Source: Alphaproteobacteria bacterium (lineage in GTDB: Bacteria; Pseudomonadota; Alphaproteobacteria; Thalassobaculales; Thalassobaculaceae). Taken from it: a stretch of 35,229 nucleotides of DNA. This document shows positions 1-35,229 of this stretch, piece after piece. The notes beneath the pieces are model-generated. The model was not told where the DNA came from, searched no databases, and saw nothing but the letters and a program-made list of their open reading frames with translations. Where the stretch lies: the NCBI GenBank assembly GCA_024742605.1, contig JANSYC010000041.1, forward strand, positions 1 through 35,229. The letters are read 5' to 3'. The position numbers and the translations under genes were made by a program. Within the stretch, counting starts at the first letter, position 1. Each line of letters begins with the position of its first letter.

Positions 1-502
1 CGGCCTCGCGCACCACGCCGGTGGCGCCATCCAGGATCGCCAGCTTCTTGCCGGAATAGTCGACGAACACCTTGTCGCCGGCAGCATGGTGCTGGCGCAT
101 CACCGGCGACAGCCGCCGCTCGAACTCCCGCCACAGGTCGCAGAACCGGCTGTAGCCATAGCCGTCGGGGTGAACCTCCCGGTACTCCTCCCAGAGCACC
201 GTCAGGTTGACGCCGGGGCGCTTCAGCTCGCAGGCCAGCGACGCCCAGTCCGGCTCGGCCCGCCGGCGGAACCCCCGCCGCGCACCGGCGCGCGCGAACA
301 GCCGCTGCTCCAGCACGTCGTCGGTGAGGTCGCCCGGCAGCGGCCAGCTCAGACCGGCCGTCCTGGCCCGGTTCAGGTTGTCCTGGATCGTGCTGCGCGC
401 CGCCCTGAGCGTGCGCCCGATCTCGCGCGCACTCACCCCGTCATGGGCCAGCCGCAGCATCTGTCGTATCTGTCGCATGGTCAGCTCTCGCTTCGCCGGC
501 AT
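1..502 (-). CDS. istA: IS21-family transposase IstA, N-terminal part (cut by window edge)
   Basis: The minus-strand frame from the ATG at 502 stays open to the left edge (167 codons). It begins MPAKRELTMRQIRQML and continues with an HTH-like stretch (VSAREIGRTLRAARSTIQ) near residues 23-40. Towards the edge it reads VFVDYSGKKLAI, which corresponds to the first Asp of the IstA DDE core. In IS21 elements IstA is the transposase and works with the AAA+ helper IstB; the rest of istA and istB must lie left of the window. The frame looks intact as far as it goes. The repeats at 589-704 upstream of the start support a genuine element end. Family assignment is by recognition of the N-terminal pattern. 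Confidence 0.85.
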   Translation of the reverse strand, partial: MPAKRELTMRQIRQMLRLAHDGVSAREIGRTLRAARSTIQDNLNRARTAGLSWPLPGDLTDDVLEQRLFARAGARRGFRRRAEPDWASLACELKRPGVNLTVLWEEYREVHPDGYGYSRFCDLWREFERRLSPVMRQHHAAGDKVFVDYSGKKLAILDGATGVVREA

Positions 503-588
503 CCCGCCCTCTCCTCGTCACTGGACGAGGCGAGCGTGATGCCCGAGGTGCTGACCCAGAAGGGCGCGCCGGGACCGTCAGCCAGGTG

Positions 589-704
589 GCCGGATAAATC
601 TCGGAACGGTGGCCGGCTTCATGTCGGACTGGTAGCCGGCTTCAAATCGGAACCCCGGCCGGCTTCACGTCGGAATACCCGGCCGGCTTGTGTCGGAATC
701 CGCA
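589..704. repeat. IS21 element terminus with five short direct repeats
   Basis: Five copies of a 17-18 nt unit of the form GCCGGCTTCANGTCGGAA lie at about 589-606, 612-628, 635-652, 658-675 and 682-699, spaced roughly 23 nt. IS21-family ends typically carry several such terminal repeats, probably transposase sites. The element end is placed at 704 because, read on the minus strand, the sequence then starts with the TG expected for this family. The other end and any target duplication are outside the window. Confidence 0.7.
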
Positions 705-762
705 ACGTGGCCATCGACCTGGCACAATAACTGATCCGTGCCGGTGTCGACCGCCCGGACCA

Positions 763-1365
763 TCACGCCGCCTCGGCTGCCTTGAAAGCAGGCCGCGCCT
801 CCAGCCGATCAGCATAGGCCGAAAGGTTCGGGCACTTGCCGAAATCCGCACCCAGCCGGCGGGACATGATCACCGCGTGGCCAGTGATCGTGTCGGCCAC
901 GGTGAAATCGCCCGCGATGAATTCGCGGTCTTCCATGTGCGCCTCGGCGGCACCCAGAACACGGTTCAGAAGCTTCAGTGCCCGCGCCGCAATCTCGGGG
1001 TTGCTTCGGTCGGGCGGCAGCAGGATCGTCTCGACCACGTAGTTGTTGATCGGCGGCATGATCATGCCCTCGGCATAGTGCAGCCATTGCAGGTACATGG
1101 CGAAGTTCGGGGCATCGGGGCCGGGGGTCAGGTGCGGCGCGTACGTCGCACCCAGGTACTGCGCGATGGCCGTGCTCTCGGAAATCGTCGTGTCGCCATC
1201 GATCAGCGTCGGCACCCGGCCGTTCGGGTTGATCCGCGTGTATTCCGGCGCGCGCATTTCCTTCTGACCCAGGGTGAAGCGTTCCAGCTCGTACGGTTGC
1301 CCGATCTCCTCCAGCAGCCATACCGTGCGCACCGCGCGCGAGTTCGGGGCGTAATAGACCTTCAT
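763..1365 (-). CDS. Glutathione S-transferase family protein
   Basis: A 200-residue protein, normal length for a bacterial cytosolic GST. The N-terminal thioredoxin-like domain (about 1-78) begins MKVYYAPNSRAVRTVWLLEE and holds the cis-proline and glutathione-gamma-glutamyl contact motifs GRVPTLIDGD and ISESTAIAQYL. An all-helical C-terminal domain (about 85-195) follows and includes the N-capping-box-like segment FTVADTITG. Such enzymes conjugate glutathione to electrophiles or act as glutathione-dependent reductases or isomerases; the substrate cannot be told here. It is transcribed divergently from the HxlR-type regulator at 1467, a common arrangement for a redox- or electrophile-responsive pair, so that regulator is its likely controller. 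Confidence 0.9.
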   Translation of the reverse strand: MKVYYAPNSRAVRTVWLLEEIGQPYELERFTLGQKEMRAPEYTRINPNGRVPTLIDGDTTISESTAIAQYLGATYAPHLTPGPDAPNFAMYLQWLHYAEGMIMPPINNYVVETILLPPDRSNPEIAARALKLLNRVLGAAEAHMEDREFIAGDFTVADTITGHAVIMSRRLGADFGKCPNLSAYADRLEARPAFKAAEAA

Positions 1366-1406
1366 GTTTCTGTCCTTTTCAGGTTCGACCGGCCCGGCAG
1401 CCAGCG

Positions 1407-1443
1407 TTGACAGAACCTAGCTTTAATTTTAGAAGTCAGTCAA
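1407..1443. promoter_or_regulatory. Divergent promoter region between GST and HxlR-type genes
   Basis: On the plus strand TTGACA (1407-1412) is followed after 17 nt by TAGAAG (1430-1435), a plausible sigma-70 promoter for the regulator at 1467. On the minus strand TTGACT (1443-1438) could be the -35 element for the GST gene, with only a weak -10. The region is AT-rich compared with its flanks. A regulator binding here could control both genes. No clear palindrome was found. Confidence 0.45.
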
Positions 1444-1466
1444 TTCGCAAACCGAAGCGAGGAAGC

Positions 1467-1946
1467 ATGGGCCGCGCCGCACTCTCGACACAGATCTGCA
1501 CCGTCGCCCGCGCCGCGGCGCTGGTGGGCGACGAATGGACCATCATGATCCTGCGCGAGATGTTCCTGGGCACGCACCGCTTCGACGATTTCCTTCGCCA
1601 GACCGGCATGTCCTCGCACTTGCTCTCGCAGCGGCTGAAGAAGCTCGAGACCGCAGGGGTCGTCCGGCGCGCGGCCTATTCCCAGCGCCCGCCGCGCTAC
1701 GAGTACCGGCTGACCGAGATGGGCCGTGCGCTGTGGCCCGTGGTGATCTCGCTCAAGCAATGGGGCGACCGCTGGCTGGGCGACGGCGAGACGCCGATCG
1801 GACTGGTGCACAAGGGTTGCGGGGCCGTCACCGAACCTCGAATGACCTGCCCAGAATGCGGCGAGCCGATGGACGCTCACGATTCCGAAGCGCGCCTTTC
1901 TCAGGGGTTCTACGACGAACGGCAGCGCGCCGGAAAACAGACGTGA
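1467..1946 (+). CDS. HxlR-family winged-helix transcriptional regulator
   Basis: A 159-residue protein from the ATG at 1467, which follows a GCGAGGAAGC ribosome-binding region. The frame is open further upstream, but a TTG start at 1407 would lie on the -35 hexamer. The core has the HxlR winged-helix pattern: VGDEWTIMILREMFLG, RFDDFLRQTGMSSHLLSQRLKKL and YRLTEMGRALWPVV. HxlR proteins bind DNA as dimers and often sense reactive aldehydes, quinones or thiol oxidation. The C-terminal tail has a Cys-rich stretch (KGCGAVTEPRMTCPECG) with a CxxC knuckle that may bind zinc or sense redox state. It probably controls the divergent GST gene; the SDR-like gene at 2078 follows after 131 nt. Confidence 0.85.
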   Translation: MGRAALSTQICTVARAAALVGDEWTIMILREMFLGTHRFDDFLRQTGMSSHLLSQRLKKLETAGVVRRAAYSQRPPRYEYRLTEMGRALWPVVISLKQWGDRWLGDGETPIGLVHKGCGAVTEPRMTCPECGEPMDAHDSEARLSQGFYDERQRAGKQT

Positions 1947-2077
1947 TTGCCTCTCTGGCCGATCATTCACGAAGGTCCGCGCCACGCGCCACGATCTCGC
2001 CACGACTGCGCGCTCTATCGGGTCTCGCTCGCCGGTAATGGGCCGGCCCGGCTCTCTCAACAAGCGGAGGAAGAAAG

Positions 2078-2857
2078 ATGGATAAGGTCTGCCTCGTCAT
2101 CGGCGCCGGCGCAGGAATCGGCGGGACCGTCGGGGCCCGCTTCGCGGCGGGCGGATATCACGCGGTCCTCGGCCGCCGGTCGGATGCCGAGGGACTGGAC
2201 CGGCTGGTCAGCGACATAGAGGCCGCGGGCGGCAAAGCGACCGGCCGGCTGCTGAACGTGGTCGAGCCGGACAGCATCGAAAACCTGATTGCCGAGGTCG
2301 AACAGGACATCGGCCCGATTCACACGCTGGTCTTCAACATCGGCGCGCAGGTCGGCGACCGGGCCCTGCTCGAGACCAGTCTGAATGTGTTCGAGCGCTG
2401 TTGGCGGATGGCCACCTTCGGCCTGTTCCGCGCGGCACAGGCGGTCTGCCCGCTGATGGCGGACCGGGGCGAGGGTGCGGTTCTGGTCACTGCCTCGACC
2501 GCGGCCAAGCGGGGCAATGCGGGCCAGCATGCCCATGCCTCTGCGATGGCGGGACGGCGGATGCTGTGCCAGTCGCTGAACGCGGAATTCGCGTCGCGCG
2601 GCGTTCACATCGCCCACATCGTGGTCGACGGCGCCGTGGACGCGCCGGATACGCTGGGCAAGATGCTGGGAGCCGAGAGGTTTGCCGAGCTGCGGGCCAC
2701 CAAGGGTGCCGCCGACGGCCTGATCCTGCCAGAGCAGTTGGCCGAGACATACTGGCACCTAGCGCACCAGCACCGCTCGGCGTGGACCCACGAACTGGAC
2801 CTGCGGGCCTGGTCGGATCAGGCGTGGTGGAACCACCAGACGGCGACGCGGATCTGA
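2078..2857 (+). CDS. SDR-fold protein with degenerate active site
   Basis: A 259-residue protein with a short-chain dehydrogenase/reductase Rossmann fold. The glycine-rich nucleotide motif GAGAGIG lies at residues 9-15, and NIGA (87-90) replaces the classical NNAG. Ser140 in VTAST fits the catalytic Ser position. The positions where SDRs carry Tyr and Lys (Ser+13 and Tyr+4) are His153 and Met157 in HAHASAMAG. The C-terminal stretch AETYWHLAHQHRSAWTHELDLR resembles an atypical SDR subgroup that I recall having Phe rather than Tyr. Cofactor binding is likely, but classical proton relay is not. It lies between the HxlR-type gene and the MFS exporter, all on the plus strand. Confidence 0.8.
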   Translation: MDKVCLVIGAGAGIGGTVGARFAAGGYHAVLGRRSDAEGLDRLVSDIEAAGGKATGRLLNVVEPDSIENLIAEVEQDIGPIHTLVFNIGAQVGDRALLETSLNVFERCWRMATFGLFRAAQAVCPLMADRGEGAVLVTASTAAKRGNAGQHAHASAMAGRRMLCQSLNAEFASRGVHIAHIVVDGAVDAPDTLGKMLGAERFAELRATKGAADGLILPEQLAETYWHLAHQHRSAWTHELDLRAWSDQAWWNHQTATRI

Positions 2858-2929
2858 CGGTCCCGCCTCGGTCTGCGGTTGCAGACACTGCAACCCGGAC
2901 CGTATTCCATCTGATGGAGACAACACCGA

Positions 2930-4144
2930 GTGCACGACCAACCTGACAGCCGCCCCGCCAACCCGATAGTCGGCCGCTTGGGTCTCCTGGTTTTTGCAAC
3001 GCTGGTGGTATGCACCGCGTTTGGCGAGGTCGCGACCGGCCTTATCGTCCCCGCAATGCCGATGCTGGGCGATATCTTTCAGAGGCCACCGGGAACGGTT
3101 CAGCTGATTATCGTAGCATTCGCGGTCACGTTTGCGGTGGGGCAGCTGTTCTTTGGTCCGCTCTCCGACCGGCGGGGCCGCCGACCCGCGTTGATGATCG
3201 GCGCCCTCCTGGTAATCGCCGGGTCCGTCACATCGGCCACGGCCGACAACCTCTGGGTCGTCGTTCTGGGTCGGGCCGTGCAGGGTTTGGGCACCGCGGC
3301 CGGTTATGTTGTGGCGCGGGCGATGGTGAGGGACATTTATGGCGCCAATGGCGCACCGAAAGCCATGGCCATCCTGTTTGCGTTGATGGCTGCGTCCTTC
3401 CTGGCCGCCCCGCTTGTCGGGGGTGCGCTGATCGAGCTGGCTAGCTGGCAGGCGGGTTTCCTGTTTGCTGCGATCGTCGGGTCGCTTTGGCTGGCATCGG
3501 CCATCTTCGTCATGCCGGAGACACTGACCAAGGCGCCGGCCGCGGAACATCCGGCGGCGTATCTCGTTTATCTGGGGCTCTTTCGCCACAAAGGTTTCCT
3601 GGCCTTCATGCTTTGCCATGCGGTGGCCTATGCCGAGCTCTACGGTTTCGTCGCCGGTGCGCCGTATTTCTTCATCGAGAGCTTGGGCCTGACACCAGCC
3701 AGCTATGGCATGATCGCGGCGATCGCGATGTCGGGCTTTCTGACCGGATCGATGACGGCCCGGCTCGCCATTCCCCGATGGGGGATGCACCGCGTTATCC
3801 TGATCAGCCTGACAATTATGCTTGGCGCGCCGGCGGTTCTGGTCGTTTTGGGTTTAATTGTATGGTTGCCACTGACCGTCATCGTGGTGATGCAGTTTTT
3901 CGTCTGGTTCGGCGGCGGGTTCCTTGCGCCCAACACCGCGGCAGGCGTGATGATGTCCCACCCCAAAGCCGCTGGCGCTGCGGCTGCCGTGCTGGGCTTC
4001 GTACAAATGTGCGCGGCGGCGGCGGTCTCGCTGTTGCAGGGACTGATCTACGACGGCAGCGTGTTCCCGATGATCGGGACACAGCTTGTTCTGGGGCTAG
4101 TCACCTTGCTCATCTGGCATCGGCTGAAACGCCATACGGTGTGA
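2930..4144 (+). CDS. Bcr/CflA-type MFS drug-resistance transporter
   Basis: A 404-residue polytopic membrane protein starting at GTG 2930. It has twelve hydrophobic segments in two halves. The MFS motif A loop LSDRRGRRPALMIG sits between TM2 and TM3, near residue 75. The region around GRAVQGLGTAAGYVVARAMV matches the TM4/TM5 motif of the 12-TM drug:H+ antiporters. Family members expel chloramphenicol-, bicyclomycin- or sulfonamide-like compounds; the substrate here is unknown. The gap to the SDR-like gene is 72 nt, so co-transcription is possible. No strong terminator follows it. Confidence 0.88.
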   Translation: MHDQPDSRPANPIVGRLGLLVFATLVVCTAFGEVATGLIVPAMPMLGDIFQRPPGTVQLIIVAFAVTFAVGQLFFGPLSDRRGRRPALMIGALLVIAGSVTSATADNLWVVVLGRAVQGLGTAAGYVVARAMVRDIYGANGAPKAMAILFALMAASFLAAPLVGGALIELASWQAGFLFAAIVGSLWLASAIFVMPETLTKAPAAEHPAAYLVYLGLFRHKGFLAFMLCHAVAYAELYGFVAGAPYFFIESLGLTPASYGMIAAIAMSGFLTGSMTARLAIPRWGMHRVILISLTIMLGAPAVLVVLGLIVWLPLTVIVVMQFFVWFGGGFLAPNTAAGVMMSHPKAAGAAAAVLGFVQMCAAAAVSLLQGLIYDGSVFPMIGTQLVLGLVTLLIWHRLKRHTV

Positions 4145-5002
4145 AGCAAGGCACTGGTGGTCCGCGGCAGATGCTTAGCAGCGCTCGGCAGCGACGATGG
4201 CACTGCGGAACGAAGGAGCCGTCGAGGTGCCCACTTCGGATGTCCGCTTCCGCGTTTACCCGCAACCTTTCTCACCTCCACCGGCGCGCCGCCAGCCCCT
4301 TCAGCATAGGCTCGCCCGCGGCATCCCACTCAATCCCATCCTCGACGGCTGCAAAGGCTCGAAGGCTTAACAAGAAGTCACCGTCATGCGTACGGTCGCA
4401 CGGCAATCAGTTGCCTGGCGGAGGGCATCCTTTCCGAGAGAACGATATGCCAACGGGGCATCGCCCGCTCAAGTTCTGAATAGAAATCTCGATAAAACAA
4501 AGGCTTGCAAAACGGAGAACGTTCGACGCCGGTCGCGTCCGCTCCGCCAATTCTCCCAAGTCTCCAAAAACCGAAAAGATTTAGAAGATGCTCAGATTCT
4601 AGACACGGGCATTTAGGCTTGCATGTCGGAACTGTAGCTGCAGGAGAATCCCTGTCCCGCTTTTTTTAAAGGTTGTGCCGTAACTATGTGAAGCGCCTCA
4701 GATTGAAGGGATTTGAAGCGTCATTGGACCGATCACCTTTTTCGACAAACCCGTCCTTCAGGCCCACAGCGTAGACGGCGCGGCGGTCCTGTCGTTGCTC
4801 TACTCGTGCCACAGCGCTCTGTGCGCCGGTGACCTACCTGATCAGCGAGTTGAGATCCGGCCGCTGCCGGCGGTTGGTAACTTCGCTCGAACTGGGAAGG
4901 ATAGGTGCGTGACCGGCGGTGCGAGCCCCGCGGTCGAGGCTCTTGCCATGGAGTGCCGAGGAGTCCGCAAGCTTGAAGTGAACCGCCTATCCTGTACTCC
5001 AT
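4145..5002. other. Gene-free interval of about 860 bp
   Basis: I find no convincing gene here. The open frames that exist (for example 4386-4616 plus and 4733-5056 minus) are short, Arg/Ser/Pro-rich and lack recognisable motifs or good ribosome-binding sites. The stretch 4480-4720 is clearly more AT-rich than its flanks and includes a run of seven T at about 4662-4669. It marks the boundary between the exporter block and the PHA/FixLJ island and may be eroded foreign or pseudogene DNA. Confidence 0.5.
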
Positions 5003-5016
5003 TTGACGACCGTCAA
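5003..5016. promoter_or_regulatory. Perfect FNR/FixK box upstream of phasin gene
   Basis: TTGACGACCGTCAA is a perfect TTGAC-N4-GTCAA palindrome. Its centre is 75 nt before the phasin ATG. A -10-like TGCAAT lies at 5036-5041, 29 nt from the box centre, which fits a class II activation geometry near -41.5. The FixK-type protein at 7710 has the matching E-x-x-S-R recognition helix. Confidence 0.8.
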
Positions 5017-5084
5017 CTTCTTGGTGTCCGACCCGTGCAATCCTGACGCTCTTCACCGCTCAAGACAGCTCAGGGAGAGAAGCC

Positions 5085-5504
5085 ATGGCCAAATCGGAGT
5101 CAAAATCGCGTCTGAATGGTTTAGGTGCGTCAGCGGTACCGCCGGTCGATATCGAGCCGTTGCTTGAGGTCAACCAGAGAGGCATTGAGGCGGTCGCTCA
5201 GGCGAACAGCCATGTGCTGCAGAACATGGCTCGGCTCAACAGCGAAATCTTCCAATTCGTCAGCAGGCGCCTGGAGCACGACCGCAAGACCGCAAAGGAG
5301 TTTGCGGCCTGCAGCTCACCCCAGGAAGCCTATAGCGTCTGCGGCAAGTTTCTGGAATCTGCAATGAAGCAGTATTCAGAGGAGATGGGAGTCATCACCG
5401 GTCTCTACACGGACCAGCTTCGGCAGACAATCGAAGACACCCAGCATCAGCTTCACGAAGCCGTAAACTCATCCGTCGATGCGGAAAAGCAAAGCTCGTC
5501 CTGA
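5085..5504 (+). CDS. Phasin family protein (PHA granule-associated)
   Basis: A 139-residue, mostly helical protein starting at ATG 5085 after AGGGAGAGAAGCC. The segment from about residue 25 (IEPLLEVNQRGIEAVAQANSH) through the heptad-rich FLESAMKQYSEEMGVITGLY is typical of the small alphaproteobacterial phasins (Phasin_2-like). Phasins coat polyhydroxyalkanoate granules and regulate their size and number. A PHA synthase gene about 9.8 kb downstream in the same island supports this role. A perfect FNR/FixK box precedes the gene and a strong hairpin follows it, so it is probably a single-gene transcript induced at low oxygen. Confidence 0.85.
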   Translation: MAKSESKSRLNGLGASAVPPVDIEPLLEVNQRGIEAVAQANSHVLQNMARLNSEIFQFVSRRLEHDRKTAKEFAACSSPQEAYSVCGKFLESAMKQYSEEMGVITGLYTDQLRQTIEDTQHQLHEAVNSSVDAEKQSSS

Positions 5505-5508
5505 GCAT

Positions 5509-5526
5509 CGGCCCCGTTTGGGGCCG
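5509..5526 (+). terminator. Hairpin terminator after phasin gene
   Basis: CGGCCCC-GTTT-GGGGCCG is a perfect 7-bp GC stem with a 4-nt loop, beginning 5 nt after the phasin stop. There is no strong T tract, so efficiency is uncertain. Confidence 0.6.
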
Positions 5527-5629
5527 CTCGTGCTCCGGCAACGGCGGCTGAGTAGCTTGACCGTGACATGACCGGTTGGTGACGGACTGGGTTGGATGTT
5601 CTCGAGTATGGGAGGAATTCGATGGTAGC

Positions 5630-5643
5630 TTGACGTGTTCCAA
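5630..5643. promoter_or_regulatory. Degenerate FNR/FixK-like box upstream of fixL
   Basis: TTGACGTGTTCCAA matches 8 of 10 consensus positions of TTGAY-N4-RTCAA. It lies about 150 nt before the fixL start in an otherwise gene-free 280-bp gap. It could give FixK feedback on fixLJ, but the second half-site is poor and no convincing -10 element was found. Confidence 0.35.
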
Positions 5644-5783
5644 ATACCTGACGGCCATCTGTAGTTTTCGTTCTTCTGGTAATTTATGTTTGCAGACGGA
5701 GCGTGTGGATCTAGTATTGCGTTTCCGTCCCGGCATGATTACTCGGCTTGCGAAGCTATCTACCGTTTCGAGGGAGCGCGGAT

Positions 5784-6950
5784 TTGGTTATTGATCGCAT
5801 GTATTTGGGGTCAGGGGCGGAAACCTCTCTGCTTGATCTGATTATTCAGACGGCCCCGGATGCGATCATCACTGCGGATTCCAACGGCATCATTTTGAGC
5901 TTCAGTCCGGCCGCCGAGCAGATGTTCGGTTACAAGGCGGATGAAGTCGTGGGACAGAATTTGAGCTGCTTGATGCTGGAGCAGGATCGCGCTCATCATG
6001 ACGGGTATTTGCAGCACTATATGCGGACCGGGGAAAAGCATGTGATCGGGATCGGACGCCAGGTTCGAGCCCGGCGCAAATCCGGTGAGGCTTTCGTTGC
6101 CGAATTGGCGGTGGGGGAACTGCGAAAAGGCGACGATCGTATCTTTACCGGGTTCATCCGCGACGTCACCGAACGGGTGGATGCGATCCGAAAGGCTAGG
6201 CGGCTGCAACGTGCCCTTGATCAGGTCTCGCGCATTCAAATGCTTGGCGAAATGTCGACTGCGGTCGCGCACGAGATTAACCAGCCGCTCACCGCCATTT
6301 CAAATTTCGCGCGCGCCGCGGGGCACCGGCTGCGTGCCAATCCTCCAGATGTTCAAGCGGCTGTGGAACATCTTGACGAACTCGCCGAACAGGCTCTGCG
6401 AGCCGGTGAAATTGTAAAGCGTATGAAGCGCATGGTGGACCGCGGCCAAGCGAATCCCGGTCCGGAAAATATAAATGCGATCGTGGCTGAGGCGGTCAGG
6501 ATCGCCAAGACCGTGCACTCACATGACAACCTCCAAGTAGATATGAAACTGGCGGCAGATCTTCCGCCGGTTCGAGCCGATCGAATTCAGATTCAACAGG
6601 TGATGGTCAATCTCCTTGGCAATGCTGTCGAGGCCATCGAGGGGGAGCCGCCCGCGGAAATCAGTATTTCGACCAGGATGGCTGGGCGAATTGGCGAAAT
6701 TGAGATCCATGCGGAGCGCCAGAACCATGAAACCATCATGGTGACGGTTACGGATAACGGTCCTGGATTGCCGGAAGAGTTGCTGAAGACGGCCTTCGAT
6801 CCCTTCGTCTCTGGTCATATGCAAGGGGTGGGGGTCGGACTGGCGGTCTGCCGTTCGATCATCCAATCCCATGGCGGTCGGATATGGGCTGAAAATAATC
6901 CTGGTGGCGGTGCAAGCGTCCGCTTCACCTTGCCGGTTGCGGACAGTTGA
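5784..6950 (+). CDS. fixL: FixL-type oxygen-sensing haem-PAS histidine kinase
   Basis: About 388 residues, soluble, with no membrane segment. A PAS domain (about 20-135) has the FixL signature IIQTAPDAIITAD, FSPAAEQMFGY, RAHHDGY and HVIGIGR. The His codon at 5997-5999 aligns with the haem-ligating His200 of Bradyrhizobium FixL, and the Arg of HVIGIGR with its Arg220. The kinase part has the H-box VAHEINQPLTAISNFARAA, the N-box VNLLGNAVEAI, and the G-boxes VTDNGPGLPEE and GVGVGLAVCRSII. By analogy, oxygen on the haem turns autophosphorylation off and low oxygen releases it to phosphorylate FixJ. The TTG start at 5784 was chosen because GAGGGAG lies about 9 nt upstream; ATG 5799 lacks a ribosome-binding site. 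Its stop overlaps the fixJ start (TGATG). Confidence 0.88.
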   Translation: MVIDRMYLGSGAETSLLDLIIQTAPDAIITADSNGIILSFSPAAEQMFGYKADEVVGQNLSCLMLEQDRAHHDGYLQHYMRTGEKHVIGIGRQVRARRKSGEAFVAELAVGELRKGDDRIFTGFIRDVTERVDAIRKARRLQRALDQVSRIQMLGEMSTAVAHEINQPLTAISNFARAAGHRLRANPPDVQAAVEHLDELAEQALRAGEIVKRMKRMVDRGQANPGPENINAIVAEAVRIAKTVHSHDNLQVDMKLAADLPPVRADRIQIQQVMVNLLGNAVEAIEGEPPAEISISTRMAGRIGEIEIHAERQNHETIMVTVTDNGPGLPEELLKTAFDPFVSGHMQGVGVGLAVCRSIIQSHGGRIWAENNPGGGASVRFTLPVADS

Positions 6951-7576
6951 TGGCACCGGTGACCCCTTCATCAGTGGATCTGATCGAAGACGATGCAGCC
7001 GTACGTGCCTCTCTGGTTGCTCTGCTGAAGGTTTGGGGGTTCGACGCCCACGCATTTTCGGATGGCGAGAGCTATCTAGCGGAGAAGCCCTGGAACCATT
7101 CTGCATGCCTGCTTTTGGACTACAGTCTTCCGGGACGGAACGGGTTGGAGATCCTGTCGGAATTGCACGGACGGGCGCCGGACTTCCCTGTCATCATGAT
7201 CACCGGTCACGGCGACGTTGCCTTAGCGGTTCGTGCTCTCAAGGCCGGGGCCCGGGACTTTATCGAGAAGCCATATGAGGATGAGGATCTTCGTGAAAAA
7301 ATTGAGAACCTGATCCGAAGCCAAGATTTTGCAGGTGCTAGGGGACTGCCGGATCAGAGCTCGCTAAGGGCCTTCGAAACCCTCACTCCGCGCGAAATGG
7401 AAGTGATGATGGAAGTCGTTGCCGGCCATTCGAACAAGGTGATCGCTCATCACCTTACTCTCAGTCCGAAGACTGTGGAGGTGCACCGTGCACGGGTTAT
7501 GGCGAAGACGGGTGCCAAGAACCTCTCCAATCTGGTGCGGCTGGCGATTAAGGCCGGGCTGGATGGAGGAACATGA
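6950..7576 (+). CDS. fixJ: FixJ-type response regulator
   Basis: A 208-residue protein with a receiver domain and a LuxR-type helix-turn-helix. The receiver has the acidic pair in LIEDDAAV, the phospho-acceptor Asp57 in LLLDYSLPGRNG, the switch Thr in MITGHGD and the Lys in EKPYEDEDL. The C-terminal domain reads LTPREMEVMMEVVAGHSNKVIA and LSPKTVEVHRARVM, the FixJ/NarL-type DNA-binding helix. The ATG at 6950 overlaps the fixL stop, so the two genes are translationally coupled and form a cognate pair. Phosphorylated FixJ classically activates fixK, and the fixK-type gene follows 134 nt downstream behind FixJ-site-like sequence. Confidence 0.9.
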   Translation: MAPVTPSSVDLIEDDAAVRASLVALLKVWGFDAHAFSDGESYLAEKPWNHSACLLLDYSLPGRNGLEILSELHGRAPDFPVIMITGHGDVALAVRALKAGARDFIEKPYEDEDLREKIENLIRSQDFAGARGLPDQSSLRAFETLTPREMEVMMEVVAGHSNKVIAHHLTLSPKTVEVHRARVMAKTGAKNLSNLVRLAIKAGLDGGT

Positions 7577-7599
7577 GGCGGTCGGTTTTCCGTTCCTCC
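7565..7599 (+). terminator. Inverted repeat spanning the end of fixJ
   Basis: GGAGGAAC (7565-7572) and GTTCCTCC (7592-7599) form a perfect 8-bp stem with a 19-nt loop containing the fixJ stop codon. It could act as a weak terminator or attenuator between fixJ and fixK, or stabilise the fixLJ mRNA 3' end. It lacks a T tract. Confidence 0.4.
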
Positions 7600-7605
7600 T
7601 GTATA

Positions 7606-7626
7606 GGGGATTTCCCCAATAAGGGA
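7606..7626. promoter_or_regulatory. Candidate FixJ operator upstream of fixK
   Basis: GGGGATTTCCCC (7606-7617) is a palindrome with a 2-nt centre, overlapped by the second inverted repeat TCCCCAATAAGGGA (7613-7626). With a possible -10 at 7653-7658 (TACGTT) the start site would be near 7665. The palindrome would then lie about -59 to -48, where FixJ binds in known fixK promoters. The ATTTCCC core also resembles the Sinorhizobium fixK site as I remember it. This is inference from position and shape. Confidence 0.45.
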
Positions 7627-7709
7627 TTCTCCCAACTTTCGAAACGCCACCCTACGTTGTGACATCAAGCCGGTTCATTACCACTTTCTCATTTACGGAG
7701 GGTAGTTCG

Positions 7710-8420
7710 ATGACGCTGGCGCTAATTGACACAGATAGTGCCTTATCTCGCTCAAACACTCGGGCTTGTCATGCCGAGGCAAGCACGCCCGAATGGCTCC
7801 GGAGCTTGTTTCGGGATCGTGACCCGCTGCGACCCATCCCTCCCGATGGCATTGTCTTTTTGGATGGCGATCCGGCCGACCAGCTGTTTCAGATCGTCTC
7901 CGGGACGATACGTTGCTGCACGATCTCAGAAGAAGGTCGTCGCCAGATCTTCGGGTTCGCGCGACCGGGTGATTTTCTGGGCTTTTCCGATCTCGATACC
8001 TGGCATTTCACGGCTGAGGCGGTGGATACGGTAACCCTGCGATCTGTATCAAGATCGACGCTCGAAGCTGTCATCTCCAATGAACCATGTCTGCATAAGG
8101 ACATCCGGCGGATAATCGTCGATGAATTGGTGCGGCGGGAACAGCAGCTCATGGTTATCTCTTTTCTGCAGTCAGATGAGAGGCTGTTGTGCTTTCTTCG
8201 GGACCAGGCTGCGCGGACCAGGCCGGTTGACGGATTCACGCTTCTGCCGATGACCCGGCAGGAAATTGGAGACCATATGGGCATGTCCCTGGAGACCGTC
8301 AGCCGCTCCTTCACGAGCTTGAAGCGGAAGCGGGCGATTGTGATGCCGGCGGCGAACCGCTTCAGGCTTTCCGGCGCTTTCGGAGTTGAAGCGATCACCA
8401 GTGACCACATTGCGGCGTGA
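7710..8420 (+). CDS. fixK: FixK-type Crp/Fnr family transcriptional regulator
   Basis: A 236-residue protein from the ATG at 7710, preceded by CGGAGGG; the open frame begins earlier but without a ribosome-binding site. The N-terminal cyclic-nucleotide-binding-like domain contains FLDGDPADQLFQIVSG and GFARPGDFLGF. The C-terminal winged helix has MTRQEIGDHMGMSLETVSRSF, in which E-T-V-S-R matches the E-x-x-S-R signature that contacts TTGA half-sites in FNR and FixK. The FNR iron-sulfur cysteine cluster (CxxCxxxxxC) is absent, so this is a FixK-like protein that depends on FixJ for oxygen information. Perfect cognate boxes occur at 5003, 9283 and 9812. It converges on the zinc-finger/Hsp20 unit. 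Confidence 0.85.
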   Translation: MTLALIDTDSALSRSNTRACHAEASTPEWLRSLFRDRDPLRPIPPDGIVFLDGDPADQLFQIVSGTIRCCTISEEGRRQIFGFARPGDFLGFSDLDTWHFTAEAVDTVTLRSVSRSTLEAVISNEPCLHKDIRRIIVDELVRREQQLMVISFLQSDERLLCFLRDQAARTRPVDGFTLLPMTRQEIGDHMGMSLETVSRSFTSLKRKRAIVMPAANRFRLSGAFGVEAITSDHIAA

Positions 8421-8422
8421 AA

Positions 8423-8443
8423 ACCGCTTGCTGCGGTGTTTCT
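8423..8443. terminator. Small bidirectional hairpin between fixK and the zinc-finger gene
   Basis: ACCGC-TTGCT-GCGGT (8423-8437) is flanked by AAA on the left and GTTTCT on the right. It lies between two converging stop codons, as expected for a shared terminator. The stem is only 5 bp, so it is weak. Confidence 0.45.
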
Positions 8444-8445
8444 GC

Positions 8446-8649
8446 CTAGTCCGTCCTCGGCTTTGGCCAGGTCGCTGTCGAAACCGGCATCCATGGGGCG
8501 ACACGGCGAAAACGGGTTCCGCAGATCGGGCATGCAACCGTTGTCTCAGGAGGCAGATCAAACCCCCATGGCTGATGCCTCGCATCCTCAGGTCCACGGC
8601 AGAGAACACTGGTGCCGTGGACCTCAACAACGGGAAATCGCTCGCCCAT
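8446..8649 (-). CDS. Small CHCC-type zinc-finger protein
   Basis: A 67-residue protein. It reads VHGTSVLCRGPEDARHQPWG, then V-A-C-P-I-C-G-T-R-F, giving a Cys-x8-His spacing followed by a CPxC knuckle and a terminal Phe. This is the pattern of the zf-CHCC family, known from small bacterial proteins and mitochondrial complex I subunits, where it binds one zinc. It starts 17 nt after the Hsp20 stop on the same strand, so it is probably co-transcribed from the FixK-box promoter at 9283. Its role is unknown. The ribosome-binding site is weak, which suggests coupling to Hsp20 translation. Confidence 0.6.
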   Translation of the reverse strand: MGERFPVVEVHGTSVLCRGPEDARHQPWGFDLPPETTVACPICGTRFRRVAPWMPVSTATWPKPRTD

Positions 8650-8665
8650 AAAACTCGGGGCGACG

Positions 8666-9160
8666 TCAGTGCGGCCCTGTCGAGATGGAGATCCTATGGC
8701 TCGACGGCTGCTCTTTCGTCGGCTTCGGCAAGGTGACTTTCAGAACTCCCTTCTCGAAAGTTGCTTTTACATCCTTCGGATCGATTCCCCCGGGCACGCG
8801 GATCGCGCGCTCGAAGACACCCTGCGACCGCTCCATGATCCGCCATTTCTTGTCGGACTGCTCGGACTCGGCTTTGCGTTCGGCGTGGATTCTCAGAACG
8901 TTGTCCTCCAATGTGACGACCGTGTCTTTTTCTTCGACCCCAGGAAGGTCGGCGGTGATGTGTATTTCGGAATCGGTATCTCCGATGTCGACCCGAAGCC
9001 CGAGTGTGCCGTCACCGTTGCTGGACCCTGGACTCCATGACATCTGAGGCATCGAGAACGCATGGAACATCCGGTCCATTTCAGCTTGCAGGGTGCTGAG
9101 TGGATTGTGTCCAAAAATGCTCGGTTGAGGGGCGGTGGGCGTCGCCGTCTTGTCGGCCAT
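8666..9160 (-). CDS. Hsp20 / alpha-crystallin small heat-shock protein
   Basis: A 164-residue protein. The ATG at 9160 is chosen because GGAGGATGAC sits directly upstream; the ATG four codons earlier lacks a ribosome-binding site. The alpha-crystallin domain (about 45-150) includes LRVDIGDTDSEIHITADLPG, VEEKDTVVTLEDNVLRIHAE and the closing strand AFEKGVLKVTLPK-like segment (ATFEKGVLKVTLPKP). The C-terminal tail has the HRISI variant of the I-x-I anchor. Such proteins hold unfolding proteins and are often found near PHA granules. Here the gene is preceded by a perfect FNR/FixK box, pointing to low-oxygen rather than purely heat induction. Confidence 0.92.
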   Translation of the reverse strand: MADKTATPTAPQPSIFGHNPLSTLQAEMDRMFHAFSMPQMSWSPGSSNGDGTLGLRVDIGDTDSEIHITADLPGVEEKDTVVTLEDNVLRIHAERKAESEQSDKKWRIMERSQGVFERAIRVPGGIDPKDVKATFEKGVLKVTLPKPTKEQPSSHRISISTGPH

Positions 9161-9282
9161 GTCATCCTCCATCTGGAACGGGTGCGGATAGGTCCCGAAC
9201 GGCCCGCCATTTTCATTTGGGTCCGGTCTGGCAGTCCGTCACAGGGTTGCGGTCGATGATGCCTGCATGGCGAAGCGGTGTT

Positions 9283-9296
9283 TTGACGGGCGTCAA
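9283..9296. promoter_or_regulatory. Perfect FNR/FixK box upstream of Hsp20 gene
   Basis: TTGACGGGCGTCAA is a perfect TTGAC-N4-GTCAA site. Read on the minus strand, a -10-like CATCAT (9261-9256) lies 31 nt from the box centre. This fits a class II promoter starting near 9248, about 90 nt before the Hsp20 ATG. The box overlaps the last codon of the relic frame at 9293. Confidence 0.8.
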
Positions 9297-9778
9297 TCAT
9301 GTTGTTCGATGTGATTTCCATCGGTCGGATGTGTCCGCGTCGGGCTGTTCTGCGTGAGCGCCGCGAAGTCGCCCACGATATCCGGAAGTTCATCCGTGAT
9401 CGCCGGCTGTCGGGCGCCTCGAAACGCCGAGAGCGCGTTCCCTAGCCGCTCTTCCAACGCTTTTTCTGCTCGGGTCATCAGCGCCAGCCGTGCTGTATGT
9501 TCGGTTGCGAGGGACAGAGCGCCGGCTCGGAAAAGGCTCACGGAGAGATGCTGGCGGATAAGCGCACCGAACAGGGAACAGATATCGGACTGGTGCATTG
9601 GCAGTTCGCGGCCAATCCAGGGCCGCGCCCGGATCGCCGCCAAGAACGCGTCGTCTAAGGGGGTCAGGACATCCTCATCCGCTTGTCCCTCAGGGATCTT
9701 GCGCTGCGTCGAGCGGTGCTGACCGAGGACCTGGCAGGCCCGGCGCTCGGACACGACGGTCTTGGCGACCACGTGCAT
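9293..9778 (-). pseudogene. Chimeric relic: IS3 OrfB fragment joined to alternative F1-ATPase gamma C-terminus
   Basis: A 161-codon frame that seems to join two unrelated families. Residues 8-37 (VVSERRACQVLGQHRSTQRK and following) match the start of IS3-group OrfB transposases. Residues about 60-142, including ALIRQHLSVSLFRAGALSLA, ATEHTARLALMTRAEKALEE and ARQPAITDELPDIVGDFAA, resemble the C-terminal helix of F1 gamma subunits, in particular the alternative N-ATPase atpG as I recall it. The rest of gamma and all other ATPase genes are missing, as is the rest of the IS. The simplest reading is an IS3 insertion and deletion that left the tail of a lost operon in frame. Function is unlikely. 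The gamma assignment is by eye. Confidence 0.55.
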
Positions 9779-9811
9779 AGGGCCAAACTGACAGCCCTAC
9801 GACCGGGCGCA

Positions 9812-9825
9812 TTGACGTTCGTCAA
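9812..9825. promoter_or_regulatory. Perfect FNR/FixK box between the relic frame and the ABC permease
   Basis: TTGACGTTCGTCAA is a perfect TTGAC-N4-GTCAA site. If used toward the minus strand with class II spacing, transcription would start near 9777, on the ATG of the relic frame, giving a leaderless message. On the other side it abuts the 3' end of the ABC permease gene. It may be the surviving promoter of a gene removed by the IS event. Confidence 0.7.
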
Positions 9826-9831
9826 CCGTGA

Positions 9832-10950
9832 TCAGGGAGCGAGCGAGCGCCGAAACTGAATCAGGCTTGCCGTCAGCAGGGCCATCCCGAGAACCGCGAC
9901 CACCAGGAACCCGGGCCAGACATTTCCGAAGCCGGCGTCCTTGAAGATGATCGCTTGGCTGAACGTGATGAAATGGCGGGACGGCAGTGCCAGGGTTAGG
10001 GTCTGGAGCCAGTCCGGCTGGCTGTCCACTGGCGTGTCACCGCCGGACAACAGTTGCATCGGGATGATCGTCAGGATGATCAGGAGCGCGAACTGCGCCA
10101 TCGAGCGCGCCAGGGTGGCCAGGAACACACCCATCGCCGTGGCTGAGAACAGGTAGATCACCACACCCAGCACGAACAACGCCCGCGAGCCCAAGATTTT
10201 GACGTCAAGAACTCCCTCGATGATGAAGGTCAGGGACACCATGGCGACGGCCAGAACCATGAAACCGTTGGCCCAGATCTTCGCGAGCGCGATGTCGAGC
10301 GGTGACAGGGGCATGGCCAGGAGGTGCTCAATGGTTCCGTGCTCCCGTTCCCGGATCAGGGCGGCGCCCGTCAGGATGATCGTGAGCATGTTGATGTGGT
10401 TCACCAACGAAATCAGCGCCATGAACTGACGGGTGTCGCGATTGGGATTGAACGCGCTGTGGGTGACCAGATCGATGGTGGCTTCCGGCCCCCCGTCGTT
10501 CTCAGTGACATAGCGTCGGATTTCAGCTTCCAGAATGCGGTTTACATAGGACGCGCCGATGCCCGCCTGCTCCATGGCCGTCGCGTCAATCACGACCTGC
10601 AGCTCGGGGCTTCGGCCGGCCCTCAGATCGGCCTCGAACCCGGGGGGCACGGAGACGATGAACAGGTACCGGCCGCGGTCCATCGCGGTATTGGCCTGGC
10701 GGGCTTCGATCTGGACGACCGGCTGGAATTCCGGTGGAAAAAAGGCCTCGGCAAGGGACCGGGATAGGGCGGAACGGTCCTCGTCGACGAAAGCAATCGA
10801 GGCGTTGTTCACGGAGGTCGAAGTCCCCGTCGCTTCGATGATCAAGCCGAAGCTGAAGGAATAGATCAGCAGCCCCAGCATGACAGGATCCCGGCGTAGG
10901 CTCACGATCTCCTTCAAACCCAACCAAAAGATCCGCGCGATACGATCCAT
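9832..10950 (-). CDS. yhhJ: ABC-2 type permease of a YhiI-RbbA-YhhJ-like exporter
   Basis: A 372-residue membrane protein. One N-terminal membrane segment (about 22-40, PVMLGLLIYSFSFGLII) is followed by a periplasmic domain with FVDEDRSALSRSLAEAFF. A cluster of five hydrophobic segments (about 185-370) follows, with the ABC-2 motif ALIREREHGTIEHLLAMPLSP. It matches the C-terminal half of the RbbA protein encoded just upstream (gap 3 nt), and should be its half-transporter partner in the inner membrane. The operon order HlyD-type adaptor, RbbA, permease is the same as yhiI-rbbA-yhhJ in Escherichia coli. The transported substrate is unknown; similar systems have been linked to drug export. Confidence 0.85.
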   Translation of the reverse strand: MDRIARIFWLGLKEIVSLRRDPVMLGLLIYSFSFGLIIEATGTSTSVNNASIAFVDEDRSALSRSLAEAFFPPEFQPVVQIEARQANTAMDRGRYLFIVSVPPGFEADLRAGRSPELQVVIDATAMEQAGIGASYVNRILEAEIRRYVTENDGGPEATIDLVTHSAFNPNRDTRQFMALISLVNHINMLTIILTGAALIREREHGTIEHLLAMPLSPLDIALAKIWANGFMVLAVAMVSLTFIIEGVLDVKILGSRALFVLGVVIYLFSATAMGVFLATLARSMAQFALLIILTIIPMQLLSGGDTPVDSQPDWLQTLTLALPSRHFITFSQAIIFKDAGFGNVWPGFLVVAVLGMALLTASLIQFRRSLAP

Positions 10951-10953
10951 CGC

Positions 10954-13695
10954 TTAGCGTTCCTGGGTGCGAAGAGACAGGATCGCGATCAGCGTGAAGG
11001 CGGGCCCGAAGGCCGCCAGGGCGAGAATATCGAGGTACAACTCCGACCATCCCAAGCCCTTGGTGAAGGCTCCCACATTGAGGTGCAGAAAGTGGGACGC
11101 GGGCCAGAAGGTGCCCAGAATCCGCGCGGCCCCGTCCAATGTCGACACCGGCTGAAGCAGACCGGAGAACTGAATGGTCGGGATGATTGAGGACAGGGCC
11201 GTGGCAAAGACTGCCGCGACCTGGCTCGAGGTGACTGTTGAGATGACCAGGCCAAAGGCAGTGCTTGCCCAGACGTAAAGGAGCGCACCAACCAGCAGCG
11301 GCAACAGATCCCCCTTCAGGGGCACACCGAAACCCCACTCCGTTAATCCTGAAAGCAGCAGGAAATTGAGATAGGCGATCGCCAGATACGGGGTCTGCTT
11401 GCCGACCAGGAACTCGAGGCGCGTGGTCGGGGTAACGTAGAAATTCGTGATCGAACCGAGCTCCCGCTCCCGCGCCACGCTGACCGCCGTCAGAATCGCC
11501 GGCAGGAGGATCAGCAGAATGGCTGGCATCGCAGGAGCCATCGCATAGATGCTTTCGAAGCTTTGATTGTACCTGAACCGCTGATGGATCTCGGCCATCG
11601 GCTGCTCGGGGGCGGAGTTTTCGCGTGCCAGACGTTGCAGGTAGGCCGAATGGATGCCGGCCACGTAGCCCTCCACCGTTTCCCCCTTGAAGGGGATGGC
11701 GCCGTCCACCGTCGCAAGGACAGACGGTACGCCGCCGGCCTTGAGCCGTTCGCCGAAATCTGGCGGTATCTCCAGGGTCAGGGAAACGTCGCCGCCAACC
11801 AGACGTCGGTGGCCGTCAGAACTGTCGGTCAGATCCGCAGTTCGGGTGAAATAGCGCGAGCCTTCGTACATAGCGATATATGCGCGACTCTCAGGAGAGC
11901 GATCGAGATCGATCGTCGCGAAACTCAGGTCCTCGATATCCAGAGAGATTCCGAAGCAGAATAGAATCATCAGGACGACCGACCCGATAAACGCGAAAGC
12001 CAACCGCACCGGATCGCGTATTGCTTCAATGCTCTCACGCCGCGCATAGGCGGACAGCCGGTCCAGGCTGATCGGACCTATTCGTGTGCCGGAGGTATCC
12101 GAAGGCCGGGTGACGAGGACCGGCGGGTCGGCTTCAGGCTGACGTTCTGCCGTCTCGGTTGCACGCAGCCTGGCGACGAACGCTTCTTCCAACCGATCGA
12201 CGTCGGCATCGGCCATGAGTTTTGCGGGCGTGTCACAGGCCAGGACCTTCCCTGCATGCATCAGGGATACGCGATCGCATCGTTCCGCTTCACTCATAAA
12301 ATGGGTCGTGATGAAGATCGTCACCCCGTCGCGTCGGGACAGCTCGACCAACAGCCGCCAGAACATGTCCCGTGCGGCCGGATCGACTCCCGAGGTCGGT
12401 TCGTCCAGGATCAGTACCCTTGGCTTGTGGATCACCGCGACGGCCAGGGACAGGCGCTGGCGGACGCCCAAAGGCAGATCGCCAGCCACCTGATCCAGAT
12501 AGTCGGAGAGACCGAACCGGTCCGTCAGGCGCCTGATCCGATGCATCCGGTCGGAGCCGTCGAGCCCGAAGACACGGGCGTGAAGGTCCAGGTTCTGCCG
12601 CGCCGTCAGTTCCCCATAGAGCGAGAAGCCCTGAGACATGTAGCCGACCAGATGCCGAACGTCCTGTCCGTGCGAGGCGACGGACGCACCCAGCAGGACG
12701 GCGTTTCCGGAACTGGCCGGCAGGAGCCCCGTCAACATTTTCATGGTGGTGGATTTGCCGCAGCCGTTGGAGCCGAGAAAGCCGAAGATCTCGCCTTCTC
12801 GAATCTCGAAACTGACCGCGTCGACCGCCGTGAAATCGCCGAACCGTTTGGTCAAGGCCTCGGCGACGATGACCGGCGGTCCGGCCCTATCTCCCAAAGG
12901 TGGGATCTCGAGATCGCTTCCGCTTTCTTCATCGGGGCGGAGGGCGCGGTAGGCGTCCTCCAAGGAAGCAGTACCGGCAGCAGCCATGAAATCCGCCGGT
13001 GATCCGGTCTTCAGGATCCGCCCCCCATCCATGGCCGCCAAATAGTCGAACCGGCCCGCCTCATCCATATAGGCCGTTGAAACCAGAACGGTCATGCCAG
13101 GGTTCGCCGTGCGAATGGACGCGATCAGGCTCCAGAACTGGATGCGGGACAGGGGGTCGACCCCGGTCGTCGGCTCGTCCAGGACCAGCAGATCCGGGTC
13201 GTGGATCAGGGCGCAACAGAGCCCGAGTTTCTGTTTCATTCCACCAGATAGCTTGGCTACCGGGCGGTCTCGGAACGGGGCGAGTCCGGTCGCGCTCAGA
13301 AGCATGTCGATACGGGCGGCGCGCCGCTCCGTCCCGACCCGGAACAACCGCCCGAAGAAGTCGAGGTTCTCCAGAATTGTCAGTTCGCCGTAAAGGTTGC
13401 GGCCAAGACCTTGCGGCATATAGGCGATCCGAGGGCAGATTTGCCGCCGATGGTCGGGCTGCCCGATGTCCCCGCCGAACACTTCGACCCGGCCGGATTG
13501 AAGCCGTTTCGCGCCGGTGATCAGACCGAGAAGAGTGGACTTGCCGACCCCGTCCGGCCCGATCAGGCCGGTGAGTAGTCCGTCTGGAATGCTCAGCGAC
13601 ACGTCCTCCAGCGCCGCCCTCGATCCGTCGTAGATATGGGAGACATCGGCGATCCGGATGCCTGGGGCTTCAACTTTTGGGGCGAGCGGGTTCAT
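10954..13695 (-). CDS. rbbA: RbbA-type tandem ABC ATPase fused to ABC-2 permease
   Basis: A 913-residue fusion. NBD1 (about 10-255) has Walker A GPDGVGKST, signature LSGGMKQK and Walker B LLVLDEPTTGVD. Its H-loop reads STAYMDEA, with Ala in place of His. NBD2 (about 270-510) has Walker A GSNGCGKST, Walker B VLILDEPTSGVD and a normal H-loop TTHFMSEAE, but its signature is LPLGVRQR. The membrane part (about 560-910) carries ABC-2 segments and ARERELGSITNFYVTP. E. coli RbbA, first described as a ribosome-associated ATPase, shares this layout. The ATG overlaps the adaptor stop (ATGA). Composite sites mean probably one competent ATP site. Confidence 0.9.
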   Translation of the reverse strand: MNPLAPKVEAPGIRIADVSHIYDGSRAALEDVSLSIPDGLLTGLIGPDGVGKSTLLGLITGAKRLQSGRVEVFGGDIGQPDHRRQICPRIAYMPQGLGRNLYGELTILENLDFFGRLFRVGTERRAARIDMLLSATGLAPFRDRPVAKLSGGMKQKLGLCCALIHDPDLLVLDEPTTGVDPLSRIQFWSLIASIRTANPGMTVLVSTAYMDEAGRFDYLAAMDGGRILKTGSPADFMAAAGTASLEDAYRALRPDEESGSDLEIPPLGDRAGPPVIVAEALTKRFGDFTAVDAVSFEIREGEIFGFLGSNGCGKSTTMKMLTGLLPASSGNAVLLGASVASHGQDVRHLVGYMSQGFSLYGELTARQNLDLHARVFGLDGSDRMHRIRRLTDRFGLSDYLDQVAGDLPLGVRQRLSLAVAVIHKPRVLILDEPTSGVDPAARDMFWRLLVELSRRDGVTIFITTHFMSEAERCDRVSLMHAGKVLACDTPAKLMADADVDRLEEAFVARLRATETAERQPEADPPVLVTRPSDTSGTRIGPISLDRLSAYARRESIEAIRDPVRLAFAFIGSVVLMILFCFGISLDIEDLSFATIDLDRSPESRAYIAMYEGSRYFTRTADLTDSSDGHRRLVGGDVSLTLEIPPDFGERLKAGGVPSVLATVDGAIPFKGETVEGYVAGIHSAYLQRLARENSAPEQPMAEIHQRFRYNQSFESIYAMAPAMPAILLILLPAILTAVSVARERELGSITNFYVTPTTRLEFLVGKQTPYLAIAYLNFLLLSGLTEWGFGVPLKGDLLPLLVGALLYVWASTAFGLVISTVTSSQVAAVFATALSSIIPTIQFSGLLQPVSTLDGAARILGTFWPASHFLHLNVGAFTKGLGWSELYLDILALAAFGPAFTLIAILSLRTQER

Positions 13696-14690
13696 TCGAA
13701 CAGATCATCGGGGATGCGCCGTTCCAATGCTTCCGGCCAGGGTGTCGAGGGATCGATGCGGACATAGGCTAGGCCTCTGACGCCTGTCTTCACATGTGCG
13801 ATCCGATCTGCCACGCGTTCCGGCGGAATCCGGACCCGGACCCGAAACACCAGCTTTTGCCGCTCGGAGATGGTTTCCACCTGCCTCGGCGTGAATTGTG
13901 CTTCCGGAGACACGAAACTGACATGCGCCGGAATGGCGTAGTCGGGCAGGGCGTCGAGCACGATCCGCGCCTCCGTCCCCAAAGCCAGCAGCCCGGCGGC
14001 GTCGGCGGGTAGAAAGACTTCCATGTAGATGTTCTCGAGGCTGAGAAGGGTCAGGATCGGCGCGCCAGCCGCCAGGACCTCCCCCGGCTCGGTCAGCCGG
14101 TACAGGATCCGTCCGGCGACCGGGGCCTGCAGGGTGCTGTCGTCGATCTGGCTTTGGATACGACGCACTTCCGCGTCGGCGGCGTTAATTCGACTCTCAG
14201 CCGTTGCGACATGTGCGATGGCTGCCCGGCGCGCCGCCTCGGCGACATCCCGGGACGACTGGCGCTGGTCGAATACTGCCTGAGAGATGTGGCCTTTCTC
14301 CACGAGCGTCAGGGCACGGACCAGTTCGTGCTCGGCTAGCCGGAGCTCGCTCTCTCGCTGGAGGACGATCGCCTCGGCTTCGGCCTTGGTCTCGCGGGCC
14401 AGGGCGACCTCGGCTTTCCCCCGGTCTAAATTGGCCGATAGTTCGTCCGTGTCCATCCGCGCCAGAACCTGGCCCTTGGTAACGAGATCGCCTTCGGAGG
14501 CCAGGATCTCGACCACCCGACCGGGCGTTTTGGGGGCGATGTCGACCTGATCGGCTTCAAGTCGTCCGTTCCCGAAGGTGATACCGTCCGGAACAGCCGC
14601 GCTTCGGGCTTGAAGCCATGTGAAGGCGGCATAACCGGCGACCAGACTCAGCAGGCCGGCAACCAAGACAATGCGTGATGTCCGAAACAC
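13692..14690 (-). CDS. yhiI: HlyD-family membrane-fusion adaptor (YhiI-like)
   Basis: About 332 residues. An N-terminal membrane anchor (IVLVAGLLSLVAGYAAF, about 8-24) is followed by a biotinyl-lipoyl-like half (VDIAPKTPGRVVEILASEGD). A coiled-coil hairpin (about 75-165; AKAEVALARETKAEAEAIV, RESELRLAEHELVRAL) and the second lipoyl half LQAPVAGRILYRLTEPGEV complete the core. Adaptors of this type link an inner-membrane ABC pump to the periplasm or an outer-membrane channel. The GTG at 14690 is favoured because GGAGGG lies just upstream; a GTG two codons earlier is also possible. First gene of the exporter operon and divergent from phaC. Confidence 0.87.
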   Translation of the reverse strand: MFRTSRIVLVAGLLSLVAGYAAFTWLQARSAAVPDGITFGNGRLEADQVDIAPKTPGRVVEILASEGDLVTKGQVLARMDTDELSANLDRGKAEVALARETKAEAEAIVLQRESELRLAEHELVRALTLVEKGHISQAVFDQRQSSRDVAEAARRAAIAHVATAESRINAADAEVRRIQSQIDDSTLQAPVAGRILYRLTEPGEVLAAGAPILTLLSLENIYMEVFLPADAAGLLALGTEARIVLDALPDYAIPAHVSFVSPEAQFTPRQVETISERQKLVFRVRVRIPPERVADRIAHVKTGVRGLAYVRIDPSTPWPEALERRIPDDLFE

Positions 14691-14777
14691 TTCCACCCTC
14701 CGGCCTGATGATGGCGAAGATCATGCTCAGGGCAACAGTCGAGGGCCGCAGCATCGCGAAGATCTCTTCGCTTCGCA

Positions 14778-14819
14778 TTGCGCTGCATCAATACGGGAAC
14801 TGACCGAGGCGCCTACAAT
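14778..14819 (+). promoter_or_regulatory. phaC promoter with degenerate FNR/FixK box
   Basis: TTGCGCTGCATCAA (14778-14791) matches 8 of 10 box positions, with a perfect ATCAA right half. A good -10, TACAAT, lies at 14814-14819, 32 nt from the box centre as in class II FNR promoters. Transcription would start near 14826, giving a 27-nt leader before the phaC ATG. The box could also affect the divergent exporter operon. Confidence 0.5.
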
Positions 14820-14852
14820 CAGAGCCTCGTTTCAAAGCGCCCGGAGTCACCG

Positions 14853-16694
14853 ATGGCCAAAAGCACATCCGCCGTCGTTCGCCTGAATCATCCCGAACGG
14901 CGGCCTGCCCGGTCTCCGCTATCAATAGTCCCAGCCTGTGAACTCGACAGGCAAGACTCTGAGTCTCGGAAACATTTGGGCGATACCTCGATGTTGAGCG
15001 AGGCGGTGGACCGGACCCTGCACGCGATGATCGCCCGAGCGACCTTGGGTCTGTCACCTGCCGCCATGTTCGAGGCGTGGAGTGACTGGGCGGTTCATTT
15101 CGCCACATCGCCGGGCAAGCAATTTCGCATCGGCGAAAAGGCGGTTCGAAAGATCGCCCGGTTCCAGAGGTATGCGCTGATGCGGGCCTGGTTGCAGTCT
15201 CAGGAGGAGCGCTGCATCGAGCCCTTGTCTCAGGACCGCCGGTTCGACGGAGACGGCTGGAAGTCTCCACCCTACGACCTGCTTCATCAGGCGTTCCTGC
15301 TGCAGCAGCAATGGTGGTGGAACGTCACCACCGGCGTACGCGGCGTCACGCCGCAGCACGAGCGCGTCATGTCGTTTGCGGCCCGGCAGATCCTCGACAT
15401 GTGCTCGCCGGCGAATTTCCCGGCCACCAACCCGGACGTCGTCAAGCGCGTATGGGAGACAGCTGGCCTCAATTTTTTTCGGGGCGCCTGGAACTGGTTC
15501 GAGGATGCACAGCATCTGTTGGCGGGGACGACAGCGCGAAAGCCAGAGGGATTCGAAGTCGGGCGGAACCTGGCCACCACGCCGGGGAAAGTGGTCCTGC
15601 GCAACCGGCTGATCGAACTCATCCAGTATGAGCCAACCACCGAGACCGTGTACCCGGAACCGGTTCTGATCACCCCTGCCTGGATCATGAAGTACTACAT
15701 CCTCGATCTCGGTCCGGACAATTCCTTGGTGCGGTATCTGCTGGACCAGGGTTTCACGGTGTTCATCATTTCTTGGGTGAATCCGACCAGAAACGACCGG
15801 GATCTGGGCATGTCGGACTATCTTGAGCTTGGGCAGATGGCGGCGCTGGATCGGGTTCAGGCGATCACCGGTGCTCAGCGCGTTCATGCCTGCGGTTACT
15901 GTCTGGGGGGAACCCTGCTGACCATCGCGGCCGCCGCCATGGCGCGTGACGGCGACGAACGTTTGGCCAGCGTCACCCTGCTGGCCGCTCAGGTGGATTT
16001 TACCGAGCCCGGCGAACTGATGCTGTTCATCAACGAAAGCCAGGTCACCTTCCTCGAAGACATGATGTGGGAGCAGGGCTATCTGGACAGCGGACAGATG
16101 GCCGGGGCGTTCCAACTCTTGCGCTCCAACGATCTGATCTGGTCGCGCGTCGTCCGCGACTATCTGATGGGAGAGCGCTCTGAGCAGACCGATCTGATGG
16201 CCTGGAATGCGGATGCGACGCGTATGCCGTACCGCATGCACTCGGAGTATCTTCGGCAGCTCTTCCTTGAGAACCGGTTGGCGACGGGCCGGTACGAGGT
16301 CGGCGATGCGATGGTGGCGGTGTCCGATATCCGTATCCCGGTTTTTGCGGTCGGCACCGAGACCGATCATGTCGCGCCCTGGCGGTCGGTGCACAAGGTA
16401 CACCTGCTGTTCGACGCGGACGTCACCTTCGTCCTGACCTCAGGCGGGCACAATGCGGGCATCGTATCCGAGCCTGGCCATCCCAGGCGGCGCTTCCGCA
16501 GCCTGACCACTTCCCGGGATCTGCCCTACCAGGACCCGGACGACTGGCTGCAGGACGCCGAACTCCACGATGGTTCCTGGTGGCCGGCATGGACCGGATG
16601 GCTGGCGGGCCTGTCGGGACCGAGGACTGATCCGCCGAAATCGACCGGTCCGGACGTCGCCGACGCTCCCGGGGCCTATGTCCTCCAACCCTGA
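14853..16694 (+). CDS. phaC: Poly(3-hydroxyalkanoate) synthase (PhaC)
   Basis: A 613-residue protein from the ATG at 14853, which follows CCGGAG. It has the PhaC N-terminal domain (about 60-230, including PPYDLLHQAFLLQQQWWWN and FFRGAWNWFEDAQHLL), then an alpha/beta-hydrolase core. The catalytic Cys350 lies in the lipase-box variant GYCLGG, Asp505 in TETDHVAP and His533 in SGGHNAGI, which is the PhaC triad. PITPAWI-like text (VLITPAWIMKYYILDLGPDN) is also typical. Class I enzymes polymerise short-chain 3-hydroxyacyl-CoA at the granule surface. No phaA or phaB is nearby, so this may be an accessory, low-oxygen-induced synthase paired with the phasin at 5085. Confidence 0.9.
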   Translation: MAKSTSAVVRLNHPERRPARSPLSIVPACELDRQDSESRKHLGDTSMLSEAVDRTLHAMIARATLGLSPAAMFEAWSDWAVHFATSPGKQFRIGEKAVRKIARFQRYALMRAWLQSQEERCIEPLSQDRRFDGDGWKSPPYDLLHQAFLLQQQWWWNVTTGVRGVTPQHERVMSFAARQILDMCSPANFPATNPDVVKRVWETAGLNFFRGAWNWFEDAQHLLAGTTARKPEGFEVGRNLATTPGKVVLRNRLIELIQYEPTTETVYPEPVLITPAWIMKYYILDLGPDNSLVRYLLDQGFTVFIISWVNPTRNDRDLGMSDYLELGQMAALDRVQAITGAQRVHACGYCLGGTLLTIAAAAMARDGDERLASVTLLAAQVDFTEPGELMLFINESQVTFLEDMMWEQGYLDSGQMAGAFQLLRSNDLIWSRVVRDYLMGERSEQTDLMAWNADATRMPYRMHSEYLRQLFLENRLATGRYEVGDAMVAVSDIRIPVFAVGTETDHVAPWRSVHKVHLLFDADVTFVLTSGGHNAGIVSEPGHPRRRFRSLTTSRDLPYQDPDDWLQDAELHDGSWWPAWTGWLAGLSGPRTDPPKSTGPDVADAPGAYVLQP

Positions 16695-16779
16695 CGGTCC
16701 GGTCCTGCCTTGCGAAACGTCGGGACGGCGGTGTCAGAGCAACCCTCAAAGGCTGAGGAGACCGCCAAGGATTTGGTGC

Positions 16780-17382
16780 TCATGCAGCGAGTTGACGCCA
16801 CTCGTCCAAAACGGCGGTCCGGTTCCGCTTGAATATTTTTCGGTTGTTCAGGTGCCGCTGGAGATTGAAGAGATTGTGGACGGACGCATGGACCGCGGCA
16901 AATTTCTGAAGGGTCTTCACGTCACGAAATCTCGACATCGTGCCTTCCTTTCGTCGGAAAGGTTGGTGCGAATTTTCCGCCCGATTGTTAAGGCGCCCAC
17001 CACACTCCTGGCGGTCGCCGGTGCCAATAACATTCATCGCAGCACGGTATGACCGAAGTCGATCCGTAGCGATGGCATCCGGGTTGCCATAGCGCTTCAT
17101 CGCGCGTTTCAGAAATTTCAAGGCAGCCCTGCGATCCCGACGCTTCGTGACGAAGCCCTCAAGAACCTCTCCCTCATGATCTACAGCGCGCCAGAGGTAG
17201 TGGGTTTCTCCGTTGATCCGGACAAACACTTCGTCGAGGTGCCAACGCCAGTTTGAGTAAAATCGCCGATCAGCCGGCCGCTTCCTGATTTCTCCAGCAA
17301 AAACTGGCCCTAAGCGTTTCCACCAGAACCGAACGGTTTCGTGGCTGATGTCGATACCGCCCTCTAACAGGAGACCCTCCAC
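16780..17382 (-). pseudogene. IS6-family transposase, N-terminally broken
   Basis: A 200-codon frame with an IS6-type DDE domain: first Asp in WHLDEVFVRI, second in IATDRLRSYRAAM, Glu in NNRAENSHQPFRRKEG. It starts at GTG 17382 directly after an in-frame TAG (17383-17385). The same frame before that stop continues as LTFKGIARLIQLEARTLGP, which does not restore the normal IS6 N-terminus, so about 40 N-terminal residues are lost or scrambled. The catalytic core is intact, but the protein is probably inactive. I could not find the terminal inverted repeats. The element lies between phaC and two small unknown genes. Confidence 0.8.
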
Positions 17383-17500
17383 CTACGGACCAAGCGTTCG
17401 CGCCTCAAGCTGGATTAATCTGGCAATGCCTTTGAATGTCAAAGATCGATTGAGCAGACCCGCACGTTGAAGGCCCGCGGATTATTAGGCACCGGTTGTT

Positions 17501-17761
17501 TCAGTGCTTTTGCGTGAGGTCCGGGTCCTGGATCTCGAAACCGGGGGATTGCTTCTCCACCCGTTCGATGATTTCGTGAAATGTCAGATCCTCATGTTTC
17601 AGGAGCATTTCCGCTATCTGATAGACCCGGAAGTGCTGTCGTCGCATGTCGTCCGGCAGAGGTTTCGTGAGCGCATCGCGCAGACGGCCCAGCGTGCCAC
17701 GGCGCTCGCGGCGGCCTTGGAATCCACTTTCACCGCTCTGCTTGTCGTCCGCGTTATTCAT
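17501..17761 (-). CDS. Small hypothetical protein (86 aa)
   Basis: Not recognised. It is charged and probably helical, with an N-terminal Arg/Gly-rich stretch (FQGRRERRGTLGRLRDAL) followed by KPLPDDMRRQHFRVYQIAEM and LTFHEIIERVEKQSPGF. The second half looks like an ordered helical domain with a normal amino-acid mix, which favours real coding. It starts with ATG at 17761 after GGGTGGATGG, a mediocre ribosome-binding site. It lies 124 nt after the other unknown small gene on the same strand and just before the IS6 relic, so its downstream neighbour may have been lost to the insertion. Confidence 0.5.
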   Translation of the reverse strand: MNNADDKQSGESGFQGRRERRGTLGRLRDALTKPLPDDMRRQHFRVYQIAEMLLKHEDLTFHEIIERVEKQSPGFEIQDPDLTQKH

Positions 17762-17885
17762 CGACCATCCACCCGGATTCCTGCTCGGCTACACACGACA
17801 TGGTAAGCTCCGGAGCCGCAAATCGGAAGTGGCAGTGCCCGCGAAATCGATTCGGGTCGCAATTTCGGGCGAAGCGTCAAATCGA

Positions 17886-18266
17886 TCATCGTTGTCCGGT
17901 CTCGCTGGTCTTTTTAGCCTTGCCCTGGTCCGGGAAAACACCGATCCGAAGCGCGAACCGCATGCTGTTATCAAGCTTGAAGGCTTCCAGCACCTTTTCG
18001 CTGTTCTGCGGAAGCGGAATCTTTGTTGTCAGGCAATGCAGGATCAGCGCTGCCACCACCTCCTCGGATTTGAAGGAGATCTTACGTTCCTTGGAGTCTT
18101 CGACTTCGAGCATCAGATTGCCCGATGGCGGATCAGTGTTCGTCACGGGCTCGGCGTTGATGGGTTTACCTTTGGGAACCTTGCGCCCGTTCCGACGGGC
18201 GAACTGCGACAGCGCCTGCGCCGCCTCATTTGGCCGGAACACGATGAAACGGTATTCAACGGGCAT
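17886..18266 (-). CDS. Hypothetical protein (126 aa)
   Basis: Not recognised. It begins MPVEYRFIVFRPNEAAQAL after a strong ribosome-binding site (AGGAAGGA, about 5 nt before the ATG). The pattern of alternating beta and helix (YRFIVF, GNLMLEVED, RKISFKSEEVVAALILHCL, SMRFALRIGVF) suggests a small folded alpha/beta domain with a charged, probably disordered tail (DQGKAKKTSETGQR). There is no signal peptide or membrane segment. It is followed on the same strand by the 86-residue unknown gene, perhaps as a two-gene unit. Codon use looks like the flanking genes. Confidence 0.65.
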   Translation of the reverse strand: MPVEYRFIVFRPNEAAQALSQFARRNGRKVPKGKPINAEPVTNTDPPSGNLMLEVEDSKERKISFKSEEVVAALILHCLTTKIPLPQNSEKVLEAFKLDNSMRFALRIGVFPDQGKAKKTSETGQR

Positions 18267-18430
18267 AGGGTCCTTCCTGTCATCGCCCCCTCAGAAGGGG
18301 CGTTCGTATCGGGCGACTGTCCTGTATTTCCCAGAGGATTTCCAGTGGAAGGCGCATTGATCTGTCGACAAAGGCCTCCATCCTCGCCGCGTAAGCGTGT
18401 CCCGGATCCCCAGACTGTCTTGGTGGCGGT

Positions 18431-19621
18431 TTACGGGCGCGTCAATGCCGCGCGAATCACCTCCACCGCTTTCAGTGTGAGGGCGGCGTGCGCCTCGTCG
18501 ATCGGGGCTGCCTGGGAGGAGACCTTGGCGACAACGATATGATTCGTGCGGTCAACGAAGAGGTGTTGGCCGTGCACGCCGAAGCCGAACAGGAGCGGAG
18601 CGGTACCGTCCTTCACATACCATTGGCTGCGGTAGCGCATCGGAACGCCGCGGAACAGGTCTACGAAATCTCCGGTGTTCCAGGCGTCTGGATCGCCACC
18701 AGCGATCAAATCCTCGATCCAGGTCGCCGGGATGATCCGGTGGCCATCACGGCTGCCATCCTTGAGCAGCAGGTGTCCCACTCGGGCGAGATCCCGCACC
18801 GTTGCGCAGACACCGCCGGCGCATCGGGGAGCGCCGAGCCGGTCGACAGTGATGTAAGCGCTGCGTTCGGCTCCCATCGGGCGCCACAGGCGTTCGGAGA
18901 CCAGGTCGGCATAGCGCTGTCCGCTGGCGCGCTCGATCACCCAGCCAAGCAGATCGGTGTTGGGCGAGACGTAGTGGAAGCGGCCATTGTGCGGGCCGTC
19001 TTCCGCAGTCATGGAGGCATAGAAGCTTCGCAGATCGGTGGGGGCGTCCCCAGGCTCCAGCGGATTCCAGTTCTGCGCCTTGCGATAGGCGATGATTGCC
19101 CCGGAGGTCGCCAGATAGTTCTCGTCGAACTCCACCCCGGCGCGCATGTCGAGCAGGTGCCGGACGGTCGCGCCCCTGTAGGCGGTGTCCATGACCTCCG
19201 GAATATAACTGGTGACGGGGGCCGACGGGTCGAGCGTGCCGTCCTCAATCAGGATGCCGGCGATCAAGCCCAGGATCGATTTCGACACCGACATCAGGAT
19301 GTGCGGCGTGAATGCGTCCATTCCGTTCGCATAGGTCTCGAACACCAGGTCCCCGCGGTGCAGGACGACGAGTCCGTCGGTCTCCGTCGTGTTCAGGAAG
19401 GTGGCGAATGGTGCCCCATCGACCGTCAGTCGGTCGAGATCCGTCGGTGTGGACGGAAGGGGTAAGACCGCATCAGGATCGTTCGGGATATCGGCCGAGG
19501 CCACGATCTCCCGCACGTGGTGAAACGCCCAGCGGTTATACGGAGCCGTCCGCCAATTCGCCAAGGTCACCTGCGTCCCGGCGGCGGCTGGAAAGCCCAG
19601 CATCAGGTCAGTCTCGGGCAT
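18431..19621 (-). CDS. NylB-like serine hydrolase (beta-lactamase / family VIII esterase fold)
   Basis: A 396-residue protein. The nucleophile motif S-x-x-K is SVSK at 111-114 and the second motif has Tyr217 in HYVSPN. Length and spacing are very close to 6-aminohexanoate-dimer hydrolase NylB (392 residues; Ser112, Lys115, Tyr215), and Tyr169 in ENYLA sits near NylB Tyr170. Family members hydrolyse esters or unusual amides. There is no signal peptide, so it should act in the cytoplasm, unlike true beta-lactamases. It starts 33 nt after the TetR gene and is probably co-transcribed with it, so the hydrolase may process the compound that the divergent flavoenzymes oxidise. The real substrate is unknown. 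Confidence 0.85.
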   Translation of the reverse strand: MPETDLMLGFPAAAGTQVTLANWRTAPYNRWAFHHVREIVASADIPNDPDAVLPLPSTPTDLDRLTVDGAPFATFLNTTETDGLVVLHRGDLVFETYANGMDAFTPHILMSVSKSILGLIAGILIEDGTLDPSAPVTSYIPEVMDTAYRGATVRHLLDMRAGVEFDENYLATSGAIIAYRKAQNWNPLEPGDAPTDLRSFYASMTAEDGPHNGRFHYVSPNTDLLGWVIERASGQRYADLVSERLWRPMGAERSAYITVDRLGAPRCAGGVCATVRDLARVGHLLLKDGSRDGHRIIPATWIEDLIAGGDPDAWNTGDFVDLFRGVPMRYRSQWYVKDGTAPLLFGFGVHGQHLFVDRTNHIVVAKVSSQAAPIDEAHAALTLKAVEVIRAALTRP

Positions 19622-19654
19622 ATCGTCTCCTTCTCTGCCGGCGCTTGTCCGCCG

Positions 19655-20293
19655 TCAGGCAGCTTTACCGGTTTGGTGCCGGGAGGCAAAACGGTCGAAC
19701 TCGCCGGAGGTGGGGCGGTGGCCGGTGAAGGCTTCGACATAGCCGGGAATACGCTTCAGACGCAGATCCAGCGGCTCTACTGTCGTCATGGAGATATAGC
19801 CGACCTGGGTAAGATAGACCGTCCGAGCGCGGATATCGGCAGTTTCCATATCGTAGCCGAATCTGACGAACATCGCGGTGATCGCTGCGATCCGTTGCGC
19901 ATCGGCGTGCTCGAGGGCGGCCTGCAGGTCCGGGGCTGCTTGCGCCCAGTTGCGGATCGCGAAGTCGAGCGGAGCGTCGAACAGGCGCGGGTCGACCCAA
20001 CAGTCGGTCAGGTTCAGCATCGCCTCGGTGATGGTTTCCGCATAAAGCTCGGTTCGGCCGATCAGGGTGTCGGTGTTCTTCTCCTTCCAACGCTGAATCA
20101 GCGCGTCCAGCAGATCCTCACGGTCGCTGAAATGCCAGTAGAAACTGGTCCGGGACAGGCCCATAGATTTTGCCAGCACGCCCAGCTTCACATGCTCGAC
20201 CCCCTGGTCGATCAGCATTTGATAGGCGGCCTCTATCCAGCCCTCCCGCGATCCACGCGTGCTGCCGCTGTCCTTCTCCGTATCGGTTTTCAT
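19655..20293 (-). CDS. TetR-family transcriptional regulator
   Basis: A 212-residue protein. The frame is open up to 20440, but the ATG at 20293 is preferred: GGAGAT lies just upstream and the N-terminus MKTDTEKDSGSTRGSREGWI leads straight into the TetR HTH. The HTH reads AAYQMLIDQGVEHVKLGVLAKSMGLSRTSFYWHFSDREDLLDALI (residues about 20-64), with the classical FYWHF end. The ligand domain is all-helical. It lies between the hydrolase and the divergent flavoenzyme gene, and a palindrome at 20335 in the intergenic region is a likely operator. It is probably a local repressor released by the pathway substrate. Confidence 0.88.
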   Translation of the reverse strand: MKTDTEKDSGSTRGSREGWIEAAYQMLIDQGVEHVKLGVLAKSMGLSRTSFYWHFSDREDLLDALIQRWKEKNTDTLIGRTELYAETITEAMLNLTDCWVDPRLFDAPLDFAIRNWAQAAPDLQAALEHADAQRIAAITAMFVRFGYDMETADIRARTVYLTQVGYISMTTVEPLDLRLKRIPGYVEAFTGHRPTSGEFDRFASRHQTGKAA

Positions 20294-20331
20294 CGCCGAT
20301 CTCCATGCTCCAAGCCGCATGTCGTAAATGT

Positions 20332-20372
20332 ACTCGACAATGTCGTCAATAAACATGACACATACGTCGAGT
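20332..20372. promoter_or_regulatory. Likely TetR operator in the divergent intergenic region
   Basis: CGACAATGTCG (20335-20345) is a perfect 11-nt palindrome. A wider inverted repeat, ACTCGAC (20332-20338) and GTCGAGT (20366-20372), encloses it, and ATGTCGT occurs twice (20319 and 20340). The AT-rich site lies between the TetR ATG and the flavoenzyme ATG and could repress both directions. Confidence 0.55.
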
Positions 20373-20424
20373 TTGTGTGTTCTTGGGCCGAGATCGCGAT
20401 TTCGGAATGAAGGAGACCCCACGG

Positions 20425-22467
20425 ATGGCGACCGATCCACTTCTGCAGCCCTATCAGCTCAAGCATCTCACCCTGAAAAACCGGATCATGACGAGCAGCC
20501 ATGAACCGGCCTATCCGGAAGACGGCATGCCGAAGGATCGTTATCGGATGTATCACGAGGTGCGGGCAAAGGCCGGGGTGGCTTTGACCATGACCGCCGG
20601 GTCCGCCGCCGTGTCGCGCAACAGCCCGCCGGTCTTCAACAACATCCTCGCTTACAAGGATGAGGTGGTTCCCTGGATCAGGCGACTGACCGACGGATGT
20701 CACGAGCACGGCTGTGCGGTGATGATTCAGTTGACCCATCTGGGTCGCCGGACACATTGGAACAAGGGTGACTGGCTTCCGGCGGTCTCACCCAGCCATG
20801 AGCGCGAGCCTGCGCATCGGGCCTTTCCGAAGAAGATCGAAGACTGGGACATGGCCCAGATCATCACCGACTACGCGGATGCGGCCGAACGGATGCAGGC
20901 CGGCGGCATGGACGGGATCGAGCTGCAGGCCTACGGCCATCTGATGGATCAGTTCTGGTCGCCGCTGACCAATACGCTGGACGGTCCCTATGGCGGATCC
21001 TTTGACAACCGCCTTCGGTATTTCTTCGAGGTTCTGGACGCGATCAGAAAGCGGGTCGGTCCCGAGTTCATCATTGGCGTGCGCTACACCGCCGACGAGG
21101 TTGCCAAGGGAGGGATCTCGGTCGAGGACGGGCTCGAGATCTCGCGACGCCTGCGGGACTGCGGCCAAGTCGACTTTCTCAACGTGATCCGGGGTCATAT
21201 CGAAACCGACGCTGCGATGACCGATGTGATCCCGATTCAGGGCATGAAGAACGCGCCCCATCTGGATTTTGCGGGCACCATCCGCGCCGAGACCGGAATG
21301 CCGACCTTCCACGCGGCCAAGATCCCGGATGTCGCGACCGCGCGCCACGCGGTGGCGTCCGGCCTGCTCGACATGGTCGGCATGACCCGCGCGCATATGG
21401 CGGACCCCTATGTGGTTCAGAAGATCATGGAGGGCCGGGAGGGCGACATCCGCCCCTGCGTCGGCGCCAACTACTGTCTCGACCGGATCTATCAGGGGGG
21501 AGAGGCGCTGTGCACCCACAACGCGGCCACCGGTCGTGAACTGTCCATGCCCCATGATGATGACGTCACGGTGGCCGCCGAGACGAAGAAGGTGGTGATT
21601 GTCGGCGCCGGCCCGGCAGGGTTGGAAGCCGCACGGGTGGCGGCAATGCGGGGGCATGCGGTGACCGTGTTCGAAGCGGCCCCCAATCCCGGCGGCCAGA
21701 TCCGGCTTACGGCTCAGAATCCCCGGCGGCGCGACATGATCTCGATCATCGACTGGCGAATGGCGCAATGCGCCGCCCGTGATGTGGCCTTCCATTTCAA
21801 CAGCTGGGCTGAGGCGGCCGATGTGATGGCGGAATCGCCGGATGTGGTGATCGTCGCCACCGGCGGCCTGCCGCATACCGACGTGCTGGAGGAGGGGAAT
21901 GAGTTGGTGGTGTCCAGCTGGGACATCATCTCCGGTGACGTCAAACCGGGTCAGAACGTGCTGGTCTATGACGATGCCGGGGACCATCCGGCCCTGCAGG
22001 CGGCGGAGGTGATCGCCAATGCCGGAGGGCATGTGGAGATCATGACCCCAGACCGCAGCTTCGCGCCGGACGTCATGGCGATGAATCTGGTGCCGTACAT
22101 GCGCTCGCTTCAGAACAAGGACACGGTCTTCACCGTCACGTACCGGCTGACCAAAGTGCTGCGCGACGGCAACAAGCTGAAGGCCGTCATCGACAGCGAC
22201 TACATGGCTTTGGGCAAGGAAAAGGAGTTCGATCAGGTCGTTGTCAACCACGGAACCATCCCGATGGATGATCTGTATTTCGACCTCAAGCCCCTGTCGT
22301 CCAACCTCGGGGCCGTCGATCAGGAGGCGTTGCTTGCCGGCAGACCGCAGGCGGTGGCGTCCAATCCGGATGGTGCATTTCAGCTGTTTCGGATCGGCGA
22401 TGCGGTCTCCGCGAGAAACACCCACGCGGCGATCTACGATGCCTTGCGCCTGGTCAAGGATATCTGA
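20425..22467 (+). CDS. TMADH/FadH-type flavin oxidoreductase (Old Yellow Enzyme fused to FAD domain)
   Basis: A 680-residue protein from the ATG at 20425 (AAGGAG upstream). The N-terminal TIM barrel (about 5-335) binds FMN; it starts LLQPYQLKHLTLKNRIMTSSHEP and includes MIQLTHLGRRTH and WSPLTNTLDGPYGGS. The iron-sulfur region reads C345-V-G-A348-N-Y-C351 with C363 further on, so one of the four usual Cys ligands is Ala. The C-terminal part (about 390-680) has a dinucleotide-binding motif (VVIVGAGPAGLEAARVAA). Relatives demethylate trimethylamine or N-methyl amino acids, or reduce 2,4-dienoyl-CoA. Its partner is probably the FAD enzyme 80 nt downstream. Confidence 0.87.
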   Translation: MATDPLLQPYQLKHLTLKNRIMTSSHEPAYPEDGMPKDRYRMYHEVRAKAGVALTMTAGSAAVSRNSPPVFNNILAYKDEVVPWIRRLTDGCHEHGCAVMIQLTHLGRRTHWNKGDWLPAVSPSHEREPAHRAFPKKIEDWDMAQIITDYADAAERMQAGGMDGIELQAYGHLMDQFWSPLTNTLDGPYGGSFDNRLRYFFEVLDAIRKRVGPEFIIGVRYTADEVAKGGISVEDGLEISRRLRDCGQVDFLNVIRGHIETDAAMTDVIPIQGMKNAPHLDFAGTIRAETGMPTFHAAKIPDVATARHAVASGLLDMVGMTRAHMADPYVVQKIMEGREGDIRPCVGANYCLDRIYQGGEALCTHNAATGRELSMPHDDDVTVAAETKKVVIVGAGPAGLEAARVAAMRGHAVTVFEAAPNPGGQIRLTAQNPRRRDMISIIDWRMAQCAARDVAFHFNSWAEAADVMAESPDVVIVATGGLPHTDVLEEGNELVVSSWDIISGDVKPGQNVLVYDDAGDHPALQAAEVIANAGGHVEIMTPDRSFAPDVMAMNLVPYMRSLQNKDTVFTVTYRLTKVLRDGNKLKAVIDSDYMALGKEKEFDQVVVNHGTIPMDDLYFDLKPLSSNLGAVDQEALLAGRPQAVASNPDGAFQLFRIGDAVSARNTHAAIYDALRLVKDI

Positions 22468-22547
22468 GGGCTGATCGACAAGGCCAACCCGCTTGCCTAA
22501 AACAGGTGCTGAGATTGTCTGCGGACGAAACCAGAGGACCTGTTCCG

Positions 22548-23990
22548 ATGCCTGACGCGAAGCGCAAATCCGACCCGGTGGCCCCCGGACTGCTCGATCA
22601 GCTGAAATCCGTGGTTGGGCCGTCCGGCTATCTCGAAGGGACGGCGGACACAGACCCTTACTGCGTCAGCTGGCGGGACGGGTGGCAGGGTGCGACGCCG
22701 ATCGTGCTGCGGCCGAAAACAACCGAGGAAGTGTCGCAGATCGTCAAGCTGTGCGCCGAGGCCGGGGTGGCGATCGTCCCGCAGGGCGGCAATACCGGGC
22801 TGACCGGCGGCGGCCAGCCCCATGACGACATGAGCGAGGTCGTCCTGACCACCGCGCGTATGAACGAGGTCAAAGAGATCGACCTGGAGAATGACACGGT
22901 CACTGTCGAGGCCGGGGTGATCCTTCAGAAGATTCAGGAGCTTGCACGCGACAACGATCGTCTGTTTCCGCTCAGCCTCGGGGCCGAGGGCACCTGCCAG
23001 ATCGGCGGCAATCTGGCGACCAACGCCGGCGGTACACAGGTGCTGCGCTACGGCAATGCGCGGGCACTGGTCCTGGGCCTGGAAGTCGTGCTGCCGAACG
23101 GAGAGGTCTGGAATGGGCTGCGGGGGCTGCGCAAGGACAATACCGGCTACGACATGAAGCATCTGTTCATCGGCGGCGAGGGCACGCTGGGGATCATCAC
23201 GGGGGCCGTGCTGCGTCTGTTCCCGAAGCCGACCGCGACCGAGACGGCCTGGTTGGCGGTGCCGTCGCCCCAGCACGCGGTGAAGCTGCTCGGACACATG
23301 AAATCGCGGCTGGGAGATCAGGTCTCGGGCTTTGAGTTGATGCAGCGTTCGATCATCGATTTTCTGCTGTCGGGCGTCCCGGGCCACGAGGATCCGTTGG
23401 AGAGCCCGCATCCCTGGTACGTGCTGGCGGAGATGACCGGCCAGGGCGCGCCGGACAGTCTGTCGGAGCCGTTCACCGAGGCCTTGGGCGAGGCGATGGA
23501 ACTGGGTCTGGTGGAGGACGCGGTCATCGCGACATCAGGTGTGCAAAGCGCCGGTTTCTGGAAGATGCGGGAGGATCTGGCCGAGGGGCAGAAACAGGCT
23601 GCCGTCAGCATCAAGCACGATGTCTCGGTGCCGGTCTCCCGGATTGCGGAATTTCTTGAGCGCGCGGATGCCGCCATCACGGAGGTCTATCCGGGCATGC
23701 GTCCCTGCGCCTTCGGCCATGTGGGCGACGGCAACCTGCACTACAATCCGGCCGGACCCGAAGCGTGGGACGGGAACTTCTACGACGAACGCGAGACGGT
23801 GAACCGGATCGTCCACGATCTGGTGATCGAACTCGGCGGGTCGATCAGCGCTGAGCACGGAATCGGCCGGCTTCGCCTGGAGGAGAACCTGCACTACAAG
23901 TCGCCGGTCGAGATCGAGATGATGCGCACCCTAAAGCGCGCCCTTGATCCCAAGGGCATCATGAATCCGGGCAAGCTGATCACCTTCTGA
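22548..23990 (+). CDS. FAD-linked oxidase, D-2-hydroxyglutarate/D-lactate dehydrogenase type
   Basis: A 480-residue protein from the ATG at 22548, preceded by AGAGGA. A PCMH-type FAD-binding domain (about 30-215) contains PQGGNTGLTGGG, SLGAEGTCQIGGNLATNAGG and LRKDNTGYDMKHLFIGGEGTLG. These match D-2-hydroxyglutarate dehydrogenases more closely than GlcD. The C-terminal FAD-oxidase domain has the metal-site motifs FGHVGDGNLHYN and SAEHGIGRLR. Such enzymes oxidise D-2-hydroxyacids to 2-oxoacids and pass electrons to ETF or another acceptor. It follows the flavoenzyme gene by 80 nt. The gene converging from the other side is a 2-oxoglutarate-dehydrogenase E1-like protein, a suggestive link. Substrate is not proven. 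Confidence 0.88.
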   Translation: MPDAKRKSDPVAPGLLDQLKSVVGPSGYLEGTADTDPYCVSWRDGWQGATPIVLRPKTTEEVSQIVKLCAEAGVAIVPQGGNTGLTGGGQPHDDMSEVVLTTARMNEVKEIDLENDTVTVEAGVILQKIQELARDNDRLFPLSLGAEGTCQIGGNLATNAGGTQVLRYGNARALVLGLEVVLPNGEVWNGLRGLRKDNTGYDMKHLFIGGEGTLGIITGAVLRLFPKPTATETAWLAVPSPQHAVKLLGHMKSRLGDQVSGFELMQRSIIDFLLSGVPGHEDPLESPHPWYVLAEMTGQGAPDSLSEPFTEALGEAMELGLVEDAVIATSGVQSAGFWKMREDLAEGQKQAAVSIKHDVSVPVSRIAEFLERADAAITEVYPGMRPCAFGHVGDGNLHYNPAGPEAWDGNFYDERETVNRIVHDLVIELGGSISAEHGIGRLRLEENLHYKSPVEIEMMRTLKRALDPKGIMNPGKLITF

Positions 23991-23998
23991 GAGCGGTG

Positions 23999-26437
23999 TT
24001 AAGCGCCGACTGCGTCGCTGATCACCGCCTTGAGCGCCCGGTCGTCCCATTTTTTGGGACCGGACGAGGCGGCTGGCGAGGCGGGGCGGGTGACCAGACG
24101 CCAGGGGCGACCGGTGATCGCCTCCAGCTTGCGGTCAAGCCACTGGAAATATCCCATGTTCTCCGGCTCCTCCTGCGCCCAGACCAGTTCCGCCTCGGGA
24201 TACGGGGCGAGGGCGTCGCGTAGGGCCTGCTCCGGCAGCGGATAGAGCTGTTCGAGCCGGATCAGGGCGGCGTCTGGGTCGGCCTGTTCCAACAGGACCG
24301 CCAGCTTGCCGGTGGACATGATCACCCGCTTGGCCCGACGATGGGTGGCGATCACCGGCTGGAAACTGCCGGACAGAGCGGACAGTTTGGATTTTGCGGC
24401 GGGATGACGGAGCAGGGCTTTCGGCGCCAGCACGACCAGCGGTTTCCGCCATTTCGCCAGGACCTGTCGACGCAGTGCATGGAACAGGTTCGCGGGCGTC
24501 GACAGGTTCACCACCTGGATATTGCCTTTTGCGCAGGCCGCCAGGAGTCGTTCCGGATGGGCGGTCGCGTGGTCGGGGCCGCCACCGTCCAGACCGTGCG
24601 GCAGCAGCATCACCAGATTGCTCTCAAACAGCCAGCGATCCTCGCCGCAGATGATGAACTGGTCGAACATCGGCTGGCAGACGTTCAGGAAATCGCCAAA
24701 CTGCGCCTCCCAGATGGTCAGGCCGTCCGGTCGCGCCAAAGTGTAGCCGTATTCGAACCCCAGGACCGCGTTCTCTGTGAGCGGCGTGTCATGGATCTGG
24801 GGGCGCGTCTCGAAGTCGTCGAAGATGCCATGCCGCGTGAAGCTCTCACCACAATGCAGGGTCAGGTGGCGTTGGGTGAACGCACCGCGGCTGCTGTCCT
24901 GGCCACCCAGTCGAATGGGCACCCCTTCGTCGGCGAGGGTTCCGATGGCGAGTGCCTCGGCCGTCGCCCAGTCGATCCCCTCTCCGCTGGCGATCGCCGA
25001 TTTGCGGGCTTCGAGAAACTGAAGGACTTTTGGGTGGGGGAAGATGCCCTTGGGCAGATCGGTCAACCGGGTCCCGATCGCCTGCAGCCGATCTGCCGCG
25101 ACGCCGGTCGCAATGGGCGCCAGCAAATCGTCGGTGATTCCGGCCGAGATGCCGTGCGGGCGGGCCGGGGCATTGGGGCGCCAGGCCTTTGCCGCTTCGA
25201 ATGCGATGTCGAGTTCGGCCCGGAACCCGTCGATCCGGGGGGAGAGGCCGGTTGCCGCCCCGTACCGTTGTGACAGCGGGCTCTTGTGGTCGATGGCGGT
25301 GTACATGTCCGGCTGGGTGAAGCGCGGCTGGTCGATTTCGTTGTGACCTTTGCGGCGGTAGGCGATGCAGTCGACCACGATGTCGCCGCCGAACGCCTGT
25401 CGATAGGCGACCGCCACCTGAGCGGCCAGGATCAGTGCGTCCGGATCCTCGCCGTTCACATGCAGGATCGGCGCCTCGATCAGCTTGGCCATATCGGCGC
25501 AGGTCCGGGCGGTGCGGGCCTCGGCCGCATTGGTGGTGAAGCCGATCTGGTTGTTGAGGATCAGGTGCAGGGTGCCGCCGACCTTGAAGGCGTCCAGCTC
25601 CGAGAGCTGCAGGACCTCTGCGTTCACGCCCTGTCCGGCAAAAGCGGCGTCGGTGTGCAGCGCCAGGGGAAGAACCTGGTCGCCTTGTTCCCGCTCGGCC
25701 CGCGCGCGCCCCATTGCGACGGGTGCCACCACCGAAAGGTGGGACGGATGCGGAGACATCCAGAACTCGGGACCGAACGGCGAGGTGCCGTTCCACCCGA
25801 GATGGTAGGGACTGTCAGAAGACGCGCCGAACTCTTCGGGGAACTCGGGCGCCTCCTGGGCCTCGGCCACCACGCGGGCCAGGGGCTTGCCGTACAGCAG
25901 CGCCATCTGGGTCAGCCGACCCCGATGCATGCCCCCGGCTACCACCCGCCCGATCCCCGACCTGTCCGCCTCCCGAAGCACTTCGGCCACCAGCACCAGA
26001 TACCCCTCCGCGCCGGACAGCCCGAAGGTCTTGGCCCCGGGCATCCGCCGATCGCACATGGCTTCGAAAAGCTCACCCTTCGCGATCACGTCGAGTGCGT
26101 CCTGTCGCCCTCTCGGTTCTCGTAGCGACTCGGCCTGAAGCGCCAGCCAGTCACGCCGGACGGTGTCCTGAATGTGTCCGATCTCCCAGCCGATGGTGCT
26201 GCAATAAGCCAGTTCCAGATCCGCCTCGTCCCCCGGCATCAGGCCATACAGCGTCGGGTCCAGTTCAGGGACCCGAGAGGGGACGGATATTTCCAAGGGA
26301 TCCAGACTTGCCGCCATCCAGCCCCAGCGCCGGTAAGCTTCGGCCAAGGCACGGCGTGCGCCGCCTCGGGTAGCGCCTTCGAACAGGGATTCCAGGGCAC
26401 CGGGGTCTCCGGCACCCAGAAAATCGGTATTCCGCAT
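23999..26437 (-). CDS. Divergent 2-oxoglutarate dehydrogenase E1-like ThDP enzyme
   Basis: An 812-residue protein with the whole E1 fold but shorter than the usual 930-990 residues, mostly because the N-terminal region is compact. Visible motifs are AYRRWGWMAASLDPL, GGMHRGRLTQM, PHPSHLSVVAPVAMG (usual NPSHLE changed), HTDAAFAGQGV, the ThDP-region LNNQIGFTTNAAEART and YRRKGHNEIDQPRFTQPDMY, and later GFEYGYTLARPDGLTIWEAQFGDF. It decarboxylates a 2-oxoacid with thiamine diphosphate by family analogy. No E2 or E3 gene is adjacent, so it is a paralogue, not the TCA-cycle operon. It lies 30 nt after the ABC permease gene and is probably the last gene of that operon. Confidence 0.85.
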   Translation of the reverse strand: MRNTDFLGAGDPGALESLFEGATRGGARRALAEAYRRWGWMAASLDPLEISVPSRVPELDPTLYGLMPGDEADLELAYCSTIGWEIGHIQDTVRRDWLALQAESLREPRGRQDALDVIAKGELFEAMCDRRMPGAKTFGLSGAEGYLVLVAEVLREADRSGIGRVVAGGMHRGRLTQMALLYGKPLARVVAEAQEAPEFPEEFGASSDSPYHLGWNGTSPFGPEFWMSPHPSHLSVVAPVAMGRARAEREQGDQVLPLALHTDAAFAGQGVNAEVLQLSELDAFKVGGTLHLILNNQIGFTTNAAEARTARTCADMAKLIEAPILHVNGEDPDALILAAQVAVAYRQAFGGDIVVDCIAYRRKGHNEIDQPRFTQPDMYTAIDHKSPLSQRYGAATGLSPRIDGFRAELDIAFEAAKAWRPNAPARPHGISAGITDDLLAPIATGVAADRLQAIGTRLTDLPKGIFPHPKVLQFLEARKSAIASGEGIDWATAEALAIGTLADEGVPIRLGGQDSSRGAFTQRHLTLHCGESFTRHGIFDDFETRPQIHDTPLTENAVLGFEYGYTLARPDGLTIWEAQFGDFLNVCQPMFDQFIICGEDRWLFESNLVMLLPHGLDGGGPDHATAHPERLLAACAKGNIQVVNLSTPANLFHALRRQVLAKWRKPLVVLAPKALLRHPAAKSKLSALSGSFQPVIATHRRAKRVIMSTGKLAVLLEQADPDAALIRLEQLYPLPEQALRDALAPYPEAELVWAQEEPENMGYFQWLDRKLEAITGRPWRLVTRPASPAASSGPKKWDDRALKAVISDAVGA

Positions 26438-26467
26438 CAGAGGATGTCCTTGGTCAGATCGGTCTGT

Positions 26468-27268
26468 TCAACTCCGCCACCGGAGCACGCGGCGCTCCAA
26501 TAGCCCAATGGAGAAACTCAGCAGGACGCCGAGCAGGGAGAGGATAACCACACCTGCGAACAGTCTTTCCAGATCAAAAAGGGCGCCAGCCTCGAGAATA
26601 TAGGCGCCAATCCCGTGTTCGGCGCCCAGCATCTCGGCCGCCACCAGCAGGATGATGGCGATGGCGAGGCTGATCCGCAGGCCTGACAGGATACCGGGCA
26701 TGGCGCCCGGCAGCACGATCTTCCGCACAATCGAGATCCAGGACAGGCCGAAACTCTGTCCCATGCGGATCAACGTCCGGTCGACATTGTCGACCGCCCC
26801 GTAGGTCGCCACCACGGTTGGCGTGAAGGTGCCGAACGCGATCAACGCGTACTTGGACCCCTCGTCAATGCCGAACCAGATCACGAACAAGGGCAGCAAG
26901 GCGATTTTCGGTATCGGAAACAGCGCCGCCACCACCGGCGACAGACCGGCGCGGACATAGGAGAACAACCCGATCAGTACGCCGGTTGCGATTCCCGCGC
27001 CGGCCCCCAATAGGGCGCCGACACAGAGACGGGTGAGCGAGGGCGCCAGATGGGTCCACAGCATGCCGCTCGCGTAGAGATCCCGAAAGGTGCCGAGCAC
27101 ATCGGAGGGACGGGGGAGGGTCAGTGGGGAAATGAACCCGATCCGGGTCCCGACCTCGGCGAAGACCAGCAATAGGGCGAAGACCGCGAACCCGACCCAG
27201 CGATAGGGTCGGGTGGTGAACCCGCCACCCCGAAACGGCACGGTGCTGGGGGCGTCTCTCTCAGACAT
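26468..27268 (-). CDS. ABC transporter permease (SsuC/TauC type)
   Basis: A 266-residue membrane protein starting at ATG 27268, which overlaps the ATPase stop by 8 nt. It has about six hydrophobic segments. The cytoplasmic EAA loop, FGLSWISIVRKIVLPGAMPGILSGLRISLA (about 180-205), contacts the ATPase and is typical of nitrate/sulfonate/taurine importer permeases. Together with the ATPase at 27261 and the TAT-exported binding protein at 28090 it makes a complete importer. The E1-like gene follows after 30 nt. The substrate is unknown; the family covers sulfonates, nitrate, aromatic acids and thiamine precursors. Confidence 0.9.
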   Translation of the reverse strand: MSERDAPSTVPFRGGGFTTRPYRWVGFAVFALLLVFAEVGTRIGFISPLTLPRPSDVLGTFRDLYASGMLWTHLAPSLTRLCVGALLGAGAGIATGVLIGLFSYVRAGLSPVVAALFPIPKIALLPLFVIWFGIDEGSKYALIAFGTFTPTVVATYGAVDNVDRTLIRMGQSFGLSWISIVRKIVLPGAMPGILSGLRISLAIAIILLVAAEMLGAEHGIGAYILEAGALFDLERLFAGVVILSLLGVLLSFSIGLLERRVLRWRS

Positions 27269-28028
27269 CGAGCAATTCCGCATCGGCGGCCCGCGCCTCG
27301 TCCCGCATCAGAGTCCAGAGGTGCCGCTGCTGCCGGTCCAGATCGGGATCTCCGAAACCCCGCTCTTCCAAAGGTTTGTCCAGATGGAGGATCTCCCGGA
27401 TCTGACCCGGTCTGCGGGACAACACGACCACCACGTGACCGAGGCGGACCGCCTCCGCCAGATTGTGGGTGACGTAGACAGCGGTGAACGGGGTGCGTGT
27501 CCACAGCGCAATCAGGTCGTCCATCAACAACTCACGGGTCTGACTGTCCAGTGCGGACAGCGGCTCATCCATCAGCATCACTGCAGGTCGGACCGCCAGC
27601 GCCCGCGCGATCGCGACCCGCTGCTTCATCCCGCCGGACAACTGTTTCGGCAGGGCCGCACCAAAGTCGGTCAGCCTCGTGCGTGACAGTACGTCGTCAA
27701 CAATCGACTCCCGTCGCGTGCTGGACATGGGATGGTCTTCCAGGACCAACGATACATTGCCGCGCACCGTCCGCCAGGGCAGGAGCGCGAAGTCCTGAAA
27801 CACATAGGTGAGCGGGTTGAGGCAGTCCTCGGACGGGGCGCCCATCTGGAGGACCTGTCCGGTGGTCGGTTTCTCGAGACCGCCGATGAAGCGGAGCAGG
27901 GTCGATTTTCCACAGCCGGACGGGCCCACCAAACAGACTATCTTGCCCGAGGGAATATCGAGCGAGATGTCCCGCATCACTTCGACATCGCCGTAGCTGT
28001 GGCCGATCGCGTCCAGGCGAATGTCCAA
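27261..28028 (-). CDS. ABC transporter ATP-binding protein (SsuB/TauB type)
   Basis: A 255-residue ATPase with Walker A GPSGCGKST (about 34-42), a Q-loop in YVFQDFALLPWRTV, signature LSGGMKQRVAIARAL, Walker B VMLMDEPLSALD and H-loop YVTHNLAEAV. The aromatic Q-loop and the overall length are typical of nitrate/sulfonate/taurine importers. It is translated in the unit binding protein, ATPase, permease, and overlaps the permease start by 8 nt. It should energise uptake at the inner membrane. Confidence 0.93.
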   Translation of the reverse strand: MDIRLDAIGHSYGDVEVMRDISLDIPSGKIVCLVGPSGCGKSTLLRFIGGLEKPTTGQVLQMGAPSEDCLNPLTYVFQDFALLPWRTVRGNVSLVLEDHPMSSTRRESIVDDVLSRTRLTDFGAALPKQLSGGMKQRVAIARALAVRPAVMLMDEPLSALDSQTRELLMDDLIALWTRTPFTAVYVTHNLAEAVRLGHVVVVLSRRPGQIREILHLDKPLEERGFGDPDLDRQQRHLWTLMRDEARAADAELLDV

Positions 28029-28089
28029 GGCACCGTCTCCTCAAGCGTCCGGCACAGGACCTGTGCCGGAGCCTGGTGGCCTGATGAGC

Positions 28090-29106
28090 TCAGCCCATCG
28101 TCTTCACATAGCTGCCGTCGACCACCTGATCGAGTGAAATGTCCCCGTCCACCAGATTTTCTGACTGGAACCAGGACAGCTGATCCTGCAGCGAGGTCAT
28201 ATTGATGGCCGCGCCTTCGTTCAGGCGCATGGTGCCGTTGATGATCGAAGGAGCCGCCTTCTCGATGGGACGGTCGGCATAGACGTATTTGTGGATCAGT
28301 CCCACCATCTCCGTGACCCCGGCTTCGCCACCTGCCTTGGCGATCATCGTGGCGTTGTAGTCGGAGACTCCCTTTGAATAACCGCTGAGGAAGTCGGAGG
28401 TGAGTTGCCGCTCGTCGTTTGCGTTCCTGGCAGAGGTGAAGACGGTTGTGACCTGGTAGCCGGGGAGATAGTCGGCAACGTCGCCGATGATGTGAACGGC
28501 GCCGGATTTCGCCAGAGGTTTGGCGATGTGCGGGACGATCGACCAGGCGTCGATCTGGCCACTCTTCAGCGCGCCGATGATGGCGCCGACCTTCTGCAGG
28601 GGTTTGAAGGTGACCGAGGCGTTTTCGGCCGCGGCGATCTTCGAGCCCATATAGTGAAAGGAGGAGCCCGCCTGGGTCATACCGAAGCTTCTGCCGTCCA
28701 GCGCGGACGGAGAGGTCAGTCCGGCCTGAAACGCCGAGTCGGATGCGAGGATCTTCTGCCCATCAATCCCCTTCTCCTCGGACAACGCACCGCCGATCAC
28801 CTTTATCGCGCCTTTGTCGGCGAGCGAGATCAGGCCCCCGGACATGGCGGTCACCGCGTAATCCACGTCACCGGAGGCGATCGCCACCGCCATCGGTTGG
28901 GCTGCCTGAAAAAACTTCAGTTCCAAATCCAGACCGGCCGCCGAGAAATATCCGCGCTCGAATGCGACAAAGCTGCCGGCGTGGCTGGTGAACCGCAGGG
29001 CGCCGACCACAATCTTGCGGTTCTGCGATATGGCGGGTGCCGACAACCCGAAGGCTGCCACGCCGGCCATCATCCCGAGCGCCTGACGGCGACTGATCCT
29101 GAGCAT
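28090..29106 (-). CDS. TAT-exported ABC substrate-binding protein (NMT1/TauA type)
   Basis: A 338-residue periplasmic protein starting at ATG 29106. The N-terminus MLRISRRQALGMMAGVAAFG is a twin-arginine signal with likely cleavage after LSAPAISQ. The mature part reads VVGALRFTSHAGSFVAFERG, SAAGLDLELKFFQAAQPMAVAI and DYAVTAMSGGLISLA, the pattern of the SsuA/TauA/NMT1 group. TAT export suggests folding before export. Binding residues cannot be assigned. It is the first gene of the importer operon and determines its specificity. The small membrane-protein gene at 29239 lies 132 nt upstream on the same strand. Confidence 0.87.
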   Translation of the reverse strand: MLRISRRQALGMMAGVAAFGLSAPAISQNRKIVVGALRFTSHAGSFVAFERGYFSAAGLDLELKFFQAAQPMAVAIASGDVDYAVTAMSGGLISLADKGAIKVIGGALSEEKGIDGQKILASDSAFQAGLTSPSALDGRSFGMTQAGSSFHYMGSKIAAAENASVTFKPLQKVGAIIGALKSGQIDAWSIVPHIAKPLAKSGAVHIIGDVADYLPGYQVTTVFTSARNANDERQLTSDFLSGYSKGVSDYNATMIAKAGGEAGVTEMVGLIHKYVYADRPIEKAAPSIINGTMRLNEGAAINMTSLQDQLSWFQSENLVDGDISLDQVVDGSYVKTMG

Positions 29107-29238
29107 GCTTTCCTCCCTCACGCTTTGGCCGGGCCCTTGGAGCCCGTTGTCGGAAAGATTAGCGCGGCCGGATGCCAATTTGTCCAGACCTTGCCCGCGC
29201 GATGAACGAGCTGACCGAGGTCATCGATCCGCATCGGA

Positions 29239-29643
29239 TCACCAGAAATTGCCCGGCGCTTTCAGAGCCTGCTCGTTGCTGTGAACGACCCAGCCTTTGA
29301 TGACCCGATAGACCATCCAGAGATGACCGAATCCCATCAGCAGCCAGCCGATCGGCGCCAAAATGAAGGTCGCCACGCAGACCGTGCCGATCACCCAGAA
29401 GGTCAGCCAGATCCAGAACGTTCGGATCTGCCATCCCACATGGCCTTCGAGATCGGTGCCGCGCACGTCCTCGCGCTTCAGATAGGCGAGCAGGACCCCG
29501 AGGATCATGGGGACGCCGAAGACGATGGACGCGGCGTACAGCCCGTAGACCAAGTGGATCGCGAACCGGTCGTTCTCCTGAGCGGAGAGATTGAGCGGTA
29601 GGCGGCCAGGACGGTCGACGGCTCGGTCGTCGGAGGGGGTCAT
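29239..29643 (-). CDS. DUF4870-like small membrane protein
   Basis: A 134-residue protein with about three hydrophobic segments: residues 28-54 (HLVYGLYAASIVFGVPMILG), 70-90 (IRTFWIWLTFWVIGTVCVA) and 92-113 (APIGWLLMGFGHLWMVYRV). Conserved-looking text EGHVGWQIRTFWIW in the loop between segments 1 and 2 resembles DUF4870 proteins. Its function is unknown. It starts at ATG 29643 after GGAGAT and is divergent from the threonine aldolase gene. It may be co-transcribed with the importer operon, but the 132-nt gap leaves this open. Confidence 0.75.
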   Translation of the reverse strand: MTPSDDRAVDRPGRLPLNLSAQENDRFAIHLVYGLYAASIVFGVPMILGVLLAYLKREDVRGTDLEGHVGWQIRTFWIWLTFWVIGTVCVATFILAPIGWLLMGFGHLWMVYRVIKGWVVHSNEQALKAPGNFW

Positions 29644-29768
29644 GGGCGTCGGATCTCCAGGCGTATGATTCAGATCAGGGCATGTTCAATTAGATTTGGA
29701 TTAAGAGATATGAATGCGACCGTTGATTCGCAATGATGAAGGCCGATAACCGATCTCAGGAGTGTTCC

Positions 29769-30842
29769 ATGGTCTCTACCACAGGTCCCGCCGCCCGCGT
29801 GCTGCCCAAGATCGATCTCTACAGCGACACCGTCACCCGCCCGACGTCCGGAATGCGGCGCGCGATCGCCGAGGCCGAGGTCGGAAACGAGCAGGCGGAG
29901 GAAGATCCGACGGTGAACCGTCTGCAGGATATGGTGGCCAACCTGCTGGGCAAGGAACGGGCAGTGTTCCTCCCGTCCGGGACCATGTGCAACGAGATTG
30001 CCTATCGGGTGTGGTGTGACCATGGCGATGAGATCATTCTGGACGAGACCGCCCATGCGCTGCATTTTGAAAGCGGTGGGCCGGGCGCCCTTGCCGGGGC
30101 GATGACCCGGACGATTTCAGGCGCGCGTGGGATCTTCGACGGATCTGCTGTGGACGCGGTGATCCGACTGAAGACGCGGCATGCGCCCCGGCAGAAGCTG
30201 ATATCGATCGAGAACACGGCCAATTTGGGTGGCGGTGCGATCTGGCCGATGGAAACCGTCGAGAGTGTGGTGGGCGCTGCCGATCGTCACGGCCTGAAGC
30301 TGCATATCGACGGCGCCCGACTGCTGAACGCGGTGGTGGCGAGCGGTATTCCGGCGCGGGATTTCTCGGCGCGCTGCGATAGTGTCTGGATCGATCTCTC
30401 GAAGGGGCTCGGGTGTCCGGTCGGCGCCGTGCTCGCCGGATCGGATGCGTTCATAGAAGATGCGTGGCGGTTCAAGCATCAGTTCGGTGGTGCCATGCGC
30501 CAGGCCGGCATCATCGCGGCGGCCGGGGTTTATGCGCTGGAGCACCATGTCGACCGCCTGGCTGACGATCACACCCATGCCAGGCGTCTGGCCGACGGGA
30601 TCGCCGATGTGAAGGGCATTCGGGTGAACCCGAATGAGGTCGAGACCAACATGGTCTATTTCGATGTTTCCGGCACCGGCGTGACGGGAGCCGAGTTCTC
30701 GCGGCGGCTGTTGTCCGAGCACGAGGTGCGGATCGGGGCTATGGGTCCGCATTTGATGCGGGCGGTCACGCATCTGGACGTGGGACATCCGGAGATCGAA
30801 CTGGCGGTCGCGGCGGTACGCGCGGTGGCGGCGGAGGTCTAG
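29769..30842 (+). CDS. Low-specificity L-threonine aldolase family enzyme
   Basis: A 357-residue PLP enzyme of fold type I. The ATG at 29769 follows CAGGAGTGTTCC and is preferred over two upstream Met codons. It begins with the family pattern DLYSDTVTRPTSGMRRAIAEAEVGNEQAEEDPTVNRLQ. It has PSGTMCNEIA, the PLP-binding Asp in LHIDGARLLNAVVASG and the Schiff-base Lys in WIDLSKGLGCPVGAVL. These enzymes split L-threonine or allo-threonine to glycine and acetaldehyde, and relatives act on other beta-hydroxy amino acids. Its stop codon and that of the convergent isomerase gene share the sequence CTAG. It is on its own on the plus strand. Confidence 0.9.
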   Translation: MVSTTGPAARVLPKIDLYSDTVTRPTSGMRRAIAEAEVGNEQAEEDPTVNRLQDMVANLLGKERAVFLPSGTMCNEIAYRVWCDHGDEIILDETAHALHFESGGPGALAGAMTRTISGARGIFDGSAVDAVIRLKTRHAPRQKLISIENTANLGGGAIWPMETVESVVGAADRHGLKLHIDGARLLNAVVASGIPARDFSARCDSVWIDLSKGLGCPVGAVLAGSDAFIEDAWRFKHQFGGAMRQAGIIAAAGVYALEHHVDRLADDHTHARRLADGIADVKGIRVNPNEVETNMVYFDVSGTGVTGAEFSRRLLSEHEVRIGAMGPHLMRAVTHLDVGHPEIELAVAAVRAVAAEV

Positions 30843-31666
30843 AGCATATCCCGGAGGGCCGCCAAGGCCTTGGCGGTTGCGGCGGCCCCGTCACGGGGCA
30901 TGTGGGTCTCGAGGCAGACCGGGAGGTCGCCCTGGGGCGCCGCGGCGAGGATCGTGGCGAGCGCCGTGCGGGTTTCCACCATGCCCTGTCCGAGCGGGAC
31001 ATAGGTTCCCTCGGAATTTACGTCCTTGATGTGCAGGGCACCCGCAATGGCGCCGGCCGCCGTCAGTTCATTGGCAGTGGGCTGTCCGAGACCGGCGTAG
31101 ACCTGATTGCACAGGTCCAGGGCGCCCAAGAGGTGCGTGTCGTCGAACCGCGCCCGGCAGGCAGCCAGATCTCCCAGGGTGCGCAGGTTGCAGACGTGCT
31201 CGTTCTCCATCAGCAAGGTGACGTCCTGAGCCCGCGCCCGGTCCAGCAGGTGTCCGAGATCCTCGGCAAGGTCATCAAGACTGAAGTCCGGATAGGCGAG
31301 GTAGGAGAAGATCCGGATGCGCCTTGTGTCCAGCCGCTCCGCCACCTCGAAAGCACGGGCGATCGCCTTGTCCTGCGGCATTGCGTCCGGGTTGAAGCCG
31401 TGAAAGTTCGCCCCCTCCGGAACCGGGACCCCGGGCCTCGACCATTTCAACAGCGGCGAGCAAAAGCAGGAGACGCGGAGCCCGGCTCCTTCGATTTTTG
31501 CCGCCATCGCGTCCAGCGAGGCGTCGTCGTGCAGCAACGCGCTTTTCCCGCCGACCGACCGGATGTCGACCAGTGGTATCCCATGATGGACGGCGAAGGA
31601 GATCGCCGTGTCCAGATCCTCTGAGACTTCGTCGGTGATCAGCGACAGGATGGCTTGGGCCGGCAT
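30839..31666 (-). CDS. Sugar phosphate isomerase/epimerase-type TIM barrel
   Basis: A 275-residue protein of the xylose-isomerase-like TIM-barrel (AP_endonuc_2) family. Likely metal ligands are Glu in LLMENEHVCN, Asp in LGALDLCNQVYAG, His in ALHIKDVNSEGTYVPLG and Glu in VCLETHMPRD. These four lie on successive strands, as in sugar-acid or inosose isomerases and epimerases. Its start is 1 nt after the stop of the 642-residue unknown gene, so the two are tightly coupled. The substrate is unknown, but it is probably a polyol or sugar derivative handled together with the two upstream gene products. Confidence 0.82.
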   Translation of the reverse strand: MPAQAILSLITDEVSEDLDTAISFAVHHGIPLVDIRSVGGKSALLHDDASLDAMAAKIEGAGLRVSCFCSPLLKWSRPGVPVPEGANFHGFNPDAMPQDKAIARAFEVAERLDTRRIRIFSYLAYPDFSLDDLAEDLGHLLDRARAQDVTLLMENEHVCNLRTLGDLAACRARFDDTHLLGALDLCNQVYAGLGQPTANELTAAGAIAGALHIKDVNSEGTYVPLGQGMVETRTALATILAAAPQGDLPVCLETHMPRDGAAATAKALAALRDML

Positions 31667-31667
31667 C

Positions 31668-33596
31668 TCAGAAGCCGAACATATGATCGAGCGAGAAGGC
31701 GTGTCCGTCTCGGATCAGGCCGTGATACCCGAATAGGCGACAGGTCGTGTCGCGGATCAGTACGTATCCGCCGCGCCCGACTTTCGCGACGTCGTTTGCG
31801 TCGAACATTTCGGACACCCGCCAAAACCGCGATCCGCCGCGCGGAATCTCGATCCTGGTGGTGGCGATCGGGACTCCGTCGGAGCCGGTCAGGACCAGTT
31901 CGGTCCGGGAGGTCGCATGCCATTCCGTGGAAGCCGGATAGATCAGATGGCACATGGTGTCGATCTCGCCGCCCGCCATCGCCTGCCCGACCCGCAGGAA
32001 CAGGCGGGTCGAAAGCCCAGGGGGCGGGCCGCCATAGCTTTGCGGCTCACCCTTGAAGGTCATGATGCCGTTGAACAAATGCGCGCCGAAACTGGTGTCC
32101 GCCGCATGTCCGGTGTCCCGGTCCTCATAGCGGAACAGACCGTGCAGCCATCCGTCAGGTTCCGCACTGGCGCCCTCGACGTCGAAATCGTAAAGCAGTT
32201 CCATATGCCCGTAGCCGCCATCCGGGGTGATCCCACCCAGAACCTCTTCCGCCTCGACCACAACGCTATCCGACCTGTCGAGCATGCCGAACGTGTGTTG
32301 CGCGATCTCCTGTCCCTCGCTGTCGTGCAGCACCAACTGCACCGGTAGTTTGAGCTGGCCGGTCGACATCGGGGTCGGCAGCGCAAATGACCTGTAGCGG
32401 TCGACGGGCAGCATCGGCGCCGGCAGGATGAAGCCTCGTCCCATATGCGCGGTGGCTTCGGCGATCTTCGGGTCCGGCTCCAGGTCGACGCGTTCCACGT
32501 TGACGTGGGCGATCCGGTTGCGACCGTTGCCGGATATGATTTCGTAGCGGGGACGGACCACATGCTTTCCGGCGCGGACCTCGAACTGGGCCGGCCACCG
32601 ACTACCCGGGAACAAGGTCGCGGTATTCAAGGCATAGCACCCGAAACCCGGGATCGGGTCGGACAGTTTCCGGACATCGGATCGGCCCATGAGATTGAGC
32701 CCGATACCGCCAGCGGGTACCGGGGTCGGATGGGCATTCTGCAGCCATAGGGTCACGCGCTCGCCCGGCTTCGGGGCTGGCAGTCCGGCGTAGAGATCCG
32801 CCGGCCAGGCGTTCGCGTCGTGGGTGCAGGAGAGTTCGTCCGGATCGTCGCCATAGGTGTCGACCGCGTATTTGACCACGTCGTGGCCGCGCGCACCGAT
32901 CGCGTGGATGAACAGGGTCCCGGTGAAATCCCCCAGGCCCAGCCGCTCGCGCACGTCCCGGCTGTCGATCACCACACCCGAGGTGTCCTGGTCCAGTGTC
33001 TGTTCCCAGGTCCCGAGCGGCTTGCCGAGCTGATCGAATTGCCGGCACCACAGGCGGATCGGTCCGGCCCCGTAGCCGGACCAGTAATTCGCGGTGACAA
33101 GACGAGTGTGTCGGCCACCGGAATCGCGCAGCAGAGCGTGATTGGTCGCGAAATTCAACGGATCGAGATAGCGGCGGGTGTTGGTCAGCAGGGCGTCCGG
33201 CAACCGCGCGTCATCCAGGCTGGCGAGATCCATCCCCGCCGGAAGCAGGTGGCGGATATGATCGGCAAGGCGGCCTGTGTCGAAACCCACGATCAGCAAG
33301 GTGCGGGCACCACTCTCAGAAATGTCGGTGATCGGGCGCAGGTGTTGACCGAGGACGGTCTCGTTCAGTCGCTCGATCGCCTGGACATAGATGCTTTCGA
33401 CCGACAGGCCGGACAGGTCATAGAGTTCCGCCAGGGTTCCCAGATGGCCCAACGGGTCGTAGATGGCAACCGGCCCCCGGCTGGCGATCCTGCGCAGCAG
33501 CGCCGTCAGGGATTCGGCGGTCAGCGGATGTCCGATGGCCTTGAAAAAGGCGAAGCCGCCAACCTGATTGCTGAAGGTATCGATCCGCAGGGGCAT
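31668..33596 (-). CDS. Unrecognised 642-residue protein with repeated beta-rich segments
   Basis: I do not recognise the family. No signal peptide or membrane segment is visible. Residues 1-165 look alpha/beta, with GPVAIYDPLGHLGTLAELYD (41-60) and TLLIVGFDTGRLADHI (99-114), perhaps a Rossmann-like unit. Residues 166-642 are beta-rich and seem to contain at least three similar segments (about 179-249, 419-508 and 566-642). Each has a pattern like LVLHDSEGQEIA or LVLTGSDGVPIA, a V-V-x-E or VSE turn, and ends in an Asp-containing motif (YAVDTYGDD, AADTSFGAHLF, SLDHMFGF). Sits between the ELM1-family gene and the isomerase in one likely operon. A role with a surface or storage glycan is only a guess. 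Confidence 0.85.
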   Translation of the reverse strand: MPLRIDTFSNQVGGFAFFKAIGHPLTAESLTALLRRIASRGPVAIYDPLGHLGTLAELYDLSGLSVESIYVQAIERLNETVLGQHLRPITDISESGARTLLIVGFDTGRLADHIRHLLPAGMDLASLDDARLPDALLTNTRRYLDPLNFATNHALLRDSGGRHTRLVTANYWSGYGAGPIRLWCRQFDQLGKPLGTWEQTLDQDTSGVVIDSRDVRERLGLGDFTGTLFIHAIGARGHDVVKYAVDTYGDDPDELSCTHDANAWPADLYAGLPAPKPGERVTLWLQNAHPTPVPAGGIGLNLMGRSDVRKLSDPIPGFGCYALNTATLFPGSRWPAQFEVRAGKHVVRPRYEIISGNGRNRIAHVNVERVDLEPDPKIAEATAHMGRGFILPAPMLPVDRYRSFALPTPMSTGQLKLPVQLVLHDSEGQEIAQHTFGMLDRSDSVVVEAEEVLGGITPDGGYGHMELLYDFDVEGASAEPDGWLHGLFRYEDRDTGHAADTSFGAHLFNGIMTFKGEPQSYGGPPPGLSTRLFLRVGQAMAGGEIDTMCHLIYPASTEWHATSRTELVLTGSDGVPIATTRIEIPRGGSRFWRVSEMFDANDVAKVGRGGYVLIRDTTCRLFGYHGLIRDGHAFSLDHMFGF

Positions 33597-33698
33597 CTTT
33601 CGCTCGCGAACTGGTTTTGTGTCTGTCTAGCGGAGCGGGGGCCATGGTTCAATGGACGCCAGACCGAAGAGGTGTGGGCTCGAAGATCTTCCCAACGT

Positions 33699-34694
33699 CT
33701 ATCCGCGACGTGCGCTCAGCTTCTCCCTCAGAAGTTCGCCGACACGAGCGGTCTCGTTCAAAGGTTCGTAGTTGTAGACCTCGAGCTCACCGGCAAAGGG
33801 CCGGGTCAGGCCGGCGTCCCGCAGCCTGTCATGGAAGGCGGCAAGGCGCCCGGTTTCGGTCTCGACGGACGCGACCATGACCGGTTTGCCGGTCGCACAG
33901 GCCTCGGACACCATGTTCACGGAATCGGATGTCACGACGATCGCGTCCGCAAGCCCGAGAAAACCGAGATAGGGGTTTTCACCCTCGCCCGTCCAGACCC
34001 AACCCGGAACATCGGCGAGTCCCTCGGCCAGCGCCTTACGGGTCTCGGAATCGGTGCGCCGGGAGGTTGCCACCAGCAAGGCTGCTCCACTGCTCTGCGC
34101 CAGGTGGCGTAAATCTGAAACGAACCGGGCAACGGCCTCGCCCGAGAAATCGTAGCGCTTGTTGCTGCCGCCGACACTGACCGCGACCCTGGGTCGGGAG
34201 AGGTCCTGGATTAGCGGGTCGAGCGCTTCGGCTGCCGCAGCCAGACGCGCCGGATCATGAGGGTTGAGAGCCCCCAAAGTGTTGACGACTGTCGGGCCTC
34301 GTGCCGGATCATGGAGGGGGACAACCAGCAGATCGAATACATTCGGATCGATCCTTGGGTCCTGAATATGCGCGAGGAGCGGGGGCGCCGCTGCATGGGC
34401 CGCATCCGCCGAAGCCTTGCGTCGGATGGCCAAGGCGGCGCCGGCGGTCCGTCTACCGCAGGAGATCACCACGTCGGGCCACGGCGGCGTCAAAGGGTCG
34501 CCTCCGGCTGAGGCGGCGATGCCCGGTATCTCGCCGAGCCGCGGAAAAAGACGCAGGAGCAGACTCGGCTCGATACGTTTCACTATTGGTGTCAGCCCGG
34601 CCGCTGTCGCCAGCCCAAGGCATTGAACCTGCATCCCGATGGTGCCATCGGTGAGTACCCAAGCCAGATCATCAGTGCGTGCTGCTGCGGTCAT
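33699..34694 (-). CDS. ELM1-family (DUF1022) protein, GT-B-like
   Basis: A 331-residue protein matching the ELM1/DUF1022 family. It starts with LAWVLTDGTIGMQVQCLGLA and has CGRRTAGAALAIRRKA, LLAHIQDPRIDPNVFDLLVVPLHD, then the Rossmann-like second half VAVSVGGSNKRYDFS and ADAIVVTSDSVNMVSEACATGKPVMVA. The last stretch resembles the nucleotide-sugar end of GT-B glycosyltransferases. Plant ELM1 takes part in mitochondrial fission; the role of the alphaproteobacterial forms is unclear and often annotated near lipid or glycan genes. It is probably the first gene of a unit with the 642-residue protein (102-nt gap) and the isomerase. Confidence 0.85.
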   Translation of the reverse strand: MTAAARTDDLAWVLTDGTIGMQVQCLGLATAAGLTPIVKRIEPSLLLRLFPRLGEIPGIAASAGGDPLTPPWPDVVISCGRRTAGAALAIRRKASADAAHAAAPPLLAHIQDPRIDPNVFDLLVVPLHDPARGPTVVNTLGALNPHDPARLAAAAEALDPLIQDLSRPRVAVSVGGSNKRYDFSGEAVARFVSDLRHLAQSSGAALLVATSRRTDSETRKALAEGLADVPGWVWTGEGENPYLGFLGLADAIVVTSDSVNMVSEACATGKPVMVASVETETGRLAAFHDRLRDAGLTRPFAGELEVYNYEPLNETARVGELLREKLSARRG

Positions 34695-34927
34695 TCAATG
34701 TATCCAGAGGTGACGTGGGCTGGAGAATTGGAGCGAAACACGGCTGATACGCGGCACTTTTATAAGTCTGGGACGCACATTAATAACACGAAAACGAAAC
34801 AATCTTGCTTTACTCACGTTGCGACCCTATTTCAGTCCAGGGTTTCGCACGGCCTCAGACGACTTCCGTCTACCGAGTATCGGACGGGTCATCGGTGGTT
34901 CAACACTAATCAGCACTGGAGGACGCG
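34695..34927. other. Divergent intergenic region between ELM1-family and Lrp genes
   Basis: About 230 bp with no coding signal. It is AT-rich between 34755 and 34815 (TTTTATAAGT, ATTAATAACACG, GAAACAATC). It probably contains both divergent promoters. I cannot point to a clear -35/-10 pair or Lrp-type operator. Confidence 0.4.
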
Positions 34928-35229
34928 ATGCGCCGCGTCAAGCTCGACCGTATCGATCGCCGTATTCTGCGGGATTTGCAGGATGACGGGCGGATGACCA
35001 ATGTGGAGCTCGCGAACCGTGCGGGAATTTCGGCACCGCCTTGCCTGCGGCGGGTTCGGGCATTGGAGGACGCGGGGTTCATTCGCGGCTACCACGCGGA
35101 CGTGTCGCCTGAGCATCTGGGGTTCACGGTGACAATCTTTGCCCATGTCGGTCTGACCAGCCAAGCCGAGGGCGATCTTGCCCGGTTCGAGGAGCAGGTC
35201 GGTCACTGGCCCGAGGTGCGCGAATGCCA
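34928..35229 (+). CDS. Lrp/AsnC-family transcriptional regulator (cut by window edge)
   Basis: The first 100 codons of an Lrp/AsnC regulator, running off the right edge. It starts at ATG 34928 after GGAGG. The N-terminal winged HTH reads LDRIDRRILRDLQDDGRMTN, VELANRAGISAPPCLRRVRALEDAGFIRGYHA, the classical Lrp pattern. The beginning of the RAM effector domain follows (FTVTIFAHVGL). Lrp/AsnC proteins bind amino acids and form dimers to octamers. The gene is divergent from the ELM1-family operon and could control it or a gene beyond the edge. Confidence 0.9.
   Translation, partial: MRRVKLDRIDRRILRDLQDDGRMTNVELANRAGISAPPCLRRVRALEDAGFIRGYHADVSPEHLGFTVTIFAHVGLTSQAEGDLARFEEQVGHWPEVREC

Follow-up and report, generated by a model that had tools for sequence, protein, structure and literature searches.

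A soluble FixL-like haem-PAS kinase with His at site 206 and its FixJ-like and FixK-like neighbours in a Thalassobaculaceae genome

Described FixL systems and the present locus

FixL is the protein by which rhizobia sense oxygen via a haem group. Variants of S. meliloti FixL were reportedly dealt with in a study of 2009. Here, a FixL-like gene is compared with these systems. It lies in a window (the whole stretch of DNA that was analysed) of 35,229 nucleotides from an alphaproteobacterial genome of the Thalassobaculaceae, and the coordinates of its features are collected in Table 1.

S. meliloti FixL (SmFixL; 1d06 and 1ew0) shares with the window protein a gapless haem-PAS of 113 residues, the proximal His, the distal Arg, the HisKA/HATPase part and a FixJ partner. 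However, SmFixL is membrane-anchored (PMC10765370, cited throughout from excerpts; three hydrophobic segments in L043) and carries Arg200, whereas the window protein is soluble with His90 at this site. B. japonicum FixL (BjFixL; 2vv6 and 1dp6) is likewise soluble, its haem domain agrees at 1.2 Å over 104 residues and His214 is present in both, but BjFixL has an extra N-terminal PAS (excerpts of PMC10765370) as well as Arg206. A third type is the minimal soluble FixL, as in Sphingobium (L044, AP027328.1). Like the window protein, these proteins have about 380 amino acids, and the stretch ahead of the haem PAS is shorter than 31 residues. Because such a short N-terminus is common, being found in 20 of the best 80 relatives, solubility is not special. 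L044 also has His at 206; its locus includes a response regulator, an FnrL-annotated gene and a cbb3 oxidase after the sensor and a Usp gene before it. In contrast, the PAS of these minimal proteins is only about half identical to that of the window, and those present in alignment A2 keep Lys357.

The exchange of interest has been studied in SmFixL, where position 200 equals BjFixL 206 and where R200A, R200Q, R200E and R200H are covered by PMC10765370. According to these excerpts, SmFixL R200H kept its spectra, with Soret bands at 418 nm (oxy), 434.4 nm (deoxy) and 424 nm (CO), and rebound CO at 40.5 against 37.3 per second, while autoxidation showed itself as Fe(III) shoulders, and the volume and enthalpy profile was altered. 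Autoxidation and altered thermodynamic profiles are described there for the R200 variants, a lowered O2 inhibition is cited for BjFixL R206A, and NO and CO are named as further FixL ligands. The R200H laboratory variant thus carries the very histidine found at this site of the window protein; it is, however, a single change in a rhizobial background, whereas the window His is natural and stands among many other differences.

Concerning possible targets, the predicted alphaproteobacterial FixK regulon includes FixL, FixJ, Hsp20, HlyD and ABC proteins, all of which have counterparts here, and TTGAC-containing sites were found among FnrL sites (excerpts of PMC2908626). The low-oxygen-activated locus of Burkholderia cenocepacia resembles the present genes in its Usp and alpha-crystallin genes under low O2 (excerpts of PMC6127331). 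Unlike in that regulon and that locus, as far as excerpted, the inner box bases are C...G in all three copies of the window, and the gene sets overlap only partly.

Table 1. Features of the window, in order of position
Feature	Position	Strand	Basis
TTGACGACCGTCAA, FixK/FNR-type box, 68 bases before phasin ATG	5003..5016	.	motif search
Phasin (Phasin_2)	5085..5504	+	Pfam
FixL-like soluble histidine kinase	5748..6950	+	ORF, Pfam, PDB phmmer, AlphaFold2, fold comparison
His84, predicted proximal haem ligand (Bj His200)	5997..5999 (CAT)	+	structure alignment; His in 80/80 best relatives
His90, site of Bj Arg206 / Sm Arg200	6015..6017	+	structure alignment
Arg104, predicted distal O2-binding Arg (Bj Arg220)	6057..6059	+	structure alignment; Arg in 80/80 best relatives
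His175, predicted HisKA phospho-acceptor	6270..6272	+	invariant column in alignment A2; Pfam HisKA
His357, loop before glycine-rich G2 box; Lys in 73/73 relatives	6816..6818	+	alignment A2
FixJ-like response regulator (receiver + GerE/LuxR DNA-binding domain)	6947..7576	+	Pfam; best PDB match FixJ 5xso
FixK/FNR-like regulator (CRP family)	7659..8420	+	Pfam; best PDB match FixK2 4i2o
Hsp20 / alpha-crystallin small heat-shock protein	8666..9172	-	
TTGACGGGCGTCAA, box, 110 bases before hsp20 start; overlaps last 4 bases of 9293-9778 frame	9283..9296	.	
161-aa protein, C-terminal half resembles F1 ATP synthase gamma C-terminus	9293..9778	-	Pfam
TTGACGTTCGTCAA, box, 33 bases before gamma-like frame start	9812..9825	.	
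ABC permease 9832-10950, RbbA-type ATPase/permease 10954-13695, HlyD-type adaptor 13692-14696	9832..14696	-	family profiles
Class I-like PHA synthase	14778..16694	+	family profiles

Predicted haem pocket, site 206 and kinase domain

The FixL-like frame codes for 400 amino acids from TTG 5748 or for 383 from ATG 5799; the ATG is probably the true start, the listed TTG being too early. The order of domains is a haem-type PAS (residues ~29-141), a helical linker, HisKA (166-228) and HATPase_c (278-398), the latter two scoring 30.1 and 93.5 bits against Pfam cut-offs of 26.9 (PF00512) and 26.4 (PF02518). The frame is full-length and open, and the H, N, G1 and G2 boxes are all present. By sequence, the top solved relatives were chimeras that contain the kinase of BjFixL (8a7f, 4gcz), together with the SmFixL and BjFixL haem domains. 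A search with the whole protein found no second copy of the sensor in the genome, the next match being 29% identical in the kinase part only.

The PAS aligned without gaps by phmmer to both SmFixL 1d06 (residues 29-141, E 3.4e-34) and BjFixL 1dp6 (residues 29-150, E 8.4e-32), with scores well outside what chance would give. An AlphaFold2 model of the whole protein, built on a 74-row alignment, reached a pTM of 0.57, with pLDDT values of 79-97 per ten-residue block over residues 31-140 and of 83 at 91-100; the PAS alone, folded from single sequence, gave a poor pLDDT of 43 and was set aside. Compared with the BjFixL haem domain 2vv6_C, the model showed a Z of 18.9 and an rmsd of 1.2 Å for 104 aligned residues, model 38-141 on chain 154-257. 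As both ranges are exactly as long as the aligned count, the alignment is gapless with an offset of 116, so that residues 84, 90 and 104 correspond to 200, 206 and 220. The adjoining His83 is therefore not the proximal ligand. His84 and His90 lie within helix 78-94 and Arg104 opens strand 104-109, matching the FixL fold. The list of structure matches for this model consisted mostly of kinase domains, and its silence on other PAS families is uninformative.

The initial annotation had proposed a soluble FixL-type haem-PAS protein, with the codon at 5997-5999 as His200, an Arg at Arg220, a His at the Arg206 position and no membrane segments. All of this agrees with the gapless phmmer matches, the structure alignment and the FixJ-like partner directly downstream, as well as with a top 19-residue Kyte-Doolittle mean of only 1.13 over the whole 400 residues. 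A structure-based alignment shifting the His had been named beforehand as the result that would count against the proposal; against 2vv6_C, the His stays at 200. The features of a FixL-type protein, namely the PAS fold, proximal His and distal Arg, HisKA/HATPase_c and an adjacent FixJ-like regulator, are all found. The arginine of BjFixL site 206, commonly described as conserved, is replaced by His90; it is not a defining feature, as 26 of the best 80 relatives are without it. The pocket residues compared (His84, Tyr87, Tyr91, Ile100, Arg104, Leu120 and Val122) are all FixL-like, and Bj His214 is kept as His98, a position at which 65 of 73 relatives carry Arg. From these residues and the fold we infer that the PAS carries haem and binds O2.

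To place His90 among relatives, genome contigs were scanned with a profile (alignment A1), giving at least 590 stretches, 575 of them confirmed, of which the best 80 were used. Site 200 was His and site 220 Arg in 80 of these best 80 of at least 575 relatives. At site 206 the counts were R 54, H 22, N 2, Q 1 and S 1, in a set ranked by likeness to the window protein and thereby slightly favouring His. A second count, independent of this ranking, used the DNA pattern HDxY[..]xxYxxTGE[..]IG, which requires His200 and leaves Arg220 outside, on 385 genomes drawn from the class. It matched 51 places in 41 genomes, with R 26, N 11, H 10 (the window being one of these), S 3 and A 1 at site 206. More distant relatives also showed Asn, Thr, Asp, Ala and Ser there. 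On these counts, Arg206 is the commonest state in the family and not a fixed one, and His is a common natural alternative. The earlier hint that this His marks the protein as unusual consequently did not hold, as His is second commonest among the best 80 relatives and third in the class draw. In the open-licence literature we recognised no report of a natural His at site 206, which is a weak negative.

A tree was calculated with the 'quick' method and SH-aLRT support only, from 91 FixL-like rows minus 10 lacking the H-box motif, thus 81, and with the site-206 column excluded. Arg and His needed 7 changes on this tree, against about 20 for shuffled labels, and no fewer than 6 are required for the His group by the starred branches. 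The window protein is sister to L057, a Silicimonas MAG with His (95, starred), followed by L058, a Rhodobacteraceae MAG with Arg (99, starred), and then by L051, a genome of the window's own family with Arg (100, starred). These placements indicate that the Arg/His exchange is recurrent, being old in some clades such as Sphingobium and recent in others.

Two possible correlates of His206 did not hold up. In raw counts among the best 80 relatives, His was found in 12 of the 20 minimal proteins, against 10 of the 60 others. However, this tie to the minimal soluble architecture was put down to shared ancestry: pairs selected for independence on the tree gave 0.0 in the same direction, 0.4 in the opposite one and 5.6 without difference, of 6 in all, a comparison of little power. 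Nor can compensation by a second site be claimed, since the PAS sites whose residue frequencies differ most (127, 63, 118 and 132) mark lineage differences dominated by Sphingobium.

Other departures of the protein are rarer than His at site 206. In the kinase part, R227K, K357H and F391V alter residues that all 73 of 73 relatives share (alignment A2); further departures in the protein are R291G (68 of 73 relatives alike), F229M (71 of 73) and P77L (70 of 73). A Lys in the loop before the G2 glycines would contact the nucleotide. L057 has His206 like the window protein and yet keeps Lys357, so that His206 and K357H are not linked. Judged by the changes at the three invariant sites, kinase activity may not be taken as assured, and these sites are a better reason than His206 to assay the kinase.

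FixJ-like and FixK-like neighbours and their candidate targets

The FixJ-like frame overlaps fixL by 4 bases, and Asp58, Thr86 and Lys108 are present in its product. A FixJ-like match occurs at 77 of the best 80 relatives' loci, directly downstream and on the same strand in 72, and a FixK-like match at 47 of 80. In the case of the FixK-like gene, the ATG at 7710 after GGAGGG is the likelier start. The recognition helix LETVSR is identical to that of FixK2. A Thr stands just before this helix. We take this to be the site of the redox-sensitive Cys183 of FixK2 (Ser in the solved variant), and redox control of the Cys183 type may be absent from the FixK-like protein. With regard to NCBIfam equivalogs, the sensor scored 337.1 bits against a curated 850 for rhizobial FixL (NF041777; matched 125-483 of 485), the regulator 200.5 against 255 for FixJ (NF006900, best of 93 families) and the CRP-family protein 118.2 against 300 for Caulobacter-type FixK (NF050806, best of 11 families). 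As all three remain under their cut-offs, they are named FixL-, FixJ- and FixK-like.

Exact TTGAC-N4-GTCAA boxes occur four times in the 4.47-Mb genome, three of them within 5 kb of fixL, and the fourth lies on contig C167, 86 bases before a gene with a Pfam Usp match. Under uniform placement, three of four in the window corresponds to p = 1.9e-6, for a motif chosen after being seen. There is no genome-wide excess of this exact motif (4 versus 3 for the reversed control), and the argument therefore rests on clustering. The relaxed TTGA-N6-TCAA was found 41 times in the genome versus 12 for its reversed control; the canonical FNR box TTGAT-N4-ATCAA has no exact copy in the window and two in the genome. 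In the nearest relatives, an identical box precedes hsp20 by 77 bases (L057), and TTGACGCGCATCAA precedes phasin by 64 bases (L058). A second FNR-like regulator of the same genome (contig C142, 36% identity) could use these boxes instead of the FixK-like protein. The ABC permease, RbbA and HlyD genes are probable further FixK targets and the PHA synthase a probable associated function, memberships suggested by their fit to the FixK-regulon picture, though the RbbA-type ABC genes and the PHA synthase are without a box of their own.

The gamma-like frame stands alone in the window and looks like a fragment. In L051, whose genome belongs to this family, the PHA synthase and FixK-like genes have ATP synthase a, b and alpha/beta-type genes beside them. 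From this gene order, the frame may be what is left of an ATP synthase operon of that sort.

Concerning nitrogen fixation and respiration, the assembly gave three nifH family matches, none above cut-off, and cbb3 oxidase was represented by nothing more than an incomplete ccoN match where a contig begins, also under cut-off. Two of the nifH-model matches, at C169:34614-35219 and C35:27997-28773, reached about 200 bits, below the cut-off, and may be light-independent chlorophyll(ide)-type reductases.

Proposed role and its meaning for the family

Altogether, the gene most likely encodes an ordinary further example of the known FixL kind, the flagged His being a common natural alternative. It is very probably a soluble FixL-type O2 sensor kinase heading a FixL-FixJ-FixK-like low-oxygen cascade. 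Folds, residue correspondences, gene order and box positions were established directly, and the cascade would operate as follows. His84 would anchor haem in the PAS pocket, and Arg104 would hold the O2 on the haem iron; in this O2-bound state the kinase would be kept off. Once O2 leaves, the dimer would autophosphorylate on His175, and the FixJ-like regulator would receive the phosphate on Asp58 and raise FixK. FixK, for which the boxes give sequence support, would bind TTGAC-N4-GTCAA at phasin, at hsp20, at the gamma-like gene and at the distant Usp gene, and these targets would set up polymer storage and survival at low O2.

By analogy with SmFixL R200H, with its altered thermodynamic profile and autoxidation in the excerpts of PMC10765370, a change of signal transmission by His90 is possible; a changed O2 affinity was not found in those excerpts. 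The likely effect is a modest shift in the stability of the inhibited state, with sensing not lost; His90 should alter the tightness of kinase inhibition in the O2-bound state, and the rate of haem oxidation, without abolishing sensing.

A stronger version of this idea is that the protein, while a haem-PAS FixL relative, has a really different set-point or polarity, i.e. weak O2 inhibition or mostly phosphatase activity, owing to His206 and the changed kinase residues. The reduced O2 inhibition of BjFixL R206A and the autoxidising SmFixL R200 variants with changed profiles (excerpts of PMC10765370) point in this direction, as do the alterations of K357, R227 and F391. We nevertheless regard it as unlikely, since Arg and His have replaced each other at 206 often and repeatedly, as expected of a tolerated site, the nearest relative L057 separates His206 from the loss of Lys357, and the FixJ and FixK genes are intact. 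An extension of this idea to the family is similarly doubtful: site 206, viewed in the laboratory as a lever from haem propionate to kinase, would be a natural tuning site at which Arg and His were swapped several times, here combined with K357H in the ATP lid; the resulting O2 sensor would differ distinctly from rhizobial FixL in its set-point, or its inhibition by O2 would be leakier.

The remaining alternatives concern the haem and the integrity of the gene. Haem is not visible from a sequence and FixL binds NO and CO too (excerpts of PMC10765370), so that the PAS might be without haem in the cell, or sense redox or NO instead of O2; given the FixL-like pocket residues, the close fold match to the BjFixL haem domain and the FixLJ-FixK-like gene order, this is very improbable. 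That the gene is decaying and non-working, a kinase with broken conserved sites in a metagenome-type assembly, would fit the invariant sites that have changed and the fragment-like gamma frame nearby. Yet the frame is open with its boxes complete, the partner genes are intact, and the end branch of 0.69 is like those of the sisters L057 (0.68) and L058 (0.58), which makes decay most improbable. The FixL-type O2 sensor thus remains the preferred reading, and its small points of interest are the recurrent Arg/His exchange and the changed kinase sites.

For the family, this means that a view of FixL signalling built on a conserved arginine, as derived from the rhizobial proteins, fails more widely, with Arg in 54 and His in 22 of the best 80 relatives. 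Natural Arg/His sensor pairs, e.g. L058 and L057, are ready material for testing residue 206. For the organism, the local boxes connect the sensor not with nitrogen fixation but with phasin, Hsp20 and Usp genes.

Follow-up and report, generated by a model that had tools for sequence, protein, structure and literature searches.

The bacterial members of the ELM1 family were functionally blank before recent work on Acinetobacter (PMC10936431, PMC12856342). Mutation of Acinetobacter gene 2903 leaves a lipopolysaccharide (LPS) core that stops at two Kdo residues (PMC10936431), and the purified ELM1-type protein of this genus, KdoT, was reported in 2025 to transfer Kdo from CMP-Kdo to Kdo2-lipid IVA, an activity that depends on an SRRT motif and in which KdoT can be partly replaced by its Rickettsia homologue (PMC12856342). 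The second described system relevant here is the superfamily of ASRT, the Anabaena sensory rhodopsin transducer (Pfam PF07100), named ASRAH by De Souza, Iyer and Aravind, who proposed sugar binding on the grounds of the pocket of TM1070 and of gene neighbourhoods (PMC2739507). Members of ASRAH include extracellular dyads and tetrads as well as an actinobacterial family encoded beside a glycosyltransferase, and a role as a free sugar sensor was suggested for ASRT (PMC2739507).

This article describes a protein of 642 residues encoded next to an ELM1-type gene in a member of the Thalassobaculaceae (contig JANSYC010000041.1), the window being the whole stretch of 35,229 nucleotides that was analysed. 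The ELM1-type gene, the 642-residue gene and a gene for a xylose-isomerase-like TIM-barrel protein follow one another on the reverse strand (Table 1), with a gap of 102 nt between the first two and of 1 nt between the stop of the second and the start of the third; the open reading frame coordinates thus agree with the original prediction, which had placed an ELM1 protein before the 642-residue protein and an isomerase 1 nt behind it. The TIM-barrel gene is convergent with a GntG/threonine-aldolase-like gene, the two stops overlapping by 4 nt (30839-30842). A gene for an Lrp-type regulator, cut by the end of the window, is divergent from the ELM1 gene, an arrangement also kept in many Rhodospirillales loci. 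Elsewhere in the window the genes of an NMT1/THI5-like ABC transporter adjoin one that resembles 2-oxoglutarate dehydrogenase E1.

Table 1. Coordinates of genes and predicted domains; positions are those of the window except where another locus is named, and residues are those of the 642-residue protein.
Feature	Position	Strand	Remarks
2-oxoglutarate dehydrogenase E1-like gene	23999-26437		name by eye
NMT1/THI5-like ABC transporter set	26468-29178	-	
GntG/threonine-aldolase-like gene	29733-30842	+	
Xylose-isomerase-like TIM-barrel ORF, 275 aa	30839-31666	-	AP_endonuc_2, PF01261, E=7e-17
ORF of 642 aa	31668-33596	-	no family match
Sandwich A, residues 149-254			AlphaFold2 model
Sandwich B, residues 263-371	32484..32810	-	closest fold TM1070/ASRT; invariant W264, W284, Q286, N287
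Sandwich C, residues 385-508			AlphaFold2 model
Sandwich D, residues 526-642	31671..32021	-	closest fold TM1070/ASRT; invariant C549, Y553
ELM1-type ORF, 331 aa	33699-34694	-	Pfam PF06258, E=2e-94
Lrp-type regulator gene	34928-35227	+	cut by window end
Hemerythrin gene, L036	10922-11617		
Hemerythrin gene, L049	10890-11627		
Hemerythrin gene, L057	4745-5467		
Hemerythrin gene, L080	10941-11660		
Tandem 2OG-Fe(II) oxygenase genes, L022, L018, L023, L040 (Azospirillum)	~6400-8800		between ELM1 gene and relative of the 642-aa gene

The 642-residue reading frame is a true gene, since it is open over its full length across dozens of species at 53-72% identity. In a scan of genome contigs, relatives were encoded in 337 stretches; the 80 best of these 337 were retrieved and come mainly from Thalassobaculum, Azospirillum, Nitrospirillum and other Rhodospirillales-like bins, together with Sulfuriferula and a few beta- and gammaproteobacterial bins. 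The gene was present in 86 of 385 alphaproteobacteria sampled as whole genomes and, in a phylum-wide draw, in 4 of 398 genomes, all four alphaproteobacterial; in the genome of the window it is single-copy, and no paralogue of its product was found there. Bins labelled as Anaerolineae (L046), Rickettsiales (L051) and Rhizobium (L059) hold copies of the Rhodospirillales type, and these labels may be wrong. Split or stop-containing copies occur in three genomes (G114, G163 and G339), which fits ongoing loss or assembly errors. The original prediction could place the protein in no family, and this was borne out: hmmscan gave zero matches at E<=1 in Pfam or NCBIfam, comparison with PHROGs and with the sequences of the PDB returned noise only and no PDB-sequence relative, and a profile built from 63 members of the family likewise retrieved neither a recognised family nor a relative among PDB sequences. 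In the alignment of these 63 sequences about 113 of the 642 positions are invariant, a strict conservation given the 53-72% identity to the first sequence. Neither a signal peptide nor a membrane segment is apparent (highest hydropathy over 19 residues, 0.93), and the protein is predicted to be cytoplasmic.

The ELM1 protein of the window belongs to the same Pfam family as KdoT, is the sole ELM1 copy in its genome and carries the SRRT motif (residues LLVATSRRTDSE), which is present in 72 of the 79 ELM1 copies linked to the 642-residue gene. The GT-B-like partner foreseen in the original prediction is this PF06258 protein, conserved upstream of the gene. CMP-Kdo transferase activity has been demonstrated only in Acinetobacter, with complementation by homologues, and is a prediction for the alphaproteobacterial ELM1 copy. 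The known co-dependent partner of KdoT is GnaT, a GT4 enzyme, which the 642-residue protein does not resemble. Since the genome of the window also has one WaaA, its ELM1 protein would be an additional Kdo transferase, as in Acinetobacter. A special ELM1 subfamily tied to the 642-residue gene was considered and rejected, because in a quick tree of 117 ELM1 sequences linked and unlinked copies are interleaved, with 16 label changes, at least six of them forced by supported branches. This interleaving implies that ELM1 does not need the 642-residue protein and that the gene of the latter has been gained and lost over time. While most alphaproteobacterial genomes have one ELM1-family match, five were counted in one of them (G205).

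The pairing of the two genes is conserved. In 76 of the 98 loci whose upstream sequence is long enough to tell, the gene immediately before the 642-residue one is ELM1, in the same orientation, and PF06258 was found in 54 of 55 genomes that have the 642-residue gene compared with 178 of 234 that lack it (Fisher p=4e-5, kinship ignored). The pair occurs in different surroundings, the flanking genes being named by eye: a carB-greA-lrp / trxB block in Rhodospirillales, psd and tyrA in Sulfuriferula, dnaK-dnaJ in L080, chorismate synthase in L069, aconitase in L156 and 5-aminolevulinate synthase in L146, L149 and L150. In Sulfuriferula-like bins the gene directly behind the 642-residue gene encodes a hemerythrin protein whose N-terminal part is DUF2249-like. 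A 2OG-Fe(II) oxygenase gene (PF13640) adjoins the 642-residue gene in 50 loci, often between it and ELM1, and the HxD...H motif is present in all 45 copies examined; no match to this oxygenase was obtained in the window's own genome. In several Azospirillum loci two different oxygenase genes of this kind stand one after the other in the space that separates ELM1 from the relative of the 642-residue gene. KdoO, the Kdo 3-hydroxylase, has a Pfam family of its own. Identity of the oxygenase with KdoO was rejected, as Pfam assigns only the generic 2OG family: for one representative the matches are limited to PF13640 and PF13661, and the Azospirillum type matches PF13640 weakly.

LPS genes are found near the 642-residue gene both with and without ELM1. 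Behind the ELM1 pair of L031 come genes for a methyltransferase, a GT4 enzyme, two GT9 enzymes, a lipid A acyltransferase and an hldE-like product; GT4 and acyltransferase genes come behind that of L069. In loci where ELM1 is not adjacent, the relative has WaaA immediately upstream (L065; PF04413, E=2e-73), LptF/G, LptD and membrane-protein genes beside it (L144), or GT-C (PMT_2) transferase genes (L077 and L161). In some Azospirillum loci, as well as in L145, L147, L148, L153 and L155, neither ELM1 nor a recognised LPS gene was seen near the relative. Several independent contexts support a link of the protein to the LPS/Kdo pathway. It counts against this context that much of the alphaproteobacterial ELM1 linkage is one vertically inherited block. 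As to the glycan or polyol system that had been proposed from the window, the glycan side is retained, with LPS/Kdo as its context, and the polyol side found no support.

The full-length AlphaFold2 model (mean pLDDT 90.6, pTM 0.90) consists of a Rossmann-like N-domain, approximately residues 1-148, and four beta-sandwiches A-D with identical strand order and a short helix behind the fifth strand. An alpha/beta N-terminal part had been foreseen and is present in the model, its boundary falling near residue 148 instead of 165. The similar beta-rich segments of the original prediction correspond to the four sandwiches, which share not only strand order but also, weakly and in part, sequence: in a profile self-comparison C and D matched at E=2e-4, above all 20 column shuffles, A-D and B-C gave weaker matches which still exceeded 20 of 20 shuffles, and A-C exceeded 19 of 20, all four matches sharing one register; the A-B and B-D matches were not above all 20 shuffles. 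When folds were compared with VIA-align, the best match to sandwich D in the full model was 1nc7 (TM1070 of Thermotoga; Z 11.6, rmsd 3.5, 106 residues aligned), followed by 2ii7 (ASRT of Anabaena; Z 9.3). A separate model of residues 146-380 gave 1nc7 as the top match to sandwich B (Z 10.5, rmsd 2.7, 103 of 116 residues aligned) and 2ii7 at Z 8.0, the next, unrelated rows being at 5.8. Two modules, B and D, have TM1070/ASRT as top match in separate models and therefore indicate one small family; sandwiches A and C matched no particular family in the fold search. Foldseek returned only multi-domain beta proteins such as complement and pilins for the whole model, at TM-scores of about 0.1 that were judged meaningless, and likewise no meaningful match for the 146-380 model.

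The N-domain (residues 4-140) shares its overall fold with the C-terminal domain of the sugar C-methyltransferase TcaB9 (PF08484; Z 8.3 over 112 residues) and with the Rossmann domain of Rex (Z about 7), values that are near the level expected of a common arrangement, and the 642-residue protein lacks the catalytic methyltransferase part. An assignment of the N-domain to PF08484 by sequence was discarded, hmmscan being empty and a profile-profile comparison remaining at shuffle level.

In the predicted models sandwiches B and D have the eight-stranded beta-sandwich of TM1070 topology, and the likeness to ASRT/ASRAH extends to the presence of multiple sandwiches within a single chain, a feature of the dyad and tetrad families, and to a glycosyltransferase neighbour, as in the actinobacterial family. 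With the register set by pattern, the invariant N287 of sandwich B, which stands at the end of a strand, would fall in the place of the nearly invariant Asn that ends strand 2 in ASRAH, and the invariant W284 in the place of the ligand Cys; sandwich D has I552/Y553 where the Asn would fall. The SHExxCxxN signature of ligand residues is absent, since in the same pattern-based register the His is replaced in sandwich B by R, T or K and the Cys by Trp, and sandwich D has an invariant Cys with neither His nor Asn. PF07100 does not match the protein at E<=1 (hmmscan), a search for this family across the window's own genome found nothing, and a profile-profile comparison of the sandwiches with six ASRT sequences did not rise above shuffles. 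As PF07100 does not match and the His/Cys signature is missing, the protein cannot be filed in the ASRT family by sequence; it would be an intracellular fold relative of ASRAH, from which it further differs by fusion to a Rossmann-like N-domain, by its intracellular multi-sandwich architecture and by linkage to Kdo/LPS genes.

Three other readings were weighed. The main rival, which we hold to be unlikely though worth keeping in mind, is that the 642-residue protein is itself an LPS-core enzyme, perhaps one that modifies Kdo or a different core sugar, perhaps a glycan lyase or a transferase. Its active site would then lie among polar residues that are invariant in the sandwich region: H238, K242, Y243, D246, C257-x-H259-D260, H464, H485, H506, R531, H625 and D637-H638. 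These residues are very strictly conserved in the 63-sequence alignment, and the roughly 113 invariant positions could equally indicate an enzyme; the LPS genomic evidence applies to this reading just as well, and in many loci a second likely modifying enzyme, the 2OG-Fe(II) oxygenase, stands between ELM1 and the 642-residue gene. However, the sandwiches match no enzyme fold above the level of a common arrangement, nor is any catalytic family recognised for the protein, and we infer an accessory rather than a catalytic role. Ranked next, and rather improbable in our estimate, is that proximity to ELM1 reflects inherited gene order without shared function and that the protein has some other task in the cytoplasm, for example as a sugar sensor that regulates metabolism, of the kind proposed for ASRT (PMC2739507). 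The Rhodospirillales copy does share a conserved block with the housekeeping genes carB, greA, lrp, trxB and lysR, but the ELM1 pair is kept with different flanks in several lineages, including beta- and gammaproteobacterial bins, and LPS genes recur beside the 642-residue gene where ELM1 is missing.

The reading from which the study started, a tightly coupled three-gene glycan or polyol operon with a sugar isomerase, is very improbable and, as a general system, already contradicted. The three genes are close together in the window, and the TIM-barrel gene also follows the 642-residue gene in L164, a genome from the genus of the window, the only other case of such adjacency; yet a TIM-barrel match adjoined the gene in 0 of 80 other loci (the best 80 of 337 relatives), and in a member of the same family (G380) the TIM-barrel homologue (52%) lies about 286 kb away on the same contig. 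Adjacency being limited to the genus of the window, the TIM-barrel gene is probably an incidental neighbour, and what is conserved is the pair of ELM1 and the 642-residue gene, often with the 2OG oxygenase between them.

The explanation we prefer, to which we give roughly even chances, is that the 642-residue protein takes part in LPS inner-core assembly as a cytoplasmic accessory factor, together with the KdoT-like Kdo transferase encoded by the neighbouring ELM1 gene, and that its sandwiches most likely bind sugar. Such binding is suggested by the predicted fold and by the function of the superfamily, which has itself been predicted. The ligand of the sandwiches, at least two of which have the TM1070/ASRT fold, would be Kdo, CMP-Kdo or the Kdo-lipid A core during its growth, bound on the cytoplasmic side; the sugar-bound protein might then present or hold the acceptor, or control the Kdo transferase, and the Rossmann-like N-domain may bind a nucleotide or nucleotide-sugar or serve solely for docking.

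The 642-residue protein represents a real, widespread and undescribed family with a new arrangement of a known fold, for which there is a good contextual case for a part in LPS inner-core assembly. Tentatively, and at somewhat less than even chances, it may represent a new class of LPS assembly protein: cytoplasmic, with four ASRT-like sugar-binding sandwiches, serving ELM1/KdoT and, in at least one lineage, WaaA, present in about one fifth of the sampled alphaproteobacteria and repeatedly gained or lost. ELM1-type proteins occur in most alphaproteobacteria, and a Kdo transferase among proteins of this type was demonstrated only recently, in Acinetobacter. A conserved partner gene would be a direct handle on the addition and modification of Kdo in alphaproteobacteria, and the family may offer a functional setting in which the sugar binding predicted for ASRT-like proteins becomes testable.
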